Shown here one piece after another: positions 1 through 64,000 of a DNA stretch of 64,000 bases (within the stretch, counting starts at the first letter, position 1; each line of letters begins with the position of its first letter). Position numbers and translations under genes: made by a program. The stretch is taken from contig NZ_CP082284.1 of assembly GCF_019880225.1 (NCBI RefSeq), positions 2,542,001-2,606,000 on the forward strand, read 5' to 3'. This DNA comes from Halobaculum rubrum. Lineage in GTDB: Archaea; Halobacteriota; Halobacteria; Halobacteriales; Haloferacaceae. The notes under the pieces are model-generated. The model ran no database searches and was not told where the DNA came from. It worked only from the letters and a program-made list of their open reading frames with translations.

Positions 1-1
1 A

Positions 2-127
2 ACCGGGTTCGGACTGAGCATCGTCGAACAGATCGTTGCGGCCCACGACTGGGACATCCGTGTCGTCGACGGAACCGACGGCGGTGCACGGTTCGAGATC
101 ACCGGCGTCGAACTCGTCGGTGAGTAG
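2..127 (+). CDS. Sensor histidine kinase, C-terminal end (partial)
   Basis: The gene enters from the left edge; the visible 41 residues begin TGFGLSIVEQIV and end at TAG. TGFGLSIV matches the G2 box of HATPase_c domains, where the glycines line the ATP lid. The following strand pattern (a DWDIRVVDGTDGGARFEI-like stretch) is the usual end of a haloarchaeal histidine kinase. Sensor domains and H-box lie outside the window, so the signal cannot be guessed. Confidence 0.85.
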   Translation, partial: TGFGLSIVEQIVAAHDWDIRVVDGTDGGARFEITGVELVGE

Positions 128-466
128 TACACGTGCGTGCTCTCAGCGGTGGCGAGTCCCCTGTTCTACTGCGGCGATGAGATCCGACGGGGACGGAACC
201 CCGGAACGTCCGGGGAGTAGGTCCGCCTACCGACCGTTTGCTGCGGTTGCTCGCGACGCTCGCTCCCTGGCAAGAGCTCGACCGGCAGCCTGCGAGCCTC
301 CCTTCGGTCGGCTCGTTGCCTGCTCACTCGACCGTTCGCGGTTAGTGGCTCGGTTGTCAGCTTTACCACACGACACAGTGACACGTCGACGAGTTCAATC
401 GAGCCGGCTAGCTTTTTGTCCGATGACGAGCGACTCGTAGTCAGGTCCCCGAGACCGAGATCGACA
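128..466. other. Intergenic region, no gene seen
   Basis: No convincing reading frame. A GC-rich stem (arms 199-205 and 209-215, 3-base loop) lies 70 bases after the kinase stop and could end its transcript, though no T-run follows. A T-rich patch near 413-417 lies about 50 bases before the next start. Nothing else recognised. Confidence 0.6.
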
Positions 467-1141
467 ATGGAACTCGACAACTTCGTTTCACAGCACGCGC
501 CCGGCGAAAGCGACGACCGCTTCGAGCTGGAGAACGGCAAGCTCCTCGACATCGACGTCGACGGCACGGTCCTCACGAAGGCCGGATCGATGATCGCGTA
601 TCAGGGCGACCTCTCGTTCACCGGCAGGTCGTCGGCCGAGGGCGGACTGGGCGGCTTCATCAAATCGAAGGTGTCCGGCGAGGGGACGCCCGTCATGGAG
701 GTGGAGGGGACGGGACACCTGTACGTCGCCGATCAAGAGAAGCAGATCCAAGTCCTCTCGCTGGCCGACGGCGAATCCATCTCGGTGAACGGGAACGACG
801 TCCTCGCGTTCGAGGCGGCGGTCGACTACTCGATCTCGACGATCGGCAGCCTCGGAGGCGCCTCCGCGGCGGGGCTGACGAACGTCTTCCTCACCGGCCC
901 CGGACTGATCGCGATCACGACCCACGGCGACCCGCTCGTGCTCGAACCGCCTGTGAAGACCGATCCGGACGCGACCGTCGCGTGGTCTGCCGACCTCTCG
1001 CCGGGTATCGAGACGAACCGCAGCCTGAGCGACGCGATCGGGCAGTCCTCCGGCGAGACGTACCAGATGGAGTTCACCGGCCAGAGCGGATTCGTCGTGA
1101 TCCAGCCGTTCGAGGAGCGCCCGCAGCACCACGAGGGCTGA
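467..1141 (+). CDS. AIM24 / TIGR00266 family protein
   Basis: A 224-residue protein of the AIM24 (formerly DUF124) family, which folds as a beta-rich trimer with no established enzymatic role in prokaryotes; the yeast namesake is a mitochondrial inner-membrane organisation factor. Family features visible: an early GTVLTKAGSMIAY segment, a Gly-rich stretch (GGLGGFIKSK), then GTGHLYVAD and a VFLTGPG segment. I start at the ATG at 467; the reading frame is open upstream to a TTG at 416, but MELDNFV is the usual kind of N-terminus. It is a single gene, not clearly operonic. Confidence 0.85.
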   Translation: MELDNFVSQHAPGESDDRFELENGKLLDIDVDGTVLTKAGSMIAYQGDLSFTGRSSAEGGLGGFIKSKVSGEGTPVMEVEGTGHLYVADQEKQIQVLSLADGESISVNGNDVLAFEAAVDYSISTIGSLGGASAAGLTNVFLTGPGLIAITTHGDPLVLEPPVKTDPDATVAWSADLSPGIETNRSLSDAIGQSSGETYQMEFTGQSGFVVIQPFEERPQHHEG

Positions 1142-1207
1142 TCCCCGTCGCCGGTTTGTTGCCCCTGTGACCCCGGAACCTTTGTCGGCCGCAGCCGAGT
1201 GGGCGGT

Positions 1208-1480
1208 GTGAACGTGCAGGTGTACGGTCCGCTCCGTTCGGCGACGGGATCGAAGACCGTCCGGGTCGGTCCCGACTCGCTGCCGGAGCACCCGACCGTC
1301 CGCGATGTCCTCGACGCGCTGTGTGCAGCCCACCCACGGACGGAGTCACACCTCAGCGACGGGGACGGGTCGTTGCGTCCGAGCGTCCGGGTGACCGTCG
1401 ACGGCGACCGGGCAGCTATCGACGACGACTGCCCGGCCGACGCGGAGGTGCGGGTGTTCCCCGCGATGCGCGGGGGGTAG
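1208..1480 (+). CDS. MoaD/ThiS-fold ubiquitin-like protein (SAMP type)
   Basis: About 90 residues with a beta-grasp pattern and a C-terminal Gly-Gly (ending AMRGG), the hallmark of MoaD/ThiS sulfur carriers. In haloarchaea such proteins (SAMPs) are adenylated by the E1-like UbaA and either carry sulfur for molybdopterin or thiolated tRNA, or are conjugated to lysines. The visible YGPLRSATG segment near the start and the terminal GG support the call. GTG at 1208 gives the usual N-terminus (MNVQVYGPL); GTG at 1199 adds three residues. Which SAMP subclass it belongs to cannot be told from the sequence alone. It converges on the next gene with 5 bases between stops. Confidence 0.85.
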   Translation: MNVQVYGPLRSATGSKTVRVGPDSLPEHPTVRDVLDALCAAHPRTESHLSDGDGSLRPSVRVTVDGDRAAIDDDCPADAEVRVFPAMRGG

Positions 1481-1485
1481 TCGAC

Positions 1486-2790
1486 CTACAGTCCGTACTG
1501 TGTGCGGACGGGTTCCGCCAGTCCGACCTCCTCCAGCTTCTCCATCGGGACGAGCATGGAGAGCTGGACGACGCCCGGCAGCCGAGCGATCTCGACGCCA
1601 CCGGTGAACGTACAACGGCCGCGGATCTCCCCTTCGGTCATGTCGAGCAGGTCGCCCGCACGGTCGAAGGCGTTCTCGGTCGCGTCGTTGATCGTCGCGC
1701 CCGAGCCGACGACCTGGATCGGCGCGGCGTCGTGCAGTTCGTCCACGTCGTACTCGTCGGCGACGGCCTGCCCGGCCTCCCGCTCGTCGGCAGTGTACGG
1801 CTTCGCGATGTGCGGCAGGTCCGCCTCGTTGGGGAGCAGGATCGGCCCGCCCAGTTCGAGGTCCTTGATCACCTCGACCTCCAACTCGGTCCGTCCGCTC
1901 ACGTCTGTCGTGTGTAAGGAGAGCTCGCCGTCCCCCTGGTTCGCGTGGAGGTCCCCGACGTAGAGGCCGGCCCCCTCGACGCGGACCGGACAGATCAGCG
2001 TCGCGCCGGGCCGGACGTCGTTGGAGTCCATGTGGCCGTCGGTGCGCGCCTCCAGCTCGGACTCGTCGGCGAGTCCCCAGTCGTGGCTCGCGCCGATGAG
2101 AAACTGGCCGAAGTCGCCGGCGTTGTGCGAGTCGGGGAACTCACGGGCGGGCGTCGTCCCGATGTTCCCGATGAACGGTCGGAGGCGACCGAGCGCGCCG
2201 GGCATCTCGTCGGGACCGTACAGCAGGATCGGATGCTGGCGGGAGTGCTCCGGCAACGCCATCGCCTCGTCGGCGTTCTCCGCGAGCCGCCGGGCGCCGT
2301 CCCCGTCGACGGTGACGCCGACCGTCTTCTCGTCGTCGAACGCGACGGTGTAGCCGTACTCGAACCCAAACGACGAGGCGTTCGCACCGCATTCGGCACA
2401 GCGGATCGCGTCCTCGCCCGTCCCCTCGACGACGCTCTCGGGCCAGAGTGCGCCGCATTCGGGACACTTGTGGTCGACGAACGGGTCGTCGCCGAAGGCG
2501 CCCTCGCGTTCGGCCATACTCCCCGTGCTCGTGGCCGTGCTCGTCACCTCGACGTCGTTGATCCGGACGACGAGCGCGTCGCCGGGCTCGGCGTTCTCGA
2601 CGCGGATCGGTCGCGTCACCTCGTGACCGCCCCTGAACTCGGGGGTGATCATCGGGCCCCAGCACGCCGGCGGGGTGTGCGTGCGAACGGTTCCGCCGTC
2701 GGCGACGGTACCAGCCCACTCCTGATCGGGACCGACGAGCCCGAGGGTGAACGCGTCCACCTCGAGTTCCTCCTGGATCTGTTGGGACAT
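1486..2790 (-). CDS. Acetamidase/formamidase family protein with zinc ribbon
   Basis: 434 residues of the FmdA_AmdA family, which hydrolyses formamide, acetamide or related short amides to ammonia and acid. The GDLHANQGDGE segment and the preceding PVRVEGAGLYVGD stretch are characteristic active-site regions. Unusual within the family is a four-cysteine insertion, CPEC (109-112) and CAEC (131-134), which looks like a zinc ribbon. The substrate is unknown. A second, shorter family member without the ribbon lies at 20530-21558. The gene stands alone, facing leftward away from the sulfur locus. Confidence 0.85.
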   Translation of the reverse strand: MSQQIQEELEVDAFTLGLVGPDQEWAGTVADGGTVRTHTPPACWGPMITPEFRGGHEVTRPIRVENAEPGDALVVRINDVEVTSTATSTGSMAEREGAFGDDPFVDHKCPECGALWPESVVEGTGEDAIRCAECGANASSFGFEYGYTVAFDDEKTVGVTVDGDGARRLAENADEAMALPEHSRQHPILLYGPDEMPGALGRLRPFIGNIGTTPAREFPDSHNAGDFGQFLIGASHDWGLADESELEARTDGHMDSNDVRPGATLICPVRVEGAGLYVGDLHANQGDGELSLHTTDVSGRTELEVEVIKDLELGGPILLPNEADLPHIAKPYTADEREAGQAVADEYDVDELHDAAPIQVVGSGATINDATENAFDRAGDLLDMTEGEIRGRCTFTGGVEIARLPGVVQLSMLVPMEKLEEVGLAEPVRTQYGL

Positions 2791-3021
2791 ACGATCGTGG
2801 CTATGTGAGCCAGTCGCATAAGCGTCGCCGACAGGGGACGGCCCGCCGGAGTCGCTCCGCCGAACGTCCGACGAGTTGAACGGGGGAACGCGCGGACCGC
2901 GTTCCCTTCGCGAACCCGACGGCGGGTGGAACGGGTCGGCGTCTCACCCACCACTGATCTCGGGGATTCAAACTGGAGTTGCTACGTCGGCTCACCGGCC
3001 GAGAGGGTCGTCAGGACGGGG

Positions 3022-3049
3022 TTGTGTGTCGTACACACAATCCTTATTA
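3022..3049 (+). promoter_or_regulatory. Promoter with palindromic operator for the 3078 regulator
   Basis: Perfect 8-base inverted repeat TTGTGTGT / ACACACAA (3022-3029 and 3033-3040, spacer CGT) immediately followed by a TATA-like CTTATTA (3043-3049), about 30 bases before the ATG at 3078, consistent with a leaderless transcript. The palindrome covers the region just upstream of the TFB-recognition element, so a bound protein could block or aid TFB. Autoregulation by the downstream HTH protein is the simplest inference. Confidence 0.6.
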
Positions 3050-3077
3050 CGGCGGAGAAAGTATAAGATATGTACAA

Positions 3078-3476
3078 ATGCCCGATTCGATGTCCGAACA
3101 ACTCCAGCGGGACATGGAGTGCGAGGGGCTGCTGGAGTGTTTCCACGGTCTGAAGCAACTCGACAAGGACTGCTATCAGACGCTGGTCTCCGCGGACTCG
3201 CCGCTCACTATCGACGAGGTCGCCGAGCGCGTCGACCGCGAGCGCTCGACCGCCTACCGGGCGGTCCAGCGCCTCCTCGATGCCGGGTTCATCCAGAAAG
3301 AGCAGATCAACTACGATCAGGGCGGCTACTACCACGTCTACAGTCCGACCGACCCGTCGGAGATCGCCGACGACATGCAGCGGATGCTCAACGACTGGTA
3401 CGCGAAGATGGGCCAGCTCATCGGGGAGTTCGAGACCAAGTACGAGCAGCCCGATCGAGTCCCCGTCGAGAACTGA
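3078..3476 (+). CDS. Winged-helix transcriptional regulator (TrmB/HTH type) of sulfur locus
   Basis: 132 residues. After an acidic N-terminus comes a classic winged helix (about 30-80): a PLTIDEVAERVDRERSTAYR recognition-helix region and AVQRLLDAGFIQKEQ wing. No sensor domain like that of full-length TrmB is present; four cysteines are seen in total (none in the wing), two close together in MECEGLLEC and one at DCYQ, so thiol or persulfide sensing is possible. ATG at 3078 fits the leaderless promoter; a second ATG at 3090 is the alternative. It precedes the tusA-SQR-DUF1641 operon in the same direction, and I infer that it controls it. Confidence 0.75.
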   Translation: MPDSMSEQLQRDMECEGLLECFHGLKQLDKDCYQTLVSADSPLTIDEVAERVDRERSTAYRAVQRLLDAGFIQKEQINYDQGGYYHVYSPTDPSEIADDMQRMLNDWYAKMGQLIGEFETKYEQPDRVPVEN

Positions 3477-3641
3477 CTGGGACGGGACGGCCCCTCCGTC
3501 ACTGGCCGCAGCTTCTCCCTGTTCGACGAACCGCTATCGGCGGGAATCGTCTTGTACAATACCCGCACTATCAATTCAGCCGAGGCTATCTCCGAACGTA
3601 GTTTGGTTCCGATGACTCCCAGAGTCTTGGACACAGTCAAC

Positions 3642-3678
3642 AATATTAATGGGATGCCCGCCGTCTCTACAGGTAGAG
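3642..3678 (+). promoter_or_regulatory. TATA box and inverted repeat before tusA-like gene
   Basis: AATATTAA at 3642-3649 lies 32-39 bases before the ATG at 3681. A perfect inverted repeat CTCTAC-AG-GTAGAG (3665-3678) sits over the expected transcription start and ends two bases before the start codon, a position typical of a repressor site or a 5' hairpin. It is unlike the 3022 palindrome, so if both are operators they bind different proteins. Confidence 0.5.
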
Positions 3679-3680
3679 CC

Positions 3681-3923
3681 ATGACCGACGCAGCATACGA
3701 CCTCGACAAGACCGTTGATGCCAGGGGCGCGGCGTGTCCCGGCCCACTGATGGACCTGATCGGCGCGATCAAGAGCGTCGACTCGGGCGCGATCGTCAGA
3801 CTCCGCAGCGACAACGAACAGTCGACGACCGACGTACCCGAGTGGACCGAGGAGTCGGGCAACGAGCTGTTGGAACTGGTCGAGACCGACGACGGCTACG
3901 ACTTCTACGTGAAGAAAGCATGA
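3681..3923 (+). CDS. TusA/SirA-family sulfurtransferase
   Basis: 80-residue TusA-family protein. TusA proteins carry sulfur as a persulfide on the cysteine of a CPxP motif; here it is CPGP at residues 19-22 (Cys19), preceded by the usual VDARGAA. The C-terminal half follows the two-layer alpha/beta pattern. ATG 3681 is chosen because it lies just after the promoter elements and yields the standard length. The stop overlaps the ATG of the flavoprotein (ATGA), so the two are translationally coupled; together they suggest transfer of sulfane sulfur generated or consumed by the flavoprotein. Confidence 0.9.
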   Translation: MTDAAYDLDKTVDARGAACPGPLMDLIGAIKSVDSGAIVRLRSDNEQSTTDVPEWTEESGNELLELVETDDGYDFYVKKA

Positions 3924-5065
3924 CCGAGGAGATCGTCATCGTCGGCGCGGGGACCGGCGGGAGCGTTCTCGCGAACGACCTGGCCGAGCGGCTCGACGCC
4001 GAGATCGACGCCGGGGACGTTCGGGTGACGCTCGTCAACGACAGTCCCGACCACGTGTACAAGCCGGTGTGGCTGTACGTCCCGTTCGGCAAGCGCGAGT
4101 CCGAGGACGGCCGTCGTCCGCTCTCACAGCTCGTCGACGACCGCGTCGATCTGCGGATCGACCGCGTGATCGACGTCGACACAGACGCCAAGCGGATCGA
4201 GTACCGCGACGGCACCGGCCCGAACGAGTACGACCACCTCGTGCTCGCGACCGGGTCGACGCTCGCGCCCGACGAGGTGCCGGGCCTCCGGGAGGGCGGG
4301 TACGACTTCTACAGCGAGGACGGCGCCGAGGCGCTCCGAGAGGAGTTACTCTCGTTTACCGAGGGCCACCTCGTCCTCAGCGTCGTCGGGACGCCGCACA
4401 TGTGCCCGGCCGCGCCGCTGGAGTTCGTCTTCATGGCGGACGCGTGGTTCCGGGAACGGGGACTGCGCGACGACGTCGATATCACCTACACCTACCCGGT
4501 GAACCGCGTTCACGGCAACCCGAACATCGCCGAGTGGGCGCGCCCGAAGATGGACGAGCGCGACATCGCCGTCGAGACGTTCTTCAACGCCGAGGAGGTG
4601 GACCCCGACGAGCAGGTCATCTCGTCGATGGAGGGGTCGGAGCTGGAGTACGACCTCCTCGTCGACATCCCGCCGCACCGCGGGGTCGACCTGATCGAGG
4701 AGGCCGGCCTCGGCGACCGCGGCTGGGTCGAGGTCGACAAACACACTCTCGAAGCCAAACACGCCGAGGACGTGTACGCGCTCGGCGACACCGCCGCGAC
4801 GGGCGTGCCCAACGCCGGTAGCGTCGCCCACTATCAGGCGGGCGTCGTCGGCCAGCGGCTCGCGAGCCACGTCCGCGGCTACCCGGCGACGGAGACGTAC
4901 GACGGCAAGACGCTGTGTTTCATCGAGACCGGCATGGACGAGGCGTCGTTCGTCGAGTTCGACTACGAGAACCCGCCCGCGCCCGCGCCGCCCTCGGAGA
5001 AGCTTCACTGGTCGAAGCTGGCGTACAACGAGGCGTACTGGCTCACCGCGCGGGGGTTACTGTAA
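3920..5065 (+). CDS. Sulfide:quinone reductase-like FAD oxidoreductase
   Basis: 381 residues, disulfide-reductase superfamily. N-terminal dinucleotide motif VGAGTGG (8-14); the ATG motif LVLATGS near 108-114; second FAD motif DVYALGDTAA (284-293). Two cysteines, Cys162 (MCPAAP) and Cys333 (TLCFIETG), sit where SQR-type enzymes hold their catalytic pair, and the C-terminus (YNEAYWLTARGLL) is amphipathic as in membrane-bound SQR. Likely oxidises sulfide or a persulfide to sulfane sulfur with electrons to quinone. Coupled to tusA (4-base overlap) and one base from the DUF1641 gene. A non-SQR role within the family is possible. Confidence 0.85.
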   Translation: MTEEIVIVGAGTGGSVLANDLAERLDAEIDAGDVRVTLVNDSPDHVYKPVWLYVPFGKRESEDGRRPLSQLVDDRVDLRIDRVIDVDTDAKRIEYRDGTGPNEYDHLVLATGSTLAPDEVPGLREGGYDFYSEDGAEALREELLSFTEGHLVLSVVGTPHMCPAAPLEFVFMADAWFRERGLRDDVDITYTYPVNRVHGNPNIAEWARPKMDERDIAVETFFNAEEVDPDEQVISSMEGSELEYDLLVDIPPHRGVDLIEEAGLGDRGWVEVDKHTLEAKHAEDVYALGDTAATGVPNAGSVAHYQAGVVGQRLASHVRGYPATETYDGKTLCFIETGMDEASFVEFDYENPPAPAPPSEKLHWSKLAYNEAYWLTARGLL

Positions 5066-5066
5066 C

Positions 5067-5708
5067 ATGAGCGATTCGGAACCAGCCCAGCAGGAGGCCG
5101 AGTCGGTCGACAGCGACGCGCTCGAGGAGGCGATCGCGGAGAACCCCGAAGCTGTCGCCGAGTTCGTCCAGCGACTGGACGCGGTCAACGAACTGTTGGA
5201 CGTGCTCGCGCTCGGGGAGGGCGCGCTCAGCGACGAGATGGTTCGTGAACTGTCGAGCACCGCCGGGACGCTCGCGGAGTCGGCGGACGGACTCGCGACC
5301 GAGGAGACGGTCGCGCTCGCGGCCGCCGTCGGCGACAACGGCGAGGAACTGACCGAGGCGCTCGACACGTTGGTGACCCTGCAGCGCTCGGGCACCCTCG
5401 ACGAGTTGGCGGAGATCGCCGAGGTCGGCTCCCTCGCGACCGCGGCGCTCAGCGACGAGATGGTGCGCTCGCTGGCGAGCACCGGGTCCGGGCTGGGTGA
5501 GGTCGCCGACACCGCCGCCGACGAGGACACCCGGGAGGGGATCGAGACGCTCCTCGACGGCGTCGGCGACGCGGAGGCCGAAGCGCCCGAGCGCGTCGGC
5601 GCGATCGGGCTCGCCCGCGGGATCAGGGACCCCGAGGTCCAGTACGGGCTCGGGTACCTCCTCGCGCTCGCGGGCGCGATCGGCCGCGAGCGGGCCGAGA
5701 ACGCGTAG
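5067..5708 (+). CDS. DUF1641 family protein
   Basis: 213 residues, helical, acidic, with an internal duplication: GALSDEMVRELSSTAGTLAE in the first half and AALSDEMVRSLASTGSGLGE in the second. The C-terminal GLARGIRDPEVQYGLGYLLA stretch is the DUF1641 signature. DUF1641 proteins are found beside SQR-like flavoproteins and formate dehydrogenase genes, but their function is unknown. It begins one base after the flavoprotein stop, so it is the third gene of the sulfur operon. No membrane helix is obvious except a weakly hydrophobic end. Confidence 0.8.
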   Translation: MSDSEPAQQEAESVDSDALEEAIAENPEAVAEFVQRLDAVNELLDVLALGEGALSDEMVRELSSTAGTLAESADGLATEETVALAAAVGDNGEELTEALDTLVTLQRSGTLDELAEIAEVGSLATAALSDEMVRSLASTGSGLGEVADTAADEDTREGIETLLDGVGDAEAEAPERVGAIGLARGIRDPEVQYGLGYLLALAGAIGRERAENA

Positions 5709-5753
5709 TCACGGATACACCGCCGGATGATCTGAGGCCGGTCGTCTCACTGA

Positions 5754-8072
<2,319 letters not shown>

Positions 8073-8079
8073 CGACACA

Positions 8080-8107
8080 CCCGGCCGGATCCCGGGCACC
8101 GTCTTTT
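8080..8107 (+). terminator. Probable terminator after katG
   Basis: Short GC stem (CCCGG 8080-8084 with CCGGG 8092-8096) followed by a T-run (TCTTTTCG, four Ts at 8103-8106). In archaea the T-run is the main signal. It lies 8-35 bases after the katG stop. Confidence 0.4.
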
Positions 8108-8524
8108 CGTTCCGGTGACGAATTCGATAGCCGGCAATGGTGGCATGCGATAGACGCCGGGTACAGGGGATACCGGAGACTCGTCACAGGGAGAAACACA
8201 GAACCAAGAGTGATCCTCCTCCATCGGTAGGTTTCTCAGCCGTTTGTAGCGAATCACGGGACCCCCGTGGGTGTGCGAACTGTGCTACACCATCCTCAGC
8301 GGGTGCAGCCAGCTGAGACGAATACTCATCGCGCGGTAGTGCGGGGGGAACGTCGATATCACCCTACTTGACCCGTTGTGACCGGGGCCTCCAGTGAGAA
8401 ATCCGTGACCCCATGAGGAAGGATCGTAAATCGCCGGACGCGAAGAGGATCACACCGGATCCACCGTTTCTGGTTCTGTAGAAATTGACGAAAGTTTGAT
8501 ATGAACGCTGTATGAACACGCTGT
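8108..8524. other. Intergenic region before the tandem-domain lipoprotein
   Basis: No plausible gene in any frame. The last 25 bases hold an imperfect direct repeat, TATGAACGCTG (8500-8510) and TATGAACACGCTG (8511-8523), ending at the ATG of the next gene; an A/T-rich stretch near 8490-8500 may be its TATA element. Confidence 0.5.
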
Positions 8525-9307
8525 ATGGATAGACGATCGTTTTTGAGGAGTCTCGGTGTCGCCGGACTGACCGGCATAGCAGGCTGTACCGGGGATACGG
8601 ACTCCGGCGACGGGAACAGTGGCGGCGGGCAGAGTCGAGGGGGGTCGACGGCGACCGCGACGGACGACCCGTCAGCGACATCGGAATCAACCGAGACAGC
8701 GACGGACGAGTCAGCACAACCTGACACGGCCGCCTCGGAGACCGGGTATTCGGTTCGGATCCGCTACAACGGCGAGTGGCAGGGAAGCGTTGGCACGGCG
8801 GAGTCGACGCGGTCCGTCGACGGCGAAGGCGACCGGACGATCTCGATAGAGGGCTCGCCGGACATCATCACCGTGAACGCTCAAAAGCAGGACGACTCGA
8901 CAGACGAGATCACGGTACAGGTCCTGAAGAACGGAGACGTGATCGAAGAAGCGAGTTCGACGGCAGCCTACGGGCTCGCACAAGTCAGCGCAAATCTCTT
9001 CGGTGGTGGTGGATCGGACGACGGCGGCGGCGGCAGTGAAGAGAGCCCGTTCTCGGTTCGGATCCAGTACAACGCGGCATGGCAGGGATCGATATCGACA
9101 GGTGAGTCGTCGCGTTCGATCAGCGGCACCGGCTCGAGGACGATCGACATCGACGGCTCACCGAACGTCATCACCGTAAACGCACAGAAACAGGACGGGT
9201 CCGACGAGAAACTCACCGTCCAGATCCTCGAGAGCGGAGACGTGGTGAAAGAGACGTCCACTACCGCCGGATACGGAGTGGCACAGGTGTCGTACTCGAA
9301 CTTCTGA
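8525..9307 (+). CDS. Tat lipoprotein with two copies of an unknown beta domain
   Basis: 260 residues. MDRRSFLRSLGVAGL followed by GIAGC gives a Tat twin-arginine signal and lipobox, with Cys21 as the lipidated residue; a Ser/Thr/Gly-rich linker (22-74) follows, as in haloarchaeal surface lipoproteins. Two homologous domains of about 85 residues start at SVRIRYNGEWQGS (76) and SVRIQYNAAWQGS (about 176), each containing ITVNAQKQD and ending AQVS. They are joined by a Gly-rich linker. Alternating hydrophobic residues suggest a beta sandwich, perhaps a ligand- or surface-binding module. I do not know the domain's function. Confidence 0.85.
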   Translation: MDRRSFLRSLGVAGLTGIAGCTGDTDSGDGNSGGGQSRGGSTATATDDPSATSESTETATDESAQPDTAASETGYSVRIRYNGEWQGSVGTAESTRSVDGEGDRTISIEGSPDIITVNAQKQDDSTDEITVQVLKNGDVIEEASSTAAYGLAQVSANLFGGGGSDDGGGGSEESPFSVRIQYNAAWQGSISTGESSRSISGTGSRTIDIDGSPNVITVNAQKQDGSDEKLTVQILESGDVVKETSTTAGYGVAQVSYSNF

Positions 9308-9391
9308 CTCGCCTGCCAACGTACCTCCTTGCGACACGACGGGGCGGGAGCAACCATGCTGCCGAGAGCTGTGACGACCGCCCGTCGGTAC

Positions 9392-9691
9392 TCAGTCGAC
9401 CGTCCGTGTCGCCGACGCGACGTACACCCCCGCGATCTCCGTCTCGTCGACGGCGAGGGTCAGCTCCGCCCCCTCGCTCGCGGCTTCGTCGGTCACGACC
9501 GTTACCGCCTCGACCGGGTCGCGCGCGACGAACGCCCGGATCCGATCGAGCCACGACTGGCGTCCGCCGCGACGACCGACGAGCACGTGGCGGGAGTCGG
9601 CGAGTTCCCGAAGCGAGGGCTGCAGGTCGGCCTCGTCGAGTTCCTCCGGCGCGACGGCGTGTATCACCTCGATCGTGATCGTCTCGGTCAC
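9392..9691 (-). CDS. Small conserved-type hypothetical protein
   Basis: 99 residues starting MTETITIEVIHAVAPEELDE. Composition (acidic, Val/Ala-rich, alternating beta and helix) is that of a folded haloarchaeal cytoplasmic protein, and the frame is long with the strand bias of real genes. A central RHVLVGRRGGRQSWLDR stretch resembles stress-protein-like alpha/beta elements only loosely. It lies 110 bases downstream of the universal stress gene in the same direction, so they may be co-transcribed. Function not recognised. Confidence 0.6.
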   Translation of the reverse strand: MTETITIEVIHAVAPEELDEADLQPSLRELADSRHVLVGRRGGRQSWLDRIRAFVARDPVEAVTVVTDEAASEGAELTLAVDETEIAGVYVASATRTVD

Positions 9692-9801
9692 GGGCGTGTC
9701 TTCGGCCGCTGTCGCATCTCCTTGTCGGTCGAGTGGCGCCGGCTCGTCGTGCCGTCTCGACCGGCGTGAACGATTCGGCGGTTCAGGTCGCCAACGCGTC
9801 G

Positions 9802-10671
9802 CTACTCCGTTCTCCTGACCGTTATCACCGGAACCGGCGCCGACCGAACGGTCTTTTCGGCGACGCCGCCCAACAGAACCCGATCGGTGCCGCGACGACC
9901 GACCGTCCCCATGACGACGGCGTCGATGTCCTCCCCATCGACAGTGTCGAGGATCTCGGCGACCGGGTTCCCCCGTCTGAGATGCCGAACGACCTCGCCG
10001 ACACCGTACGATTCGGCCTGTGCGGCGACGTCGTCGACGGCGTCGGTCGCGGCCCCCTCTCCGGCTTCCGCCGAGACGGCCGACCGGACATCGAACCCCA
10101 GCGACGCGGTGTCCACGACCGACAGCGCGTGAACGGTCGCATCGAGCGCCGACGCGAGCGAGAGCCCGTGTTCGACCGCGGGGGCCGCTCCGGGGCTGCC
10201 GTCCGTCGGAACGAGGATGTCGTCGTAGGGAAACGCGAGTTGCTCGTCCGGTTGCATCCGTGCCGTCAACACCGGGACCGACGACAGCCGGACGACCTTT
10301 TCAGTCACACTGCCGAGCAGGAACCGGGAGATCCCCGCTCGCCCGTGCGTGGGCATCACGATCAGATCGTGGCCGTGTCGGTCGGCGTAGTCGGTGATCT
10401 CCGGCGCCGGATTCCCCTGAACGACGTCCGTGTCGAAGTCGACGTCGAGTGACGCGAGCGTCTGCCCCGCATCCGCAACGACGGACTCCCCGTGGTCAAC
10501 GAGTGCATCCACGGGCTGTCCCCGAATGACGGTCACCGAATCACGCGTCGTGTCGGCGACGAAAAGTACGTGTATCGTCGCGTCCTCGGTGCCGGCGATC
10601 TCGGCGACGTGGTGGAGAACGGCTCTCGCGCCGTCGCTCCCGTCGAACGGGAGAAGGATATCGTCGTACAT
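9802..10671 (-). CDS. Tandem universal stress protein (two UspA domains)
   Basis: 289 residues, two UspA domains in one chain. Domain 1 begins MYDDILLPFDGSDGA and ends around the nucleotide motif MPTHGRAGISRFLLGSVTEKV; domain 2 begins YDDILVPTDGSPGA and has MGTVGRRGTDRVLLGGVAEK. Both keep the G-x2-G-x9-G-(S/T/G) pattern of ATP-binding Usp proteins. Tandem Usp proteins are common in haloarchaea and respond to stress, mechanism unclear. The ATG at 10671 gives the canonical start; longer frames upstream lack Usp similarity. A CATTATTGA element about 30 bases upstream may be the TATA box. Confidence 0.92.
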   Translation of the reverse strand: MYDDILLPFDGSDGARAVLHHVAEIAGTEDATIHVLFVADTTRDSVTVIRGQPVDALVDHGESVVADAGQTLASLDVDFDTDVVQGNPAPEITDYADRHGHDLIVMPTHGRAGISRFLLGSVTEKVVRLSSVPVLTARMQPDEQLAFPYDDILVPTDGSPGAAPAVEHGLSLASALDATVHALSVVDTASLGFDVRSAVSAEAGEGAATDAVDDVAAQAESYGVGEVVRHLRRGNPVAEILDTVDGEDIDAVVMGTVGRRGTDRVLLGGVAEKTVRSAPVPVITVRRTE

Positions 10672-10768
10672 GCCCGGTAGCGGGCGATACGCGCTGCAGT
10701 CAATAATGGTTTGTTGCCGATACGTTCCGCAGTCTCCCGGCACGCACCGGGCCACCTCGCCGACAGAT

Positions 10769-10790
10769 ATATCATAGACGTTCGTGATAT
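10769..10790. promoter_or_regulatory. Inverted repeat between divergent stress and membrane genes
   Basis: ATATCA (10769-10774) and TGATAT (10785-10790) form a 6-base inverted repeat with a 10-base spacer, directly before the TTTA of the rightward promoter. Its spacing equals one helical turn between half-sites, as expected for a dimeric regulator. Confidence 0.35.
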
Positions 10791-10812
10791 TTACATGTGG
10801 AGCGTGATACAC

Positions 10813-11115
10813 GTGAACACCCCATCGACGAACGAGGCGGACCGAGCGCGTCCCGAGCCTCCAGCCGCTCGACGCCGTACAGGGGTTCGTACGGCGATCG
10901 TACACGTTGGCTGCGCTGTGGTCGGACTCGCCGCGACGACCGCGTTCGCCGTCCGCTTCTACCCGGAGCTGGTCGGTGCGGTCGAGCGACTGCAGCCACA
11001 GCTGTTGACCTCGACCGCGTTGGTGTTCGTTCTCTTCTGGATGTGGGCCGCCGTCTGGGTCGCAGTCGAGGTGGCGTGGGAGTGGCGGTCTCGACGCGTT
11101 CACACTGAACGGTAG
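10813..11115 (+). CDS. Small two-helix membrane protein, unknown
   Basis: About 100 residues: an Arg/Pro-rich hydrophilic N-terminus, then two hydrophobic segments (TAIVHVGCAVVGLAATTAFA, and LTSTALVFVLFWMWAAVWVA) and a short basic tail. GTG at 10813 lies about 26 bases after the A/T-rich GATATTTA element and fits a leaderless mRNA; ATG at 10795 would add six residues. Function not recognised. Confidence 0.6.
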   Translation: MNTPSTNEADRARPEPPAARRRTGVRTAIVHVGCAVVGLAATTAFAVRFYPELVGAVERLQPQLLTSTALVFVLFWMWAAVWVAVEVAWEWRSRRVHTER

Positions 11116-11245
11116 TGGCCGGTCGGACCGAGCGCCACGGCGACGGTCGTCGATGCCGCCCAGTTCGAGCGTGTCCGGCCCACGTGTCCCGCAGTACGCC
11201 GCGGTACGCCGATGAAATTATGTCGCGACCGCGACCACGTCCGGT

Positions 11246-12655
11246 ATGCCGAGAGACGAGCGGTCGACGGACGCGGCGGTCAGCGACCCCTCGGCCGCGC
11301 CAGCAACCGACGCCGAGCGGGTCGCCGTCGCGTGTCTCCGTGCCGGCATCGAGGCGTCGCTTCCGGCGACGGTCGTCGCCGAGGCCGTCTCGATTGAGGA
11401 GTCCGTGTTGGCCGTCGGGGACGATACCTACGACCTCGACGCGTACGGCCGGATCGTCGTTGTCGGCGGCGGTAAGGCGGCCGACGGCGCGGCGAGCGCC
11501 CTGGAGTCGATTCTGGGCGACCAGATCGCCGCGGGTGTGATCGTCGTCGACAGCGCGGACGACTCCGACGGCGGGGACGATGCGGGGGAGTCGCGGATCG
11601 AACGGGTCGTCGGTGGGCACCCCGTTCCGACGAGCGCCGGCGTCCACGGGACGACCCGCGCGGTTGACCTGGCCCGAGCGGCCGACGAGGAGACACTCGT
11701 GCTTGCGCTTGTCACCGGCGGCGCGAGCGCGTTGTTCGCGGCGCCGGTCGACTCGGTCGGGTTGCCCGCCTTGCGCGAGACCACGGACGCGCTGTTGAGC
11801 GCCGGCGCCGACATCGAGGAGATCAACGCCGTCCGGAAACACCTCTCGCGGGTGAAAGGCGGGCGACTCGCGGCCGCGGCCGCCCCCGCGACGGTGGTGG
11901 GGATCGCCCTCAGCGACGTGGTCGGCGACGACCTGAGCGTGATCGGTAGCGGGCCGACCGCGCCCGACGACTCGACGTACGAAACCGGCCTCGACGTACT
12001 CGATCGCTACGGGATCGACGCCCCGCCCGCTGTACGCGAGCACCTACAGCGAGGCGCGGAGGGCGCCGAACCGGAGACGCCGACGGCCGACGCGACCGTC
12101 TTCGATCGGGTCGACACGCACGTGCTCGCCAACGCGGCAACGGCGCTGGAAGCGGCCGCGGCGGCCGCCGCCGACCAAGGGTACGACCCGATCGTTCTGT
12201 CGAGTCGCATCAGGGGAGAAGCCCGGGCGGCGGGCGTGACACACGCCGCGGTCGCCGAGGAGATCGCCGACTCGGGGAACCCGATCGAGCCGCCGGCGGT
12301 CGTTCTCTCGGGCGGCGAGACGACGGTATCCGTCCAGGGCGACGGGACGGGCGGGCCGAACCTCGAGTGTGCCCTCGCCGCCGGCATCGAGTTCGCGCTC
12401 CCCGAGTCGCCGGTCGCGGATCGACCCGTCGCGTTCCTCGCCGCCGACACGGACGGCCGCGACGGCAGCACCGACGCCGCGGGCGCGCTCGTGACGGCGC
12501 AGACGGTCGGGAACGCGGCCGACGCGGCGGCTGCGCGGGCCGCGCTTGACGACAACGACGCGCTCTCCGCGTTGCGCGACCGGGACGCACTGATCCGAAC
12601 CGGCGCGACCGGGACGAACGTCAACGACCTCCGTGTCGTCGTCGTCGGGCAGTGA
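11246..12655 (+). CDS. Glycerate 2-kinase (DUF4147/MOFRL family)
   Basis: 469 residues of the GckA/MOFRL-type glycerate kinase family, converting D-glycerate and ATP to 2-phosphoglycerate. Visible: the N-terminal VVGGGKAADGAASAL, the GGHPVPTSAG motif, LVTGGASALFAAP, the RKHLSRVKGGRLA motif with catalytic Lys/Arg, SDVVGDD and a C-terminal MOFRL region with LSGGETTVSVQGDGTGGPN and ADTDGRDGSTDAAGA. Typically feeds glycerate from sugar-acid or serine breakdown into lower glycolysis. The start at 11246 lies shortly after a CCGGT context; the upstream gap gives no better start. Confidence 0.93.
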   Translation: MPRDERSTDAAVSDPSAAPATDAERVAVACLRAGIEASLPATVVAEAVSIEESVLAVGDDTYDLDAYGRIVVVGGGKAADGAASALESILGDQIAAGVIVVDSADDSDGGDDAGESRIERVVGGHPVPTSAGVHGTTRAVDLARAADEETLVLALVTGGASALFAAPVDSVGLPALRETTDALLSAGADIEEINAVRKHLSRVKGGRLAAAAAPATVVGIALSDVVGDDLSVIGSGPTAPDDSTYETGLDVLDRYGIDAPPAVREHLQRGAEGAEPETPTADATVFDRVDTHVLANAATALEAAAAAAADQGYDPIVLSSRIRGEARAAGVTHAAVAEEIADSGNPIEPPAVVLSGGETTVSVQGDGTGGPNLECALAAGIEFALPESPVADRPVAFLAADTDGRDGSTDAAGALVTAQTVGNAADAAAARAALDDNDALSALRDRDALIRTGATGTNVNDLRVVVVGQ

Positions 12656-12746
12656 GCCGCCGTCGAACAGATCTCGGCGCCCTCGGCCGGTCCGGCGGCG
12701 GCGACCGAGCGGAACGCATTTTTCGATCGATGTCGACCGCATATCT

Positions 12747-13127
12747 ATGGCGAGCGACACGCTGTACGACCGCCTCGGCGGCCACGAGGGGATCCGAGCC
12801 GTGGTCGACGAGTTCTACGACAGGCTCGCGGCCGACGAGGAGTTGGGCCCGTTCTTCGAGGACGCCGACATGGAGCGGCTCCGGGAGACACAGACTGACT
12901 TCCTGTGTGAGGCGGCAGGGGGGCCGGAGACGTACGACGCGGCGCCGGTCCGCGAGGCACACCTCCACGTTCCCTTCACGCCCGATCACATCCAGCGGGC
13001 CGTGGACCTGCTGTACGAGAGCCTGGAAGCGTTCGACGTCGACGAGTCGGACGCGGACGCCGTCGTCGATGCGGTCGCCGCCTACGAAGCCGACCTGCTG
13101 GCGGAGCAGGAAGCCGACGGCGAGTGA
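12747..13127 (+). CDS. Truncated haemoglobin, group I
   Basis: 126 residues. TrHb I features: LYDRLGGHEGI at the N-terminus, B10 tyrosine in DEFYDRLAAD (Tyr24), the FFEDADMERLRETQ motif, and the proximal histidine in REAHLHV (His72). Group I proteins bind O2 and NO and often detoxify NO. ATG 12747 begins the conserved region. It is convergent with the CoA-disulfide-reductase-like gene, 7 bases apart. Confidence 0.92.
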   Translation: MASDTLYDRLGGHEGIRAVVDEFYDRLAADEELGPFFEDADMERLRETQTDFLCEAAGGPETYDAAPVREAHLHVPFTPDHIQRAVDLLYESLEAFDVDESDADAVVDAVAAYEADLLAEQEADGE

Positions 13128-13134
13128 CGAGGGA

Positions 13135-14568
13135 CTAGCCGTCCAGGGTGCCGTTCAGCACCTTCGCCGCGACGAGGATCGGGTCCCAGACGGGACTGAA
13201 CGGCGGCGCGTACGCGAGGTCCAGCCGTTCGACCTCGTCGACGGTGAGCCCGCCCTCCAGCGCGGTCGCCACCGTGTCGATGCGGACTGCCGCCCGGTCC
13301 CTCCCGACGATCGACCCTCCGATGAGTCGCCCGCTCTCGCGGTCGGCGACGAGCGTGACCGTCGTATCCTCGTTGCCCGGGTAGTAGCCGGACCGCGACC
13401 CCGCGGTGATCGTCCGCGAGACCGGATCGAACCCGGCATCGCGGGCCTCGTCGGCGTCGAGGATGCCCGTTCGGCCACACTCCTCCTCGAACGCTTTCAC
13501 GACCGCCGTCCCCGCGATACCGCCGGTCTCGGTCGGTGTCCCAGCAAGGGTCTCCCCGATCGCCCGGCCGGCCCGGTTCGCCGTTAGCCCGAGCGGGACC
13601 CACGCCTGCTCGCCGGTGACGACGTGGCGGTCCTCGGCGCAGTCGCCGGCGGCGTACACGTTCTCGACGGTGGTCTCGCCGTACTCGTCGACGGCGATGG
13701 CGCCCGACTCGCCCAACTCGACGGGTGTATCCTCGACGATCTCGACGTTCGGCGCGACGCCGACGCCGACGACCGCCATGTCCGCGGCCACGGTTGTCCC
13801 GTCTCCGCACCGAACGCGGGCGACGCGCCCGTCCTCCCCGAGCAGTTGATCGACCTCGGTGCCGAGGTGGAGGGTGACCCCTTGCTCGCGGAGGTGTTCG
13901 ACGACCGCCTCCCCGACCGCCTCGCCGAACATCGGGATCGGCAGCTCCGAGCGCTGGAACAGGTGCACGTCCACGTCCCACGCGTCCAGCGCCTCGGCCA
14001 TCTCGACGCCCACGTACCCCCCGCCGACGATCGCGGCGGTCTCGGGCGGCTCCATCGCGCCGTAGCGGGCGACCATCTCCCGGTCGAGGTTGTCGCCGCC
14101 GCCGAGATCCTCGACGGCGAACGTCGCGGGCGGCGTCAACAGCGCGCGCACGGCCGCCGCCGAATCGAGCCCGTGGATCGTGAACGAGCCGGTCAGGTCG
14201 CTCCCGGCGATCGGCTCGGTGCGGGCGCGCGCACCGGTCGCGACGACGAGGTCGCCGTACGGCTGCTCGAACGAGCCGTCCGGGCCCTCGACCGCGACCG
14301 TCCGGGCGTCGGTGTCGACGCCGACGACCCCGTGTTCGCGCCGGAGGTCGATCCCCCGCTCGTCGATCGCCGCGGGCGACAACGACAGCAGGTCGTCGAG
14401 GGTGTCCACCTCGCCTTTGACGAAGTACGGCTCGCCGCAGTGGGCGTACGACACCCAGCTGCCGCGCTCGAACACGATCACCTCGCGGTCGGGGTCCTCA
14501 CGGGAGAGCTTGCTCGCCGCGCTCAACCCCGCCGCGTCGCCGCCGACGATAACGACCGGATCTGTCAC
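13135..14568 (-). CDS. CoA-disulfide reductase / NADH oxidase-like flavoprotein
   Basis: 477 residues. FAD motif VVIVGGDAAGLSAASKLS at the start; the single redox cysteine Cys44 in SWVSYAHCGEPYF, equivalent to the catalytic Cys of CoA-disulfide reductase and NADH oxidase; NAD-binding VGGGYVGVEMAEAL about residue 180; second FAD motif VYAAGDCAE; C-terminal dimerisation domain ending KVLNGTLDG. Haloarchaea use CoA or gamma-glutamylcysteine as thiols, so disulfide reduction or persulfide reduction is plausible. Which electron acceptor it uses is not decided by sequence. Confidence 0.88.
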   Translation of the reverse strand: MTDPVVIVGGDAAGLSAASKLSREDPDREVIVFERGSWVSYAHCGEPYFVKGEVDTLDDLLSLSPAAIDERGIDLRREHGVVGVDTDARTVAVEGPDGSFEQPYGDLVVATGARARTEPIAGSDLTGSFTIHGLDSAAAVRALLTPPATFAVEDLGGGDNLDREMVARYGAMEPPETAAIVGGGYVGVEMAEALDAWDVDVHLFQRSELPIPMFGEAVGEAVVEHLREQGVTLHLGTEVDQLLGEDGRVARVRCGDGTTVAADMAVVGVGVAPNVEIVEDTPVELGESGAIAVDEYGETTVENVYAAGDCAEDRHVVTGEQAWVPLGLTANRAGRAIGETLAGTPTETGGIAGTAVVKAFEEECGRTGILDADEARDAGFDPVSRTITAGSRSGYYPGNEDTTVTLVADRESGRLIGGSIVGRDRAAVRIDTVATALEGGLTVDEVERLDLAYAPPFSPVWDPILVAAKVLNGTLDG

Positions 14569-14637
14569 ATCCGTCGGTGACCGGGAGGTGACTTACAGCT
14601 ATCGCCGGCTGGCGCCCGACTTGCACGCGAGAGCGGG

Positions 14638-15792
14638 TCAGGACAGGCGCTCGGTCGCGATCGCGGCGCCCTCGTCGAGCGCCGCCAGCTTCGCCCACGC
14701 GATCTCGGGATCAACCATTCCGAGCCCAGCCTGCGTGCCGAAGCCGCAGTCGGGTGCGGCCGCAAGCGGCGTCGAGGCGTCGACCGCGTCGGCGACGCGC
14801 TCCAGCCGGTCGGCGATGGTTTCCGGATGGTCGATGACGTTCGTCTTCACGTCGACGACACCCGGTATCAGGGTCCAGTCGTCGGGAACGGGCTGCTCGG
14901 CGAACGCGCGGTACTCGTGCTGGTGGCGGGGGTTCGCCTGTTCGACGCTGAGCCCGCTGATGTCCGCCTCGTAGATCTCCGGGAGCATCTCGACGAGGTC
15001 CGTGTCGAGGTGGTGAGGTCCCTCGTAGCTCCCCCAGCAGGTGTGCAGACGGACCTGCTCGGCCGGAACGTTCGACAGCGCCTCGTTGAGCGCCTGCACG
15101 TGCAGACTGGTCGCTTCCTTGATCTCCTCCAACGGGGCGTCGGCATAGGCGGCGGTGTGTCCGATCGTGAGCAGTTCGGGGGCGTCGATCTGCAGCGTCA
15201 GGCCGGCGTCGGCGACGAGTTCGTACTCCTCCGCCATCGCGTCGGCGACGGCGAAGAGGTACTCGTCGTAGGAGTCGTAGTGCTCGTTGACGTGCGTGGC
15301 GGTGACGACGCTCGGCGACGCGGCGGTCATGAACGTGTCGTCGAAGTCGGCGTCGACGGCCTCGATCGCCTCGCGGAACCCCACGATCTCGGCCTCGGCC
15401 TCCTCGCGGCCGGTGTACTCGACGGGACCGGCGACGACGGGGTGCATCGAGAGGTCGATGACGTCCGTCCTGAACGTCTCCTCGGCGTAGTCGGGGAACT
15501 CCTGGAGGTCGGCCCACAGCTCCTGCTCCCGTTTGCCCTCGATCCCGCTGAGTCGGTCTGCGACGTACCAGTTGAACGAGACGCGGGACTGTTCCCCGTT
15601 GTTGGCTACGTCGATACCGACCTCGGCCTGTCGCTCGATTACGTCGCGCGTGGCGTCCGCGACGGTCCCGTCCCACTCGTCGGCGTCGGTCTCTTTCCCG
15701 CTCTGTCGGTCCGTGAGCAGATCGAGTAGCTCGGGCGGTCGCGGGAGGCTTCCGATGTGTGTCGTCCGGATCCGTTCGTCGTTTGCTGTCAT
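14638..15792 (-). CDS. Cobalamin-independent methionine synthase family (catalytic domain)
   Basis: 384 residues, UROD/MetE-like TIM barrel, C-terminal catalytic domain only. The zinc site is intact: His250 and Cys252 (LHTCWGSYEG), Glu284 (SVEQAN), Cys349 (PDCGFGTQ). The N-terminus TTHIGSLPRP is the MetE motif. Archaeal single-domain forms methylate homocysteine from a corrinoid protein or take another methyl donor. The gene is alone here, 69 bases from the flavoprotein start; a TATA-like TTTACGTA precedes the ATG, in an A/T-rich 90-base spacer toward the Bat-type regulator. Confidence 0.88.
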   Translation of the reverse strand: MTANDERIRTTHIGSLPRPPELLDLLTDRQSGKETDADEWDGTVADATRDVIERQAEVGIDVANNGEQSRVSFNWYVADRLSGIEGKREQELWADLQEFPDYAEETFRTDVIDLSMHPVVAGPVEYTGREEAEAEIVGFREAIEAVDADFDDTFMTAASPSVVTATHVNEHYDSYDEYLFAVADAMAEEYELVADAGLTLQIDAPELLTIGHTAAYADAPLEEIKEATSLHVQALNEALSNVPAEQVRLHTCWGSYEGPHHLDTDLVEMLPEIYEADISGLSVEQANPRHQHEYRAFAEQPVPDDWTLIPGVVDVKTNVIDHPETIADRLERVADAVDASTPLAAAPDCGFGTQAGLGMVDPEIAWAKLAALDEGAAIATERLS

Positions 15793-15885
15793 GAGTACGT
15801 AAATCGATAATATATTTGTATCATATTATAACTCAAGGTATTCACAATTCCCCGTGGGGTCCCGTGCTCCGCCTCGAATCGTCAG

Positions 15886-16539
15886 TCACCGCTCACCGGT
15901 CGTTCCGACGTACCCGCGGATCACCGATGCCTCGGCCTTTCGAACGAGTTCGCCAGCGGTGCTCGTCGAACAGTCGAGCACCGCCGCGACGTCGGCGATC
16001 GTTCCCTCCCGCGGGACCTCGTAGTACCCCTTCGAAACGGCGGCGTCGAGCGCCGCACGCTGTCGGTCGGTGAGCCGAGCGAGCGGACGCGTTCGTTCGA
16101 ACCCGTGCACGCGTTCGATCGTCAACTCTCCGAGTTCGGAGAGTCGATCGTGGAACGTGCTGAGAGCCGAGCGCTGTCCCACGGCTTCGAAGCGAACGCG
16201 ACCGGTGTCGAAAAACACGACCGGCGGGAGAAACACCACCCGCGCGTCGGCGATCGTCTCGAGCAGCGCCGTCGAGAACTCGTACTCGCCCTGGCGGAGA
16301 AAGGCGTACGTGCCGTCCTCGCCGTCGACGAAGTGTGACCCGAGGAGCGAGTCGATCTCACTGACAGCCGTCGCTGTCGCGTCCGGTTTACCGTCACACC
16401 AGAACAACGTCGTCGCATCGGCGGTCGGACTCCACATGAGCAACTCGGCCCGCGTGATCGCCGTTCCCTCGATGATCCGTCGATGGAGCGGATGGACGAG
16501 CCGATCGGGGTAGGTGATCGAGAACTGGATCCGATTCAT
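15886..16539 (-). CDS. Bat-type HTH_10 regulator
   Basis: 217 residues. The C-terminal third (about 155-210) is the HTH_10 domain of bacterio-opsin activator: LTDRQRAALDAAVSKGYYEV, then REGTIADVAAVLDCSTSTAG. The N-terminal part (MNRIQFSITYPDRLVHPLHR) is the usual haloarchaeal sensor-like region that lacks a PAS or GAF motif; here the ligand is unknown. Start at ATG 16539. The alpha/beta hydrolase gene lies upstream in the same direction, with 91 bases between them, so co-transcription is possible. Confidence 0.9.
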   Translation of the reverse strand: MNRIQFSITYPDRLVHPLHRRIIEGTAITRAELLMWSPTADATTLFWCDGKPDATATAVSEIDSLLGSHFVDGEDGTYAFLRQGEYEFSTALLETIADARVVFLPPVVFFDTGRVRFEAVGQRSALSTFHDRLSELGELTIERVHGFERTRPLARLTDRQRAALDAAVSKGYYEVPREGTIADVAAVLDCSTSTAGELVRKAEASVIRGYVGTTGER

Positions 16540-16630
16540 TCCACACGACCCGTAGTCTACGGCCCGACGTATCAACGATCGCTCCTGAGCGGTCCCCTCG
16601 CCGGGCGAGCGTTTGGAGGCTTCGACGCTG

Positions 16631-17518
16631 TCAACGGTCCGCCGCCACCACATCGGGAACGCTCCGAACGAGCGTCCGGAGGTGATCCGCCCCATCGAGA
16701 GCGTGCATCTCGGCCGTCGGAATCGTCCGTTCGAGTCCACGAGCGGCGGCGAACGGGACGTTCGTGTCGGCCGTTCCGTACCACAGGTCCACGTCCGCTT
16801 CGATCGCACCGAGGTCCACCCCCCAGTCCGTCGACGTGGAACGGAACTCGGTGACTGCACCGCACCGGTGGTGCGCGAACGCCTCGACGAAGTCCGCCTT
16901 CACGGTCTCGGCCACGCGATCCGGGACCGGGTCGTCACCGCCCGATGCGGTGTATTGTCCGACGACGAACGAGGGGTCCAGCCGCTCCGCACACCACGCC
17001 TGTCCACGGAAGAGCCCGCCGAGCACGCTCGGTGCTCGTGTCGCCATGGTGGTTAGCAGTCGCTGTACTGCGGGTGTGTCTCCGCCGACCGTCGGCGGAG
17101 TCGCCCCGGCGATCACGTCCACGTGGTCGACCCGCTCGGGGCGTGCTACCGCCGTCGAAAGAGCGTACGGGCCACCACCGGAGAACGCGACGAGCCGCGC
17201 GGTGTCCACGCCCGCGTCGTCGAGTACCGGCGTGACGAACTCGGCGGCGTCGGCGATCGATCGGTTCGGCCACGGCGACGAACGACCGTAGCCCGGTCGC
17301 TCGGGAGCGAGTACCCGGACGTCGTGTCTCCTGGCGCCACGAGCGAGCAGCGCTCCGAAGCGACGGGACCCCGGCGTTCCATGGAAGAAGACGAGAGGGG
17401 TTCCGTTCGATCGACCGTACTCCGCGTAGGCGATCTCGCGTTCTCCGTCGATACGAACCACGCTGGTCTCACAGCGGTCCCGGTCTCTCTCGTCGGTCGA
17501 CGGAGCAGACGTCGTCAT
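16631..17518 (-). CDS. Alpha/beta hydrolase
   Basis: 295 residues, alpha/beta-hydrolase fold. Oxyanion motif FFHGTPGSRR; nucleophile elbow AFSGGGPYA; acid YGTADTNVP; histidine GADHLRTL. Resembles haloarchaeal proteins annotated as esterases or haloalkane-dehalogenase-like enzymes; substrate unknown. The start is ATG 17518. A seven-codon upstream frame ends across this start (see separate entry). Confidence 0.88.
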   Translation of the reverse strand: MTTSAPSTDERDRDRCETSVVRIDGEREIAYAEYGRSNGTPLVFFHGTPGSRRFGALLARGARRHDVRVLAPERPGYGRSSPWPNRSIADAAEFVTPVLDDAGVDTARLVAFSGGGPYALSTAVARPERVDHVDVIAGATPPTVGGDTPAVQRLLTTMATRAPSVLGGLFRGQAWCAERLDPSFVVGQYTASGGDDPVPDRVAETVKADFVEAFAHHRCGAVTEFRSTSTDWGVDLGAIEADVDLWYGTADTNVPFAAARGLERTIPTAEMHALDGADHLRTLVRSVPDVVAADR

Positions 17519-17535
17519 CGGTCGGTGGTTGTCAT
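17515..17535 (-). promoter_or_regulatory. Possible 6-residue upstream ORF coupled to the hydrolase
   Basis: On the minus strand an ATG at 17535 opens MTTTDR and stops at TGA 17517-17515, overlapping the hydrolase ATG (17518) as ATGA. A TATATAAAT element (about 17571-17579) would place the transcript start near 17548, so this ATG would be the first one met. It could be a true leader peptide or the chance result of a mis-set start. Confidence 0.3.
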
Positions 17536-17672
17536 GGCTGTTCCGTGGTAGTGGTGCCGGACTAGTCCGTCGATTTATATACTGAGCTGCCGGTCGTTGC
17601 TCACGATCGCCACTCTGCTGAAATCGATTGGATAATATAACCCCTCCCGGGACGACCCGCCACGTGGACACG

Positions 17673-18095
17673 ATGACTGTGTCAGACCTGATGCGGACCG
17701 ACGTCGTCACCGCCCGAGCGGACACGCACGCCAGCGAGCTTGCCGCGCGGATGCGCGACGAGCAGGTCGGCAGCGTCGTCGTCTCGGAGGACGGACGGCC
17801 GACCGGGATCGTCACCGACCGGGATCTCGCGATCGGCGTCGTCGCCGAGAGCGGTGACCCGGAAGCCCGAACCGCGGCCGACGTCATGAGCGAGGAACTG
17901 ACCACAGTTCCGTCCGACATCGGGGTGTTCGAACTGTGTGACGAGTTCGCAGACGCCCGCGTGCGGCGGCTGCCCGTCGTCGACGACGACGGTACGCTCG
18001 CCGGCATCGTCACCCTCGACGACCTCCACGTGATGCTCGCCGACGAACAGCACGACCTCTCGAGAGCCGTTCAGTCGGCGATCCCGCCGTACTGA
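17673..18095 (+). CDS. Two-CBS-domain protein
   Basis: 140 residues made of a Bateman pair: first CBS MTVSDLMRTDVVTARADTHA to GIVTDRDLAIGVVA, second TAADVMSEELTTVPSDIGVFE to GIVTLDDLHVML. Such proteins bind adenosyl nucleotides and regulate a partner. ATG 17673 starts at the conserved region. Divergent from the hydrolase. Partner not evident. Confidence 0.92.
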   Translation: MTVSDLMRTDVVTARADTHASELAARMRDEQVGSVVVSEDGRPTGIVTDRDLAIGVVAESGDPEARTAADVMSEELTTVPSDIGVFELCDEFADARVRRLPVVDDDGTLAGIVTLDDLHVMLADEQHDLSRAVQSAIPPY

Positions 18096-18180
18096 ACCCG
18101 GCGACGTGTCGTCGACGGGTGCAATCTGTCGGCGAGCCTCACGGTACGCTCAACCGTGCGGGACTCGTGGGGTCAGGTAC

Positions 18181-18873
18181 ATGATGCTCCCCACCCACGC
18201 GCTCGCCGGCGCGGCCCTCGCGGTTCCGCTGGCGACCGTCGCGCCCGAGGCGGCCGTCGTCGTGCTCGCCGCGGGGCTGCTGGGCGGCGTCCTCCCCGAC
18301 ATGGACCTGTACGTGGGGCACCGTCGGACCCTCCACTTCCCGGTGTACTACTCCGCGGCGACAGCCGTCGCCGTCCCGTCAGCCTTCGTTCTCGGTACGA
18401 CCGCGAGCGTCGCGGTCGCCGCCGTTCTTCTCGGCGCCGCCGCCCACAGCGTCGCCGACGTGTTCGGCGGCGGGCTCGAGCTTCGCCCGTGGCAAGCGAC
18501 CGCCGACCGCGCCGTCTACGACCACTTCAACGGCCGCTGGATCGCCCCGCGCCGCTGGATCCGATACGACGGCGCACCCGAGGACCTCCTGCTGTCGGCG
18601 ACGCTGGCCGCCGGCCTGTGGGGTGTCGTCGACGGTGAGTTGCGGATCGCCGTCGCTGGCGCGCTCGCGATCGCGGGCGCCTACACGGTCGTCCGGCGCG
18701 TCCTCCCGAGCGTCGTCGAGGTGATCGTGCCCGCGCTCCCGACGGCCGTCGTCTCGTCGCTTCCCGCGCGCTATCGGGCGTCGACAACGGCAGGTTCAGC
18801 GGCCGGCTCGGATGTCGGCCGCGACGAGCACGGGGGGAGCGGCCCCGGTCGTGACTCGCGAGACGGGCGATAA
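18181..18873 (+). CDS. YdjM/DUF457-type membrane metal-dependent hydrolase-like protein
   Basis: 230 residues, with about five hydrophobic helices and a hydrophilic tail. The PTHALAGAALA start, the LLGGVLPDMDLYVGHRRTLH segment (His, Asp) and GAAAHSVADVFGG (His, Asp) are the conserved polar pattern of this family; the motif resembles that of membrane-bound metal-dependent hydrolases, though activity is unproven. Tandem ATGs at 18181 and 18184. Two bases before the next membrane gene, so probably one transcript. Confidence 0.8.
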   Translation: MMLPTHALAGAALAVPLATVAPEAAVVVLAAGLLGGVLPDMDLYVGHRRTLHFPVYYSAATAVAVPSAFVLGTTASVAVAAVLLGAAAHSVADVFGGGLELRPWQATADRAVYDHFNGRWIAPRRWIRYDGAPEDLLLSATLAAGLWGVVDGELRIAVAGALAIAGAYTVVRRVLPSVVEVIVPALPTAVVSSLPARYRASTTAGSAAGSDVGRDEHGGSGPGRDSRDGR

Positions 18874-18875
18874 CT

Positions 18876-19586
18876 ATGCACGACGCGGCCCACGTCGCCG
18901 CGACAGTTCTGCAGGCTGGAATCGTCCTTCTGGGACTGGTCGCCGTCCGCCGGGCGGACGTGGCCGCCGCGGTCAACGCCGTGTTCGCGCTGGCGGTCGC
19001 GCTCCTGCCCGCCGGGCTGTCCATAGCCGCGCCGGCGACGGTCGGGAACGCAGTGTACGCTACTTCGGAACTGTCGCTGTGGCTTGCACTGGCCGGATTC
19101 ATCCACGTCGTCGGGATGCTCGGCCGGTACGAGACCGTCTGGTGGTGGGACCACCTCACCCACACCGTCTCGGCCGCGCTGCTTGCCTCAGTGGTGTACA
19201 GCGGGTTCGTCGTCGCCTCCCGCTCGTCCACTGGACTTGCTCTCCAGCCAACTGGGGTCGCCGGCGCGACGATCGGCTTCGTGTTCGCGATCGGCGTGTT
19301 CTGGGAGCTCGGAGAGCTCCTCGCGCGGGACGTCGCCGAGTGGCTCGATGTCGAACCGGTGTTGGTCCATTACGGCTGGCGCGACACGGCTCTCGATCTC
19401 GTGTTCGACGTCGTCGGCGCGCTCATCGTCGTCGCCATGGACGTTCGACTGTTCGTCTCGATCGCGTCCGTGTCGCCGTCAGCGACGCGAACCGCGCTGC
19501 TGTGGGCCGGGTGGGGTGTCGCCGGCGGGTCGGTGTTGCTGACGGCGGGAGTGCTGCTCGCGCGCGACACCGGCGAGTCGAGGTGA
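18876..19586 (+). CDS. YjdF/DUF2238-like integral membrane protein
   Basis: 236 residues with about seven hydrophobic segments. Key polar residues in WWWDHLTHTVSA, IGVFWELGELLARD and WRDTALDLVFDVVGA (Asp, His, Glu) match the conserved pattern of YjdF-type proteins (function unknown). It follows the previous gene by 2 bases, consistent with an operon. Confidence 0.8.
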   Translation: MHDAAHVAATVLQAGIVLLGLVAVRRADVAAAVNAVFALAVALLPAGLSIAAPATVGNAVYATSELSLWLALAGFIHVVGMLGRYETVWWWDHLTHTVSAALLASVVYSGFVVASRSSTGLALQPTGVAGATIGFVFAIGVFWELGELLARDVAEWLDVEPVLVHYGWRDTALDLVFDVVGALIVVAMDVRLFVSIASVSPSATRTALLWAGWGVAGGSVLLTAGVLLARDTGESR

Positions 19587-19787
19587 ACCGCCTCGGGTCG
19601 AGCTCCGAGGCACTCGCCTTGTACTGCCCGTAGAACACGAACAGCCCCGCGGAGGTGAGTACCCCGAGAACTGCGGGACCGGGTCACCGACTCCGCGACG
19701 CCGGGCCCTGTGAAGGTCTCGACGATCCGGAACGGACCGGGTCTCGCCGGAGCGATGGCGCCGTTGCGCCGGGTTCGTCCGAGTCGC

Positions 19788-20243
19788 TCACACCTCCGGG
19801 GTCGACTCCTTTCGTCCGGTGAGGCTGTCGGGGTCGAGCCGGTAGAACTCGAACTGCACGTCCGCGGTGGACCGGCCGAAGATGTCGACGAGGGGGATCC
19901 CCACCCGATCGAGTCCCGCCAACGACTCCGTCGCGACGTCGCTGTCGGAGGTCGATTCGAGTCGGCCGGACGCGACGACGCTGTGCCACCGGTCGTCGAC
20001 GGTGTCGTGCGTGACGAACGTGACAGGCCGATCGGTCAGGGGCGGTTTCTCGCTGTCGGCGCCGACGGCCAGTCGGAAGTAGAACGTCTCCTCGCGTCCG
20101 TCGTAGCCGTACGAGACGGGAACGCTGTGGGGCGGCTCGTCGGCGCCGTTCTCGGAGGCCAGCGACATGACCCCGACCCCGCCGGTTCCGAGGAACTCGT
20201 CGCGCTCGGCGTCGTCCATCGTCACCGCTTCTGGGGCGCTCAT
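19788..20243 (-). CDS. Pyridoxamine 5'-phosphate oxidase-like FMN-binding protein
   Basis: 151 residues, split-barrel flavin-binding fold. Segments: MDDAERDEFLGTGGVGVMSLA, PHSVPVSYGYDG, FYFRLAVGADSEK, VTFVTHDTVDDRWHSVVASGR. Haloarchaeal members are usually small FMN proteins of unknown substrate rather than true PdxH. It ends about 200 bases after the previous gene converges on it. Confidence 0.85.
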   Translation of the reverse strand: MSAPEAVTMDDAERDEFLGTGGVGVMSLASENGADEPPHSVPVSYGYDGREETFYFRLAVGADSEKPPLTDRPVTFVTHDTVDDRWHSVVASGRLESTSDSDVATESLAGLDRVGIPLVDIFGRSTADVQFEFYRLDPDSLTGRKESTPEV

Positions 20244-20302
20244 ACTGGGCAGTACGTCACCGATCGTGAAAAAACGGGCCGGCAGTTCGACCGGCCGGTA
20301 GC

Positions 20303-20533
20303 TCAGCCTCCGAAGCGGTTCCTGCCGACCGTGGCGGCGGCCTCGAGCGTCGCGGACGAGTCCGCGTCCCCCTCGGCCTCGTGAACGACCCAGTCGACGC
20401 CGTGTGCACGGGCGGCGTCCGCGAACTCGACCCCGGGGATTTCGGCGTCGCCGACGCGACCGATCACGGTCTCGATCGGGTCATCGACCTCGCGGAGGCT
20501 GTACAGCTGGAACGCGAACCGAGGCTCGGTCAC
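20303..20533 (-). pseudogene. Sugar phosphate isomerase/epimerase, internally deleted
   Basis: 76-residue frame beginning FAFQLYSLREVDDP, the usual N-terminus of haloarchaeal xylose-isomerase-like TIM-barrel proteins (about 250 residues). At residue 40 or so it jumps directly to AARAHGVDWVVHEAEGDADS, which looks like the extreme C-terminus (last helix, Glu-rich). So about 170 residues are missing with the frame kept. Its GTG start overlaps the TGA of the upstream acetamidase (GTGA), so it is likely still translated. It cannot be an active barrel. Confidence 0.7.
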
Positions 20534-21558
20534 GATCCGGCCTCCGAGCCGTCGGCAGCGGGGGCCAGCACCGACTCCGGGAGATACGCCGAGACGGTCC
20601 AGTTCGGCGCGTCGACGACCTCGTTGATCTTCAGGTCGACCGCGGCCGAGCACAGCACGTACGCGTCCGGCCGGGAGAACCCCCGGTGTTCGTTGAGGTG
20701 TGCGATCATGTCGCTGACCGCCGACTTCGTCGCGTCCATGAGGTCCGGCGCGATGCCGGTCGTCGCGTACATCCGCTCGTCGCGCCCGCCGGGCGTGAAC
20801 GGGCCGTCCGTCTCGAACTGCGGTCCGGCGACGGGGTAGTCGTCGACGAGATCGAACCGAGCGGTCACGGCCATAGGGGCCTCGATGCCCGTGAGACACA
20901 CCTCGCCGTCGCCCTGCGCGGCGTGGCAGTCGCCGATCGAAAACAGCGCACCCGCCGCCTCGACCGGGAGGTACAGCCTGGATCCGGCCGTCAAGTGCTT
21001 CACGTCCATGTTCCCGCCGACGCGCCGCGGCGGCATGGTCGAGTGAGGGCCGTCGTCTCCGGGGGCGACGCCGAGGTTCCCGGGGAACGGCGCCAGCGGC
21101 ACCGCCACCTCCGGGGCGTCGTCGGCGGCGAACGTCGCGACCGGCGTCCCGTTCCGCCGGGCGTCCAGATCCCACTCGCGGACGTGCGGGTCGCGGAACT
21201 CCTCGGGGAGCAGGCCGCCCTCCCGTTCCCCCGGCGGGATCGCGGTGACGCCCCGGCCGCGGTGCTCGAACGCGAGGAGGTCGACGGCGAGGGTGTCCCC
21301 CGGCTCGGCGCCCGCGACGGCGACCGGTCCCGTGAGGGCGTGTCCCTCGGTGTCGACGGCGAGCAGTTTCTCGACGCTCGCGGGCGGGTCGAGCTGGCCG
21401 TCGTAGGCGTCGCGACAGTCGAAGCGGACGACGCTCCCCGGCTCGACGGTGAGTGCGGGCTCGATCGAGGCGTCCCAGCGGTAGTGGACGGCGTCGTCGG
21501 CGGACAGTTCGTAGTCGGGACCCGGGGCGTCGGGGACGGCGAAGCGGCGCTGTGTCAT
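20530..21558 (-). CDS. Acetamidase/formamidase family protein
   Basis: 342 residues, FmdA_AmdA fold, shorter than the 1486-2790 homologue and without its zinc ribbon. Family motifs: HYRWDASIEPALTVEPGSVV, VAGAEPGDTLAVDLL, the active-site GDCHAAQGDGEVCLTGIE, GPQFETDGP. Substrate unknown; formamide, acetamide or similar. Its last bases overlap the start of the truncated isomerase. Confidence 0.9.
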   Translation of the reverse strand: MTQRRFAVPDAPGPDYELSADDAVHYRWDASIEPALTVEPGSVVRFDCRDAYDGQLDPPASVEKLLAVDTEGHALTGPVAVAGAEPGDTLAVDLLAFEHRGRGVTAIPPGEREGGLLPEEFRDPHVREWDLDARRNGTPVATFAADDAPEVAVPLAPFPGNLGVAPGDDGPHSTMPPRRVGGNMDVKHLTAGSRLYLPVEAAGALFSIGDCHAAQGDGEVCLTGIEAPMAVTARFDLVDDYPVAGPQFETDGPFTPGGRDERMYATTGIAPDLMDATKSAVSDMIAHLNEHRGFSRPDAYVLCSAAVDLKINEVVDAPNWTVSAYLPESVLAPAADGSEAGS

Positions 21559-21649
21559 GTGGGACCGTGACGTTCCCGACAGTATAAGTCATGCAGCCCG
21601 GACGGATTCGAGTCGAAACCTTCAGACTCGCCGCCGGCAGACTCCGGGT

Positions 21650-22585
21650 GTGACACGGTATCGGACGTTCGGACTGTTCGTCTTCCTCGCGGCAGTGTGG
21701 GGCTCGGCGTTCATGGCGATCAAGGCCGGCCTGGAGTTCTTTCCCCCGGTGCTGTTCGCGGCGGTCCGCTACGACATCGCGGGCGTCGTGATGCTCGCGT
21801 ACGCGGTGTACACGACGGACGACCCCGTGCCTCGCGGACGGGCACAGTGGACCGACGTCGCCATCGGCGCGGTGCTGCTCATCGCGGCGTACCACGCGCT
21901 GTTGTTCGTCGGGCAGACGGACCCGACCGTGACGAGCGCGGCCGCCGCGGTCGTCGTGAGCTTGAGTCCGGTTCTCACCACCGGGTTCGCCCGAGCGTTC
22001 CTCCCGAGCGAGCGGCTGACGGCGCTGGGGGTCGTCGGCATGGTCCTCGGGCTGGTCGGCGTCGCGGTGCTCTCGGAACTCGACCCCTCGAACCTCCTCG
22101 CCGGTAGTACGGTCGCGAAGCTGCTCATCTTCGGCGCGGCTGCGGCGTTCGCGCTCGGCAGCGTCCTCTCGCGCCGCGTCGACTCCGATCTCCCGATCGC
22201 GACCATGGAGGCGTGGGCCATGCTCGGCGGCGCGGTGATCATGCACTGCGTCTCGCTCGGGATGGGCGAGTCGGTCGGGAGCGTCGTCCTCACCGGGGAG
22301 GCGATCGCCGCGCTCGCGTACCTCTCGCTGGCCGCCAGCGCGGTCGGCTTCCTCGTCTACTTCGAACTGCTGGAGCGCCTCGGTCCGATCGAGATCAACC
22401 TCGTGAGCTACGTCGCGCCGGTCTTCGCGGCGCTGTCGGGGTGGATGTTCTTAACGGAAGTGCCGACGGCTGCGACGGGCGGCGGGTTCGTCCTCATCTT
22501 CGCCGGGTTCGTCCTGCTCAAGCGTCGCGCGATCCGCGCGGAGATCGCCGCGCTGACCGAGACGGACGGGGGGACCGCCGACTGA
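21650..22585 (+). CDS. DMT-family (EamA) transporter
   Basis: 311 residues, ten hydrophobic helices in two EamA repeats; first begins FGLFVFLAAVWGSAFMAIK, the second FGAAAAFALGSVLSRR. These exporters or importers carry amino acids or metabolites across the cytoplasmic membrane. GTG 21650 is the natural start: the extra N-terminal residues from ATG 21557 are charged and would overlap the upstream promoter. Divergent from the acetamidase, 91 bases apart. Confidence 0.9.
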   Translation: MTRYRTFGLFVFLAAVWGSAFMAIKAGLEFFPPVLFAAVRYDIAGVVMLAYAVYTTDDPVPRGRAQWTDVAIGAVLLIAAYHALLFVGQTDPTVTSAAAAVVVSLSPVLTTGFARAFLPSERLTALGVVGMVLGLVGVAVLSELDPSNLLAGSTVAKLLIFGAAAAFALGSVLSRRVDSDLPIATMEAWAMLGGAVIMHCVSLGMGESVGSVVLTGEAIAALAYLSLAASAVGFLVYFELLERLGPIEINLVSYVAPVFAALSGWMFLTEVPTAATGGGFVLIFAGFVLLKRRAIRAEIAALTETDGGTAD

Positions 22586-22678
22586 TCGACAGCGAACCGA
22601 GGCCCGGAGACTGATCGGTACCGATCCCGTCGCCGCCTCCCGCGGAGTTATTGATGCCGACGGAGACCTCCAGATACA

Positions 22679-23770
22679 ATGGATACACGACTCGCCGAGT
22701 ACGTCGACGACTTCACCCGGCGCGACTGGCAGACGCTCGACCCCGGCGCGGTCGAGGACCCGGTTCGTCTGGCGCTCGTCGGCGCCGGGTGGTTCACGAA
22801 GGAGTGGGCGCTCCCCGGCATCGAGCGCTCGGCGTTCACCGAGGCGACCGTCGTCACCGACGTCGACGCCGACGCCGTCGACGCTGTCGCGTCCGCACAC
22901 GACCTGACCGGTGTTACGCCGGAGGCGTTCCGCGCCGGTGAGGTCGCGGACCAGTACGACGCGGTGTACGTCGCGACGCCGAACGCGACACACTTGGAGT
23001 ACGTGAGGGCCGCGGCCGAACAGGGGAAGGCGGTGCTGTGCGAGAAGCCGATGGAGGCGTCCGCCGACCGCGCCGAGCGGCTCGTCGAGGTCTGTGAGGA
23101 CGCGGGCGTCCCGCTGATGGTCGGCTACCGGATGCAGACGGACCCCGTTGTCCGGCGACTGAGGGATCTCGTCGATGCGGGTTACATCGGCGACCCGGTC
23201 CACGTGCACGCGACGATGTCGCAGACGATGCTCGGCGAGCTCACCGGCGACCCCGACCAGTGGCGCCTCGATCCGGATCTCTCGGGCGGGTGCGCGCTGA
23301 TGGACATCGGGATCTACCCGCTCAACACGACGCGGTTCGTCCTCGACGCCGACCCGGTCGCCGTCTCCGGCCACACCCGCACGGAGCACGAGGCGTTCGC
23401 GGGCGTCGACGAGCACGCGGACTTCCGGCTGGAGTTCCCCGACGACGTCACGGCGATGTGCACCGTCAGCCAGAACGCGGCCCACGCCAGTCGACTCGAG
23501 ATCACCGGCACGGAGGGACGAGTGGTCCTCGATCCCGCGTTCTACGAGCGCGAGGAGCGCGAACTGGCGGTCGAGCGCGGCGACCTCCGGATGGACGTCG
23601 AGGTCGACCCGGTTCACCAACTGGAAGCGGAGTTCGCCTACTTCGGCCACCACGTGCTGACGGACACTCGGTTCCACCCGGACGGTCGACACGCGCTGGT
23701 GGATTCTCGGACGGTGGAGGCGCTCTACGAGTCAGCAGCGGTCGGCACCCGGATCGAACTCGACGAGTGA
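22679..23770 (+). CDS. Gfo/Idh/MocA oxidoreductase, D-xylose dehydrogenase-like
   Basis: 363 residues. NAD(P)-binding LALVGAGWFTKEWALPGIE, the EKP catalytic motif in GKAVLCEKPMEAS, then a C-terminal alpha/beta domain with DIGIYPLNTTRFVL. The N-terminal VDDFTRRDWQTL resembles the haloarchaeal D-xylose 1-dehydrogenase/Gfo6 group, so xylose or glucose oxidation is the best guess, but paralogues with other sugars are common. Next to it are a transporter and a CBS protein; no other pentose genes are in this window. Confidence 0.88.
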   Translation: MDTRLAEYVDDFTRRDWQTLDPGAVEDPVRLALVGAGWFTKEWALPGIERSAFTEATVVTDVDADAVDAVASAHDLTGVTPEAFRAGEVADQYDAVYVATPNATHLEYVRAAAEQGKAVLCEKPMEASADRAERLVEVCEDAGVPLMVGYRMQTDPVVRRLRDLVDAGYIGDPVHVHATMSQTMLGELTGDPDQWRLDPDLSGGCALMDIGIYPLNTTRFVLDADPVAVSGHTRTEHEAFAGVDEHADFRLEFPDDVTAMCTVSQNAAHASRLEITGTEGRVVLDPAFYEREERELAVERGDLRMDVEVDPVHQLEAEFAYFGHHVLTDTRFHPDGRHALVDSRTVEALYESAAVGTRIELDE

Positions 23771-23783
23771 CCGTCGCGAGCGG

Positions 23784-24221
23784 TCACCGTCGGTCCCGGT
23801 CCGACTCCCACTCGCTCGCGCTCGCGTCGAGTCGGTGTGCCTCCCGCACGAAATCGCTGTAGTGGGCGACGATGTCGCCGTGGGTCACGATCCCCTCGAG
23901 TTCGGCGTCCTCGACCACGGGGAGCTTCTTGATCTCGCCGTCGTTCATCCGTTTGACCGCCGACCTGATCGTCGCGTCGGGGGCGATCGTTTCCAACGGG
24001 TGGCTCGCGGCTTTGTCGACCGGGATGTCGTCGAGCGCTCGCCCGGTGACCACGCCGACACGGACGATATCCGTCTCCGTGAGGATCGCCAGCGGCGTTC
24101 CGTCCTTGGTGATCAGCACGCTCCCGATCTCGGTGTCGAGCATCCGCTCGGCGGCGTCTCGTACGGTCACGCCGGCGTCGCACGTGACGACCTCCCGTGT
24201 CATGAGGTCTCGAACGAGCAT
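23784..24221 (-). CDS. Two-CBS-domain protein
   Basis: 145 residues with a Bateman pair: MLVRDLMTREVVTCDAGV to LTETDIVRVGVV, and PLETIAPDATIRSAVKRMND to GIVTHGDIVAHYSDF. Second CBS-only protein in the window (other at 17673). ATG 24221 begins the first CBS. Convergent with the dehydrogenase gene, 13 bases apart. Confidence 0.92.
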   Translation of the reverse strand: MLVRDLMTREVVTCDAGVTVRDAAERMLDTEIGSVLITKDGTPLAILTETDIVRVGVVTGRALDDIPVDKAASHPLETIAPDATIRSAVKRMNDGEIKKLPVVEDAELEGIVTHGDIVAHYSDFVREAHRLDASASEWESDRDRR

Positions 24222-24293
24222 ACTGTGGCGTCGAGACGGAGACATTCAGGTGTGTCGCTCGCGGTATCCGTGTCCGGCCCCCTCCGACCGCGT

Positions 24294-24616
24294 TCACGCT
24301 ATGTTCCCCCCGTCGACGACGAATGGATGACCCGTGACGAACCGCGGCCCCCCGAGCACAGCCAGACGGCCGCGCTGGCGACTTCCTCGGAGCGCCACAT
24401 CCGTCGCAGTGGCTTCGCCTGCACGATCTGGCCGATCCCTTCCTCGCCCATCTCCTCGCTCGCGCGGTCGATCACCTCGGTGTCGATGACACCCGGACAG
24501 ACCGCGTTCACCCGGACGCCCGCGGGCCCGTACTCCGCGGTGGCGACGCGCGTGAGCCCGACGACGCCGTCGGTGACTCCCAACGCCTGCTGCGTGGCGC
24601 CACCGATGGACAGCTG
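24294..24616 (-). pseudogene. Short-chain dehydrogenase remnant (5'-truncated, frameshifted)
   Basis: The frame reads GVVGLTRVATAEYGPAGVRV and NAVCPGVIDTEVIDRA, the C-terminal third of an SDR, but the NAD-binding half with the YxxxK is missing and there is no start. Near 24347 the frame is broken: AVWLCS continues out of frame, and a shifted frame reads FVTGHPFVVDGG, the expected SDR end, to a TGA at 24294. Either a deletion event or decay after the P-type ATPase operon expanded. Confidence 0.8.
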
Positions 24617-24617
24617 A

Positions 24618-25298
24618 CTACGATCCGCCGACCCTCGGCCGAACGGTCAGCACCGCGACCGAGAGGACGTACGCGACCGTGGCGAGGAGGTACGTGCCGC
24701 CGGCGGCGGCCGGTGTCGTCCCGAAACCGAGCCCGACGCCCCCGAGCGTGCTCCCGACGGCTGCGACGAGGGGCAGCGCGCAACTGGCGCACGACCCGAG
24801 CGCGATCAGGCCGGCGACGCCGGCGGAGGACCCGTATTCGGCGACGTCACGGACGGCCAACGAGACGAGATACGCCAGCGCCCCGTAGCCGATGACTCGG
24901 TAAGGGAACAGGAACAGCGAGACGAGCGGGCCGTCGTAGCGCACCATCGGCCCCCACCACGGCGGGAGCAGCACCACGTCGAGCCCGGTCGCTACGCCGG
25001 ACGAGAGCCCGACTGCACCGGTGACCCATCCGAGGATGATAGCGTAGGCGGCGCCCACGAGGCCGGCGAGTGCGAGGACACCGCGACCCGATTCCGGACG
25101 GCCGGCGTGACGAACGCCGACAGCCGCGGCGGTGATCCAGACGAGCGGGATCGCGAGCGTCCGCGGCGCCGCGAGCCCGGCGTCGGTCGCCGCGAGGTAC
25201 GCCAGCGCGAGCGCGGACTGCGCCCCGAGCGCGAGCACCGCGGTTCTGCCGTACTCGGTCGGCGAGTCGACCGAAAACCGCGTGACGAGGGGGTTCAT
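24618..25298 (-). CDS. Haloarchaeal membrane protein beside the copper ATPase
   Basis: 226 residues, about seven hydrophobic helices, with a GSCASCALPLVAAV segment (CASC) in the fifth or sixth helix, suggestive of metal or thiol chemistry in the membrane. Starts 4 bases inside the end of the P-type ATPase gene (overlap), so it is its translational partner. No known function; a role in copper delivery to the oxidase is inferred from position only. Confidence 0.75.
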   Translation of the reverse strand: MNPLVTRFSVDSPTEYGRTAVLALGAQSALALAYLAATDAGLAAPRTLAIPLVWITAAAVGVRHAGRPESGRGVLALAGLVGAAYAIILGWVTGAVGLSSGVATGLDVVLLPPWWGPMVRYDGPLVSLFLFPYRVIGYGALAYLVSLAVRDVAEYGSSAGVAGLIALGSCASCALPLVAAVGSTLGGVGLGFGTTPAAAGGTYLLATVAYVLSVAVLTVRPRVGGS

Positions 25299-27967
25299 GT
25301 TGGCTCGTCCTCCTCGTTTTCCTCACCGTTCACGGTAGCGCCGGGAGGTCCGGTCGGCCCGCCGTCCGCGACAGTCGGCCGGCGCCCGTCGCGCGTATCG
25401 GCGGAGTTCGGATCCGGCGTCACCGACGACGTCTCCCCGCTACCGTCACCGCCACCGTCGATCGACTCCTCGTCGGTGTCCGGGTCCGGACCGAGCGAGC
25501 GCGCGGAGTTGCCGACGACGAGGAGGCTGGAGGCGGCCATGGCCACCGCCGCCAACAGCGGCGTCACGACGCCGAGCACCGCCGCGGGGACGGCGATGGC
25601 GTTGTAGAGGAACGCCCACACGAGGTTCTCGCGGACGCGCCGCCGCGTCGCCGCGAGGGTGTCGAACGCGCGGTCGACCGACCGGAGATCGCGGCCCACG
25701 AGCACCGCGTCGGCCGCGTCGGCCGCCAACTCCGTCCCCGACGCGACCGCGATGCCGAGGTCCGCGGCCGCCAGCGCGGGCGCGTCGTTGCTCCCGTCGC
25801 CGACCATCGCGACCGTCCCCGATTCGCGGAGTCGACGAACCGTCTCCGTCTTGGCTTCCGGCGGGAGCCCGGCGTACACCTCGTCGACGCCGTCGGCGTC
25901 GCGGAGGCGGTCGGCGGCCGGCCCCTCGTCGCCGGTGAGCACGACGACACGTCGGTCATCGCTGAGCGCCGCGACGGCCGCACGCCACCCCGGACGCGGG
26001 TCGTCGACCGCGACGAGCACGCCGCGGACGGCGTCGTCCCAGCCGACGTAGGCGGCGAGGTGACCGCCGGCCTCCGCGGCGTCGTATCGGTCCCGCAGTT
26101 CGCTCGGCACGTGGATGTCGTCCTCGTCGAAGAGGGACTCGCCGCCGACGGTGACACGCGGGCCGCCGTCGACGTGACCGGAGACGCCGCGACCCGGGTG
26201 CGTCTCGAAGCCCTCGACGGTCGAATCCGGGCCGAACACGCTCTCGCCGTCCCGTCCACCGGACGCGTCCGACTCGGCCGCCGCATCGACGACCGCGGCG
26301 GCGACGGGATGATCGGAGCGCGCCTCGACGGCCGCGGCGCGGCCGAGCAGTTCGGCGCGGTCCGTCCCGTCGGCGGGGATCGCCTCCCGAAGCGCCATCT
26401 CGCCGGTCGTCAGGGTCCCCGTCTTGTCGAGCGCGACCACGTCCACCTCGTCGGCGGTCTCGACCGCGCTCCCGTCGGTCAACACGACTCCGTCCGCGAG
26501 CAGCGAGCGCGTCCCGGCTGCGATCGCCAGCGGCGTCGCCAGTCCCAGCGCACACGGACACGAGACCACGAGCACCGCGAGGCCGGTGAGCAGCGCCTCC
26601 GTCGGCGGCGCGCCGAGCGCCAAGTGGACGAGGAACGCGAGCGTCCCGAGGACGAGGACCACCGGGACGAAGATCGTCGCCAGCGCGTCGGCCAACTGCT
26701 GTGGCGCGCCCTCGCCGCGGACGTCCCACAGCAGCGAGACCACGCGATCGAGCGTGCGCTCCGTGCCGTCGTCCGCCTCGACGACGAACCGGCCGTCGGA
26801 GACGACGGTCCCGCCACGGACGGTCGCGCCCGGTCCCCGGCGGACGGGAAGCGACTCGCCGGTGACGAGCGACTCGTCGACGGCGGCGGTTCCCTCGCGG
26901 ATCGTCCCGTCGACGGGGACCCGCTCGCCGGATCGCACGACTATCCGGTCGCCGCCCTCGACCGCCTCGACCGGCACGGTCTCCGTGCCGTCGGCGGTGG
27001 CGAGGCGTGCCTCGGCGACGCGGTCGCGCGTGAGGTCGGTCAGTGTCCCGACGGCGCGGCGCTTGACGCGCTCCTCGTAGTACGTGCCGACGGTAACCGC
27101 CATGATCACGACGACCGTCACGTCGAAGTACACCTCGACGCGCCCGAGCAGGATCGCGAGCGTGCTGTAGAGGTAGGCGGTCGTCGCGGCGAGCGCGACG
27201 AGGAGGTCCATGTTCGGTTGACGGGTACGGACCGCGACGTACGCGCCGCGCAGCAGCGGCGCGCCGGTGTATCCGAGCACGATCGTCGCCGATACCCAGA
27301 CGTTCGCGAGGAGGAAGCTCCCGGCGCGGCCGCGGAGACCGAACAACAGCGCCTCCGTCGGCAGCCCGAAGTACGTCGGATACAGGAAGAGGACGTACCA
27401 CAGCATCGCCATCATGCCGAAGAACCCGCCGACGAGTAACCGCCCGATCGTTTCGTCGTCGTCGCCGACGCCGTCCGCGTCGGTGGTGGGTGCCGCCGTG
27501 TAGCCCACGCCCGCGACGGCGTCGGCGACGGCGCCCGGGTCGGTGCGCTCGGAGTCGTAGTGGACCCGCATCGCGTCCGCCGGGAAGTTCGCGTCCGCGG
27601 CTGCGACGCCGTCCACGCCGCCGGCACGTCCCTCGAGGAACGCCTCGCAACTCGCGCAGTGCATGCCGTCGACCCGGAGATACGCCGTCTCGGCGTCGTC
27701 CGGGACAGTCGCGTCGGCGCTCCCGGGCGCACTCTCGTCCGTCCCGCGAACCGCGTCCCGGGCGTCGTCTGCGTCCACGCCGGCGGGGTCCTCGAGCGTC
27801 CGCGCGACTTCGAGACAGCCCCGGCAGCAGAAGCTGCCATCCACACCGGCGTCAGTTACGGGCGGGTTCGGGAGTGACAGTCCGCACAGTGTGCAAGCGT
27901 CGGGTTCCCCGGAGTCGTCGCTGCCGACGCTGCTAGCGTCGCTGCGAGCGTCGGCGGCGTCGCTCAC
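25295..27967 (-). CDS. CopA/CcoI-like heavy-metal P-type ATPase
   Basis: 890 residues, P1B-type ATPase. Order: an N-terminal cysteine cluster (CTLC 25-28, FCCRGC 46-51) like the CcoI/FixI metal-binding domain; an HMA domain with GMHCASC (Cys104, Cys107); eight membrane helices; actuator ESLVTGESLP; intramembrane SCPCALGLATP; phosphorylation DKTGTLTT; hinge MVGDGSNDAPAL. The Cys cluster, as in CcoI, argues for export of Cu+ to a haem-copper oxidase rather than detoxification. GTG 27967 is used: it overlaps the TauE/SafE-like stop (GTGA). An unusually long frame upstream is antisense-free but not homologous. Confidence 0.9.
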   Translation of the reverse strand: MSDAADARSDASSVGSDDSGEPDACTLCGLSLPNPPVTDAGVDGSFCCRGCLEVARTLEDPAGVDADDARDAVRGTDESAPGSADATVPDDAETAYLRVDGMHCASCEAFLEGRAGGVDGVAAADANFPADAMRVHYDSERTDPGAVADAVAGVGYTAAPTTDADGVGDDDETIGRLLVGGFFGMMAMLWYVLFLYPTYFGLPTEALLFGLRGRAGSFLLANVWVSATIVLGYTGAPLLRGAYVAVRTRQPNMDLLVALAATTAYLYSTLAILLGRVEVYFDVTVVVIMAVTVGTYYEERVKRRAVGTLTDLTRDRVAEARLATADGTETVPVEAVEGGDRIVVRSGERVPVDGTIREGTAAVDESLVTGESLPVRRGPGATVRGGTVVSDGRFVVEADDGTERTLDRVVSLLWDVRGEGAPQQLADALATIFVPVVLVLGTLAFLVHLALGAPPTEALLTGLAVLVVSCPCALGLATPLAIAAGTRSLLADGVVLTDGSAVETADEVDVVALDKTGTLTTGEMALREAIPADGTDRAELLGRAAAVEARSDHPVAAAVVDAAAESDASGGRDGESVFGPDSTVEGFETHPGRGVSGHVDGGPRVTVGGESLFDEDDIHVPSELRDRYDAAEAGGHLAAYVGWDDAVRGVLVAVDDPRPGWRAAVAALSDDRRVVVLTGDEGPAADRLRDADGVDEVYAGLPPEAKTETVRRLRESGTVAMVGDGSNDAPALAAADLGIAVASGTELAADAADAVLVGRDLRSVDRAFDTLAATRRRVRENLVWAFLYNAIAVPAAVLGVVTPLLAAVAMAASSLLVVGNSARSLGPDPDTDEESIDGGGDGSGETSSVTPDPNSADTRDGRRPTVADGGPTGPPGATVNGEENEEDEPT

Positions 27968-28737
27968 GGGGACGGCACCTCGGCGTAGTGCGGGAGGTGG
28001 ACCATCGGAACGGGTACACCGAGCAATCCGAGACCGTGCAGCAGGGGGAGCAACCCGAGCAGTAGGAACGCACCCCCGAGCACGCGGTGGACGCGGCCGC
28101 GAACCGACGGCGGGACGGCGCTGAGAACCGTGGCGTACCCCACCATCGCGGGGGCGGTGCCGACGCCGAGGGCGCCGAGCGCGAGCGCGCCCACCGTCGG
28201 CGACCCTCGCGCGAACGCATAGAGGTACGCGGGGTACAGCAGCGGGCACGGAAGGAGCGCGTGCAGAGACCCGAGGATCGCGATCTTGGGACCGTCGGCC
28301 CACTCCTCGGCACGGCTGCCGGCTACCCGTGCGATCCGTCCGAAGGCAGTCGAGACCCCGGGGATCGGAATCCGGCCGGGGTCCAACGGTCGGCCGCGAA
28401 CGTAGCCGATCCCGACGACGATGACGACGAGTCCGGCGGCGACGCCGGCGACGCCGCGAACCAGATCGGCACCGGCGAACAGGCTCCCGCCGGCGATCGC
28501 GGCGCCGCCGAGCGCGCCGAGAACGGCGCCCACGAGCGCGTACGTCCCGACGCGACCGAGGGTGAGCAGCCCCTGCTGGCGAACGTCGTGCAACGTCACC
28601 CGTCCGGACTCGCCGCCGGCGTCTCCGGCGTACGAGGTGACGAGCGGCCCGCACATCCCCAGGCAGTGGGCGCCGCCCAACAGGCCGACGAGAAAGAACG
28701 CCCCGAGTTCGACCGCGCCCCCGAGCACAGCGGTCAT
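27964..28737 (-). CDS. TauE/SafE-family (UreH-like) membrane protein
   Basis: 257 residues, about six hydrophobic helices. The first helix carries GGAHCLGMCGP, the conserved HCxGMCGP motif of the sulfite-exporter-like/CcoH-associated family, with two cysteines and a histidine able to hold copper. A second polar helix motif is LHALLPCPLLYP. The family is commonly beside CcoI-type ATPases in oxidase assembly loci. Sits between the small membrane protein (9 bases away) and the ATPase (overlap). Confidence 0.85.
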   Translation of the reverse strand: MTAVLGGAVELGAFFLVGLLGGAHCLGMCGPLVTSYAGDAGGESGRVTLHDVRQQGLLTLGRVGTYALVGAVLGALGGAAIAGGSLFAGADLVRGVAGVAAGLVVIVVGIGYVRGRPLDPGRIPIPGVSTAFGRIARVAGSRAEEWADGPKIAILGSLHALLPCPLLYPAYLYAFARGSPTVGALALGALGVGTAPAMVGYATVLSAVPPSVRGRVHRVLGGAFLLLGLLPLLHGLGLLGVPVPMVHLPHYAEVPSP

Positions 28738-28746
28738 CTCATCGTC

Positions 28747-28941
28747 TCACCGAGGGTCGGCGTCCGCGCGTTCGACTGCGCCCTCGTGTGGACCGAAAAC
28801 TGTGTACAGTGTCCATGCGACGAGGAGAACGCACACGGACGACGCGAGCGCGACGTACAGCCCGCCGTGCACGAGCATCGCGTACGCCCAGACGGGAGCG
28901 AGCGCGATCAGCGAGATCGCGACCAGCGTTCGTGGAGTCAT
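28747..28941 (-). CDS. Small membrane protein, first gene of copper/oxidase-assembly operon
   Basis: 64 residues with two hydrophobic helices (LVAISLIALAPVWAYAM and YVALASSVCVLLVAWTLY) and an acidic tail. Leads the leftward operon; TATA-like AATATATTT at 28966-28974 on its strand. Resembles tiny oxidase accessory subunits, unproven. Confidence 0.65.
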   Translation of the reverse strand: MTPRTLVAISLIALAPVWAYAMLVHGGLYVALASSVCVLLVAWTLYTVFGPHEGAVERADADPR

Positions 28942-28952
28942 ATCCGTATACG

Positions 28953-29041
28953 CCGGTACGCTATCGGAAATATATTCGGGCTAGCCGATTCCCAGCGGCT
29001 GGGAAGTAGTTGGCTTTATTAATGACCGGTAGCCTTACCGG
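28953..29041. promoter_or_regulatory. Divergent cba/copper promoter region with three inverted repeats
   Basis: Leftward TATA AATATATTT (minus strand, about 28966-28974); rightward TATA CTTTATTAAT (29014-29023). Between each TATA and its gene stands a related inverted repeat: CCGGTA-CGC-TATCGG (28953-28967, left) and CCGGTA-GCCT-TACCGG (29026-29041, right). In the middle is a perfect 17-base palindrome TTCCCAG-CGG-CTGGGAA (28989-29005). The first two sit where a repressor would block start, the third where an activator would stand for both promoters. The binding proteins are not identified. Confidence 0.6.
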
Positions 29042-29047
29042 CTCGTT

Positions 29048-30298
29048 ATGGTACAGAAGCGAGATGGTTTCGCCGGCCCGACGCGCCGGCGGGTACTGGC
29101 CGCCGGCGCCGCGGCAGCCGGCGGGGCGCTGCTCGGCGGCGCAGCGCCCGCGGCGGCTCAGTCGGGCCCCGACTTCGACGGGTGGTTCGACGACGTCCCC
29201 AACTACGACGGGGTCGTCGACCGGACGGGCCAGTCGGAGGTCACCGTGGAGGTCGGCGTCGAGAACGGCGACGGACCCTACGGCTTCGGCCCGGCAGCCG
29301 TTCGCGTGGACCCGGGAACGACGGTCGTGTGGGAATGGAACGGCCAGGGCGGCTCACACAACGTGATCGCCGAGAACGACCCGTATAGCTACGAGTCCGA
29401 GCTGGTCGCCGAAGCCGGTCACACGTTCAGCCACACCTTCGAGGAGGAGGGAATCTCGAAGTACTTCTGTCAGCCGCACCGCGCGCTCGGCATGAAGGGT
29501 GCGGTCGTCGTCGGCGGAAGCGGCGGTGGTGGAAGCGGCGGCGGAGGCGGATCGGTGTCCGAGCCCGATTTCGACGGCTGGTTCGACGACGTTTCGAACT
29601 ACTCGAGCACCGTCGACGAGCGTGGCCAGTCGGAGGTCACCGTGGAGGTCGGCGTCGAGAACGGCGACGGACCCTACGGCTTCGGTCCGGCGTCCGTCCG
29701 CGTTGACCCGGGAACGACTGTCACGTGGGAATGGAACGGTCAGGGCGGCTCACACAACGTGATCGCCGAGAACGACCCGTACAGCTACGAGTCCGAGTTG
29801 GTCGCCGAGGCCGGCCACACGTTCAGCCACACATTCGAACAGGAGGGCGTCTCGAAGTACTTCTGCCAGCCGCACCGCGCGCTCGGCATGAAGGGTGCGG
29901 TCGTCGTCGGCGACGTCAGCGGCGGCGGCGGTAGTGGCGGCGGCGGTGGCGAGAGCGGCGATGGATCGGCCGAGGGTTCCGGCGGATCGCCGTTCGTTCC
30001 AACCGATTTCAACGGATGGTTCGCGCTCCTGTTCGGCGGCACCATCGCGATGGCCGTCGCCGGCGTGCTCGGCAACGAGGCGTTGGTCGCCTATCGAGAC
30101 CACGCGAGCGCGGAGGAGGCCTACGTTCGAGACAGACCGGTCGAAGCGGTCGAGGAAGAGGCGGAGGTCGAACTCGGCGAGGAGTACAACCCGCTCGGGA
30201 CGGCCGCGCTCGTCGTGGGGTACTTCGTGTTGATCTCGGCGCTGTGGGTCTTCATGTATTTCGTCGAGTACCTCGGCGGTCCGACCATTACTGGGTGA
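29048..30298 (+). CDS. Double halocyanin fused to oxidase-type membrane helices
   Basis: 416 residues. A Tat signal (PTRRRVLAAGAA) is followed by two nearly identical type-1 copper domains: ligands His104, Cys141, His144, Met149 and His236, Cys273, His276, Met281. A Gly/Ser linker separates them and a second Gly/Ser linker leads to two hydrophobic segments (about 323-342 and 384-407). The final segment resembles the small CbaD-type subunit of ba3 oxidase. So it probably hands electrons from the bc-like or other donor to the CuA of CbaB while anchored beside it. First gene of the rightward cba operon, 4 bases before cbaB. Confidence 0.9.
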   Translation: MVQKRDGFAGPTRRRVLAAGAAAAGGALLGGAAPAAAQSGPDFDGWFDDVPNYDGVVDRTGQSEVTVEVGVENGDGPYGFGPAAVRVDPGTTVVWEWNGQGGSHNVIAENDPYSYESELVAEAGHTFSHTFEEEGISKYFCQPHRALGMKGAVVVGGSGGGGSGGGGGSVSEPDFDGWFDDVSNYSSTVDERGQSEVTVEVGVENGDGPYGFGPASVRVDPGTTVTWEWNGQGGSHNVIAENDPYSYESELVAEAGHTFSHTFEQEGVSKYFCQPHRALGMKGAVVVGDVSGGGGSGGGGGESGDGSAEGSGGSPFVPTDFNGWFALLFGGTIAMAVAGVLGNEALVAYRDHASAEEAYVRDRPVEAVEEEAEVELGEEYNPLGTAALVVGYFVLISALWVFMYFVEYLGGPTITG

Positions 30299-30302
30299 AT
30301 CT

Positions 30303-30839
30303 ATGCACGTACACCGATTCGAGAAACTCTGGTTCGGCGCATCGCTCGTCCTGATCGTCGCGTTCATCGGGACCATCGTCTACGGCGCGATCGGCCCCGG
30401 CGTCGCGATGGTCGGCGACGACGGCGGGACGATAGACGCCGCCACCGTGGCCGACGGGGACTTCGGGCAGACGGACAACTTCCGTTCGCCCGGCGTCTAC
30501 GAGTCGAGCGACGGCGATGGCGTCGACGTGTACATCGTCGCTCGACAGTACCTGTTCAATCCCGGAACCGCACAACCGATAGAGGTGCCCAGAGGGGAGG
30601 AAGTTACCTTCCACGTCACCTCAGCGGACGTAACACACGGGTTCAACCTCGCTGGCACGAACGTCAACACGATGGTCATCCCCGGCCAAGTCGCGCGGTT
30701 CGACGTCATGTTCGACGAGACCGGGGAGTACGGGATCGTCTGTCACGAGTACTGCGGGAGCGGACACCACACGATGGCGGGTCAGCTGCACGTCGTGCCG
30801 CAGTCGCAGTTCGATACGACCGCGGGAGGTGACAACTGA
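30303..30839 (+). CDS. cbaB: ba3-type cytochrome oxidase subunit II
   Basis: 178 residues: one N-terminal membrane helix (LWFGASLVLIVAFIGTIVYG) and an external cupredoxin domain with a complete CuA site: His112 (VTHGFNL), then Cys147, Glu149, Cys151, His155, Met158 in CHEYCGSGHHTM. It receives electrons from the halocyanin. It overlaps cbaA by one base (TGATG). Confidence 0.95.
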   Translation: MHVHRFEKLWFGASLVLIVAFIGTIVYGAIGPGVAMVGDDGGTIDAATVADGDFGQTDNFRSPGVYESSDGDGVDVYIVARQYLFNPGTAQPIEVPRGEEVTFHVTSADVTHGFNLAGTNVNTMVIPGQVARFDVMFDETGEYGIVCHEYCGSGHHTMAGQLHVVPQSQFDTTAGGDN

Positions 30840-32596
30840 TGGCGACCGGACACCCGGACGACACGAGTACGCTCAGCGAGGACGACTACGTCGAGACCGA
30901 GGACGGAACCAGACACCGTAGCGCGTTCGTCGATCGATACCCCGAGGCCGCACGGATCGTGCGTATCTGTCTCGGCATCTCGTTCGCCGCGTTCGGCGTC
31001 GGCGCGCTGTTCGGACTGATCCAGGCGCTCCACCGGACGAACGTCCTCCGGGTCATTCCCTCGTCCGACTACTACACGCTCCTGACGGGCCACGGCGTCC
31101 TCCTGGCGTTGGTGTTTACAACGTTCGGCATCGCCGGCCTGTTCCAATGGGCCAGTACGCGGAGCCTCGGTATCGAACCGACGAGTTCCAAGCTGACGGC
31201 GACGTGGCTCGGGATGATGACGGTCGGCACGCTGCTTGCCGCCGGGACGATCCTCGCGGGCTTGTTCGACTGGATCCCGGCCAGCGCCGACGTGCTGTTC
31301 ACGTTCTACGCGCCGCTGAAAGCGCACCCGCTGTTCTACGTGGGCGCGGCGCTGCTCATCGTCGGCTCGTGGTTCGCCGGCGCGAGCTACTTCCTGCAGT
31401 ACCGCGAGTGGCGGTCGGAGAACCCCGACGCGCGCATCCCGCTGCAGTCGTTCATGGTGATGACGACGATGCTGATGTGGTACATCTCGACGCTCGGGGT
31501 GGCCGTGGAGGTCGTCGTCTTCCTCATCCCGTGGTCGCTCGGCCTCATTCAGCAGGTCGACCCGCTGCTCACGCGGACGCTGTTCTGGTACTTCGGACAC
31601 CCGGTCGTGTACTTCTGGCTGCTGCCGGCGTACGTTATCTGGTACACCGTGTTGCCCAAGCTGTCGGGCGGTCGCCTGTTCAGCGACCCGCTCGCTCGTG
31701 TGGTGTTCGTGCTGTTCCTCATCCTCTCGACGCCGGTCGGGTTCCACCACCAGTACACCGACCCCGGGATCGCCTCGGGGTACAAGTTCGTCGCGATGAC
31801 GAACACGTTCTTCCTGCTGTTGCCGTCGCTGTTGACGCTGTTCACGGTCGTCGCCAGTATGGAGCACGGCGCCCGCCAACGCGGCGGCTCGGGCTATCTC
31901 GGCTGGTTGAAGGCGCTGCCGTGGGAGAAGCCGGCGTTCGCCGGGATCGCCCTCTCGGGAATCATGTTCGCCGCCGGCGGCTTCTCGGGCATGATCAACG
32001 CCGGGATGAACATCAACTACCTCATCCACAACACGCTGTGGGTGCCCGGCCACTTCCATCTCACCGTCGGGACCGCGTTCGCGCTCACGCTGATGGCGGT
32101 CTCCTACTGGCTGGTACCACAGGTGACCGGGAAGCGACTCCAGTTGTACGGGGTCGCCTCGCTGCAGCCGTACGTGTGGTTCGTGGGGATGGTGCTGATG
32201 TCGAACGCGATGCACCGCGCCGGCCTCGCGGGCATCCCCCGTCGGACGGCCGAGCCGCAGTACGACCAGTTCAGCTTCCAGGCGGTCGCGGGCAGCGTGG
32301 GCGAGATGCGCATCCAGATCGCCATCGGCGGCACGCTGCTGTTCATCGGGGCCGCGATGTTCCTCGCGGTCATGCTGGCGACGTGGACGATGGGGAAGTC
32401 CAACAGCCAGCTCCGGGTGAACGGGTACCTCCCCGAGCCGATGTCGGGGGCGACGGACTCGCCCCGGGTGCTCGACAATCTGAAGCTGTGGGCCGCCATC
32501 GCGATCGTGCTCGTCGCGCTCGCGTACGGCCTCCCGCTGTTCGACATGGTCGCCGACGGCGTGCTCAGTCCGGGGAGCGTCCCGGTGCCGGCGTAG
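30839..32596 (+). CDS. cbaA: ba3-type cytochrome oxidase subunit I
   Basis: 585 residues with 13 or so membrane helices. Low-spin haem and CuB ligands are visible in GHGVLLALVFTTFG, the cross-linked His-Tyr pair in FGHPVVYFWLLPAY, HHQYTDPG for CuB, and HNTLWVPGHFHLTVG for haem ligands. Type B subunit I (no extra helix pair) lacking the D-channel motif of A-type enzymes. Reduces O2 to water and pumps protons. Follows cbaB by one-base overlap. Confidence 0.96.
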   Translation: MATGHPDDTSTLSEDDYVETEDGTRHRSAFVDRYPEAARIVRICLGISFAAFGVGALFGLIQALHRTNVLRVIPSSDYYTLLTGHGVLLALVFTTFGIAGLFQWASTRSLGIEPTSSKLTATWLGMMTVGTLLAAGTILAGLFDWIPASADVLFTFYAPLKAHPLFYVGAALLIVGSWFAGASYFLQYREWRSENPDARIPLQSFMVMTTMLMWYISTLGVAVEVVVFLIPWSLGLIQQVDPLLTRTLFWYFGHPVVYFWLLPAYVIWYTVLPKLSGGRLFSDPLARVVFVLFLILSTPVGFHHQYTDPGIASGYKFVAMTNTFFLLLPSLLTLFTVVASMEHGARQRGGSGYLGWLKALPWEKPAFAGIALSGIMFAAGGFSGMINAGMNINYLIHNTLWVPGHFHLTVGTAFALTLMAVSYWLVPQVTGKRLQLYGVASLQPYVWFVGMVLMSNAMHRAGLAGIPRRTAEPQYDQFSFQAVAGSVGEMRIQIAIGGTLLFIGAAMFLAVMLATWTMGKSNSQLRVNGYLPEPMSGATDSPRVLDNLKLWAAIAIVLVALAYGLPLFDMVADGVLSPGSVPVPA

Positions 32597-32644
32597 CGCC
32601 TCGGCGATCGAACCGCGCGGTTCTCACGCGGGTCTCCCGATTCG

Positions 32645-33268
32645 ATGACTCCCGACGACTCAGACACGGACGACGTGACCGCACCGCCCGACTCGGCCGC
32701 GGCCGACTCGTCGCGCTCCGACGAGGATCTCGACCGCCGCCGGCTGATCCGGTGGATAGCCGTGCTCGCGTTCGCAGTCCCCGTGATCGTCGAACTGCTC
32801 ACCTTCGGGGGACTGATCGAAAACACGCTCTTCCCCGGCGGCGACGGTGATACCGGCGGAACGGCGACTGACGGCACCGAAACGGCGACGGCGACGCCCG
32901 GCGAAGACGCCGTCGGCGTCGGCGACGAACTCCTCCCGGACGAACCGACGGTCGAGACTGTCGAGGTCTCGGAGGTCAGAGGCGAGTCGGCCAGCTCACG
33001 GACCTACGTGCTCCGCGTGGCCGTCGAGAACACGACCGAGAACTCCGTCGAACTCCGCCTCACGGGTGTCACCCTCCGCGACGGGGCGTCCCTCGAGAGC
33101 GTCTCGACGACGGGAGCGATCCCGGCCGGCGGGGCCGGCGAAGTGACCGGTGCCTGGGGACTCCCGACCGACTCGATGCCCGTCGCCGTCGACGTCGTGT
33201 TGCTGCGAGACGGCGACGAGTCGACGTCGCGATCGGTCCCGCTGAAGCGGCCACCCATCCGTGGCTGA
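32645..33268 (+). CDS. Membrane-anchored protein downstream of cbaA
   Basis: 207 residues: acidic cytoplasmic N-terminus, one membrane helix (about 36-58), a Gly/Thr-rich linker and a C-terminal beta domain with TYVLRVAVENTTENSVELRL, resembling haloarchaeal Ig-like surface domains. The gene starts 48 bases after cbaA and is in the same direction, so it could be an assembly or accessory factor. Function unknown. Confidence 0.7.
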   Translation: MTPDDSDTDDVTAPPDSAAADSSRSDEDLDRRRLIRWIAVLAFAVPVIVELLTFGGLIENTLFPGGDGDTGGTATDGTETATATPGEDAVGVGDELLPDEPTVETVEVSEVRGESASSRTYVLRVAVENTTENSVELRLTGVTLRDGASLESVSTTGAIPAGGAGEVTGAWGLPTDSMPVAVDVVLLRDGDESTSRSVPLKRPPIRG

Positions 33269-33412
33269 ACGGCCGAGCCCCGCAGCGGTTCGTCCCACGT
33301 ACGGGACTGAACCATCGATATTTAACTGCGTAGGGGCCGTACCGTGTATAATGTCACGCCTCTATAGAGATTTCAGCCGCTTTCCTATACCGGCGTATCC
33401 GGGGGTCGTCTG

Positions 33413-35638
33413 GTGAGCGGGCCCAACTCCGACGACGTTCGGGCCACCGAGGCCGTCGACGTTCCCGTCGATGGAACGGTTCACTTCGACGCCTCGATCC
33501 GGTTCCGTGATCTCGATGCAGGCGCGGCGGCGGTTCTCGGACTCGATCCGGCCCAGGTCGACGACGAGGACATCCTCGCTCGGCTGTCGCGTTCGCCGGC
33601 CAGAACGCGGGAAGCCCTCCGGTCCGTTGTGGAGACGGGGCGACCGACGTCGATCGAGTGGGAAGTCAGCGTCACCGGCCCGGGAGGGTGGGCGTGGGCA
33701 GTCCCCGCTACGGAGGGCGTTTCGGTACTTCTCGTCGTCGACGATCGGGAACCGAGCGACGAGACAGTCGACCCCGAAACTGAGGAGGACGGCGTCGCGT
33801 CGGCGATGGGGTCGTCCTCGGAGGCGGCAAACCGGCTCCTCGCGCACACGGAGGCGTTGGCGCGCACCGGCGGTTGGGAGTACGACATCGAGTCCGAGAC
33901 GCTCACGTGGACCGCGGGAACCAAACGGATCCACGGCGTCGCCCCCGACTTCGATCCGACCATCGAGCAGGCGCTGTCCTTCTATCACCCGGACGACCGC
34001 GAGAGGGTCCGCGAGTCGGTGATGCGGGCCGTCGATGCCGGCGAGTCGTACGAGACGGTGGCTCGAATCTTCACCCCCGACGGGAAACGGTGCTGGGTTC
34101 GGACCATCGGTGAACCGGTCGAGCGTGACGGCGAGGTTACCGCGGTTCGCGGCGCGATCCAGGATATCACCGAAACCCGCGAACAGGAGCAGCAGATCGA
34201 GTTGCTTCGGCGGGCGATCGATGCCGCACCCCTCGGCGTGACGCTCGCGGACATGCGTCGCGACGAGGAACCGCTCGTGTACGTGAACGACGCGTTCGAG
34301 GACCTCACGGGGTACTGCGAGGCCGAGTCGATCGGTCGGAACTGTCGCTTCCTCCAGGGTGACGAGACGGATCCCGAAACGGTCGCGAAGCTCCGGGCGG
34401 CCATCGAGGCCGAAGAGTCGGCGACGGTGACGATCCGCAACTACCGCGCCGATGGGACACCCTTCTGGAATCGGCTGACGATCGCCCCCGTCGCCGACTC
34501 GGGGGGGACGGTGACCCACTACGTCGGCTTCCAGACGGACGTGACCGAGCGGCGGGACGTGGAGTCCAAACTCCGCGAGTTCGAGCGCGCCGTCGAGCAC
34601 TCCGGACATGCCATCTACATCACCGACCTCGACGGGACGATCACCTACGTCAATCAAAGCTTCGTGGACCTTACCGGGTACGGGTACGACGAGGCGGTCG
34701 GCGAGACGCCGCGGATACTCAACTCCGGTCGGATGGACGACGACTACTTCGAGCACCTGTGGAATACGATCCTCGACGGCGAGACGTTCGAGGAACGTGT
34801 CATCGACAAGGACAGCGACGGGCACATCTATCGCGCCCACCAGACGATCGCACCGCTCACTGACGAGCGCGGGACGGTGACGGGCTTCGTCGCCGTTCAG
34901 ACGGATATCACCGACCGTATCGAGCGTTCCCAGCAGATCGCCGTGTTGGATCGCGTCCTCCGACACAACCTCAGAAACGACATGAACATCGTCCTCGGCC
35001 ACGCGGAGAAACTCAGCCAACGGCTCGAGGGCGACCTCGCAGGTTCGGCGGAGACGATCGCGTCGACCGGACGCGGTCTCCTCGAGCTGGCCGACAAAGA
35101 GCGGATGGTCGTCGAACACCTCTCGATGAACGACGAGACCGATCGCCACGAGGTGCGACCGATGGTGAGATCGCTGGTCGACGAGCTCTCGGAGCGGTAT
35201 CCGACCGCGGAGTTCACCACCGACTGCCCGACCGATCTCGCGGTGAACGCGACGTCGCAGCTCCCGGAGGCTATCGAGGAGTTCATCGAGAACGCCGTCG
35301 AGCACGCCGACGATCCGTCCCCCTCCGTCGAGATCACGGCCGCACCTGTCGTCGATAGCGAGAGTTCGGCCGCCACCGCCGTCGCACCCGGTTCAACCGA
35401 CGACGCCGACACGGTCCGTATTTCCATCGCCGACCGCGGGCCGGGGATCCCGGCATCGGTACGGGATCTCGTGTCCAGTGATTACGTCCCGGACTCGTTG
35501 ACACACACCGACGGGATCGGACTGTGGCTTGCGAGTTGGATCGTCACGCAATCGGGCGGGTCGATCGACTTCGAGGACCGCGAGGCGGGCGGAACGGTCG
35601 TGCACGTCACGCTCCCGTCGGCGACCGTGCCCGAGTGA
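33413..35638 (+). CDS. PAS-LOV-PAS sensor histidine kinase (LOV photoreceptor type)
   Basis: 741 residues, soluble. N-terminal part (1-135) is unassigned; a PAS domain at about 145-255 (GGWEYDIESETLTWT); a LOV domain at about 262-380 with the canonical flavin motif GRNCRFLQG, Cys311 being the residue that makes the flavin adduct, plus Asn343 and Asn353 and Gln374 (GFQTDVTE) flavin contacts; a second PAS (390-500) with TGYGYDEAVGETPRILNSGR; HisKA with H-box VLRHNLRND (His518); HATPase with N-box FIENAVEHA, DRGPGIP and DGIGLWLASW. No response-regulator gene adjoins. GTG 33413 is the first start. Confidence 0.9.
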   Translation: MSGPNSDDVRATEAVDVPVDGTVHFDASIRFRDLDAGAAAVLGLDPAQVDDEDILARLSRSPARTREALRSVVETGRPTSIEWEVSVTGPGGWAWAVPATEGVSVLLVVDDREPSDETVDPETEEDGVASAMGSSSEAANRLLAHTEALARTGGWEYDIESETLTWTAGTKRIHGVAPDFDPTIEQALSFYHPDDRERVRESVMRAVDAGESYETVARIFTPDGKRCWVRTIGEPVERDGEVTAVRGAIQDITETREQEQQIELLRRAIDAAPLGVTLADMRRDEEPLVYVNDAFEDLTGYCEAESIGRNCRFLQGDETDPETVAKLRAAIEAEESATVTIRNYRADGTPFWNRLTIAPVADSGGTVTHYVGFQTDVTERRDVESKLREFERAVEHSGHAIYITDLDGTITYVNQSFVDLTGYGYDEAVGETPRILNSGRMDDDYFEHLWNTILDGETFEERVIDKDSDGHIYRAHQTIAPLTDERGTVTGFVAVQTDITDRIERSQQIAVLDRVLRHNLRNDMNIVLGHAEKLSQRLEGDLAGSAETIASTGRGLLELADKERMVVEHLSMNDETDRHEVRPMVRSLVDELSERYPTAEFTTDCPTDLAVNATSQLPEAIEEFIENAVEHADDPSPSVEITAAPVVDSESSAATAVAPGSTDDADTVRISIADRGPGIPASVRDLVSSDYVPDSLTHTDGIGLWLASWIVTQSGGSIDFEDREAGGTVVHVTLPSATVPE

Positions 35639-36109
35639 TCTGGTATGCCCGGGGCGATCGGATCGTGGAACCCGAACCTGAACCCGTCCCGTTCGACTCG
35701 GACAGCCGTCACCCACGGAACCCGCCGTTGATGAGGCGGGTCGGATCGCCGTCGTCCGTCGCGTCCCCCCGAACGTGTGAGTGTCCGGCTACCGCAACCG
35801 ACGGTGTACCCCGTCGAATCGCACCGGCCAGTGCGAGCCATCCCGGCCGGAGCCCGTCGATTCGCCGAGTCTCCGACGGGTGAGGGACATCGAGATCGGT
35901 CCCGAACGGCGAAGCGTGTGAAACCGGCGGGACCGTCAGATCGACCGACAGGAGATCGGGTGAAGACCGACAGGAGATCGGGTGAAGACCGACAAGAGAC
36001 TCTCGCCTGGAACACGGCGCGGCGAAGAGGACTCCGTGACGACCCACGGAGGGACCGCCCGAACCGCCGCCATAGTTATTTGTGAACACACACCAACAGC
36101 GGAGTTGTC
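35639..36109. other. Intergenic region with stem-loop and 22-base tandem repeat
   Basis: No coding frame convinces. It holds a perfect stem ACCCGCC / GGCGGGT (35720-35726 and 35735-35741, 8-base loop), a tandem repeat near its right end (separate entry), and a likely TATA (AGTTATTTG near 36074-36082) for the amidase gene. Confidence 0.55.
35943..36000. repeat. 22-base tandem repeat, 2.6 copies
   Basis: Unit GACCGACAGGAGATCGGGTG plus AA (22 bases) repeated at 35943-35964 and 35965-35986 exactly, with a degenerate third copy to 36000. It lies about 110 bases upstream of the amidase start. Two full turns per unit suits a repeated protein-binding site or a slippage tract. Confidence 0.8.
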
Positions 36110-37636
36110 ATGTCCGAGTCGCCGCCGAACATCCGGCCACCCACTCCCGAAGAGATCCGCGACCTCGCCGAACAGCACCACATGTCGCTTTCCGACGACG
36201 AGGTCGCCGATTTCGCGGCGATCATCGAGGGTATGCTGGAGGGATACGAGCGAATCGACCAACTGTCGGCCCCGACGCCGGAGGTACAGTACCACACACG
36301 TGACCCGGGGTACGAACCCGGCCCGGAGGAGGACCCGCTCAACGCGTTCGTCCGGAAGTGTGCGGTACAGGGCGCCGACGACGGTCCACTGGCCGGCTAC
36401 GAGGTCGGGCTCAAGGACAGCGTCTCGCTTGCGGGCGTCGAGATGACGCTCGGCTCGAAGCTGTTCGAGGGGTACGTCCCCTCCACGGACGCGACGATCG
36501 TCACGCGATTGCTCGATGCGGGGGCGACGATCACGGGGAAGCTCAACATGGAGGACATGGCGTTGTCGGGGAGCGGCGAGCTCTCGGCGACCGGACCAGT
36601 CCTCAACCCCCGCGATGACGACTACATCGCCGGCGGCTCCTCGAGCGGAAGTGCGGCTGCTGTCGCGACCGGCGACGTCGACGTGGCCATCGGTGGCGAC
36701 CAGGGCGGGTCGATCCGGATCCCGGCCGCCTGGAGCGGAATCGTCGGTCACAAGCCCACCCACAGCCTCGTTCCCTACACCGGCGTCGCCGGACTCGGCC
36801 GATCGTTCGACCACGTCGGCCCGATGGGATCGACCGTCGAGGAGTGCGCCCTCCTGCTCGACGTACTCGCGGGGGCCGACGGGCTCGATCCGCGACAGGG
36901 CGCGGTCCCGACACAACACTACAGCGAGGCACTGGGAGGTGAGCCAGGAGAGATCACCGTCGGTGTGCTCGATGAGGGCTTCGGCCACGAGCAGAGCGAA
37001 CCCGGCGTCGATGAGACCGTCCGCGACGCGCTCGACGAGTTCGAGGCGGCCGGCGCCGAGGTGACCGAGGTGTCCGTCCCGATGCATCTCGACGGCCTCC
37101 CGATCTGGAACGCGATCGGCCTCGAAGAGATCACGGCGACGGTCAACGCCGAATGTGTCGGCCACTACGGGACGGGCTTCTACGACATGCAGTTCGCCGA
37201 CGCGTTCGGCCGTGCTCGGCGCGCCCAGGCGGACGACTACCTCGCGACGATGAAGCTCACGTTGATCGCCGGACAGTACCTCTCGAACGAGTATCGTGGC
37301 CACTACCACGCGAAGGGGCAGAACCTCGCCCGGAAGCTCACCAACGCCTACGACGAGGCGCTCGCGGACGTGGACGTGCTCGCGATGCCGACGACGCCCC
37401 AGACCGCACACGAGGTCGACCGTGACATCTCGAGGGTGGAGGCGATCGACCGGGCACTGAACATGCTTCCGAACACGGCGCCGTTCGACAACACCGGTCA
37501 CCCGGCTATCAGCGTCCCGGCCGGACAGTCCGACGGCCTCCCGGTCGGCGTCATGTTCGTGGGAGACACGTTCGACGACGCGACCGCGCTGGCGAGCGCC
37601 CACGCGTTCGAACAGCACGTCGAGGTGACGATCTGA
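36110..37636 (+). CDS. Amidase (amidase-signature family)
   Basis: 508 residues. Ser-cisSer-Lys triad: Lys102 (GLKDSVS), Ser177 or 178 (GGSSSGSAAAV), Ser201 (GGDQGGSIRIPA). The N-terminal 80 residues are the helical cap used by this family. Substrate unknown; AS enzymes hydrolyse a range of amides, and the family includes GatA, but lacking gatB/C neighbours this is a catabolic amidase. Start ATG 36110. A single gene, reached by its own promoter. Confidence 0.9.
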   Translation: MSESPPNIRPPTPEEIRDLAEQHHMSLSDDEVADFAAIIEGMLEGYERIDQLSAPTPEVQYHTRDPGYEPGPEEDPLNAFVRKCAVQGADDGPLAGYEVGLKDSVSLAGVEMTLGSKLFEGYVPSTDATIVTRLLDAGATITGKLNMEDMALSGSGELSATGPVLNPRDDDYIAGGSSSGSAAAVATGDVDVAIGGDQGGSIRIPAAWSGIVGHKPTHSLVPYTGVAGLGRSFDHVGPMGSTVEECALLLDVLAGADGLDPRQGAVPTQHYSEALGGEPGEITVGVLDEGFGHEQSEPGVDETVRDALDEFEAAGAEVTEVSVPMHLDGLPIWNAIGLEEITATVNAECVGHYGTGFYDMQFADAFGRARRAQADDYLATMKLTLIAGQYLSNEYRGHYHAKGQNLARKLTNAYDEALADVDVLAMPTTPQTAHEVDRDISRVEAIDRALNMLPNTAPFDNTGHPAISVPAGQSDGLPVGVMFVGDTFDDATALASAHAFEQHVEVTI

Positions 37637-37697
37637 TCGGAGCCGGTCGCCGACGACGCCGCAACCGGGCCCGGGGGTCGTGCTCTATCGACCGATG

Positions 37698-39308
37698 TTA
37701 CGCGCGCTTCGTCTCGACGTACTCGCGGGCGGCTTCCCGGATGACGTCCTCGGGGCCCTCGACGCACTCGCGTCGGAGGTCGGGATACTGACCGTCGAGC
37801 TCGCGGGCGACGTAGCCGTCGATCTCCGCGACTTCGGCGACGGCCATTCCTTCGAGGTGTTCGGAGAGAAGGCTGGCGACGGCGCGACTGACCGCGCAGC
37901 TCCGGCTCTCGAAGGCGATCTCCTCGATGCGGTCGTCGGTGATGGTGACGTGGAACTCGCCGTCGTCACCGCAGGTGGTCTCCTCGGATGATTTCACGAA
38001 CGTCGGGTCGCCGATGTCGCCCCGATTTCGGGGGTTGTGGTAGTGTTCGCTGACGAGGTCGTGGTAGCGCTCGGAGGCGAGATAGTCGCCGAGGTCGTCG
38101 CGGGCGGTGTCCACGACCTCGAGGAGACGATCGATGTCCGCGCGGGTGTTGTAGACGTAGACGGAGGCGCGGGCGGAGCCGGGGATGTCGAGTCGGTCGT
38201 GGAGGGGCTGGGTGCAGTGGTCGCCGGCGCGGATGGCGATGCCGCGGTCGTTGAGGAGGCTGGAGAGGTCGTGGCCGTGGACGCCGTCGACGTTGAACGA
38301 GACGAGTCCCGTGCGTTCCTCGCCGACGCCGGGGCCGTACGTCCGGACGAAGTCCCGCTCGGCGAGTTCACGGAGGAGGTACTGGGCGAGCTCGTTCTCG
38401 TGGGCGCGGACGTTCTCCATGCCGAGATCCTCGAGGTACTCGACGGCGGCGCCGAGCGCGATACCCTCCGCGATGGGCGGGGTGCCGGCCTCGAACTTCC
38501 ACGGGAGTTCGTTCCACGTGGAGTCGGTCAGGGTGACGTTCCGGATCATCTCCCCCCCGAACAGGAACGGGTCGAAGTCCTCGAGGATAGCGCGTTTCCC
38601 GTACAGCCCGCCGATTCCCGTGGGACCGGCGAGTTTGTGGCCGCTGAACGCGAAGAAGTCCGCGTCCATCGCCCCGACGTCGACGGGCCGGGTGGGTGCG
38701 GACTGGGCGCCGTCGACGACCGCGTACGCGTCGTGGTCGTGGGCGAGGTCGACGAGATCCTCGATGGGATTGATCGTGCCGAGGACGTTCGAGACGTGCG
38801 GCGCACACACCACCGCGGTGTCGTCGGTGACGAGGTCGCGGGCGGCGTCCATGTCGAGGTGCCCGTCCGGCGTGACGGGGATGTGGCGGACGGTCGCGCC
38901 CGCCCGCTTCGCGATCTGCTGCCAAGTGACCAGCGAGGCGTGGTGGTCCATCTCCGTGGTGACGATCTCGTCGCCGTCGTCGAGGCGCTGGCTGAGTCCG
39001 TACGCGACGAGGTTGATGCTCTCGGTGGTGTTCTTCGTGAAGACGATCTCCTCGCGGCCGTCCGCGCCGAGGAAGTCGGCGACGCGATCGTGGGCCTGCT
39101 CGTACGCGATCGAGGCCTCGTGACTGAGTTCGTGGATCCCGCGGTGGATGTTCGCGTTGTAGCCCGCGTAGAACTCCTCGAAGACGTCGTACACCTGCCT
39201 GGGCGTGTGCGTAGTGGCGGCGTTATCCAGATACGTAAGCGGGTGGCCGTTCACGCGCCGGTCGAGAACGGGGAAGTCCTCGCGTACCGCCGCGGCATCG
39301 AAAGTCAT
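37698..39308 (-). CDS. SufS cysteine desulfurase fused to SufU/IscU scaffold
   Basis: 536 residues, two enzymes in one chain. Residues 1-405: SufS-type desulfurase, PLP-lysine Lys225 (FFAFSGHKLAGP), catalytic Cys365 (AGDHCTQPL) on the flexible loop, EMDHHASLVTW motif. Residues about 415-536: IscU/SufU domain, SEHYHNPRNRGDI start, with the three scaffold cysteines Cys446 (TTCGDD), Cys471 (SRSCAVSRA) and Cys515 (RRECVEG). Normally these are separate proteins. Fusion places the sulfur donor beside its acceptor. Start ATG 39308 fits a TATA (TTTATG about 30 bases upstream on the minus strand). Divergent from the amidotransferase with 40 bases between. Confidence 0.92.
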   Translation of the reverse strand: MTFDAAAVREDFPVLDRRVNGHPLTYLDNAATTHTPRQVYDVFEEFYAGYNANIHRGIHELSHEASIAYEQAHDRVADFLGADGREEIVFTKNTTESINLVAYGLSQRLDDGDEIVTTEMDHHASLVTWQQIAKRAGATVRHIPVTPDGHLDMDAARDLVTDDTAVVCAPHVSNVLGTINPIEDLVDLAHDHDAYAVVDGAQSAPTRPVDVGAMDADFFAFSGHKLAGPTGIGGLYGKRAILEDFDPFLFGGEMIRNVTLTDSTWNELPWKFEAGTPPIAEGIALGAAVEYLEDLGMENVRAHENELAQYLLRELAERDFVRTYGPGVGEERTGLVSFNVDGVHGHDLSSLLNDRGIAIRAGDHCTQPLHDRLDIPGSARASVYVYNTRADIDRLLEVVDTARDDLGDYLASERYHDLVSEHYHNPRNRGDIGDPTFVKSSEETTCGDDGEFHVTITDDRIEEIAFESRSCAVSRAVASLLSEHLEGMAVAEVAEIDGYVARELDGQYPDLRRECVEGPEDVIREAAREYVETKRA

Positions 39309-39348
39309 GTTACGACCAAGATAGCAGTTCCACATAAACAAAACGGAT

Positions 39349-39987
39349 ATGATACTCGTACTCGACAACGCGGTCGACGGCGGCTACATGGCCGACGAGA
39401 TCGTGCACTTCCTGCCGGACGCCACCGCCTACAACTACCCGAACGAGGACGGCGACCCGAGCCGTGCGGACGTGGACGGCGTCGTTATCGGCGGGAGCGA
39501 GGTCGGCGTGTACGACGAACCTGACCAGCCATGGATCACCCAGCAAAAGCGGTTCGCGCGCCGTCTCGTCGAGGACGGCGTCCCGACGCTGGGCATCTGT
39601 TTCGGCCACCAGATCCTGAACGCCGCGCTCGGCGGGGAAGTCGTCGACAGCGGGACCACACGCCTTCAGCTCCGTGACGCCGAGTTCGACGCCGACGAGC
39701 CACTGTTCGACGGTGTCGAACCGACCGTGCCCGTCCTCCACTCCGACGTGGTGACGGAACTCGGCGCGGGGATGGAGATCGTCGGGCGCGCGGACTACTA
39801 CGAGCACTTCGCCACCCGACACCGCGACAGCCCAGTGTGGTCCGTCCAGTACCACCCCGAGTTCACGCCCCGGATCGTCGACGAGTACGACGGCTGGGAG
39901 GAGACCCACCGCTCGTTCGAGGACTCCACCGCCACCCGTACGCTCGCGAACTTCGCGGACCTCGTGGAGTCGCACGCGAGCGACTGA
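39349..39987 (+). CDS. Class I glutamine amidotransferase (GuaA-subunit-A-like)
   Basis: 212 residues with a complete amidotransferase triad: Cys84 (LGICFGHQ), His169 (QYHPEFT) and Glu171. Archaeal GMP synthase is split and this resembles its glutaminase subunit, but the length (212, not about 185) and the extra loops around 50-65 leave other amidotransferases open. No gene for the synthase partner is nearby. Confidence 0.85.
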   Translation: MILVLDNAVDGGYMADEIVHFLPDATAYNYPNEDGDPSRADVDGVVIGGSEVGVYDEPDQPWITQQKRFARRLVEDGVPTLGICFGHQILNAALGGEVVDSGTTRLQLRDAEFDADEPLFDGVEPTVPVLHSDVVTELGAGMEIVGRADYYEHFATRHRDSPVWSVQYHPEFTPRIVDEYDGWEETHRSFEDSTATRTLANFADLVESHASD

Positions 39988-40095
39988 GTTCGGACTCCGA
40001 ACTGGGTCACGGTTCTGCGCGCGCGGCGATATCAAAAACGAGGGTCCGGTTCGGTTCGTCGTCCGGGCGTCAGTGATCGGCCGGTCAGACGATCA

Positions 40096-40449
40096 TCAGT
40101 CTGATCGCTTGAACGTCTCGCGTCGGGCTTCGAACTCCTCGTCCGTGAGACCGCCACGGGCGTACGCCGAACGGAGCTCTTCCATCGCGGGATCGTGAGC
40201 CGCCTGCGTTTCGCGCGTCCGCCGGACGACGAGGTACCCGCCGCCGATGAGTACGAGGAGGAAGCCGAACGGGACGAGCATCCCGACGAACGGCCGCCAG
40301 CCACCAGTACCGCCGTACTGCCCCATCAGTCCTCCGTATCCCATCATCCCACCGAATCCCAGTCCCATCGTGACCAACGGCAGGACGATGATCGCCCCGA
40401 GGACGAGGAGGACGATAGTCGTGATGTCGGATCGGTTCGATGACGACAT
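40096..40449 (-). CDS. SHOCT-domain membrane protein
   Basis: 117 residues: an N-terminal helix (TTIVLLVLGAIIVLPLVTMG), a Gly/Met-rich middle (GGMMGYGGLMGQYGG), a second helix and a C-terminal SHOCT domain (MEELRSAYARGGLTDEEFEAR). SHOCT domains mediate contacts of unknown type. Last of six leftward genes in the metal-related module; 6 bases after the DUF302 gene. Confidence 0.85.
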   Translation of the reverse strand: MSSSNRSDITTIVLLVLGAIIVLPLVTMGLGFGGMMGYGGLMGQYGGTGGWRPFVGMLVPFGFLLVLIGGGYLVVRRTRETQAAHDPAMEELRSAYARGGLTDEEFEARRETFKRSD

Positions 40450-40455
40450 CGCTAC

Positions 40456-40872
40456 TCAGTTCTCCGAGGAGGGTTCGAGTTCGTCGGCGACACTGTCGAG
40501 GACGCGCTCGAACCGTTCGTGGACCTCGTTCGCGATCGAATCGAGCGCCTCGTTGTCGGCGATACCGACCAGCTGTTGCGGGTCGACCGCACTCACCATG
40601 ACCTCTCCGTCATCGGTCTCGTAGACGATGACGTTACACGGGAGGAGTGCGCCGAGTTCGATCTCCTCGTTCAGTCCCTCGTATGCCAGCGGGGGATTGC
40701 ATGCGCCGAGAATTCGGTACCGGCGGAACTCTTCGCCGAGTTTCTCATCGAGCGTCGCCTGAATGTCGATGTCACAGAGGACGCCGAACCCTTCGTCCTC
40801 GAGCGCGGCGATCGTCGCGTCGACGACGTCGTCGAACTCGCCGATGACCGAAGTCTGTATTGTGTATTCCAT
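40456..40872 (-). CDS. DUF302 family protein
   Basis: 138 residues. The DUF302 fold is recognised by an early FDDVVDATIAALEDEGFGVL, a central FRRYRILGACNPPLAYEGLN and GALLPCNVIVYE. The conserved Cys in GACNP and LPCNV may bind a metal or thiol. DUF302 proteins often neighbour copper or chlorite genes. Between two SHOCT genes; 6 bases to the downstream one. Confidence 0.9.
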   Translation of the reverse strand: MEYTIQTSVIGEFDDVVDATIAALEDEGFGVLCDIDIQATLDEKLGEEFRRYRILGACNPPLAYEGLNEEIELGALLPCNVIVYETDDGEVMVSAVDPQQLVGIADNEALDSIANEVHERFERVLDSVADELEPSSEN

Positions 40873-40965
40873 GAAATATCATACTCCGCCCATCGGGTTA
40901 ACGCTTGGGTGCCGCAACGGCGGGCGTTGGGAGTGATGTATCGGCTGGAACAGTAACTGTTCCAG

Positions 40966-41319
40966 TCATCCGGTGCGCTCGAGCCGTTCTCGCCGTCGAT
41001 CGAATTCGTCGTCCGAGAGCTCACCGCGGGCGTAGCGCTCGCGGAGAACCGACAGCGACTGCTCTTCGTTCCCACCGGTTCCTCGGTTGAGGAGCGCATA
41101 GACGAGGTAGAGCGGAACGGCGATGAGGAGCCCCATCCAGAGGAGTCCCCAGAGCCCCATCGCTCCGCCGAAGAGGCCCCAGCCGCCGCCCATCATGCCC
41201 CCGCCGTAGCTCCCACTACCGTGGGCAGCAGCCGTTCCAGTCGCCGCGACCAGCAGCGGGACGGCGAGGATCGCGAGTCGACGAGCAGTGCGTCCGATGT
41301 GAGTGGTGAGTTGCGTCAT
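40966..41319 (-). CDS. SHOCT-domain membrane protein with Gly/Met-rich loop
   Basis: 117 residues. N-terminal hydrophobic segment (RLAILAVPLLVAATGTAAAH) that may be a signal peptide, a GSYGGGMMGGGWG loop rich in Gly and Met, a second helix, and a C-terminal SHOCT domain (LRERYARGELSDDEFDRRRE). Paralogue of the 40096 gene, differing mainly at the N-terminus. Met-rich loops commonly sense or hold copper. Confidence 0.85.
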   Translation of the reverse strand: MTQLTTHIGRTARRLAILAVPLLVAATGTAAAHGSGSYGGGMMGGGWGLFGGAMGLWGLLWMGLLIAVPLYLVYALLNRGTGGNEEQSLSVLRERYARGELSDDEFDRRRERLERTG

Positions 41320-41376
41320 TGTCTTGCGTTGGTGAATCGCGGTGTTCAGTTGGATCGATCGAAACGGTCAGGGCTG

Positions 41377-41697
41377 TCAGCAGTGTCCCTGTCCGTACAT
41401 CCCGCCGTTGTGGCTGTCGTCGGCACCGTCGTGGTATTCCCCGTCAGCCATGCCCCGGGCCATCTCGTCGACGGTCACACCCATGTGCGACTCCATCCAC
41501 TCGACGCTACCAGGACCCATGTGCTCGATCATCTGTGCCTCCATCCAAGTGGCCCGTTCATCGGCGGGGGCATTGTTCGCGGGCGCGTCGTCCGCGGTCG
41601 TGTCGTTGCCGTGTGCGCTGACCACGGGCGCGGCGAACGCGAGTCCGACGATCGCGAGGGCCACGAGCAGCCAGCGGCCGGGTTTGAGGTCGGTCAT
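41377..41697 (-). CDS. Secreted Met/His-rich small protein
   Basis: 106 residues: hydrophobic signal (LLVALAIVGLAFAAPVVSAHG, 20 plus residues, cleavage after VSA) and a mature part very rich in Met, His, Asp and Gly, with 10 Met, 9 His and a terminal Cys among about 80 residues. Likely binds copper or silver outside the membrane. Third gene of the module, 57 bases upstream of the SHOCT gene. Not assigned to a named family. Confidence 0.75.
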   Translation of the reverse strand: MTDLKPGRWLLVALAIVGLAFAAPVVSAHGNDTTADDAPANNAPADERATWMEAQMIEHMGPGSVEWMESHMGVTVDEMARGMADGEYHDGADDSHNGGMYGQGHC

Positions 41698-42030
41698 TGT
41701 CTTTCTCCTCGGTTACCCGTATGACCGCTCGGGAGTTATTACGATGGATGTGAACTCGCACAGGAGAACGTTCGAGAACGTGTATAGACCGCTCTAACCG
41801 TTTTTCAGGAACAGGATCGTTCATCCGGCTCGAATTCGCCGGATCGGTCTCGATCCCTCTCTCGGGGCGGGGTCACGACCACAGGAACGGGCGTGTGTAC
41901 GATCCGAAACCGGGGCTTCAATCGGGTCACTGGACGTATTTCACGACACGCGCCGTCCCTGCATCGAGATGGTACAGGTTGTGACGGTGGAACCACGTTT
42001 TGCACGGGGTGGACTCGTGGAAACGGTCCA
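41698..42030. other. Intergenic region inside the metal module
   Basis: No plausible gene. It contains an ATCCGGC / GCCGGAT inverted repeat (41823-41829 and 41838-41844, 8-base centre) and a TTTTT tract near 41803 on the plus strand. The flanking genes point the same way, so a separate promoter for 41697 leftward is likely here. Confidence 0.5.
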
Positions 42031-42624
42031 CTAGTTCGCCTGTTTCCGCTGTAGGTCGTCGCTCGGATAGATGCGATACGTCCGCCCTTGGCGCTCGCGG
42101 TACAGGAGGCCACGCTTCTCGAGAGCGCTCACCGTCTGACTGACCTTGCTCTTCGAGAAGTCCGAGCGATCCCTGAGTTCGATCTGAGTGATGCCGGGCG
42201 AGGAGACGACCGGTTCGAGGATCCGGCGCTCGTCGTCCGGCAGGAGGTCCAATACGCGAGAGCGTGGCTGGACCCCCGGATCGAGATCCGCCGCTGATCG
42301 GGGAGCCTCGTCCGGCGATTCGGCACTCACAGGGTCGGTTTGATCCGCAACGTCGGTTCGTGAGCGGTCGGGGGCGTCCGTGCCACCGAGTTCGTCACGA
42401 ATCGCGAGATACCCCCCACCGATGACAGCCGAGGCGAGGAGGGTTACGAGAACGTACCAGAGGGGATTCGTTCCGTGAACCGCGCCCATCGACGTATCCA
42501 TCATCGATCCCATCCGCTCGAAGGCCCGCTGTTGCTGGTATGCCTGCCAACTGAGCACACCGCCGACGATGAGGACGGCGGCGACCACGCCACCGGCGAC
42601 TGTATCGGCTCGCCGTCGGTTCAT
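42031..42624 (-). CDS. Membrane-anchored winged-helix regulator
   Basis: 197 residues. Two hydrophobic helices (TVAGGVVAAVLIVGGVLSW and WYVLVTLLASAVIGGGYLA) flanking a Met-containing loop (FERMGSMMDTSMGAVHG), then an acidic linker and a C-terminal winged helix (about 130-190: DDERRILEPVVSSPGITQIE, SDFSKSKVSQTVSALEKRG). The arrangement is a one-component sensor: the short Met/His loop between helices would face outside. It lies between the permease and the Met-rich protein. Start ATG 42624, with GGTGG-rich sequence before it. Confidence 0.8.
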   Translation of the reverse strand: MNRRRADTVAGGVVAAVLIVGGVLSWQAYQQQRAFERMGSMMDTSMGAVHGTNPLWYVLVTLLASAVIGGGYLAIRDELGGTDAPDRSRTDVADQTDPVSAESPDEAPRSAADLDPGVQPRSRVLDLLPDDERRILEPVVSSPGITQIELRDRSDFSKSKVSQTVSALEKRGLLYRERQGRTYRIYPSDDLQRKQAN

Positions 42625-42756
42625 CTCCCCCACCTCGATCCGCCGATACACTTGCTCATGGAGGAGCGTTTGCGAGACATCGGTGTACCAGTTTTGGTTG
42701 GCCAACGCAATACATGGGGCTCCCTTGCCGCGAAACACGATATCGGGATGCGGCGG

Positions 42757-44160
42757 TCAATGATGCTCATGGTCCTGGGACTCTCCCGTCCCTGAGAGCT
42801 GTGGGTCCCGATGTGCAAATTCGGAGGGACGGGTCTCGAACGACCGCTTGCATCGATCCGAACAGAAGTAGTACGTCTCGCCCTCGTGCGTGAGACTCGG
42901 CCCGCTATCGTCGGTCCGCATCCCACAGACGGGGTCACGGTACTGCCCGGGGGCACCGAGACCACGGCGATACACGTAGAGAAGGAAGCCGGAGAGCGCG
43001 AAGGCGATGAGGTTGAGGTAGAACGTATAGTTGAGTTCGAAGTACGTCTGTTCGGTCGCTGTCTCACCACCGGCTAGGTCCGGGACGATGTCGAGCGCGT
43101 CGAACAGTAGCTCCATCAGGAAGCCGGTGAACGCCATCGTCACGAAGAAGACGCCGAGGATGTACAGCATGACCTTCCAGCCGTAGTACTTCCGGTAGAC
43201 GTTCAAGACGGGAACCGTGATGAGGTCGGCGTAGACGAACGCGATGACGCCCGCGAAGCTGATGCCGCCACCCCAGAGCGCGACGGCGAACGGGACGTTT
43301 CCCATACTGCCGACGAAACTGAGAACGGCGATAATGACGCCCATAATCGCGTTTTCGGCGGTGACGAGCAGGCCGTCGCCCTGAACGAACAGGGAGTTCC
43401 AGACCCACTGCGGGACGAAGACGATGACGAACCCGGAGATGAGAAAGCCCGCGATGACGTCCGTCCAGATCATCGACCACTCCTTGCGATACTGGTTCCC
43501 GATCTTGTACCAGCCACCCCATGACAGCAGTTCCTCGCGCCACCCGCCACGACTCGACGTCTCCTGTAGGTACGTCTCCATACACCCCTCCGAGCAGAAT
43601 GTCAGTGTTTCACCGCCGTCAGTCGTGAGTGTGTACTCGTCGTTGCCCTCCATTCCACAGGTGGGGTCCACAGAGACACCCGATTCGCGGTCGCGCTCGT
43701 TGAGCGTCTCCCGGACCTCGTCGAACAGGGTCTCGGGGAGCGTCAGGTGAACGATGACCGCCATGACGGCGATGAGGACGAGACCGCCCAACAGCTCGGC
43801 GACGAGGAACTCCCACCCCAGGAGGACGAGGATCATCAGACCGAGTTCGACGATGAGGTTCGTCGAGGCGAACATGAACGCGAGGAAGTTCACCGCGTGC
43901 GCACCCTTCTTGAACAGTCCTTTTCCGATGGCGACGGCTCCGAAACTACAGCCACTGCTCGCCGCTCCGAACGCGGTCGCCGTGGCGAGGCCGCTCAGGT
44001 CGCCGTCGCCCAGTTCCCGGGCCATTCGCTCCTTGGAGACGTACACCTGGACCAGACTCGTGATCGTGAGTCCCATGACGATCGCCCACGCCGCCGTCCA
44101 GAGAAATCCGAGACCGATCCGGAGGGCTTCGAGGACGTCCCCGATCATCGTCGCCTGCAT
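42757..44160 (-). CDS. Metal permease with two YHS domains
   Basis: 467 residues, ArsP/DUF318-type permease (PF03773 like), about eight helices. Membrane motifs ATAFGAASSGCSFGAVAIGKG and LSFVGSMGNVPFAVALW are typical. Between the helices is a YHS domain (DPTCGM to FCSEGCMETY; Cys168, Cys189, Cys193) and at the C-terminus a second (DPVCGM, YYFCSDRCKRSF). YHS domains bind copper, mercury or other soft metals. The tail ends in a histidine run (DHEHH). Probable efflux of a soft metal or metalloid. First gene of the leftward module. Confidence 0.88.
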   Translation of the reverse strand: MQATMIGDVLEALRIGLGFLWTAAWAIVMGLTITSLVQVYVSKERMARELGDGDLSGLATATAFGAASSGCSFGAVAIGKGLFKKGAHAVNFLAFMFASTNLIVELGLMILVLLGWEFLVAELLGGLVLIAVMAVIVHLTLPETLFDEVRETLNERDRESGVSVDPTCGMEGNDEYTLTTDGGETLTFCSEGCMETYLQETSSRGGWREELLSWGGWYKIGNQYRKEWSMIWTDVIAGFLISGFVIVFVPQWVWNSLFVQGDGLLVTAENAIMGVIIAVLSFVGSMGNVPFAVALWGGGISFAGVIAFVYADLITVPVLNVYRKYYGWKVMLYILGVFFVTMAFTGFLMELLFDALDIVPDLAGGETATEQTYFELNYTFYLNLIAFALSGFLLYVYRRGLGAPGQYRDPVCGMRTDDSGPSLTHEGETYYFCSDRCKRSFETRPSEFAHRDPQLSGTGESQDHEHH

Positions 44161-44420
44161 AGTTGTATACTCGGAGGGATCGTCTATTGCAGTTTTCCTT
44201 CGAATCCACCCTCTCAAACCGCCGTAGCACTATCGAATTCTACGAACGGACGCCATCGTACTTTTGATATCGAAGCGCCGAACGGGTGAACGGTGAATCC
44301 GTGGTGCGTATCGGAGCCAACCGCGGGCCCACCGCGGCGGTCTCATGGTTCCGATATCCTTCGTGCGGTTCGGGATCGTGCGTGAGCGATCCGGTATCAC
44401 GTTTGAGAGCCGGTAGTGCT

Positions 44421-44430
44421 ATTTTATATA
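44421..44430 (+). promoter_or_regulatory. TATA box of hemAT
   Basis: ATTTTATATA, 22-31 bases before the ATG at 44452, consistent with a leaderless or very short leader transcript. Confidence 0.6.
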
Positions 44431-44451
44431 ATTCAACTAATATTTGATGGC

Positions 44452-46188
44452 ATGGCTTCGCTGGGCGAGTACGGCCGGGACGACTTCGGACGAGGGAGCT
44501 TGAACGACAGACTCGATGTCACCGAACTGCTCGACGACATCGGACTGGACGCCGAGGAGATCGGATGGCGAAAGCAGTTCCTCGGATTCGACACGGAAGA
44601 CGAGCGACGGCTCAGCCGGTACGAGGACGCGTTCGCGGAGAACGCCGACCGGATCGCGGACGATTTCTACGAGAACCTCACCGATCACGAGCAGACCATC
44701 GACGTGATAAGCCGCTCGGATAAGGGGCTCGAGGAGCTCAAACGAACGCAGTCGGCGTACCTCGTGACGCTTGCGGGCGGCGACTACGGCTCGGAGTACT
44801 TCACGGACCGCGCGCGGATCGGGAAGATCCACGACATGCTGGAGATGCCGATGAAGCACTACCTCGGCCAGTACGGCGTGTACTACGATCTCATCCTCCC
44901 GATCATCGGCGACCGGCTCGCCGACTCGCTCACGGACCGACTGTCGGGGGCGGTGAGTGGGGCGGATCCGAGCGGATCGGACGGCGTCGGCGACGCCGTC
45001 GAAGCGGCGATCGAGGAGGAGGTCGACGACGCGATCGAGGACCTCCTCTCCGTTCTCCGGATAATCAACCTCGATATGCAGGTCGTCACGGACACGTACA
45101 TCCACTCGTACAGCGAGAAGCTCTCCGAGGAGGTCGAGAAGAACCAGCAGCTGATGTCCGAGGTCGAAGGCGAGGTCCGCGGCCCGATCGGCGAACTCCG
45201 CGCCTCGGCCGACGACGTCGCCGACAGCGCCGCGACGGTCGGCGACGCATCCGAAGAGCAGTCACAGCGGGTCAACGAGATCTCCTCGGAGGTGGCAAAC
45301 CTCTCGGCGACGGTCGAGGAGGTGGCATCGACCGCCGACGAGGTGGAACAGACGAGCAGCCGGGCGGAGGCGATGGCCGACGACGGGCGGGCGGCCGCCG
45401 ACGACGCCGCGGTGGCGATGGACGACATCGGCGAAGCCGTCGACGAGGTGGCCGACGACGTCGAGGCGCTCCAGGACCGTGCTACGGAGATCGAGACGTT
45501 CGTCGACGCTATCAACGGGATCGCCGACCAGACGAACCTGCTCGCGTTGAACGCCTCGATCGAGGCGGCGCGGGCGGGCGAAGCCGGGTCGGGCTTCGGC
45601 GTCGTCGCCGACGAGATCAAATCGCTCGCGGGCGAGTCACAGCAACACGCGAGCGACATCGAGTCGATGGTCGACGGGATCCAGACTGACACCGAAGACA
45701 CGGTCGAAAGCCTCTCGGAGACCACCGAGCGGGTTCACGAGGGAAGCGAGCGCGTCGGCGACGCGACCGAGAGTCTCACCGCGATCGCCGAGGCGGTGAC
45801 GGAGACGGCGGACGGTATCGACCAGGTCGCCAAGGTAACCGACGAACAGGCCGCAGCCGCCGAGGAGATCGCCGCCACGATCGACGACGTTGTCGAGCAG
45901 TCCAACCGGGTCACCGACGAGATGCAGGAGTTGGCCGCGGAAAGCGAGCGTCAAGCCGAGATGGTCGAGGAAGTGGACCACGTCGTGCGCCGGCTGGGCG
46001 CGGACGACGAGGCCGCAGGTGCGGCCGGCGGGAACGCCGGCGCGGTCACGATGTCGCGGACGGACGGCGGGCGCTCGCTGCCGGCGGGCCTCCCCGAGGG
46101 GATGCCCGACTTCGTGATCGATCAGCTCTCCGACGAGCGGCTCCGGGCGATCGCGGCCGGCGAACTGGAGATGGACGACCTACGGTGA
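44452..46188 (+). CDS. hemAT: HemAT haem-based aerotaxis transducer
   Basis: 578 residues, soluble. Globin-coupled sensor at 1-180: proximal His127 (KIHDMLEMPMKHYLGQYGVY) and Tyr73 (DDFYENLTDHE), as in haloarchaeal HemAT. No membrane helices. A methyl-accepting signalling domain (from about 230) with the invariant hairpin QTNLLALNASIEAARAGEAG and GFGVVADEIKSLAGES. Binds O2 and signals CheA to bias swimming. No other che genes are in this window. Confidence 0.95.
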   Translation: MASLGEYGRDDFGRGSLNDRLDVTELLDDIGLDAEEIGWRKQFLGFDTEDERRLSRYEDAFAENADRIADDFYENLTDHEQTIDVISRSDKGLEELKRTQSAYLVTLAGGDYGSEYFTDRARIGKIHDMLEMPMKHYLGQYGVYYDLILPIIGDRLADSLTDRLSGAVSGADPSGSDGVGDAVEAAIEEEVDDAIEDLLSVLRIINLDMQVVTDTYIHSYSEKLSEEVEKNQQLMSEVEGEVRGPIGELRASADDVADSAATVGDASEEQSQRVNEISSEVANLSATVEEVASTADEVEQTSSRAEAMADDGRAAADDAAVAMDDIGEAVDEVADDVEALQDRATEIETFVDAINGIADQTNLLALNASIEAARAGEAGSGFGVVADEIKSLAGESQQHASDIESMVDGIQTDTEDTVESLSETTERVHEGSERVGDATESLTAIAEAVTETADGIDQVAKVTDEQAAAAEEIAATIDDVVEQSNRVTDEMQELAAESERQAEMVEEVDHVVRRLGADDEAAGAAGGNAGAVTMSRTDGGRSLPAGLPEGMPDFVIDQLSDERLRAIAAGELEMDDLR

Positions 46189-46454
46189 GCCGATCGGGCC
46201 GACGGTTCGATCTCGACGGCCCGGATGGGGTGGTCCTTGATGTAAGCGTCCGTCGCATTCGGGTTGGATCGTCCGTGCGATCTCTGCGGTCACAGAGGGG
46301 ATCCAACGGAGCAACCAGAACGGACATCGAGTGAACGAAGTCGGGTACGAACTCGATTTCTGAGCGTGGGCGGCCCTCGTGAGCGATAGTCCTGAGTCAG
46401 CGATTTCGACCGGTCAGCGGAGGTGTTTTGTCGTCCACTTCGTATGAGACAGGT

Positions 46455-46847
46455 ATGGGATACCACCTCCACGACCCCGAGGAACTCGACCAGTGGGATG
46501 ACAGACCGACGGATGTCCGATCGCTCAGTGTCGCGGCAGGGTACGACTATCAGGACTCGAAGCTCGGCCTCCGAGTGTACGAACTTGCACCCGGCGAGCA
46601 GTCCGGGCTGAGCTACCACTATCACGACGAACAGGTCGAGGCGTTCTACGTCCTCGAGGGGACACTACACGTCGAAACGCCGGAACGGGAGTACGTTGTC
46701 GAACCCGACCAGGTGTTCTTCGTCGATCCCGGGAGCCCCCAGCGGGCGTTCAACCCCGAAACGGCCGATTCATCGACACGGGTTCTGGCTATCGGGGCGC
46801 CCTCGGTTGACGACGCACAGTCGTACGAACCGACCGAGGACGACTGA
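46455..46847 (+). CDS. Cupin-domain protein
   Basis: 130 residues, single cupin: YHYHDEQVEAFYVLEGTLHV and FVDPGSPQRAFNP give the two cupin motifs with metal-binding HxH, E and H. Substrate unknown. ATG 46455. The following aldo/keto reductase lies 112 bases away. Confidence 0.88.
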   Translation: MGYHLHDPEELDQWDDRPTDVRSLSVAAGYDYQDSKLGLRVYELAPGEQSGLSYHYHDEQVEAFYVLEGTLHVETPEREYVVEPDQVFFVDPGSPQRAFNPETADSSTRVLAIGAPSVDDAQSYEPTEDD

Positions 46848-46959
46848 GTCGCCGCCCGAGAGTCGAGGGAGTCGATCCACGCAAGCCGATACGAGGCGGT
46901 CTAACACGACCGTATCGGGGTTACAAACCATTATGGTCGTCTCGGTCCGAAACGATAGT

Positions 46960-47844
46960 ATGGAGACACGTCCGCTCGGCAAGACCGGTCACGACAGCAC
47001 CGTCATGACGTTCGGGGCGATCGCGCTCAACTGGCTCGAACAGGAGGGCGCAAACCAGATGGTCGAGCACGTCCTCGAGTACGGCGTCAACCACTTCGAC
47101 GTGGCTCCGACGTACGGTGATGCGGAGCTGAAGCTCGGTCCCAAGCTCCGTCAGCACCGCGAGGAGATCTTCCTCGGGTGTAAGACCGGGAAACGCGACT
47201 ACGAAGGCGCGTGGAAGCGGCTCGAACAGTCGCTCGATCGTCTCGGCGTCGAGAAGATCGACCTCTATCAGGTCCACGGGCTCGAATACGACGAGGAACT
47301 CGACGAGATCACTGGTGACGGCGGCGCACTGGAAGCCTTCCGCGAGGCCAAAGCGGAGGGTCTGATCGACCACATTGGCCTGACGAGCCACAGCCGGCCG
47401 AATCTCATCCTCGATGCTATCGACCGCATCGACGATCTGGAATCGGTGATGTTCCCGCTCAATCCCGTGGTCGCCGGGAAGGACGACGATACACACGACT
47501 ACGAGGCCGTCCTCCGGCGGGCCAACGAAGAGAACATCGGCACGCTGGGCATCAAAGCCTTCGCCGCAGGATCGTGGCCCGACACGGACGACGTACCCGA
47601 GCGAGACCGTCCCTTCTGTAACTGGTACCGGCCGGTCTGTTCGCCCGACGAGATCCGCGATCGGTTCGACTTCGCGGCCTCGCAGGGGCTAACCAGCGTC
47701 GTCAGTGCCGGTGACCCCAAACTGGTAACGATGATCCTCGAAGCTGCCGCCGACTACGACGGCTTAGACGAGGCCGCTCAGCGGTCGCTGATCGAGGCCG
47801 CACGGCACGACGACAGTCCAGTCCCCGAACAACTCCACCACTGA
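46960..47844 (+). CDS. Aldo/keto reductase
   Basis: 294 residues. Asp-Tyr-Lys-His tetrad: FDVAPTYGDAE (Asp, Tyr), LGCKTGKR (Lys), LYQVHGLEYD (His). NADPH-dependent carbonyl reduction. Follows by 7 bases to the methyltransferase gene, so one transcript. A second ATG at 46933 is in frame but sits too near the upstream TATA-like TTACAAAC. Confidence 0.92.
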   Translation: METRPLGKTGHDSTVMTFGAIALNWLEQEGANQMVEHVLEYGVNHFDVAPTYGDAELKLGPKLRQHREEIFLGCKTGKRDYEGAWKRLEQSLDRLGVEKIDLYQVHGLEYDEELDEITGDGGALEAFREAKAEGLIDHIGLTSHSRPNLILDAIDRIDDLESVMFPLNPVVAGKDDDTHDYEAVLRRANEENIGTLGIKAFAAGSWPDTDDVPERDRPFCNWYRPVCSPDEIRDRFDFAASQGLTSVVSAGDPKLVTMILEAAADYDGLDEAAQRSLIEAARHDDSPVPEQLHH

Positions 47845-47851
47845 CACAGGG

Positions 47852-48640
47852 ATGGACGTTCCTCGTACGGTCACCGTTGCGCTCGCCGACCGGCCCGTCG
47901 AGGGCTCGCGCTGTCTGGAGGCCGGTGCTGGCGTCGGGTCGACGACCGCGGGTCTGCTTGACGCGGGCGCGAATCGCGTCTACGCGATCACGAACGACCG
48001 CGGGCACGCACAGTCGACCCGGGAACGGGTCGGACCCGAACGTGGACAGTCGGCTGCGGCCAACGGGAAGCGATCCGGGGCGGACGACCGACTGGCCGTC
48101 CTCGAGGCCGACCTCCGTGCGATCCCGTTACCCGACGAGTCGGTCGACCTGATCACCGCGCACGGGCTCTGTAACGTCCTCGACCCGCCAGCGCTGTCAA
48201 GGATCGTCGACGAACTCCACCGCGTGGCAGCCCCCGGATCGCATCTCATCGTCGACGACTACGATCCGCTCCCCGACGACGCCGCGGTCCGTGACCTGTT
48301 CGCCGTCGAAAACGCCGCGTCCGAACTGGCGACCGGTCGTTCCGCGCTGACGTTCTATCCGTCGTCGTTCCTCCGGGATCTGTTTGTGGGCGAGGGATGG
48401 GCCTTCGATCGCGAGCGAACGCTGCTCGATCCGGTCCCCTGGACCGCGAGTCACCTCTCGGCCCACGCCGACGCCGCCGCCTCGTTCGCCGTCAACTGCC
48501 CCGACGACGTCGGGGAGTTGCTTGCCGCGAACGCCGACCGCCTCGCTGCCGAGATCGACACCGAGTCGGCCGGACGGATGTACAGCCTCGCCTTCCGGGT
48601 GCCGACCGGACAGTCCCGTCGTAGACAGGGCCGACCGTGA
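47852..48640 (+). CDS. SAM-dependent methyltransferase
   Basis: 262 residues, class I Rossmann fold: LEAGAGVGSTTAGLL (motif I) and DESVDLITAHGLCNVLDPP (motif IV). Substrate unknown. Starts 7 bases after the aldo/keto reductase stop. Confidence 0.88.
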   Translation: MDVPRTVTVALADRPVEGSRCLEAGAGVGSTTAGLLDAGANRVYAITNDRGHAQSTRERVGPERGQSAAANGKRSGADDRLAVLEADLRAIPLPDESVDLITAHGLCNVLDPPALSRIVDELHRVAAPGSHLIVDDYDPLPDDAAVRDLFAVENAASELATGRSALTFYPSSFLRDLFVGEGWAFDRERTLLDPVPWTASHLSAHADAAASFAVNCPDDVGELLAANADRLAAEIDTESAGRMYSLAFRVPTGQSRRRQGRP

Positions 48641-48722
48641 GCTCGAAAACGAGTGCTCCATCCGGCAACCATCGTGTTTAGTTAAGCGAATTCCACCAGA
48701 CAGCGAAGCTTCCTGACATCCT

Positions 48723-48742
48723 CCCACGGCTAAAGCCGTGGG
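48723..48742 (-). repeat. Right-end hairpin of the IS element
   Basis: Perfect 8-base stem with TAAA loop overlapping the tnpB stop (TAG at 48732-48730). In IS200/IS605 elements such hairpins are recognised by TnpA; here it is also the likely 3' end of an omega RNA. Confidence 0.75.
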
Positions 48743-49884
48743 GTTCCCCCACTGGGGGTTAAATCCACACGTAGCGGGAGGTTCGCAGGTTCGTCGTCAC
48801 AGGGGACGATGACCTGCGTTTCGGGCTGTGCCAGTACAGCCCCCGCCTCGGACAGCGGTTTCGAGAACTTGCCCAAGGCTCGTTTGCCGATGTTCAGCGC
48901 ACCGTTCTTGTCTGCGTTGTCGTCAAGTCCACATTCGGGACATTCGAAGCGTCCCTGCGTCTCACGGACACCTTCGCAGGCACAGCGGTTACACGTCTTC
49001 GATGTGTCGTATTCCTCAACTAACTGTACGTCGATGCCCGCGTCGTGGGCCTTGTACTCGATGTAGTTCAGCAGGCGGGCGAACGGCATCTTGTGGGTCT
49101 TGTCGTTGACGTACCGCCCTTTGTCGTTGTCCTTGCGAATCCCACCGAGATCGCCCACGACGATAACCGCGTTCCGTTCTTCAGCATCTTCAACGACGGA
49201 ACGAGCAATCTTATGGAGGCGGTCGTCCACCTTCCGTGCTTCCGCGTCACCGATCCGCTCGACCACCTGCTGTCCCTGTCGAGGTTTCGCCTTCCCGATG
49301 GACTTCCGCAGTTGCTTGTAGTGTTCGCGGATGCGACGAACTTCCTCGCCGTAGAACGTGGTTTTGCGGTCGGAAAGGAACGCACAGGTAGCGACCCAGC
49401 GTGCGCCCATGTCGATAGCCAGCACGTCGTCGTACTCGTCTTGGACAGTCACAGACCGTTTGACGACGAGGTGGACGTACCAGTCACCGTCACGACGCAC
49501 CAGCTCGCTGTCCCGAATGTCGCCCTCACGGACAAGTTGTTCGTCTTTTTTCGGGATGTGCGCGGGACACCAGATGGAGTTGCCCTGTCCCCGCTCGGGG
49601 TCGTAGACGGGGACTTTCATCCACCACGACGAGAGAACGGTATCCTCGTCGCAGGTCACGTCGAACACGTCGTTGCGGAGGACGACGGGTTGTTCGGTGT
49701 CGGGGTTCGGGTCTTTTTGTCGCTGAACTTTCGACGCCTGCCGGTCGGTCGCAGAGTACAGGTCGGCGTTTCCGCCGTGTACCTCGGTCTGGAACGCCTC
49801 GTACTCACGGACGAGTAGGTCAGCCTTCCTGTTGGTCAGCGAGTGGAGTTTGACCCGCACCGTGGTTGAGACGCTCCGTTGCAT
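48730..49884 (-). CDS. tnpB: TnpB (IS605 OrfB) RNA-guided nuclease
   Basis: 384 residues. RuvC-I Asp158 in LAIDMGARW; RuvC-III Asp325 in DKNGALNIG; zinc finger Cys298/301/315/318 (CNRC, CPEC). At RuvC-II the usual acidic residue before the Asp-Leu is replaced: VVGDLGGI has Gly244 where E is common. Starts 2 bases after tnpA. Length and order (N-terminal beta-rich region, RuvC split, zinc finger) are normal for the clade. Confidence 0.93.
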   Translation of the reverse strand: MQRSVSTTVRVKLHSLTNRKADLLVREYEAFQTEVHGGNADLYSATDRQASKVQRQKDPNPDTEQPVVLRNDVFDVTCDEDTVLSSWWMKVPVYDPERGQGNSIWCPAHIPKKDEQLVREGDIRDSELVRRDGDWYVHLVVKRSVTVQDEYDDVLAIDMGARWVATCAFLSDRKTTFYGEEVRRIREHYKQLRKSIGKAKPRQGQQVVERIGDAEARKVDDRLHKIARSVVEDAEERNAVIVVGDLGGIRKDNDKGRYVNDKTHKMPFARLLNYIEYKAHDAGIDVQLVEEYDTSKTCNRCACEGVRETQGRFECPECGLDDNADKNGALNIGKRALGKFSKPLSEAGAVLAQPETQVIVPCDDEPANLPLRVDLTPSGGTPRL

Positions 49885-49886
49885 GA

Positions 49887-50276
49887 CTACTCACCTGCTT
49901 GGGCGTCGATGTACTCCTCGATGACTTCGCTGGATACGTCGCCCGCACTTGAGACGAAGTACGAGCGTGTCCACAGCGACGGCAGGCCGAAATCAAACTC
50001 GTCACGGAGCTGGCGCGAGGAGTAGCCCTTGACTTGTTGCATTATCTTGTTTGGGGCGAGCGTCGGGTCGCCCGTGATGAACAAGTGTACGTGGTCGGGT
50101 CGAATCGCCAACTCCAAGATTTCGAGGTCGAGTTCGTCGGCCTTGTCCTCGATGAGTTCTTCGAGGCGATCACGTACCTCTCCCTCAAGCACCGATTTAC
50201 GGTACTTCGGGCACCAGATGAAGTGGTACTGGAGTTTGTGGACGTTGGTACGTTCCCTGTCGAACCCACGAGGCAT
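49887..50276 (-). CDS. tnpA: TnpA, IS200-family Y1 transposase
   Basis: 129 residues from ATG 50276; ATG 50300 adds eight. The HUH motif is DHVHLFIT and the catalytic tyrosine lies in VIEEYIDAQ. A single-strand transposase that cuts at the two hairpin ends. Just upstream of tnpB in the same direction. Confidence 0.95.
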   Translation of the reverse strand: MPRGFDRERTNVHKLQYHFIWCPKYRKSVLEGEVRDRLEELIEDKADELDLEILELAIRPDHVHLFITGDPTLAPNKIMQQVKGYSSRQLRDEFDFGLPSLWTRSYFVSSAGDVSSEVIEEYIDAQAGE

Positions 50277-50374
50277 CGTCAGTATATAGATACTATTCAC
50301 CTAAAGATGTTACGCAATCATCTAACCCCACCCGTGCCAACGAGCGTAGACAGGTTCCCAGTTGTCGGCTTCAT

Positions 50375-50394
50375 CCCACCCGTAAACGGGTGGG
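50375..50394 (-). repeat. Left-end hairpin of the IS element
   Basis: Perfect 8-base stem with TAAA loop, about 100 bases before tnpA and 10 bases inside the left boundary. Same loop as the right hairpin. Confidence 0.75.
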
Positions 50395-50404
50395 CTTTCG
50401 CCTC

Positions 50405-50847
50405 GTAACCGCTGTAATCACGTCACCGCGCTCGCGAAGCTCGGCACTTGCGAGGTTACCGTCGGCGAGCGACTGTTCGAGCTCCTCCCACGTCTCCACG
50501 TCGTAGGTCGCCTGCCATTCCTCAATCTCCCCGGTGATCGCCGCCAGTTCGTTGCGTAGCTCCTCGCGCGTGTTTGCCTCGATGAGCGTCCGGATCTCCT
50601 CGAAGAGTAGTCGCGTGTAGTCCGGCTGATAGCGCGTGGTCTCGCCGGCCTCGACGCGACGTAGCTGGCCCTGATCGACGAGATCCTGGAGTTCCTCGTT
50701 GGTCGTACTCCAGACAGCGTCGGCCTGCTCGCTGACCCAGTTGACGGACCGCGGTTCGCGAAGCGTCTCGGCGACCGCCCGAATACGGTCGCGGGCGCTC
50801 ATCGACTCACTCCACGATTGGACCCCAGCTCGCGAGGGTTCGGACAT
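50405..50847 (-). pseudogene. Winged-helix regulator truncated by the IS element
   Basis: From ATG 50847 the frame encodes a haloarchaeal DUF7342-like regulator: winged helix (SARDRIRAVAETLREPRSV, WSTTNEELQDLVDQGQLRR), then a helical region with WEELEQSLADGNLASAEL. At about residue 148 it runs into the IS left end and 11 foreign residues. The usual last 30-40 residues are missing, and I could not find them on the far side of the IS. Probably inactive or altered in dimerisation. Confidence 0.7.
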
Positions 50848-51058
50848 ATTTAGCACCTCTTGGGACAGTGTTCGAGCCCTGCTCGCATATGTTTGTACGC
50901 TCTCGTATAATCAAGAGTGCGTTGGGAGCGGATACGTTGTATGCACGCGAACAGAGATACTTCGTCATCACTTCTCGCCGAAACCTCATCATCGCGAACT
51001 GTCACGGAGGATCTGGCCCACCGAACCGTTTTGCGGTTGTGGGGGATTGGTGCTACGT

Positions 51059-51337
51059 ATGAGCACCGATACGGCCGGGAATGGTGATCCGCCGGTACCG
51101 GAGCGGATTTCGCTCACATCGGCCGAAAACGGCGATGGCTGGGTCGCTCGAGATGAGGATACGGGTATTGTCTCACAAGGGTCGACATGCGCGAGCGCAC
51201 TCGAAAATCTCGATGAGGCCGTCGCAGGGTATCACGGCACGGGAACTGAACCAACGTCCGAAGACCTCGCTGAGCTTGGAATCGACCCGGATGCGAATAC
51301 GAGCGATTCGCTCAGCGACTCCGAGCTGTTCGAGTAA
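51059..51337 (+). CDS. hicB: HicB-like antitoxin
   Basis: 92 residues. The core ISLTSAENGDGWVARDEDTG, SQGSTCASALENLDEAVAGY is the partial RNase-H-like HicB fold typical of haloarchaeal hicBA. A leaderless ATG at 51059. Its stop (TAA 51335-51337) runs into the hicA frame. Confidence 0.8.
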   Translation: MSTDTAGNGDPPVPERISLTSAENGDGWVARDEDTGIVSQGSTCASALENLDEAVAGYHGTGTEPTSEDLAELGIDPDANTSDSLSDSELFE

Positions 51338-51366
51338 CCCGTCGAACCTTCTCCGGACACGAAGTC

Positions 51367-51588
51367 GTGAATGTGATGGTCAATAGCGGGATTTTCGAGT
51401 GGGTTCGAACGAACGGCGACCATGCGATCCTTCGGTGGGAACCGCTAGGCGATCACAGTACCGATGCGCGAACCGTCCCCGTGCCGCTGCACGATGAATG
51501 TGACACCGGGACACTCCGTGCGATCGCTGAGCAGGCTGGTGCACGAGACTTCACCGAATTCTGCGACTGGATCGATCGAACCTCGTGA
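51367..51588 (+). CDS. hicA: HicA-like toxin with damaged start
   Basis: 73 residues from GTG 51367. HicA core: GIFEWVRTNGDHAILRWE (catalytic-type His in GDHA), RTVPVPLHDECDTGTLRAI, EQAGARDFTEFCDWIDR. The frame is open upstream to GTA-ACC-CGT at 51334, reading VTRRTFSGHEVV, the normal N-terminus of haloarchaeal HicA, but the first codon is GTA, not GTG. If the ancestor had GTG overlapping HicB's TGA (GTGA), one G-to-A change makes both GTA and the present TAA stop. The toxin may thus be silenced or start late. Confidence 0.7.
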   Translation: MNVMVNSGIFEWVRTNGDHAILRWEPLGDHSTDARTVPVPLHDECDTGTLRAIAEQAGARDFTEFCDWIDRTS

Positions 51589-51681
51589 TCTTGACTGCTG
51601 AGCCTTGCTCCGCGTCGAACTACTGACCAGACAATTATCTGAAACAGTACAATTATGTGTCAGAAGTGACGCCCCCGAACC

Positions 51682-52964
51682 ATGAGGCGCCGGGAGTTCT
51701 TATCGACGGGAGTAGCAGCTGGGATCGCGGGTCTCTCCGGGTGTGCGACTGTTGGGAACGTCGCAAAGGACGCCTACCGGACGGTGACGAATAGTGCACT
51801 GCCGGAGACACTCTCTGAAACGTCGCCAGAAGACAGGGCCCGACGGCTCAGATACTCTGATACGGCTTCGTAACTGGAGAACGATGTCAACAATTACTGG
51901 GAGTATGCGTCCGATGAGTTGGGGGCCTTCACCCCGGGCACGGCACGAATCCGTGAGGGAGTTCTGTACACCGGATTCATTGAATACAAAGAAGACGATG
52001 AGCCCTCATATCTTCGCTCTGGATCGCTCCATGCGATAGCCGCGTCAAATGGAGCCAAGCAGTGGTCTACGAATGCCGTCGTCCACGATATCGCTGTTCC
52101 TGACGGGGATTACCTGTATCTCAGCTCGTCTGTGGCGTCAAGTGAACCACCGGATCGGTGGCAGCGACTCACAAAAGTGCGCAAAGATACCGGTGAGACG
52201 ATTGAGTTCCTGTATGAAGAACGGAGCTCTGACACGTTCAATGGGCTACTAGTTGTCGGTGGGACACTGGTCGCAAAGCAGCGTGACACCCTACTCGCAT
52301 TCTCGCTGTCCAACAACGAGCGGCTCTGGAGCCACGGGGACGTCGATGGGTACGCTATCCACAACGGGACTGTCTATCTCGTCTCAGATGGGCTCATAGC
52401 CTGTGACCTCGACACTGGCGATCAACTGTGGTCATCGTCGACAGCGACAGACGGCCCACGAGATCCCGACTTCGGCCAGCCTCGGATCCAAGACGAGTTC
52501 ATTCTCATTCGAGATCGGGATGACAACACCGTGTACGTCTACGATACTGACGGGACTGTTGTGCGGGACTACCGTATCACCGACACCTTGGGCGGGCCCC
52601 AATCATCTCCCTGAACACGGTCTATGTGCCGTATCGAAGCGAGGACATGATGGAGGGAAGGATCGCTGGCGTTCTCAAATACAACGTGACAGAAGCTGGG
52701 GAGCTACAACAAGACTGGGAGTATGCTGATTCCGTCGATCACCTCCATCGTGGGTTCACGAATGGAGTCGTGATGTGTGACTCTGGCTTGGTAGACAAAG
52801 AGGGGGCAACAGCACTCAGTATTCCAGTGCCGGGGTTTGCCGGCGGCGATTCTCGAAATCGGTTTGTGAACCCATCGACAACTCGGGGATACACTGTCGG
52901 ACTCGTATTCGACAACGCGATCTTCACGTTCGGCGAGACGATCCGAGCGTACGCTCCAGCCTGA
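51682..52964 (+). pseudogene. Beta-propeller (PQQ-repeat) Tat lipoprotein, broken
   Basis: Begins MRRREFLSTGVAAGIAGLS then GCATVG, a Tat lipoprotein signal. Propeller-like blades: LYTGFIEYKEDDEP, GLLVVGGTLVAKQRDTLLAF, DLDTGDQLWSSS. An in-frame TAA at 51871-51873 interrupts it (reading resumes directly LENDVNNYWEYAS), and near 52600 a one-base shift at GGGCCCC moves the frame to a second segment (YNVTEAGELQQDWEYADSV) to 52964. Two lesions make it a pseudogene; the full protein would be about 425 residues. Codon usage (TCA, ACA, ATT) is unlike the core genes. Confidence 0.8.
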
Positions 52965-53170
52965 TAGGTCAACTCCCCAGATATCGCCGATATCCTATTT
53001 CGAGACTCCGGGGTCGTAGTGATACCACCCACCGTGGAACCTATCGGTGCGGCCTGTCTGTCCACCGTGCTTGCAGTACAGGTGATCGTTCGGGAACCGC
53101 CAGTTCAAGTTCTGTCGGGACGCGCTGATCAGTAACACTATACAATGGTCTCACAGAACTGCGGGGCGAG

Positions 53171-53704
53171 ATGGACCGACGGGAGTATCTGTCTACCATC
53201 GTCGGGAGTGCTGGCGTACTACCGCTGGCTGGATGTACAGACGTCGCAAATTCGGTGACGACCACAACTGAACCGCCGCCCGTTCATGAAGAAGCTGAGG
53301 ACCCGTGGGAGACGTTTGAGCGGACAACAAGTCATGACTCATCACCGGCGTTGGCTATCTCCGGCGAAGGGACTCTTGACGTCGGTGAATACGTCGCTCT
53401 GCAAGTCAGTGGGCCCAGTATCGATGTGCAGGTGTCGTATCTGTCCATCCACGTGACTGTGGAGAGCGATACCTGGCTGGATATCTATACGCTCTCGGGG
53501 GACGCGTACAGCGTCTACCAGGATCGAACGTTCGCTGACCAGGGTGCCTATGACAACCTCTCAGAAGAGGGAACGACTGAAGCGGAACTCGAGGATCAAA
53601 TCGCTAGTGGGCCCAATTGGGTGGTCTTTGATAACACAGACGTTTTCGGCGCCAGCGGAGAGGGCTCACTTGAGTTCAGGTTCGAGATGACCGGGGTCAA
53701 CTAG
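53171..53704 (+). CDS. Tat lipoprotein, unknown
   Basis: 177 residues. MDRREYLSTIVGSAGVLPL and AGC give a Tat lipobox (Cys22). The mature part is beta-rich and acidic; no motif recognised. The region is accessory and less GC-rich. Confidence 0.8.
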   Translation: MDRREYLSTIVGSAGVLPLAGCTDVANSVTTTTEPPPVHEEAEDPWETFERTTSHDSSPALAISGEGTLDVGEYVALQVSGPSIDVQVSYLSIHVTVESDTWLDIYTLSGDAYSVYQDRTFADQGAYDNLSEEGTTEAELEDQIASGPNWVVFDNTDVFGASGEGSLEFRFEMTGVN

Positions 53705-53852
53705 CAGTCCACACTACTCGGTCGTCGTCGCTCCTGCGTCCTCGTCGGGTGTCCGTTCGGGGGTGAGCTATTGTACTCTCAAATGCTGTTCGGATACTGC
53801 GAAGAGAAGGCAAGTCCACAAACGCCCTCCTGCAACCGCCGTTCCCGTTCAC

Positions 53853-54917
53853 TCACGCGGTCTCGATGCCTTCTATGACGTAGCGGTGTGCCTCAATATC
53901 TTCAAGCATCGCCCCCCAGCCACCGACGGAAACGGTCCCGTCCGGAGTCTCAAGCGTGAGCACGGCCTCATCAGTGAACGATGCCAGGGCCGGGCCGTCG
54001 CCCTTCCCGGGCGTGTAGGTGATGTCGATCACCTCCCCCGTCACTTCTCGGTCAGACCCATCTTGGCGCGATTGGCCATAGATCGTCATGAAGATCTGCT
54101 TTCCGGCCTCGAACTCCGAGAGGATCGCTCGGATACACTCTCTGATGTTCGTGTAAGTCCGTGGGGATCGCTCATCGCGGACACTGTAGACGAGCGGCCA
54201 CGGCTCCCAGAACGCCGTCTGGAAGTACCAGTCGAACATCCGCGACAGTGAGTAATCATTCACAAACAGGCCGTACTCTTGGCTCGGGTGTGGCGTTTCT
54301 TCGGGCGTGAAGCACGCGGACATCCGGTCGGCCAAGACGAGAAACGGTGTCGGGAGCCGTCTGTGTCGAGCCTCCGTGACTGCCCCCTCGAGGTCGATGT
54401 CCGGTAGCGTCTCGACTCCAGTCAGCGTCACCTTCACGACGACGCCGCGATCAAGAGCAGCGGCGAGGTCATCACGGAACGATTCGAAGCGATCCGGGGT
54501 CATCGCGATCTCCAGCTCGTTTCGGGCATCGGTGATGTGGTCGCGAGCCCGGTCGTACACACCTGACACCGGTCGGATCACGCTGACACGATGGTTCTCT
54601 ACTTTCGGCTCCTCCCACCGGTTTTTGAGTTCTTCCCCGGCAGTGCTCACCGTTTCGGCATAGGTGTCCAAGCGTTCGACGACGTCTTCGGGGTCGCGAG
54701 CACGCGCATGCAAACTTCCCTGCTCGTATGTCTCGACGTACCCCTCTCCCTCGAGGTTTCGGAGGACCTCGTAGATCCGGGCCTGCGGCACGTCACTTGC
54801 ATCGGCGATCTCGGTCGCTGACGCGCTGCCCAACTCCAGCATCGCGACGTATGCCTTCGCCTCATATTGAGTGAGCCCGACGTCCTCGAGCGTCGAGCGA
54901 AGGGTCTCCGTATTCAT
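53853..54917 (-). CDS. TrmB-family sugar-sensing regulator
   Basis: 354 residues. N-terminal winged helix (LTQYEAKAYVAMLELGSASA, TEIADASDVPQARIYEVLRN), coiled linker, then a C-terminal TrmB sugar-binding domain. TrmB proteins bind maltodextrins or other sugars and control transporters and glucan enzymes. It is 24 bases downstream of the ABC ATPase gene, one transcript with it, so probably autoregulated. The palindromes at 56142, 59304 and 59338 are its likely targets. Confidence 0.93.
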   Translation of the reverse strand: MNTETLRSTLEDVGLTQYEAKAYVAMLELGSASATEIADASDVPQARIYEVLRNLEGEGYVETYEQGSLHARARDPEDVVERLDTYAETVSTAGEELKNRWEEPKVENHRVSVIRPVSGVYDRARDHITDARNELEIAMTPDRFESFRDDLAAALDRGVVVKVTLTGVETLPDIDLEGAVTEARHRRLPTPFLVLADRMSACFTPEETPHPSQEYGLFVNDYSLSRMFDWYFQTAFWEPWPLVYSVRDERSPRTYTNIRECIRAILSEFEAGKQIFMTIYGQSRQDGSDREVTGEVIDITYTPGKGDGPALASFTDEAVLTLETPDGTVSVGGWGAMLEDIEAHRYVIEGIETA

Positions 54918-54941
54918 GGAGGACAGTTGTGTAGGTGCAAA

Positions 54942-56102
54942 TTAAAGCGTGGCTCCCTCGGGGAGTCGCTTAGTCTCCATTGCTCGATTGAAGATCGTCT
55001 CGCCGCTATCGCTGTCGAACATATGGATTCGGTCGCGGGGGAACCGAAGCCGAATGTCCTGCCCGATCGAGATATCGTACTCGCCGGACACGGAGGCGAC
55101 CACGTCTCGGTCCTCGACACTGACATGGAGCAAGTTCTCACGCCCCATCGGCTCGACGACATCGACGCTCGCGACGACTGTCGCCGGCCCGGGGTCCGGC
55201 GCCAACTCGATGTCCTCGGGACGGATCCCGAGCGTGACGTGCCCGCGATCCCCGAGTTGTGCCGACTGCTCGTCCGTGAGTTCGTACGTGATCTCGCCAC
55301 GGCGGCCCACGCCAGTCTGGGGATTGTACTCTAATTCGAGGAAGTTCATCGACGGCGACCCGATGAAGCCGGCGACGAACTGATTCGCCGGTTCGTGATA
55401 ACACTCCAGGGGCGTCCCGAGCTGCTGGAGGGACCCTTCATTCAACACCGCGATGCGATCTCCCATCGTCATCGCCTCGGTCTGGTCGTGGGTCACGTAG
55501 ACCGTCGCGACGCCGAGTTGCTCGTGCAGTTGCTGGAGTTCGGTCCGCATCTCGGTCCGGAGCTTTGCGTCGAGGTTCGATAACGGCTCGTCCATGAGGA
55601 ACACTTCAGGCTCCCGAACGATCGCACGGCCGAGTGCAACTCGCTGTTTCTGTCCACCGGAGAGCGCGTCGGGGCGGCGATCGAGCAGCTCCGTGATGCT
55701 GAGCATCTCGGCGGTCTCGTTGACGCGGGCGTCGATCTCGTCGTCGGGGAGGCTGCTCGTCATCTCGAGGCCGAACCGCATGTTCTCGGCCACCGTCTTG
55801 TGTGGATACAACGCGTAGTTCTGGAACACCATGGCGATGTCCCGGTCCTTCGGCTTCGCTTCGTTGACGACCTGACCACCCACCCGGACTTCGCCGTCGG
55901 TGATCGTCTCGAGCCCGGCCAACAGCCGGAGCGTCGTCGATTTCCCGCACCCAGATGGACCAACGAGGACGAGGAACTCACCGTCCCGAACCTGGATGTT
56001 GAGATCCTCAACCGCGACGACGTCTCCCTCGTCGGAGTCGAACGTCTTCGTGACCCCGTCGTATTCGACGGCGGGGCGCTGTGAGTGGTCCGCTCGTGCC
56101 AT
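54942..56102 (-). CDS. MalK-type sugar ABC transporter ATPase
   Basis: 386 residues. Walker A GPSGCGKSTT, Q-loop QNYALYPH, signature LSGGQKQRV, Walker B EVFLMDEPLSNLDA, switch His VTHDQTEAM; C-terminal TOBE region. Energises the permeases at 60734 and 61753. The start at 56102 is 40 bases from a palindrome. Confidence 0.95.
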   Translation of the reverse strand: MARADHSQRPAVEYDGVTKTFDSDEGDVVAVEDLNIQVRDGEFLVLVGPSGCGKSTTLRLLAGLETITDGEVRVGGQVVNEAKPKDRDIAMVFQNYALYPHKTVAENMRFGLEMTSSLPDDEIDARVNETAEMLSITELLDRRPDALSGGQKQRVALGRAIVREPEVFLMDEPLSNLDAKLRTEMRTELQQLHEQLGVATVYVTHDQTEAMTMGDRIAVLNEGSLQQLGTPLECYHEPANQFVAGFIGSPSMNFLELEYNPQTGVGRRGEITYELTDEQSAQLGDRGHVTLGIRPEDIELAPDPGPATVVASVDVVEPMGRENLLHVSVEDRDVVASVSGEYDISIGQDIRLRFPRDRIHMFDSDSGETIFNRAMETKRLPEGATL

Positions 56103-56141
56103 TGTTTATCATACGACTACCTTCGCATCGACTTAGTCGTT

Positions 56142-56155
56142 ACTACTGTAGTAGT
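56142..56155 (-). promoter_or_regulatory. TrmB-type operator upstream of the ABC ATPase gene
   Basis: ACTACT-GT-AGTAGT, arms perfect, 40 bases before the ATPase start (56102). It nearly equals the site at 59304 (ACTACT-GC-AGTAGT). Both occur only beside transcription units of this cluster. Confidence 0.65.
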
Positions 56156-56158
56156 AGA

Positions 56159-56608
56159 TCATGGGCTATACCCGACGAGCCATGGGATGAACACGGGAGC
56201 AACATACCCGAACCACTGGGCTGTCCACGCGATCCCGAGCCAGAGGAGTCCCCATGGCGAGGACACGACGACCGGTCGGATGGGCCATCCCGCACCGGCG
56301 TGAGTCATTTCCCGTGGGTGCACGAAATCTGCGACGAGGTGGGCGGCCATTCCGAGCGTCACGAAGTTGATTGCGACCGTAGTCTCCGGTGTCAGGCCGC
56401 CGATCCAGTCGAGAAAGACGTACACCGTACTCGGAACCAGGAGCGTGTGGAACATCCAGGAACGGTGAAAGCGTTCGGTCACCGCGTCCACGTCCGGGAG
56501 CAATACGCCCACGAGCAACGGAACCGCGATGAGCGGGTGGTATCCGAACGCAACGGCGATGAACGCGAGTGGCACGATACTCGCGATATGGATCTGTCGA
56601 TCCGTCAC
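56159..56608 (-). CDS. YdjM/DUF457-like membrane metal-dependent hydrolase-like protein
   Basis: 149 residues, about four helices. HIASIVPLAFIAVAFGYHP, LLPDVDAVTERFHRSWMFH and GMAAHLVADFVHPREM keep the His/Asp pattern of the family, as in the 18181 gene, but shorter. GTG 56608 overlaps the DUF624 stop. Role in sugar metabolism not evident. Confidence 0.75.
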   Translation of the reverse strand: MTDRQIHIASIVPLAFIAVAFGYHPLIAVPLLVGVLLPDVDAVTERFHRSWMFHTLLVPSTVYVFLDWIGGLTPETTVAINFVTLGMAAHLVADFVHPREMTHAGAGWPIRPVVVSSPWGLLWLGIAWTAQWFGYVAPVFIPWLVGYSP

Positions 56609-57297
56609 GACTCTCCCTCGACGAGTAACTCGCCCTGATACGCCTTGACGACACGAATCGCGCCCCCGCCCGCGGTTTCCTCGTACGCGACCACTTCCAG
56701 TACCGCGAGCAGCCCAGGCAGTAACAGCGGCACCGCAATCCCCAGTCCAACACAGATCAGGATCACCAACCCGATGAACAACACATGCAGCGCCGTGAAC
56801 GCGGGCGTCGCGAGCAAGTGCCGTGCCGCATCCCACAGTGCTTGTCGCGAACTCGGTGCGCCCTCGCGTGTCAACAGCGTCGCCGCACGAAATGTCACCG
56901 CGATCATAGCGACACACGCGTAGACGCCGAGAAGTGACCCTATCAGGAGCGGGCCGCTCCGACTCGCGATAGCGGTCCCGGCATACCACACGGTCACGAC
57001 GGCGACGGCGATCGGCAGCACCGTCAGGAGCGATCCGCGACGAAACTCCGAGCGAAATGTCCGCACAAAGACGTTGATTCGCTCTCGCTCGGTCGTTCGA
57101 CCCCCTGCCGTCCGCTCGGTCACACCGGTGTGTGTCGCGGCCACGATCGCGATGATCGCGGGACCAAGCGTCACGACCGGGAGCACGGCCACACTGAAGA
57201 GCAGACTGAGCGCGATGACGCTCGTCAGGTCCGAGTAGGCTGCCCGACCGAACGCCGCAAGCGCGCCGGCGGGGTCAAGCGTCGGGCGAGAACTCAC
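56605..57297 (-). CDS. DUF624 (YesL-like) membrane protein
   Basis: 230 residues, about five hydrophobic helices (for example TSVIALSLLFSVAVLPVVTL). DUF624 genes usually accompany sugar ABC transporters (as yesL does in Bacillus). Function unknown. Between the glucosidase (27 bases) and the hydrolase-like gene (overlap). Confidence 0.85.
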   Translation of the reverse strand: MSSRPTLDPAGALAAFGRAAYSDLTSVIALSLLFSVAVLPVVTLGPAIIAIVAATHTGVTERTAGGRTTERERINVFVRTFRSEFRRGSLLTVLPIAVAVVTVWYAGTAIASRSGPLLIGSLLGVYACVAMIAVTFRAATLLTREGAPSSRQALWDAARHLLATPAFTALHVLFIGLVILICVGLGIAVPLLLPGLLAVLEVVAYEETAGGGAIRVVKAYQGELLVEGES

Positions 57298-57324
57298 AGT
57301 ACGGTCACCGAGCGTCCGGGTACA

Positions 57325-59259
57325 TTAGTGCTTATTCCTACGGTGCTCCGTATCGAGGTCATCGCCGGCGATCGCTTGGAGGCAGGCGAGAGGGGCTGCA
57401 GCAGCCCACGCCTGCGGCTCACACGCTTCCCCGTACGTAACGGGGATATCGGTGTTCCCTCGATCGAAGCCGGCGAACAGCTCTGGCAGCCGGTCGTTCC
57501 CCCGCGCTCGGGCAGCCGCGATGAGGCCCTCCGCGATCTGACGGGCGCCGTCGGTCCGCCCGTATCGGGCCATCCCAAGAGCGACGAGCGAGTTGTCGTG
57601 CGGCCAGACGCTCCCGAGGTGATAGCTCTGTGGATTGTAGGCCTCATGGCTCGAGGCGAACGTCCGAATGCCCCACCCAGTGAACATGTCCGGTGCAAGC
57701 AGACGGTCCACGACCGCGTCGGCACGCTCCTCGGGAACGATCCCGCTCCACAAGCAGTGTCCCGGATTTGTCGTGATAGCGGGGATCGCGGTGCCGTCAC
57801 CGTCGACGCCGACCGCGTAGAACTGTTCGTCAGGGAGCCAGAACTCCAAGTCGAACCGCTCCTTGAGGGTACTCGCAGCCTCCTGTAAATCGTGTGAGCG
57901 TGCGTGTTCGTTAGCTTCGCGGGCGATCTCGACACCACGGTCGAGCGCGTCGTATGCGTACCCCTGTACCTCGGCGACCGCAAGCTCCCCGCTCGGGTGG
58001 GTGCCATCGGGGTAGACGATGCCGTCATTGCTGTCCTTCCACGAGATATGGCGGAGTTGGCCGTCCTCTTGGTCGTCGTCGACCGGGTATGAGAGGAATC
58101 CTCCATCGGCTATTTCACCCGAGATCCACGTGAGAGCGCGGCTCACCGCGGGCCACAACTCCGATAAGAACTCGTCATCGCCCGTTCGTTGCCAGACTTC
58201 ATGGACGAGCACGACGAACAGCGGTGTCGCATCGATCGTCCCGTAATACGGACGGTGTGGGACCAGCCCACGAGCGGCGAGCTCGCCGTGACGGATCTCA
58301 TGAAGGATCTTGCCGGGCTCGGCCTCTACTGCTGTGTCGGTCTGTGTCGCTTGGTGAGCAGCCAGATACCGACACGTCCCCTTGGCGATGGTCGTCGACA
58401 GCGACAGGGATTGATACGCCGCGATGAGCGAATCGCGACCAAACGCAGTCGCGAACCACGGCACGCCAGCCGAGAGGATCGGACCGTGTTCCGTCTCCTG
58501 ACGCAGTTCAAGGAGGTTCTCGCGACTCTCTCTCAACACATCGTCCCACGCGTCTTTAGGGTGAGCGAGCGACGTCTCCGTCTGCCACGTCCGATTACGA
58601 TCGCGAACGTCCTCACGTGCAGCATCGACCGCCGTCGCCGGGGGTTCCGACTGCCCGTCAACGGTCACGGCGATCGGGAGCGAGCGGGTTTCCCGTGCAT
58701 CGAGTTCGAGATCGATAGCTACCGTTCCGTCTCCACGAGCTGTTCCGTCACCCGTCGACACTGACACCGGGTCGTCTCCTCCTACCTCGATTGAGACGTG
58801 CCGGCGAAACTCGATATCTGACGGGGCGTACGTGAACGAGAGTCCACGGTCGCTCGTGGCCGTGTCAACCGTCCGGTCGACGTCGGCGACCATCCCCCGA
58901 ACCTCGAACAAGTCATCGAAACACGATCCGACCGATATCACGACCTCAGTCTCGATTGCCTCGTCAGTGAGGTTCGATATCGAAATCTGCTCGTAGAGTC
59001 CATCCGTCACGAATTGCCTGCGAGACACGTGGAACTTTCGAGACCCCGTCTCGAGCGGTGTGCCGAGGTGGAGCAACCGTTCTCCCGGCCGACGATCAGT
59101 GACATCCAGCGTCTCGAGTTCCGGACCGAGCGAGAGCGTGTACCGATCGAGATGGCGAGTATCGCGGTGATAGAACCCATCGTGCTCTCGAGTCGGCTGT
59201 CCCTCGCCATCCGTTACGAGGAACGTGGACCCGGAAACGACCGTGCTGTCGCGCTTCAT
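57325..59259 (-). CDS. Amylo-alpha-1,6-glucosidase (glycogen debranching type)
   Basis: 644 residues. N-terminal beta domain (GFYHRDTRHLDRYTLSLG) and an (alpha/alpha)6 domain with PWFATAFGRDSLIAAYQSL, HEIRHGELAARGLVPHRP, YGTIDATPLFVVL, NDGIVYPDGTH and SYHLGSVWPHDNSLVALGM. Cleaves alpha-1,6 branches or small glucosides. ATG 59259 is the first of the conserved region (12 residues are before it in frame). Leads the leftward unit with DUF624. An operator lies 45 bases upstream. Confidence 0.9.
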   Translation of the reverse strand: MKRDSTVVSGSTFLVTDGEGQPTREHDGFYHRDTRHLDRYTLSLGPELETLDVTDRRPGERLLHLGTPLETGSRKFHVSRRQFVTDGLYEQISISNLTDEAIETEVVISVGSCFDDLFEVRGMVADVDRTVDTATSDRGLSFTYAPSDIEFRRHVSIEVGGDDPVSVSTGDGTARGDGTVAIDLELDARETRSLPIAVTVDGQSEPPATAVDAAREDVRDRNRTWQTETSLAHPKDAWDDVLRESRENLLELRQETEHGPILSAGVPWFATAFGRDSLIAAYQSLSLSTTIAKGTCRYLAAHQATQTDTAVEAEPGKILHEIRHGELAARGLVPHRPYYGTIDATPLFVVLVHEVWQRTGDDEFLSELWPAVSRALTWISGEIADGGFLSYPVDDDQEDGQLRHISWKDSNDGIVYPDGTHPSGELAVAEVQGYAYDALDRGVEIAREANEHARSHDLQEAASTLKERFDLEFWLPDEQFYAVGVDGDGTAIPAITTNPGHCLWSGIVPEERADAVVDRLLAPDMFTGWGIRTFASSHEAYNPQSYHLGSVWPHDNSLVALGMARYGRTDGARQIAEGLIAAARARGNDRLPELFAGFDRGNTDIPVTYGEACEPQAWAAAAPLACLQAIAGDDLDTEHRRNKH

Positions 59260-59303
59260 CTGTTTCGCTATTGGAAAGGCCGTTGATAAACGCACCGGCT
59301 GTT

Positions 59304-59353
59304 ACTACTGCAGTAGTTCAGTTTGGGAAAGATATTAGTATGAGTACTCATAC
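59304..59353. promoter_or_regulatory. Divergent glucosidase/binding-protein operator region
   Basis: Perfect palindrome ACTACTGCAGTAGT (59304-59317), then a TATA-like GATATTAG (59331-59338), then a perfect 16-base palindrome GTATGAGTACTCATAC (59338-59353) over the expected start of the binding-protein transcript. The first site can serve both directions, the second only the rightward one. Confidence 0.7.
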
Positions 59354-59366
59354 GTGAGGAACGAGC

Positions 59367-60728
59367 ATGACAGACGATAGCAGGAACAACGGGAGGACGC
59401 GGCGACGCGTCATCGCCGGGCTCGGCGCAATCGGTGCGACAGGTGTTCTGGCGGGCTGCACCTCGGATGGCGGCGGCGGCCAGACCGACGACTCGGGGAG
59501 CTCGGGCGATGATAGTGGCAGTGGCGAGTCGACGTCCGAGGGGACGCCAACGCCGGTGTCCGCAGACCTCACGCTCTCCGGCTGGGCCGCGAACAACGAG
59601 GAGTCGGCGTTGCTGGATGAGTTGGTCAGCAACTTCAACAGCGAACACGACGGGATCAACGTCGAGTACAACGCGATCCAGTCGAAGTACAAACAGAAGC
59701 TGCGGACGCAGCTCGGTGCCGGGAACGCCCCCGACGTGTTCTATGTCGATTCGGGGTACTTCTCGTCGTTCGCGGCTGCTGACGTGCTGCTTCCGCTCGA
59801 TGACATCGCGGCCGCCGACTCGTTCAACACCGAGGACTTCTTCCAGCCAATGTTGGACGCGTTCCGCTACGATGGGACCCTCTACGGGATCCCCAAGGAC
59901 TTCTCGACGCTGGGCCTGTTCCACAATACCGCGATGTTCGAGGAGGCGGACGTCGGCGTCCCAGAGACGTGGTCTGAGCTGTCCGATGCGCTGTCGGCGC
60001 TCAATGACAATGTCTCAGACGAGAGCTTCAAGGCGCCAATGATCGAGTACGCGAACGGTCGGTCGTGGTGGGCCTTCCTCTATCAGAACGGCGGACAGGT
60101 GCTTTCCGACGACGGCAGCGAAGCAGTCTTCGCATCCGATTCAGGCGTTGAGGCACTCGAGTTCCTGGTCGGGCTCAAGGAAGACGGCCTGCTGGCAGTC
60201 CCGAGCGATCTCGGGTCCGGGTGGCACGGTGCCGCCCTTGCGAGTGGTGAGGTCGCAACTGCAGTGCTTGGTCCGTGGGGGCTCCCCTTCCTCGAGGGCT
60301 ACGAGAACAACCCCGGCATTAACGAGAACGTTGATGTTGCACATCTCCCGACTCCCAGCGACGGCGAGCGGGCGACGATCGCGTACACTGTCTCCTACAG
60401 CGCCTCCGCGAACACGAGTTCGACCGCGGGGTCGAAGGAGCTGATCCGGAATCTGACGAGCGACGACGGGATGGCCCAGTGGGCACGCAAGGGGCTGGCC
60501 CTCTCCGCGCGGAAGTCACACAGCGAACTCGACTACTATGACGATCACCCGCGCCGGCGGACGCTGCTCGAGGCCGGCGAGTGGTCGCACCCCTTCTCGT
60601 TCGGTCCGAAAACCGAAGCGATCGCCAACCGAATCCGCCCGCAGCTTGAGGCCGCGATGCTCGGCGAGAAATCCCCGTCCGATGCGCTTTCGACGGCCCA
60701 AGAGAAGATCAACTCCGAGGTCCTCTAA
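59367..60728 (+). CDS. Sugar ABC transporter substrate-binding lipoprotein
   Basis: 453 residues. A Tat signal TRRRVIAGLGAIGATGVLAGC sets Cys at about 31 as the lipid anchor; Gly/Ser linker; then a type-1 solute-binding fold with ADLTLSGWAANNEESALLDE and QSKYKQKLRTQLGAGNAPDVFY. Captures a sugar or oligosaccharide. Starts 13 bases after the palindrome. Confidence 0.93.
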   Translation: MTDDSRNNGRTRRRVIAGLGAIGATGVLAGCTSDGGGGQTDDSGSSGDDSGSGESTSEGTPTPVSADLTLSGWAANNEESALLDELVSNFNSEHDGINVEYNAIQSKYKQKLRTQLGAGNAPDVFYVDSGYFSSFAAADVLLPLDDIAAADSFNTEDFFQPMLDAFRYDGTLYGIPKDFSTLGLFHNTAMFEEADVGVPETWSELSDALSALNDNVSDESFKAPMIEYANGRSWWAFLYQNGGQVLSDDGSEAVFASDSGVEALEFLVGLKEDGLLAVPSDLGSGWHGAALASGEVATAVLGPWGLPFLEGYENNPGINENVDVAHLPTPSDGERATIAYTVSYSASANTSSTAGSKELIRNLTSDDGMAQWARKGLALSARKSHSELDYYDDHPRRRTLLEAGEWSHPFSFGPKTEAIANRIRPQLEAAMLGEKSPSDALSTAQEKINSEVL

Positions 60729-60733
60729 CCGGT

Positions 60734-61753
60734 ATGGCAACGGAGCCCCAACAGTCCACCGCGGAGCGTACCACCGAGCGCCTCCGGAGTGCGCTTCACG
60801 ACCTGAAGGGGTACGCCGGTATCACCGAAGACCAGAACAACCTGATGGGGTTCGCGTTCATCGCCCCCAATATCGTCGTCTTCTCGCTGTTTCTGTTGGG
60901 GCCGGTCCTGTTCGCCTTCTATGTCTCGTTCCAAGAGTGGAGCATCCTCGCCGGCGCGGGTGAGTGGACGGGCCTCGGAAACTACATCGAGGTCCTCGAG
61001 CCGCTTCCAATAAGCTACGCCGACGGGAGCCTCCAGTGGCGTCCGGAGGTGTTCACGGAGCCGTCAACCAGCCTCTGGTGGTACTCGCTGAAGAACACGT
61101 TCGTCTACGCGATCGGGACCGTGCCGCTGCAGATCTTCGGCGGGCTCGCGGTCGCACTCATGCTCGACAAGCGGGTCCGACTCAAGAAGGCGTACCGCGC
61201 CGCCTACTTCATGCCGGTGATGCTGTCGGGTGCCGCCTCCGCGGTCATGTGGCGGTGGTTCCTCGCCGGCGACGGTGTGATCAACGGGATCCTCCCCACG
61301 TTCCTTGAACACAACTGGGCAGGAGACCCGGGGACCGCCCTTGGCGGCGTCATGCTGATGGCCATCTGGGGCGGGATCGGCTCGAACATGATCTTCTTTC
61401 TCGCAGGACTCCAGAACATCCCCGAAGAGCTGTACGAAGCCGCCCGAATCGACGGCGCGAGCCGCTGGCACCGCTTCCGCCACGTCACGTGGCCCAGCCT
61501 CGGCAACACGAACTTCTTCGTGTTCGTGATGGCGATCATCTCGGCGTTTCAGGTGTTCGGCATCGCGCTGGTCTTCTCGCAGGGTGGGCCAGTGTACGCG
61601 ACAACGACGACAGTGCTGCTCATCTACCAGCGCGCCTTCGAGGAGGGTGCCTTCGGTGAAGGGGCCGCGATGGCGTTCCTGTTGTTCCTCCTGATCTTCG
61701 CGTTCAGCTACTATCAGTACCGGTACCGCGAGGAAACGGAGGTGGACTACTGA
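60734..61753 (+). CDS. Sugar ABC transporter permease (MalF type)
   Basis: 339 residues, six membrane helices; the EAA loop is YEAARIDGASRWHRFRHV. The start lies 5 bases after the binding-protein stop, and its end overlaps the next gene. Confidence 0.95.
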   Translation: MATEPQQSTAERTTERLRSALHDLKGYAGITEDQNNLMGFAFIAPNIVVFSLFLLGPVLFAFYVSFQEWSILAGAGEWTGLGNYIEVLEPLPISYADGSLQWRPEVFTEPSTSLWWYSLKNTFVYAIGTVPLQIFGGLAVALMLDKRVRLKKAYRAAYFMPVMLSGAASAVMWRWFLAGDGVINGILPTFLEHNWAGDPGTALGGVMLMAIWGGIGSNMIFFLAGLQNIPEELYEAARIDGASRWHRFRHVTWPSLGNTNFFVFVMAIISAFQVFGIALVFSQGGPVYATTTTVLLIYQRAFEEGAFGEGAAMAFLLFLLIFAFSYYQYRYREETEVDY

Positions 61754-62619
61754 TGGCCCGGTCCGACTACGAATATCCGGGGTACAAACGCAGCGGCGTC
61801 AGCTACTGGTCGAAGACGACGATCCTGTATCTGCTCGTCACTGCGGGTGCGCTGTGGATGACACTGCCGTTCTGGTGGACGCTCACGACATCGCTGTCGG
61901 CGTCGCCGACGGCCGCCACCGTCTCGTTCATTCCGGCGGAGTTCACCCTGCAGAACTTCATCACCCTCTGGGAGCGGCCGGACATTCTGCTCGTCAGGTG
62001 GTTCCTCAACACGATGCTGTTTGCGGGTGCGGTGACCGCGTTCAACCTCACCTTCGACTCGTTGGCGGGGTACGCACTCGCGAAGGTCGACTTCTGGGGT
62101 CGTGAGAAGATCTTCCTCGGGTTCATTTCGACGATGATGATCCCAGGGATGGTGACGTTGATCCCGGTGTACCTCCTGCTCGTTGAGTTAGGCTGGGTCA
62201 ACACCTATCAGGGACTGATCGCCCCGCTCGTCGCCCAGCCATTGGGGATCTTCCTGCTTCGGCAGCACTTCAAGAGCCTGCCGTCGGCCTTGGGGGACGC
62301 CGCGAAGATCGACGGCTGTAACGAGTTCCAGACCTTCTATAAGGTGTACCTGCCGCTGGCGAAGCCCGCCTTGGCGACGCTGGGCATCTTCACGTTCATG
62401 GGCGCGTGGAACAACTTCCAGTGGCCGCTCATCATCGCGAACGACGCGGAGATGTACACGCTCCCGATCGCGTTGTTCGCGGTCCGGAACCAGTACTTCG
62501 CTGAGTGGGGGCTGATGATGGCGGCTGCGTTGATCATCGTCGCACCGGTGATCGTCGCGTTCCTGGCCGCCCAGAACTACTTCATCCAGGGCATGAGCCT
62601 TTCCGGAATGAAAGGCTGA
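61753..62619 (+). CDS. Sugar ABC transporter permease (MalG type)
   Basis: 288 residues, six helices; the EAA loop is GDAAKIDGCNEFQTFYKVYL. ATG overlaps the MalF-type stop by one base (TGATG). Completes the transporter with the ATPase at 54942 and binding protein at 59367. Confidence 0.95.
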   Translation: MARSDYEYPGYKRSGVSYWSKTTILYLLVTAGALWMTLPFWWTLTTSLSASPTAATVSFIPAEFTLQNFITLWERPDILLVRWFLNTMLFAGAVTAFNLTFDSLAGYALAKVDFWGREKIFLGFISTMMIPGMVTLIPVYLLLVELGWVNTYQGLIAPLVAQPLGIFLLRQHFKSLPSALGDAAKIDGCNEFQTFYKVYLPLAKPALATLGIFTFMGAWNNFQWPLIIANDAEMYTLPIALFAVRNQYFAEWGLMMAAALIIVAPVIVAFLAAQNYFIQGMSLSGMKG

Positions 62620-62877
62620 CAGGGGTCACGAACGGCCCCGCTGCGATCCGTTCTGACCGGTACTCTAGCGGGTCGATAGCGAAACCGGAGTAGTCACTAG
62701 AGCCACGACAATCCGGAGTAACGGGCGAGAGATAGAGATCTCCAACGTACGGATCCGAACTGAACGCTGGAGCTGTGTTCGAGCTCTCCGGTGCGATCCG
62801 CTCGATATCGGAGAGCTACGGAGTGACCTGCTCGTCGTCGCCCACGAGCACGATCTACTCCGTGGCCCTGCGTTTGA
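62620..62877 (+). other. Intergenic stretch with decayed coding-like sequence
   Basis: No intact gene. Around 62800-62877 the plus strand reads a coding-like segment GELRSDLLVVAHEHDLLRGP in a different frame from the following remnant, suggesting it is the same broken gene (see next). Confidence 0.4.
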
Positions 62878-63312
62878 CCCTTCGCCGCCGCCGCGCTCCG
62901 AATCGAGAGTATCGCGGCCGGGCTCTCGCGGCCGTTGTGTCGGATCGCCACCGCTCTCGATACCGATGAACTCGCTGCTCGAAAGGCAGTCAAGCAACTG
63001 CAAGGGACCGGTGAGGTGCCGCTCCTGCTCACAGAAGTCGAAACCGTACTCATTCAGCTTTGCTCCGAAGCAACTCCATCCGGCGTTGTGGCAACGGAGG
63101 CGTTCGCCTGTCTCGAAGCACTTGAGGAAGCAGGGAAGACGGTTAACCGCTCACGAGCAGGGATCGCCGCCGCGTGTCTCATCTACGAGTACGATCTGGT
63201 TGATCTCGCGTCATCACCAACGCACGAGGAGATCGCCGCGATAGCACGCATGACGCTCATGACGACGTACACATGTCGCGACGAATTGGAGACTGTCTTC
63301 GAAACGGAGTGA
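62878..63312 (+). pseudogene. TFB-like cyclin-fold protein, remnant
   Basis: An open frame without a good start (only TTG 62935) reads ALRIESIAAGLSRPLCRIAT, AACLIYEYDLVDLASSPTHE and EIAAIARMTLMTTYTCRDEL. This arrangement of repeats resembles the cyclin-like repeats of transcription factor B. It lacks the zinc ribbon and the first part of repeat one, and an upstream TGA (62875) with a shifted preceding frame shows decay. Alternative: an unknown accessory protein with a similar helical repeat. Confidence 0.45.
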
Positions 63313-63365
63313 CGTGATGTCCTCGTGACGCGGTTCAATACGAGTGAAGACACGCTGAGTGGCGT

Positions 63366-63584
63366 CTACGAGGAACTGATCGGTGGCGGATTGAACGAAC
63401 TGGTTCCATTCACCGACAGGTCGTCAAGCACGACTTCGAGGACTGATGGGTGAAGGTAGTCGTCGAGTTTAGCTGTCGCGAGTGGTTCCATTTGCTCGAC
63501 GACGTCACGAATCGTCAGCAGTGCTGGATGATCCGTAGCTCCCCGGAGAGTATGGAGTTCTGCTCGGTCAGGAGAATCCCGCAT
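63366..63584 (-). CDS. Small unknown protein, probably truncated
   Basis: 72-residue frame from ATG 63584 with MEPLATAKLDDYLHPSVLEV, followed by an unrelated-looking tail. Its central DDYLHPSVLEVVLDD resembles the start of a family of haloarchaeal accessory proteins that usually continues much further. Truncated, probably dead. Low confidence. Confidence 0.3.
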   Translation of the reverse strand: MRDSPDRAELHTLRGATDHPALLTIRDVVEQMEPLATAKLDDYLHPSVLEVVLDDLSVNGTSSFNPPPISSS

Positions 63585-63782
63585 TACAAGACCGACCCCG
63601 ACCGGCTGGCCCACGACGAGTACCGAACGCAGCTGAGTGTGTACTACCACGTGCTCGCAAGTGTGTACCCCGACCGGCCGATTCAGGCGACTGTCTTCTA
63701 CACACAGACCGCTACTTCGGTTACTGTCGATCCGGTTTCGATCGACGAGCTCGGTCGGCTATCGAGAGGGCGACACCATTGA
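63585..63782 (+). pseudogene. PD-(D/E)XK nuclease (UvrD/RecB C-terminus) remnant
   Basis: Frame reads YKTDPDRLAHDEYRTQLSVY and YHVLASVYPDRPIQATVFYT, matching the C-terminal nuclease region of haloarchaeal UvrD/RecB-type exonucleases (the K of YKTD is the catalytic lysine). Only this last ~65 residues remain, and the acidic residue normally before YKTD is His. A remnant of an exonuclease gene broken by rearrangement. Confidence 0.5.
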
Positions 63783-63809
63783 CAACTCTACAGAAATCAA
63801 GGCAGAGTG

Positions 63810-63830
63810 CCTCGGGGCTTGACCCCGAGG
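63810..63830. repeat. Orphan IS-type hairpin
   Basis: CCTCGGGG-CTTGA-CCCCGAGG, a perfect 8-base stem with a 5-base loop, followed by TACTTCACA. The form resembles the terminal hairpins of IS200/IS605 or IS1341 elements, but no transposase is nearby. A terminator is the alternative. Confidence 0.4.
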
Positions 63831-63855
63831 TACTTCACACTACATTGCCCTGAAT

Positions 63856-63999
63856 TCACTCGAACACGCGTCGGGCATACCGGTAGATTGGCGCCGCAAG
63901 CCAGTCGCGTTCCGACGCCATGTGCTCGAATGCAGCCTCCGCTTCGGACTGGGTGAGTACCTCACGGTCAGTAAGCGCACGGAGGATCAGCGGTGACAC
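63856..63999 (-). CDS. Unknown protein, C-terminal end (partial)
   Basis: Minus-strand frame enters from the right edge and ends at TGA 63858-63856. The 47 visible residues include REVLTQSEAEAAFEHMASER and YRYARRVFE. Helical, no motif recognised. Confidence 0.5.
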   Translation of the reverse strand: MSPLILRALTDREVLTQSEAEAAFEHMASERDWLAAPIYRYARRVFE

Positions 64000-64000
64000 G

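Follow-up and report, generated by a model that had tools for sequence, protein, structure and literature searches.

Why should a membrane subunit of a terminal oxidase carry two copper domains at its N-terminus, and how have these two domains stayed nearly identical? The question is raised by one gene in the window, which is the whole stretch of 64 000 nucleotides of Halobaculum rubrum DNA analyzed here. We consider it likely that its product is subunit IIa (CbaD) of a haloarchaeal ba3 oxidase equipped with its own carrier, in the form of two tandem halocyanins that sit on flexible tethers outside the membrane and have been homogenized by recombination.

Architecture of the fusion protein

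The features of the gene and of its oxidase neighbours are listed in Table 1. The halocyanin domain model TIGR03102 matches two stretches of the fusion protein with 302.7 bits against a curated cut-off of 93.8, and the type-1 copper ligands His, Cys, His and Met are complete in both domains (8 of 8 in the sequence). Aligned with each other, the domains are identical at 106 of 116 residues and at 312 of 348 nucleotides. The 36 nucleotide differences are distributed as 11, 5 and 20 over codon positions 1, 2 and 3, the longest identical run is 62 nt, and a direct repeat of 300 nt at 87% with a spacing of 396 is found inside the ORF. The best two other places in the same genome match the fusion protein at 67 and 69% identity, compared with which the likeness of the twins is confirmed to be far above chance. 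The sequence-only reading was therefore right in describing twin, near-identical halocyanin domains with all eight ligands.

The twin-arginine motif in the signal region suggests that the protein is exported by the Tat pathway. In the AlphaFold model, which is of the chain without copper or partner subunits, the halocyanin domains form two β-sandwiches with 10-residue block means of 83–95, and the linkers are disordered. Two helices follow at residues 321–361 (block means 60–77) and 382–410 (block means 70–92). The global pTM is 0.37, a value that tethered domains would be expected to give. One modelled domain superposes on plastocyanin (PDB 1bxu) with a target-normalized TM score of 0.88 and an rmsd of 2.2. 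This match is at rank 9 of the structure search, and the ranks above it are larger multidomain copper enzymes with TM scores of about 0.2.

Table 1. Coordinates of the fusion gene, its parts and the adjoining oxidase genes in the window
Feature	Coordinates	Strand	Evidence
hcp-cbaD fusion gene, 416 aa	29048..30298	+	ORF, TIGR03102 x2, Pfam Copper-bind, AlphaFold model
Signal region, residues 1-38, twin arginines TRRRV	29048..29161	+	Sequence; relatives' consensus TRRxxL
Halocyanin domain 1, residues 41-156	29168..29515	+	TIGR03102; ligands H104, C141, H144, M149; modelled cupredoxin fold
Glycine-rich linker 1, 16 aa	29516..29563	+	Sequence; pLDDT <50 at residues 158-169
Halocyanin domain 2, residues 173-288	29564..29911	+	TIGR03102; ligands H236, C273, H276, M281; model
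Glycine/acid-rich linker 2	29912..30007	+	pLDDT <50 at residues 292-318
Extra predicted transmembrane helix, residues ~323-341, proposed topology adapter	30014..30070	+	Hydropathy
CbaD/subunit IIa part: PLGT 382-385, predicted transmembrane helix ~388-406 with W400	30191..30265	+	Motif, hydropathy
CoxB/CbaB, CuA subunit (CHEYCGSGHHTM)	30303..30839	+	CuA motif; T. thermophilus ba3 subunit II best PDB match, E 1.6e-25
Cox1/CbaA, ba3-type subunit I	30839..32596	+	T. thermophilus ba3 subunit I best PDB match, E 6e-120

Oxidase neighbourhood and the CbaD tail

The fusion gene lies directly upstream of the subunit II gene, and only 4 nt separate its stop from the start of coxB. Among solved structures, both subunits I and II are closest to Thermus ba3, and the oxidase of the window thus appears to be ba3-type (B-type); Cox1 also matches PDB 7deg (E 4.5e-102). 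Upstream of the fusion gene, window positions 25298–28737 on the minus strand encode a DsbD_2-type membrane protein and a heavy-metal/copper P-type ATPase, which are plausible copper-supply genes. Downstream of cox1, a small ORF at 32645–33268 (+) has no Pfam or NCBIfam match, and similar ORFs are also found 3′ of cox1 in loci L055, L056 and L058.

The C-terminal part of the protein carries the CbaD signature. The Pro-x-Gly-Thr motif is present in all of the 106 CbaD tails collected, and in the window protein it opens the modelled helix 382–410. The P, G, T and W residues and the FMYFVE segment are invariant in 17 aligned tails. In 96 of 106 loci, the start of a coxB frame follows the tail at a distance that passes the gap filter; in the other ten, such a frame overlaps the tail end. 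A search for a solved subunit IIa among PDB chains with a 41-position tail profile gave no match at E ≤ 10; the IIa identity thus rests on the motif, the synteny and the published alignment. The fusion to a CbaD-like membrane subunit beside a ba3 oxidase, as read from the sequence, is borne out by the PxGT and Trp of the tail together with the coxB–cox1 synteny.

A second feature of the tail is an extra helix. By plain hydropathy, two tail helices are predicted in all 56 two-domain and all eight one-domain proteins described below, compared with a single helix in 40 of 42 unfused CbaD proteins, whose starts were guessed. The native IIa helix is one that we take to run from inside to outside, as in the Thermus structure. 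With the halocyanin confined to the outside at the N-terminal end, one more membrane crossing would be needed before the IIa helix. The simplest reading is that the first tail helix is an adapter, which would reverse the direction of the chain and so preserve the native orientation of the IIa helix. Within the stretches fetched, no halocyanin frame lies beside an unfused CbaD (0 of 42 loci).

Elsewhere in the H. rubrum genome, there is one cytochrome b match, with a petD-like ORF (assigned by eye) and a frame with one halocyanin domain nearby. A further cluster holds a COX1-family protein, a NirK-like protein (also by eye) and two single-domain halocyanins, and its COX1-family protein is read as nitric-oxide-reductase-like. 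Near that cluster, locus L150 contains a low-complexity ORF of acidic repeats (VEETV/VDETV runs) at positions 12141–12797.

Distribution of one- and two-domain forms

To place the fusion among its relatives, we collected distinct CbaD-tail proteins. The search of the order covered 392 genomes, of which 241 had a tail match, and the 30 loci listed plus 32 further rows with open frames of at least about 250 aa were taken. These loci were combined with a genus search and a contig search and deduplicated by identical last 250 residues, which gave 106 proteins; the proportions below refer to these 106 and not to the whole order, and part of the genus assignments derives from identical named loci. 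Two halocyanin domains are present in 56 proteins, one in eight and none in 42, and three of the 42 unfused proteins are bacterial (Aliifodinibius). The search for single, double and triple versions proposed with the sequence-only reading thus returned the first two; no triple form was found among the 106 tail-bearing proteins, where longer open frames hold only two domains. The copper-ligand pattern fits 112 of 116 domains, and the other four (L132 and L133) have HDI after the same His. The unfused CbaD-like tails of the halophilic Bacteroidota (L098, L102 and L103, all Aliifodinibius) also lie upstream of coxB and may reflect transfer of ba3 genes.

The two-domain fusion is found in Halobaculum saliterrae, H. 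gomorrense, Halolamina species and Haloarcula species, and also in the Halobacterium bonnevillei and Salinigranum salinum assemblies. Of 11 Halobaculum genomes searched, five have no match and six, including that of H. rubrum, have the tail; all six carry two domains, as do all Halolamina loci examined. A recent duplication was rejected on the basis of the six Halobaculum genomes and the other genera. The same distribution bears on the concern that the repeat is an assembly artefact. Tandem near-repeats are prone to mis-assembly, and domain 1 of L057 and L107 contains frame breaks; however, 36 of 348 sites distinguish the two copies, and the structure recurs in assemblies of Halobaculum and Halolamina that were made independently, so that the chance of an artefact is practically negligible. 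L057 and L107 were also considered as partial forms and rejected as such, since the missing remainder of domain 1 is encoded in a different frame. Both are counted among the 56, and their frame break is either a sequencing error or a real lesion.

In the protein tree, the single-domain fusions L062, L112 and L114 nest among the N domains of the two-domain proteins L120 and L123 of one genus, which suggests that domain loss also occurs. Two further arrangements were seen in the Halobacterium group. Stand-alone tandem halocyanins (L159–L168, mostly frames of 339–361 aa) occur in 10 of 13 genomes searched and have two domains and a hydrophobic C-terminal stretch without the CbaD tail. In L169, L170 and L172, CoxB is fused C-terminally to one halocyanin domain and is followed by cox1.

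The halocyanin–CbaD fusion is in print (PMC3128077, PMC8305020, PMC3403918 and PMC2674319), and PMC2674319 gives hcpB as fused with cbaD. According to PMC3119063, HcpB of Halobacterium salinarum NRC-1 has lost one copper-binding domain by deletion relative to R1. Taken together, PMC2674319 and PMC3119063 imply a double-domain fusion in R1, and our reading of PMC8305020, PMC2674319 and PMC3119063 is that hcpB and OE_4073R are one gene. A double-domain form is therefore already implied in print; the sequence-only reading knew of none described. Among the matches listed in the open-licence literature (titles and the starts of abstracts), we found no report on concerted evolution of halocyanin domains, nor on the breadth of the two-domain form and its paired extra helix. 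What is known is thus the fusion and the implied double form, and what is new is the evidence that the twin copies have repeatedly overwritten each other.

Concerted evolution of the twin domains

The tree and site-pattern analyses cover 54 of the 56 two-domain proteins, L057 and L107 being dropped for their frame breaks. Across 15 genera, the similarity between twins exceeds that of either twin to its positional counterpart from any other genus in 53 of 54 proteins by nucleotides and in 49 of 54 by amino acids. The exceptions are L118 by nucleotides and L019, L020, L043, L118 and L131 by amino acids. Within genera, the order is usually reversed, and the twins beat both same-genus positional counterparts in only 3 of 46 proteins. 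This combination places most of the homogenization at genus depth, with some later events. One old duplication without recombination predicts a clade of all N domains; such a clade is rejected (AU p 2e-101, 39 of 54 pairs). The N and C domains of a protein are sisters in 18 of 54 cases in the codon tree and in 11 of 54 in the protein tree, where the N and C domains of Haloarcula and Halolamina are mostly split by position.

The loop that follows the first His ligand comes in four lengths, yet the twins agree in its length in all 54 proteins; for another loop, they agree in 53 of 54. The window protein and that of H. saliterrae carry a two-residue insertion (NDPYSY versus DG-SY) in both domains, whereas the other four Halobaculum proteins lack it in both, which indicates an indel copied between the domains. 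The twins thus co-evolve within the gene. Together, these patterns indicate concerted evolution through gene conversion or unequal exchange, or through repeated duplication where the genera are distant. According to PMC8223754, Haloferax volcanii efficiently converts genes between its genome copies, so such machinery would exist in the group.

Extent and timing of homogenization

Site patterns were counted for pairs of species. Over 15 species pairs in Halobaculum, 308 sites are shared within the protein, 154 by position and 35 crosswise, the last of which measure homoplasy; the corresponding numbers in Halolamina are 245, 202 and 21. For the closest pair, the window protein and that of H. saliterrae, position sites (17) exceed same-protein sites (3). 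The position signal is concentrated at the start of the domain. The first ~20 residues lie mostly outside the homogenized part in Halobaculum, Halolamina and a third genus, with VVDRTG in 10 of 14 N domains and TVD-(E/K/Q/R)-RG in 14 of 14 C domains. Over alignment codons 1–37, sites shared by position outnumber those shared within the protein in 82 of 91 pairs; over the remainder, the within-protein sites are at least as numerous in 90 of 91. This split was picked after the site patterns had been seen, and the test was then repeated with the breakpoint left free and with shuffled columns. The breakpoint falls after 19 residues in Halobaculum and after 21 in the others, and its statistic is reached by 8 of 5000 shuffles in Halobaculum, 15 of 5000 in Halolamina and 1 of 5000 in the set of 14 proteins. 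No breakpoint was found in the Haloarcula clade, where 1584 of 5000 shuffles reach the statistic. Smaller position-specific patches lie at codons 49–60 in Halobaculum and 97–108 in Halolamina.

Since the position-specific starts are kept and the body is homogenized, the duplication in the lineage of the window predates these genera, and the body has been mostly overwritten since. The alternative is that each genus made its own tandem duplication, with no old duplication followed by conversion. This is quite possible, if short of probable: the N and C domains cluster by genus in the trees, positional counterparts are closer within genera in most proteins, loop lengths match within proteins, and a repeat-mediated loss of a domain is reported in PMC3119063. 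However, a fresh duplication of the whole unit would erase the position-specific starts that Halobaculum, Halolamina and the third genus have kept, and between Halobaculum and Halolamina the position sites (7.7 per pair) exceed the cross background (1.5 per pair). Between Halobaculum and the Haloarcula clade, position sites show no excess (2.0 versus 4.2 for cross sites), and separate duplications at that distance are possible.

Silent sites bear on the further alternative that the domains never recombined and were kept alike by purifying and parallel selection, being fitted to the same CuA docking site. The low N–C dN of 0.063 is in its favour, as are many Haloarcula-clade proteins, in which the third-position identity of the twins is only 0.56–0.7 while their amino-acid identity is about 80%. 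Against it, sharing of silent changes within proteins exceeds a codon-usage null in 12 of 15 species pairs (the null reaching it in at most 100 of 2000 draws); this null was built for six proteins, and its codon usage was taken from coxB and cox1 alone. The null was not exceeded in the other three pairs, which are window–H. saliterrae (967 of 2000 draws), L011–L016 (191) and L043–L016 (231). The insertion common to both domains also speaks against selection alone, and so does the N–C dS of 0.31 in the window gene, which is less than half of the 0.64–0.80 between its domains and their orthologues in the other four Halobaculum proteins. We thus regard persistence without recombination as improbable.

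The same dS values date the homogenization. To H. saliterrae, the dS is 0.25 between N domains and 0.26 between C domains, lower than the N–C value in the window gene. This ordering places the last broad homogenization between two splits, the earlier from the other four Halobaculum proteins and the later from H. saliterrae. L010 resembles the window protein, with a dS of 0.35 within and 0.58–1.13 to others. No clear gap is seen for L012 and L013, where values of 0.45 and 0.51 within the proteins compare with 0.64 and 0.46 from one protein to the other, or for L014 and L043, where 0.22 and 0.24 compare with 0.22 and 0.26. The sequence-only reading had offered either a very recent duplication or ongoing gene conversion. 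Homogenization of the repeats stands; a very recent duplication is not supported, in view of the relatives and of a synonymous divergence between the copies that exceeds their divergence from H. saliterrae.

Functional implications

The most likely role of the twins is that of a tethered, redundant carrier pair feeding CuA. Electrons would pass from a bc-type complex, or from other halocyanins, to either tethered domain and from there to the CuA site in CoxB. The two domains would work in parallel, since their near-identity should give them near-equal potentials, and would not form a graded wire. The built-in electron wire for the ba3 oxidase that was suggested from the sequence alone is plausible. 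Recurrent gene conversion or unequal exchange would keep the copies alike, with a function that tolerates or favours their likeness.

A serial arrangement, in which domain 1 takes electrons from the bc complex and domain 2 passes them to CuA, with potentials or docking set by position-specific residues, was weighed against this parallel scheme. It would account for the N-terminal strap kept specific to each domain in Halobaculum and Halolamina and for the position-specific codons 97–108 of Halolamina, which lie just before the Cys ligand; domain 2 is also nearer to the membrane anchor than domain 1. However, the twins have their ligand residues and the bulk of the domain body in common, and this likeness of the ligand-bearing body speaks for equivalent carriers and against a graded wire. 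One-domain forms also exist, in 8 of the 106 proteins and by the reported deletion in NRC-1, so that the second copy would add capacity and not an essential step. A serial wire is thus unlikely. The NRC-1 deletion suggests that one domain is dispensable in the laboratory.

A more specific version of the redundant pair can be offered only tentatively, and we doubt it more than we believe it. The two domains would be interchangeable, kept the same by recurrent intragenic conversion, and the unconverted N-terminal strap would have a docking role for each position. Free carriers dock weakly through electrostatics when salt is near saturation, and under such conditions the pair might then give the enzyme a two-electron buffer of its own.

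The survey turns a remark on one strain, in which HcpB loses a copper domain, into a general pattern of zero, one or two carriers in the haloarchaea sampled. These natural one- and two-domain variants provide a way to ask how tethered carriers feed a terminal oxidase, and the twin domains provide a compact system for gene conversion inside one archaeal gene.

Comparison with known systems

The closest described counterpart is HcpB/OE_4073R of Halobacterium salinarum, in which, according to the papers cited above, the halocyanin is N-terminal to CbaD as in the window protein and at least two copper domains are implied in R1. Subunit IIa (CbaD) of the Thermus, Aquifex, Natronomonas and Haloferax ba3 oxidases shares the PxGT motif, the Trp, the helix and the gene position upstream of subunit II, as given in PMC3128077. 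That subunit is small in the same source, whereas the window protein has an extra helix and two halocyanin domains. In the Halobacterium bonnevillei protein (L056), two domains are present as in the window protein, but the loop is longer and the identity to the window protein is 47%. The halocyanin of Natronomonas pharaonis is single-domain and lipid-anchored, whereas the window form is tandem and fused to an oxidase subunit. In PMC8305020, that halocyanin is a characterized blue copper carrier, and it bears the same family name as the window domains. The CoxB–halocyanin proteins of L169, L170 and L172 are tethered to the oxidase as in the window, but the one full domain they have is attached to the CuA subunit and not to CbaD. 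Finally, a cytochrome c is built into the terminal oxidase in subunit II of caa3 and in CcoP of cbb3, the latter with two carrier domains. These carriers use haem c and have unrelated folds, whereas the fusion in the window uses type-1 copper.

Follow-up and report, generated by a model that had tools for sequence, protein, structure and literature searches.

The kinase gene, its domains and its N-terminus

The window analysed here is a 64,000-nucleotide stretch of the Halobaculum rubrum genome (contig NZ_CP082284.1, positions 2,542,001 to 2,606,000). Downstream of a cytochrome oxidase cluster it carries an unbroken open reading frame for a histidine kinase with a LOV domain; the genes and domains are as follows.

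29048-30298, + strand: halocyanin gene, upstream of the kinase and on the same strand
30303-30839, + strand: COX2 (Pfam)
30839-32596, + strand: COX1, b(o/a)3-type cytochrome oxidase subunit I (Pfam)
32645-33268, + strand: gene for a small 207-aa protein of the oxidase cluster
33413-35638, + strand: LOV histidine kinase gene, 741 aa, GTG start, PAS-PAS-LOV-PAS-DHp-CA
33470-33742, + strand: predicted compact N-terminal PAS domain (residues 20-110; AF2 and Foldseek; conserved in aligned orthologues)
33866-34165, + strand: second PAS domain, PAS_3 type (residues 152-251; Pfam PAS_3 at 164-248; AF2)
34211-34552, + strand: LOV domain (residues 267-380; PDB LOV matches with E down to 3.5e-37; pocket residues conserved)
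34334-34357, + strand: adduct motif GRNCRFLQ (residues 308-315), Cys311 codon TGT at 34343-34345; Cys in 36 of 38 aligned homologues
34580-34918, + strand: third ordinary PAS domain (residues 390-502; Pfam PAS; AF2), with RILNSG at the place of the LOV cysteine
34910-35125, + strand: dimerisation/phosphoacceptor (DHp) helices (residues 500-571; long AF2 helices 500-537 and 541-571)
34964-34966, + strand: codon of the phosphoacceptor H518 in RHNLRND; His in 37/37 aligned rows with a residue there
35138-35620, + strand: ATP-binding (CA) domain (residues 576-736; Pfam HATPase_c, E 2.3e-12)

The GTG start aligns with the starts of the orthologues, which are of similar length. Within the family these were found in Halobaculum halobium (G011), Haloferax profundi (G034) and three further genomes (G012, G015 and G162); their identity is 50-64% in one search and 45-62% by BLAST. 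A 1201-aa open reading frame in G015 was rejected as a fusion, its upstream part having no counterpart in the orthologues. Plasmid records name the orthologue and its relatives just 'PAS domain S-box protein' or 'PAS domain-containing protein', so that a probable light sensor lies hidden in the annotation.

Pfam finds three PAS domains and HATPase_c on the 741-aa protein. An AlphaFold2 model of the full protein, built with 38 aligned sequences, has a mean pLDDT of 81 and a pTM of 0.40, which makes the domains reliable but not their arrangement. The model contains four PAS-type domains in series, two long helices and an ATPase domain, giving the architecture listed above. The additional domain lies at residues 20-110, for which a Pfam search returned no match. 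Here the strands and helices of the model succeed one another as in a PAS fold, mostly at pLDDT 75-95, and when the segment was modelled alone its Foldseek matches were PAS domains, including 3fc7, from a Haloarcula marismortui protein that is HTR-like (target-length TM-score 0.73, at a modest E of about 3e-3). On the model, this segment is a fourth, divergent PAS fold missed by sequence profiles. The original prediction had left the N-terminal 135 residues without assignment and had described a PAS-LOV-PAS kinase; the LOV domain does lie between PAS domains, but one more PAS precedes them, and the formerly missing N-terminus is now resolved as a predicted PAS domain.

The LOV domain and its flavin pocket

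The best PDB sequence matches are to LOV proteins, 6hmj (E 3.5e-37) and 4gcz (E 3.7e-35), and therefore identity as a LOV domain is beyond chance; against solved blue-light receptors the E-values span 1e-34 to 1e-37. The NCBIfam YtvA model also matches (E 1.7e-60), with a whole-protein score of 204.6 under its cut-off of 250, and the NCBIfam equivalog BluLightHisKinLov scores 173.4 under a curated cut-off of 450; both fall short, as expected for the same LOV domain in another architecture. In a fold search with the whole model, NifL came first and the LOV-kinase structures 6ph4, 8a52 and 4gcz ranked near the top.

The full set of photochemical residues is present. Both the GRNCRFLQ flavin-adduct motif with Cys311 and the conserved Asn and Gln contacts that had been claimed for this gene were found. 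The flavin contacts Arg312, Gln315, Arg328, Asn343, Asn353 and Gln374 are kept across the six-member orthologue group, in which Cys311 is conserved in 6/6 members and the pocket positions checked are near-identical. Two positions depart from YtvA: residue 279 is Ala (Val in one member of the group) instead of Thr, and residue 286 is Glu in the group instead of Asn. In the alignment, 6hmj, the sequence-nearest solved protein and an RNA-binding LOV receptor by its PDB description, has Ala and Gln at these places. Since it shares Ala279 and a residue other than Asn at 286, such substitutions in the pocket are not bound to abolish photochemistry.

Tyr370 occupies the place of a Phe in bacterial and eukaryotic LOV domains. 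PMC12202551 describes a Tyr at this position for archaeal LOV domains, and with FWNR, YRAD and Tyr370 the window domain fits the pattern of archaeal group A as given there. The flavin-quenching effect of such aromatic residues is discussed in PMC12202551 and PMC4682037; Tyr370 could quench the flavin, which counts against a photoactive reading. Judged from its sequence, the LOV domain is nevertheless very likely photoactive, and the earlier proposal of a probable blue-light receptor is backed by anatomy and conservation, namely the PDB LOV matches and the pocket kept in the orthologues.

Proposed signal output and alternative readings

In the aligned homologues the motifs of the CA domain are conserved (N box ENAVEH, G1 DRGPGIP, G2 GIGLWL). 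The phosphoacceptor helix is less conventional. Pfam HisKA gives 11.6 bits on the protein against a cut-off of 26.9, with H518 conserved and helical; the helix is of a haloarchaeal HNLRN type, found in almost every one of 37 aligned homologues, and H518 is followed by Asn (35/37 aligned rows) and not by Glu or Asp. The phosphoacceptors of Brucella LOV-HK, EL346 and YF1 are of types other than that of the window kinase. A kinase half described beforehand as complete is thus borne out for HATPase_c and the N, G1 and G2 boxes, while the phosphoacceptor helix, of the HNLRN type, scores under the Pfam HisKA cut-off. When the 14 receiver domains of the genome were mapped, none lay in the 64-kb window, so there is no linked response regulator there. 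With 38 HATPase_c matches in the genome against these 14 receivers, an unlinked regulator is to be expected, in agreement with what had been suggested.

Taken together, the gene product is probably a cytoplasmic LOV histidine kinase that is photoactive via Cys311 and passes its phosphoryl group to an unlinked regulator. Its kinase output is proposed from the domains described above, and flavin binding, the light adduct, the direction of the switch and the phosphotransfer partner are modelled on studied LOV histidine kinases. By that analogy, the LOV domain in the dark would hold oxidised FMN (or FAD), and blue light would link Cys311 covalently to flavin C4a, with N5 protonated. Gln374 would rearrange, and the resulting strain would run along helix 378-395 to the PAS domain that follows it and on to the helix leading into the DHp bundle. 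As the bundle changes, the kinase/phosphatase balance at H518 would shift, and the phosphoryl group would move to a response regulator, one of a small number whose genes lie elsewhere. The remaining three PAS domains probably tune the response or integrate further cues.

The genomic neighbourhood allows another reading, in which the kinase gene belongs to the ba3-oxidase operon and its output is light control of that oxidase. The kinase is codirectional with the cluster and starts about 145 bp past its small 207-aa gene, and the same oxidase-kinase order recurs on a 464-kb plasmid of Halobaculum halobium. The 207-aa gene is present in 30/30 related COX1 loci, however, and the kinase lies behind it in only two of these (the window and H. 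halobium), being missing from the other 28; G012 and G015 have the kinase on another contig than the oxidase, and the intergenic stretch ahead of the kinase is poorly conserved. On a single contig of G162 some 11 kb separate kinase from oxidase, which was judged too loose for linkage. Given the two clusters in 30 and the separate contigs, we read the kinase as adjacent to the oxidase cluster without being a conserved member of it. We consider light control of this oxidase very improbable, and the ba3 oxidase was rejected as a general functional partner. A ATATTTAA box at 33318, within the poorly conserved region, is compatible with a promoter of the kinase's own; a scan of the kinase region with sigma-70 promoter and terminator models gave nothing, such models being unsuited to archaea. 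The oxidase linkage in two genomes would also fit a flavin domain that is chiefly a redox or oxygen sensor, like NifL or the cysteine-less haloarchaeal BAT-LOV, with the light reaction secondary. NifL ranks first in the fold search, three of the nine LOV-like domains of the genome are without the cysteine, and BAT-LOV*, a haloarchaeal LOV without it, binds flavin and responds to flavin reduction (PMC4682037). Cys311 and its neighbours are retained across all six orthologue-group members, though, which would be unnecessary in a pure redox sensor; as the oxidase linkage is not general either, a mainly redox function appears unlikely.

The non-canonical phosphoacceptor raises the question of whether a photoactive LOV domain is joined to a C-terminal half that is not a classical autokinase and acts as a phosphatase or phosphotransfer hub. 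A HisKA score under the Pfam cut-off and HNLRN in place of HE point in this direction, as does a Methanosarcina kinase type without an H-box that lacks autokinase activity (PMC11784639). In that same work, however, the tested types with an H-box histidine are autokinases, and the window kinase's family conserves both H518 and the motifs of the ATPase domain, which leaves this reading improbable.

LOV proteins in the genome and in known systems

A likely blue-light receptor in an organism usually thought to sense light through rhodopsins, as it had been put, hints at a surprise that comparison across the class does not bear out. The exact NCRFLQG pattern was found in the DNA of 308 of 391 Halobacteria genomes and a reversed control pattern in 0. 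A 2014 catalogue of archaeal LOV kinases covers 167 proteins from 85 species (PMC4844311). An archaeal LOV domain, ALovD-1 of Halonotius, was characterised in 2025 and is photoactive at 3 M salt (PMC12202551). The window kinase is of a kind that most of its relatives were already known to possess, and a claim of novelty is weak. With it, a widespread haloarchaeal group gains a clean and complete LOV kinase; to our knowledge, no full-length kinase of that group has been tested.

This genome has six copies of the NCRFLQG pattern, and at least six copies occur in 5 of the 391 genomes (hand count of the table). Its nine LOV-like domains comprise six with Cys and three in which His, Pro or Leu (one case of each) takes its place, and it encodes five rhodopsins. 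A LOV-domain tree, built on few columns, did not place the cysteine loss among the paralogues. Outside the window, a LOV(Cys)-GAF-BAT-HTH_10 regulator gene (contig C1 of this genome, 2318228-2320102; locus L011, 4229-6103) lies directly 5' of a rhodopsin gene whose sequence has a proton-pump pattern. Among its best 30 homologues in 242 genomes, itself included (L124-L153), the cysteine is kept in 30/30, and in 23 a proton-pump-type rhodopsin lies on the 3' side at a distance of at most 1.5 kb. Direct blue-light use by Bat for rhodopsin has been called not definitively established (PMC4682037); LOV-Bat beside a rhodopsin makes direct light sensing by Bat testable, and more sharply than the window gene does. 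Another Bat, near bacteriorhodopsin, has His for the LOV cysteine (GANHRFLQ; C1 2479996-2482044, L013).

A KaiC-like ATPase gene and a second LOV histidine kinase gene, the latter at C1 2617546-2619768, overlap by 4 nt (ATGA) and together span C1 2616032-2619768 (L009, 3033-6769; see also L093-L106); a further PAS kinase follows. All seven closest KaiC homologues (at least 84% identity, this genome included) show the overlap and an intact NCRFLQ. At more distant KaiC clusters the following kinases start alike N-terminally, and LOV is absent or cysteine-less in most. The LOV-Bat/rhodopsin and KaiC/LOV-kinase loci merit their own study above the window gene. A larger scheme is conceivable but doubtful, in which the window kinase would be one input to an unusually large blue-light and flavin network made up of the six Cys and three Cys-less LOV-like domains beside the five rhodopsins. 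Several LOV kinases with different PAS sets would converge on a few unlinked regulators, and LOV-Bat and the KaiC-coupled LOV kinases would set pump rhodopsin expression and timing.

Further LOV genes were also recorded. A different LOV kinase gene, with REC-PAS-LOV-GAF-kinase order and an intact Cys (genome 2539860-2542127), reaches into the window with its 3' end, at positions 1-127. A 413-aa PAS-LOV-PAS protein (C1 2094872-2096113, L010) ends soon after its H-box, has no ATPase domain and may be either a truncated gene or a phosphotransfer protein, and a short LOV-like protein of 182 aa has Leu for the cysteine (GENLRLLQ; C1 2644867-2645415, L016). Elsewhere in the window, adjoining open reading frames at 48730-50300 resemble, judged by eye, a transposase pair of the IS200/IS605 type.

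Like the catalogued archaeal LOV kinases (PMC4844311), the window protein combines LOV, PAS domains and a histidine kinase in Halobacteria; it appears to differ in its PAS-PAS-LOV-PAS order and its profile-invisible N-terminal PAS. With ALovD-1 it shares a halophilic archaeal LOV domain, here with group A features, whereas ALovD-1 was studied as a domain, with no kinase output reported in the accessible part of PMC12202551. BAT-LOV* of haloarchaeal Bat (PMC4682037; Yee et al.) is likewise a haloarchaeal LOV-like flavin domain, but it has Pro for the adduct Cys and belongs to a transcription factor and not a kinase; by Pfam, the window protein lacks BAT and HTH_10 domains, which two other LOV proteins encoded in the genome do have. 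Brucella LOV-HK, EL346 and YF1 (6ph4, 4r3a and 4gcz) are bacterial or engineered, and their constructs have no PAS ahead of LOV. As proposed for the window kinase, their LOV domains signal via a helix or PAS to a histidine kinase, and Brucella LOV-HK shares the LOV-PAS-HK order.
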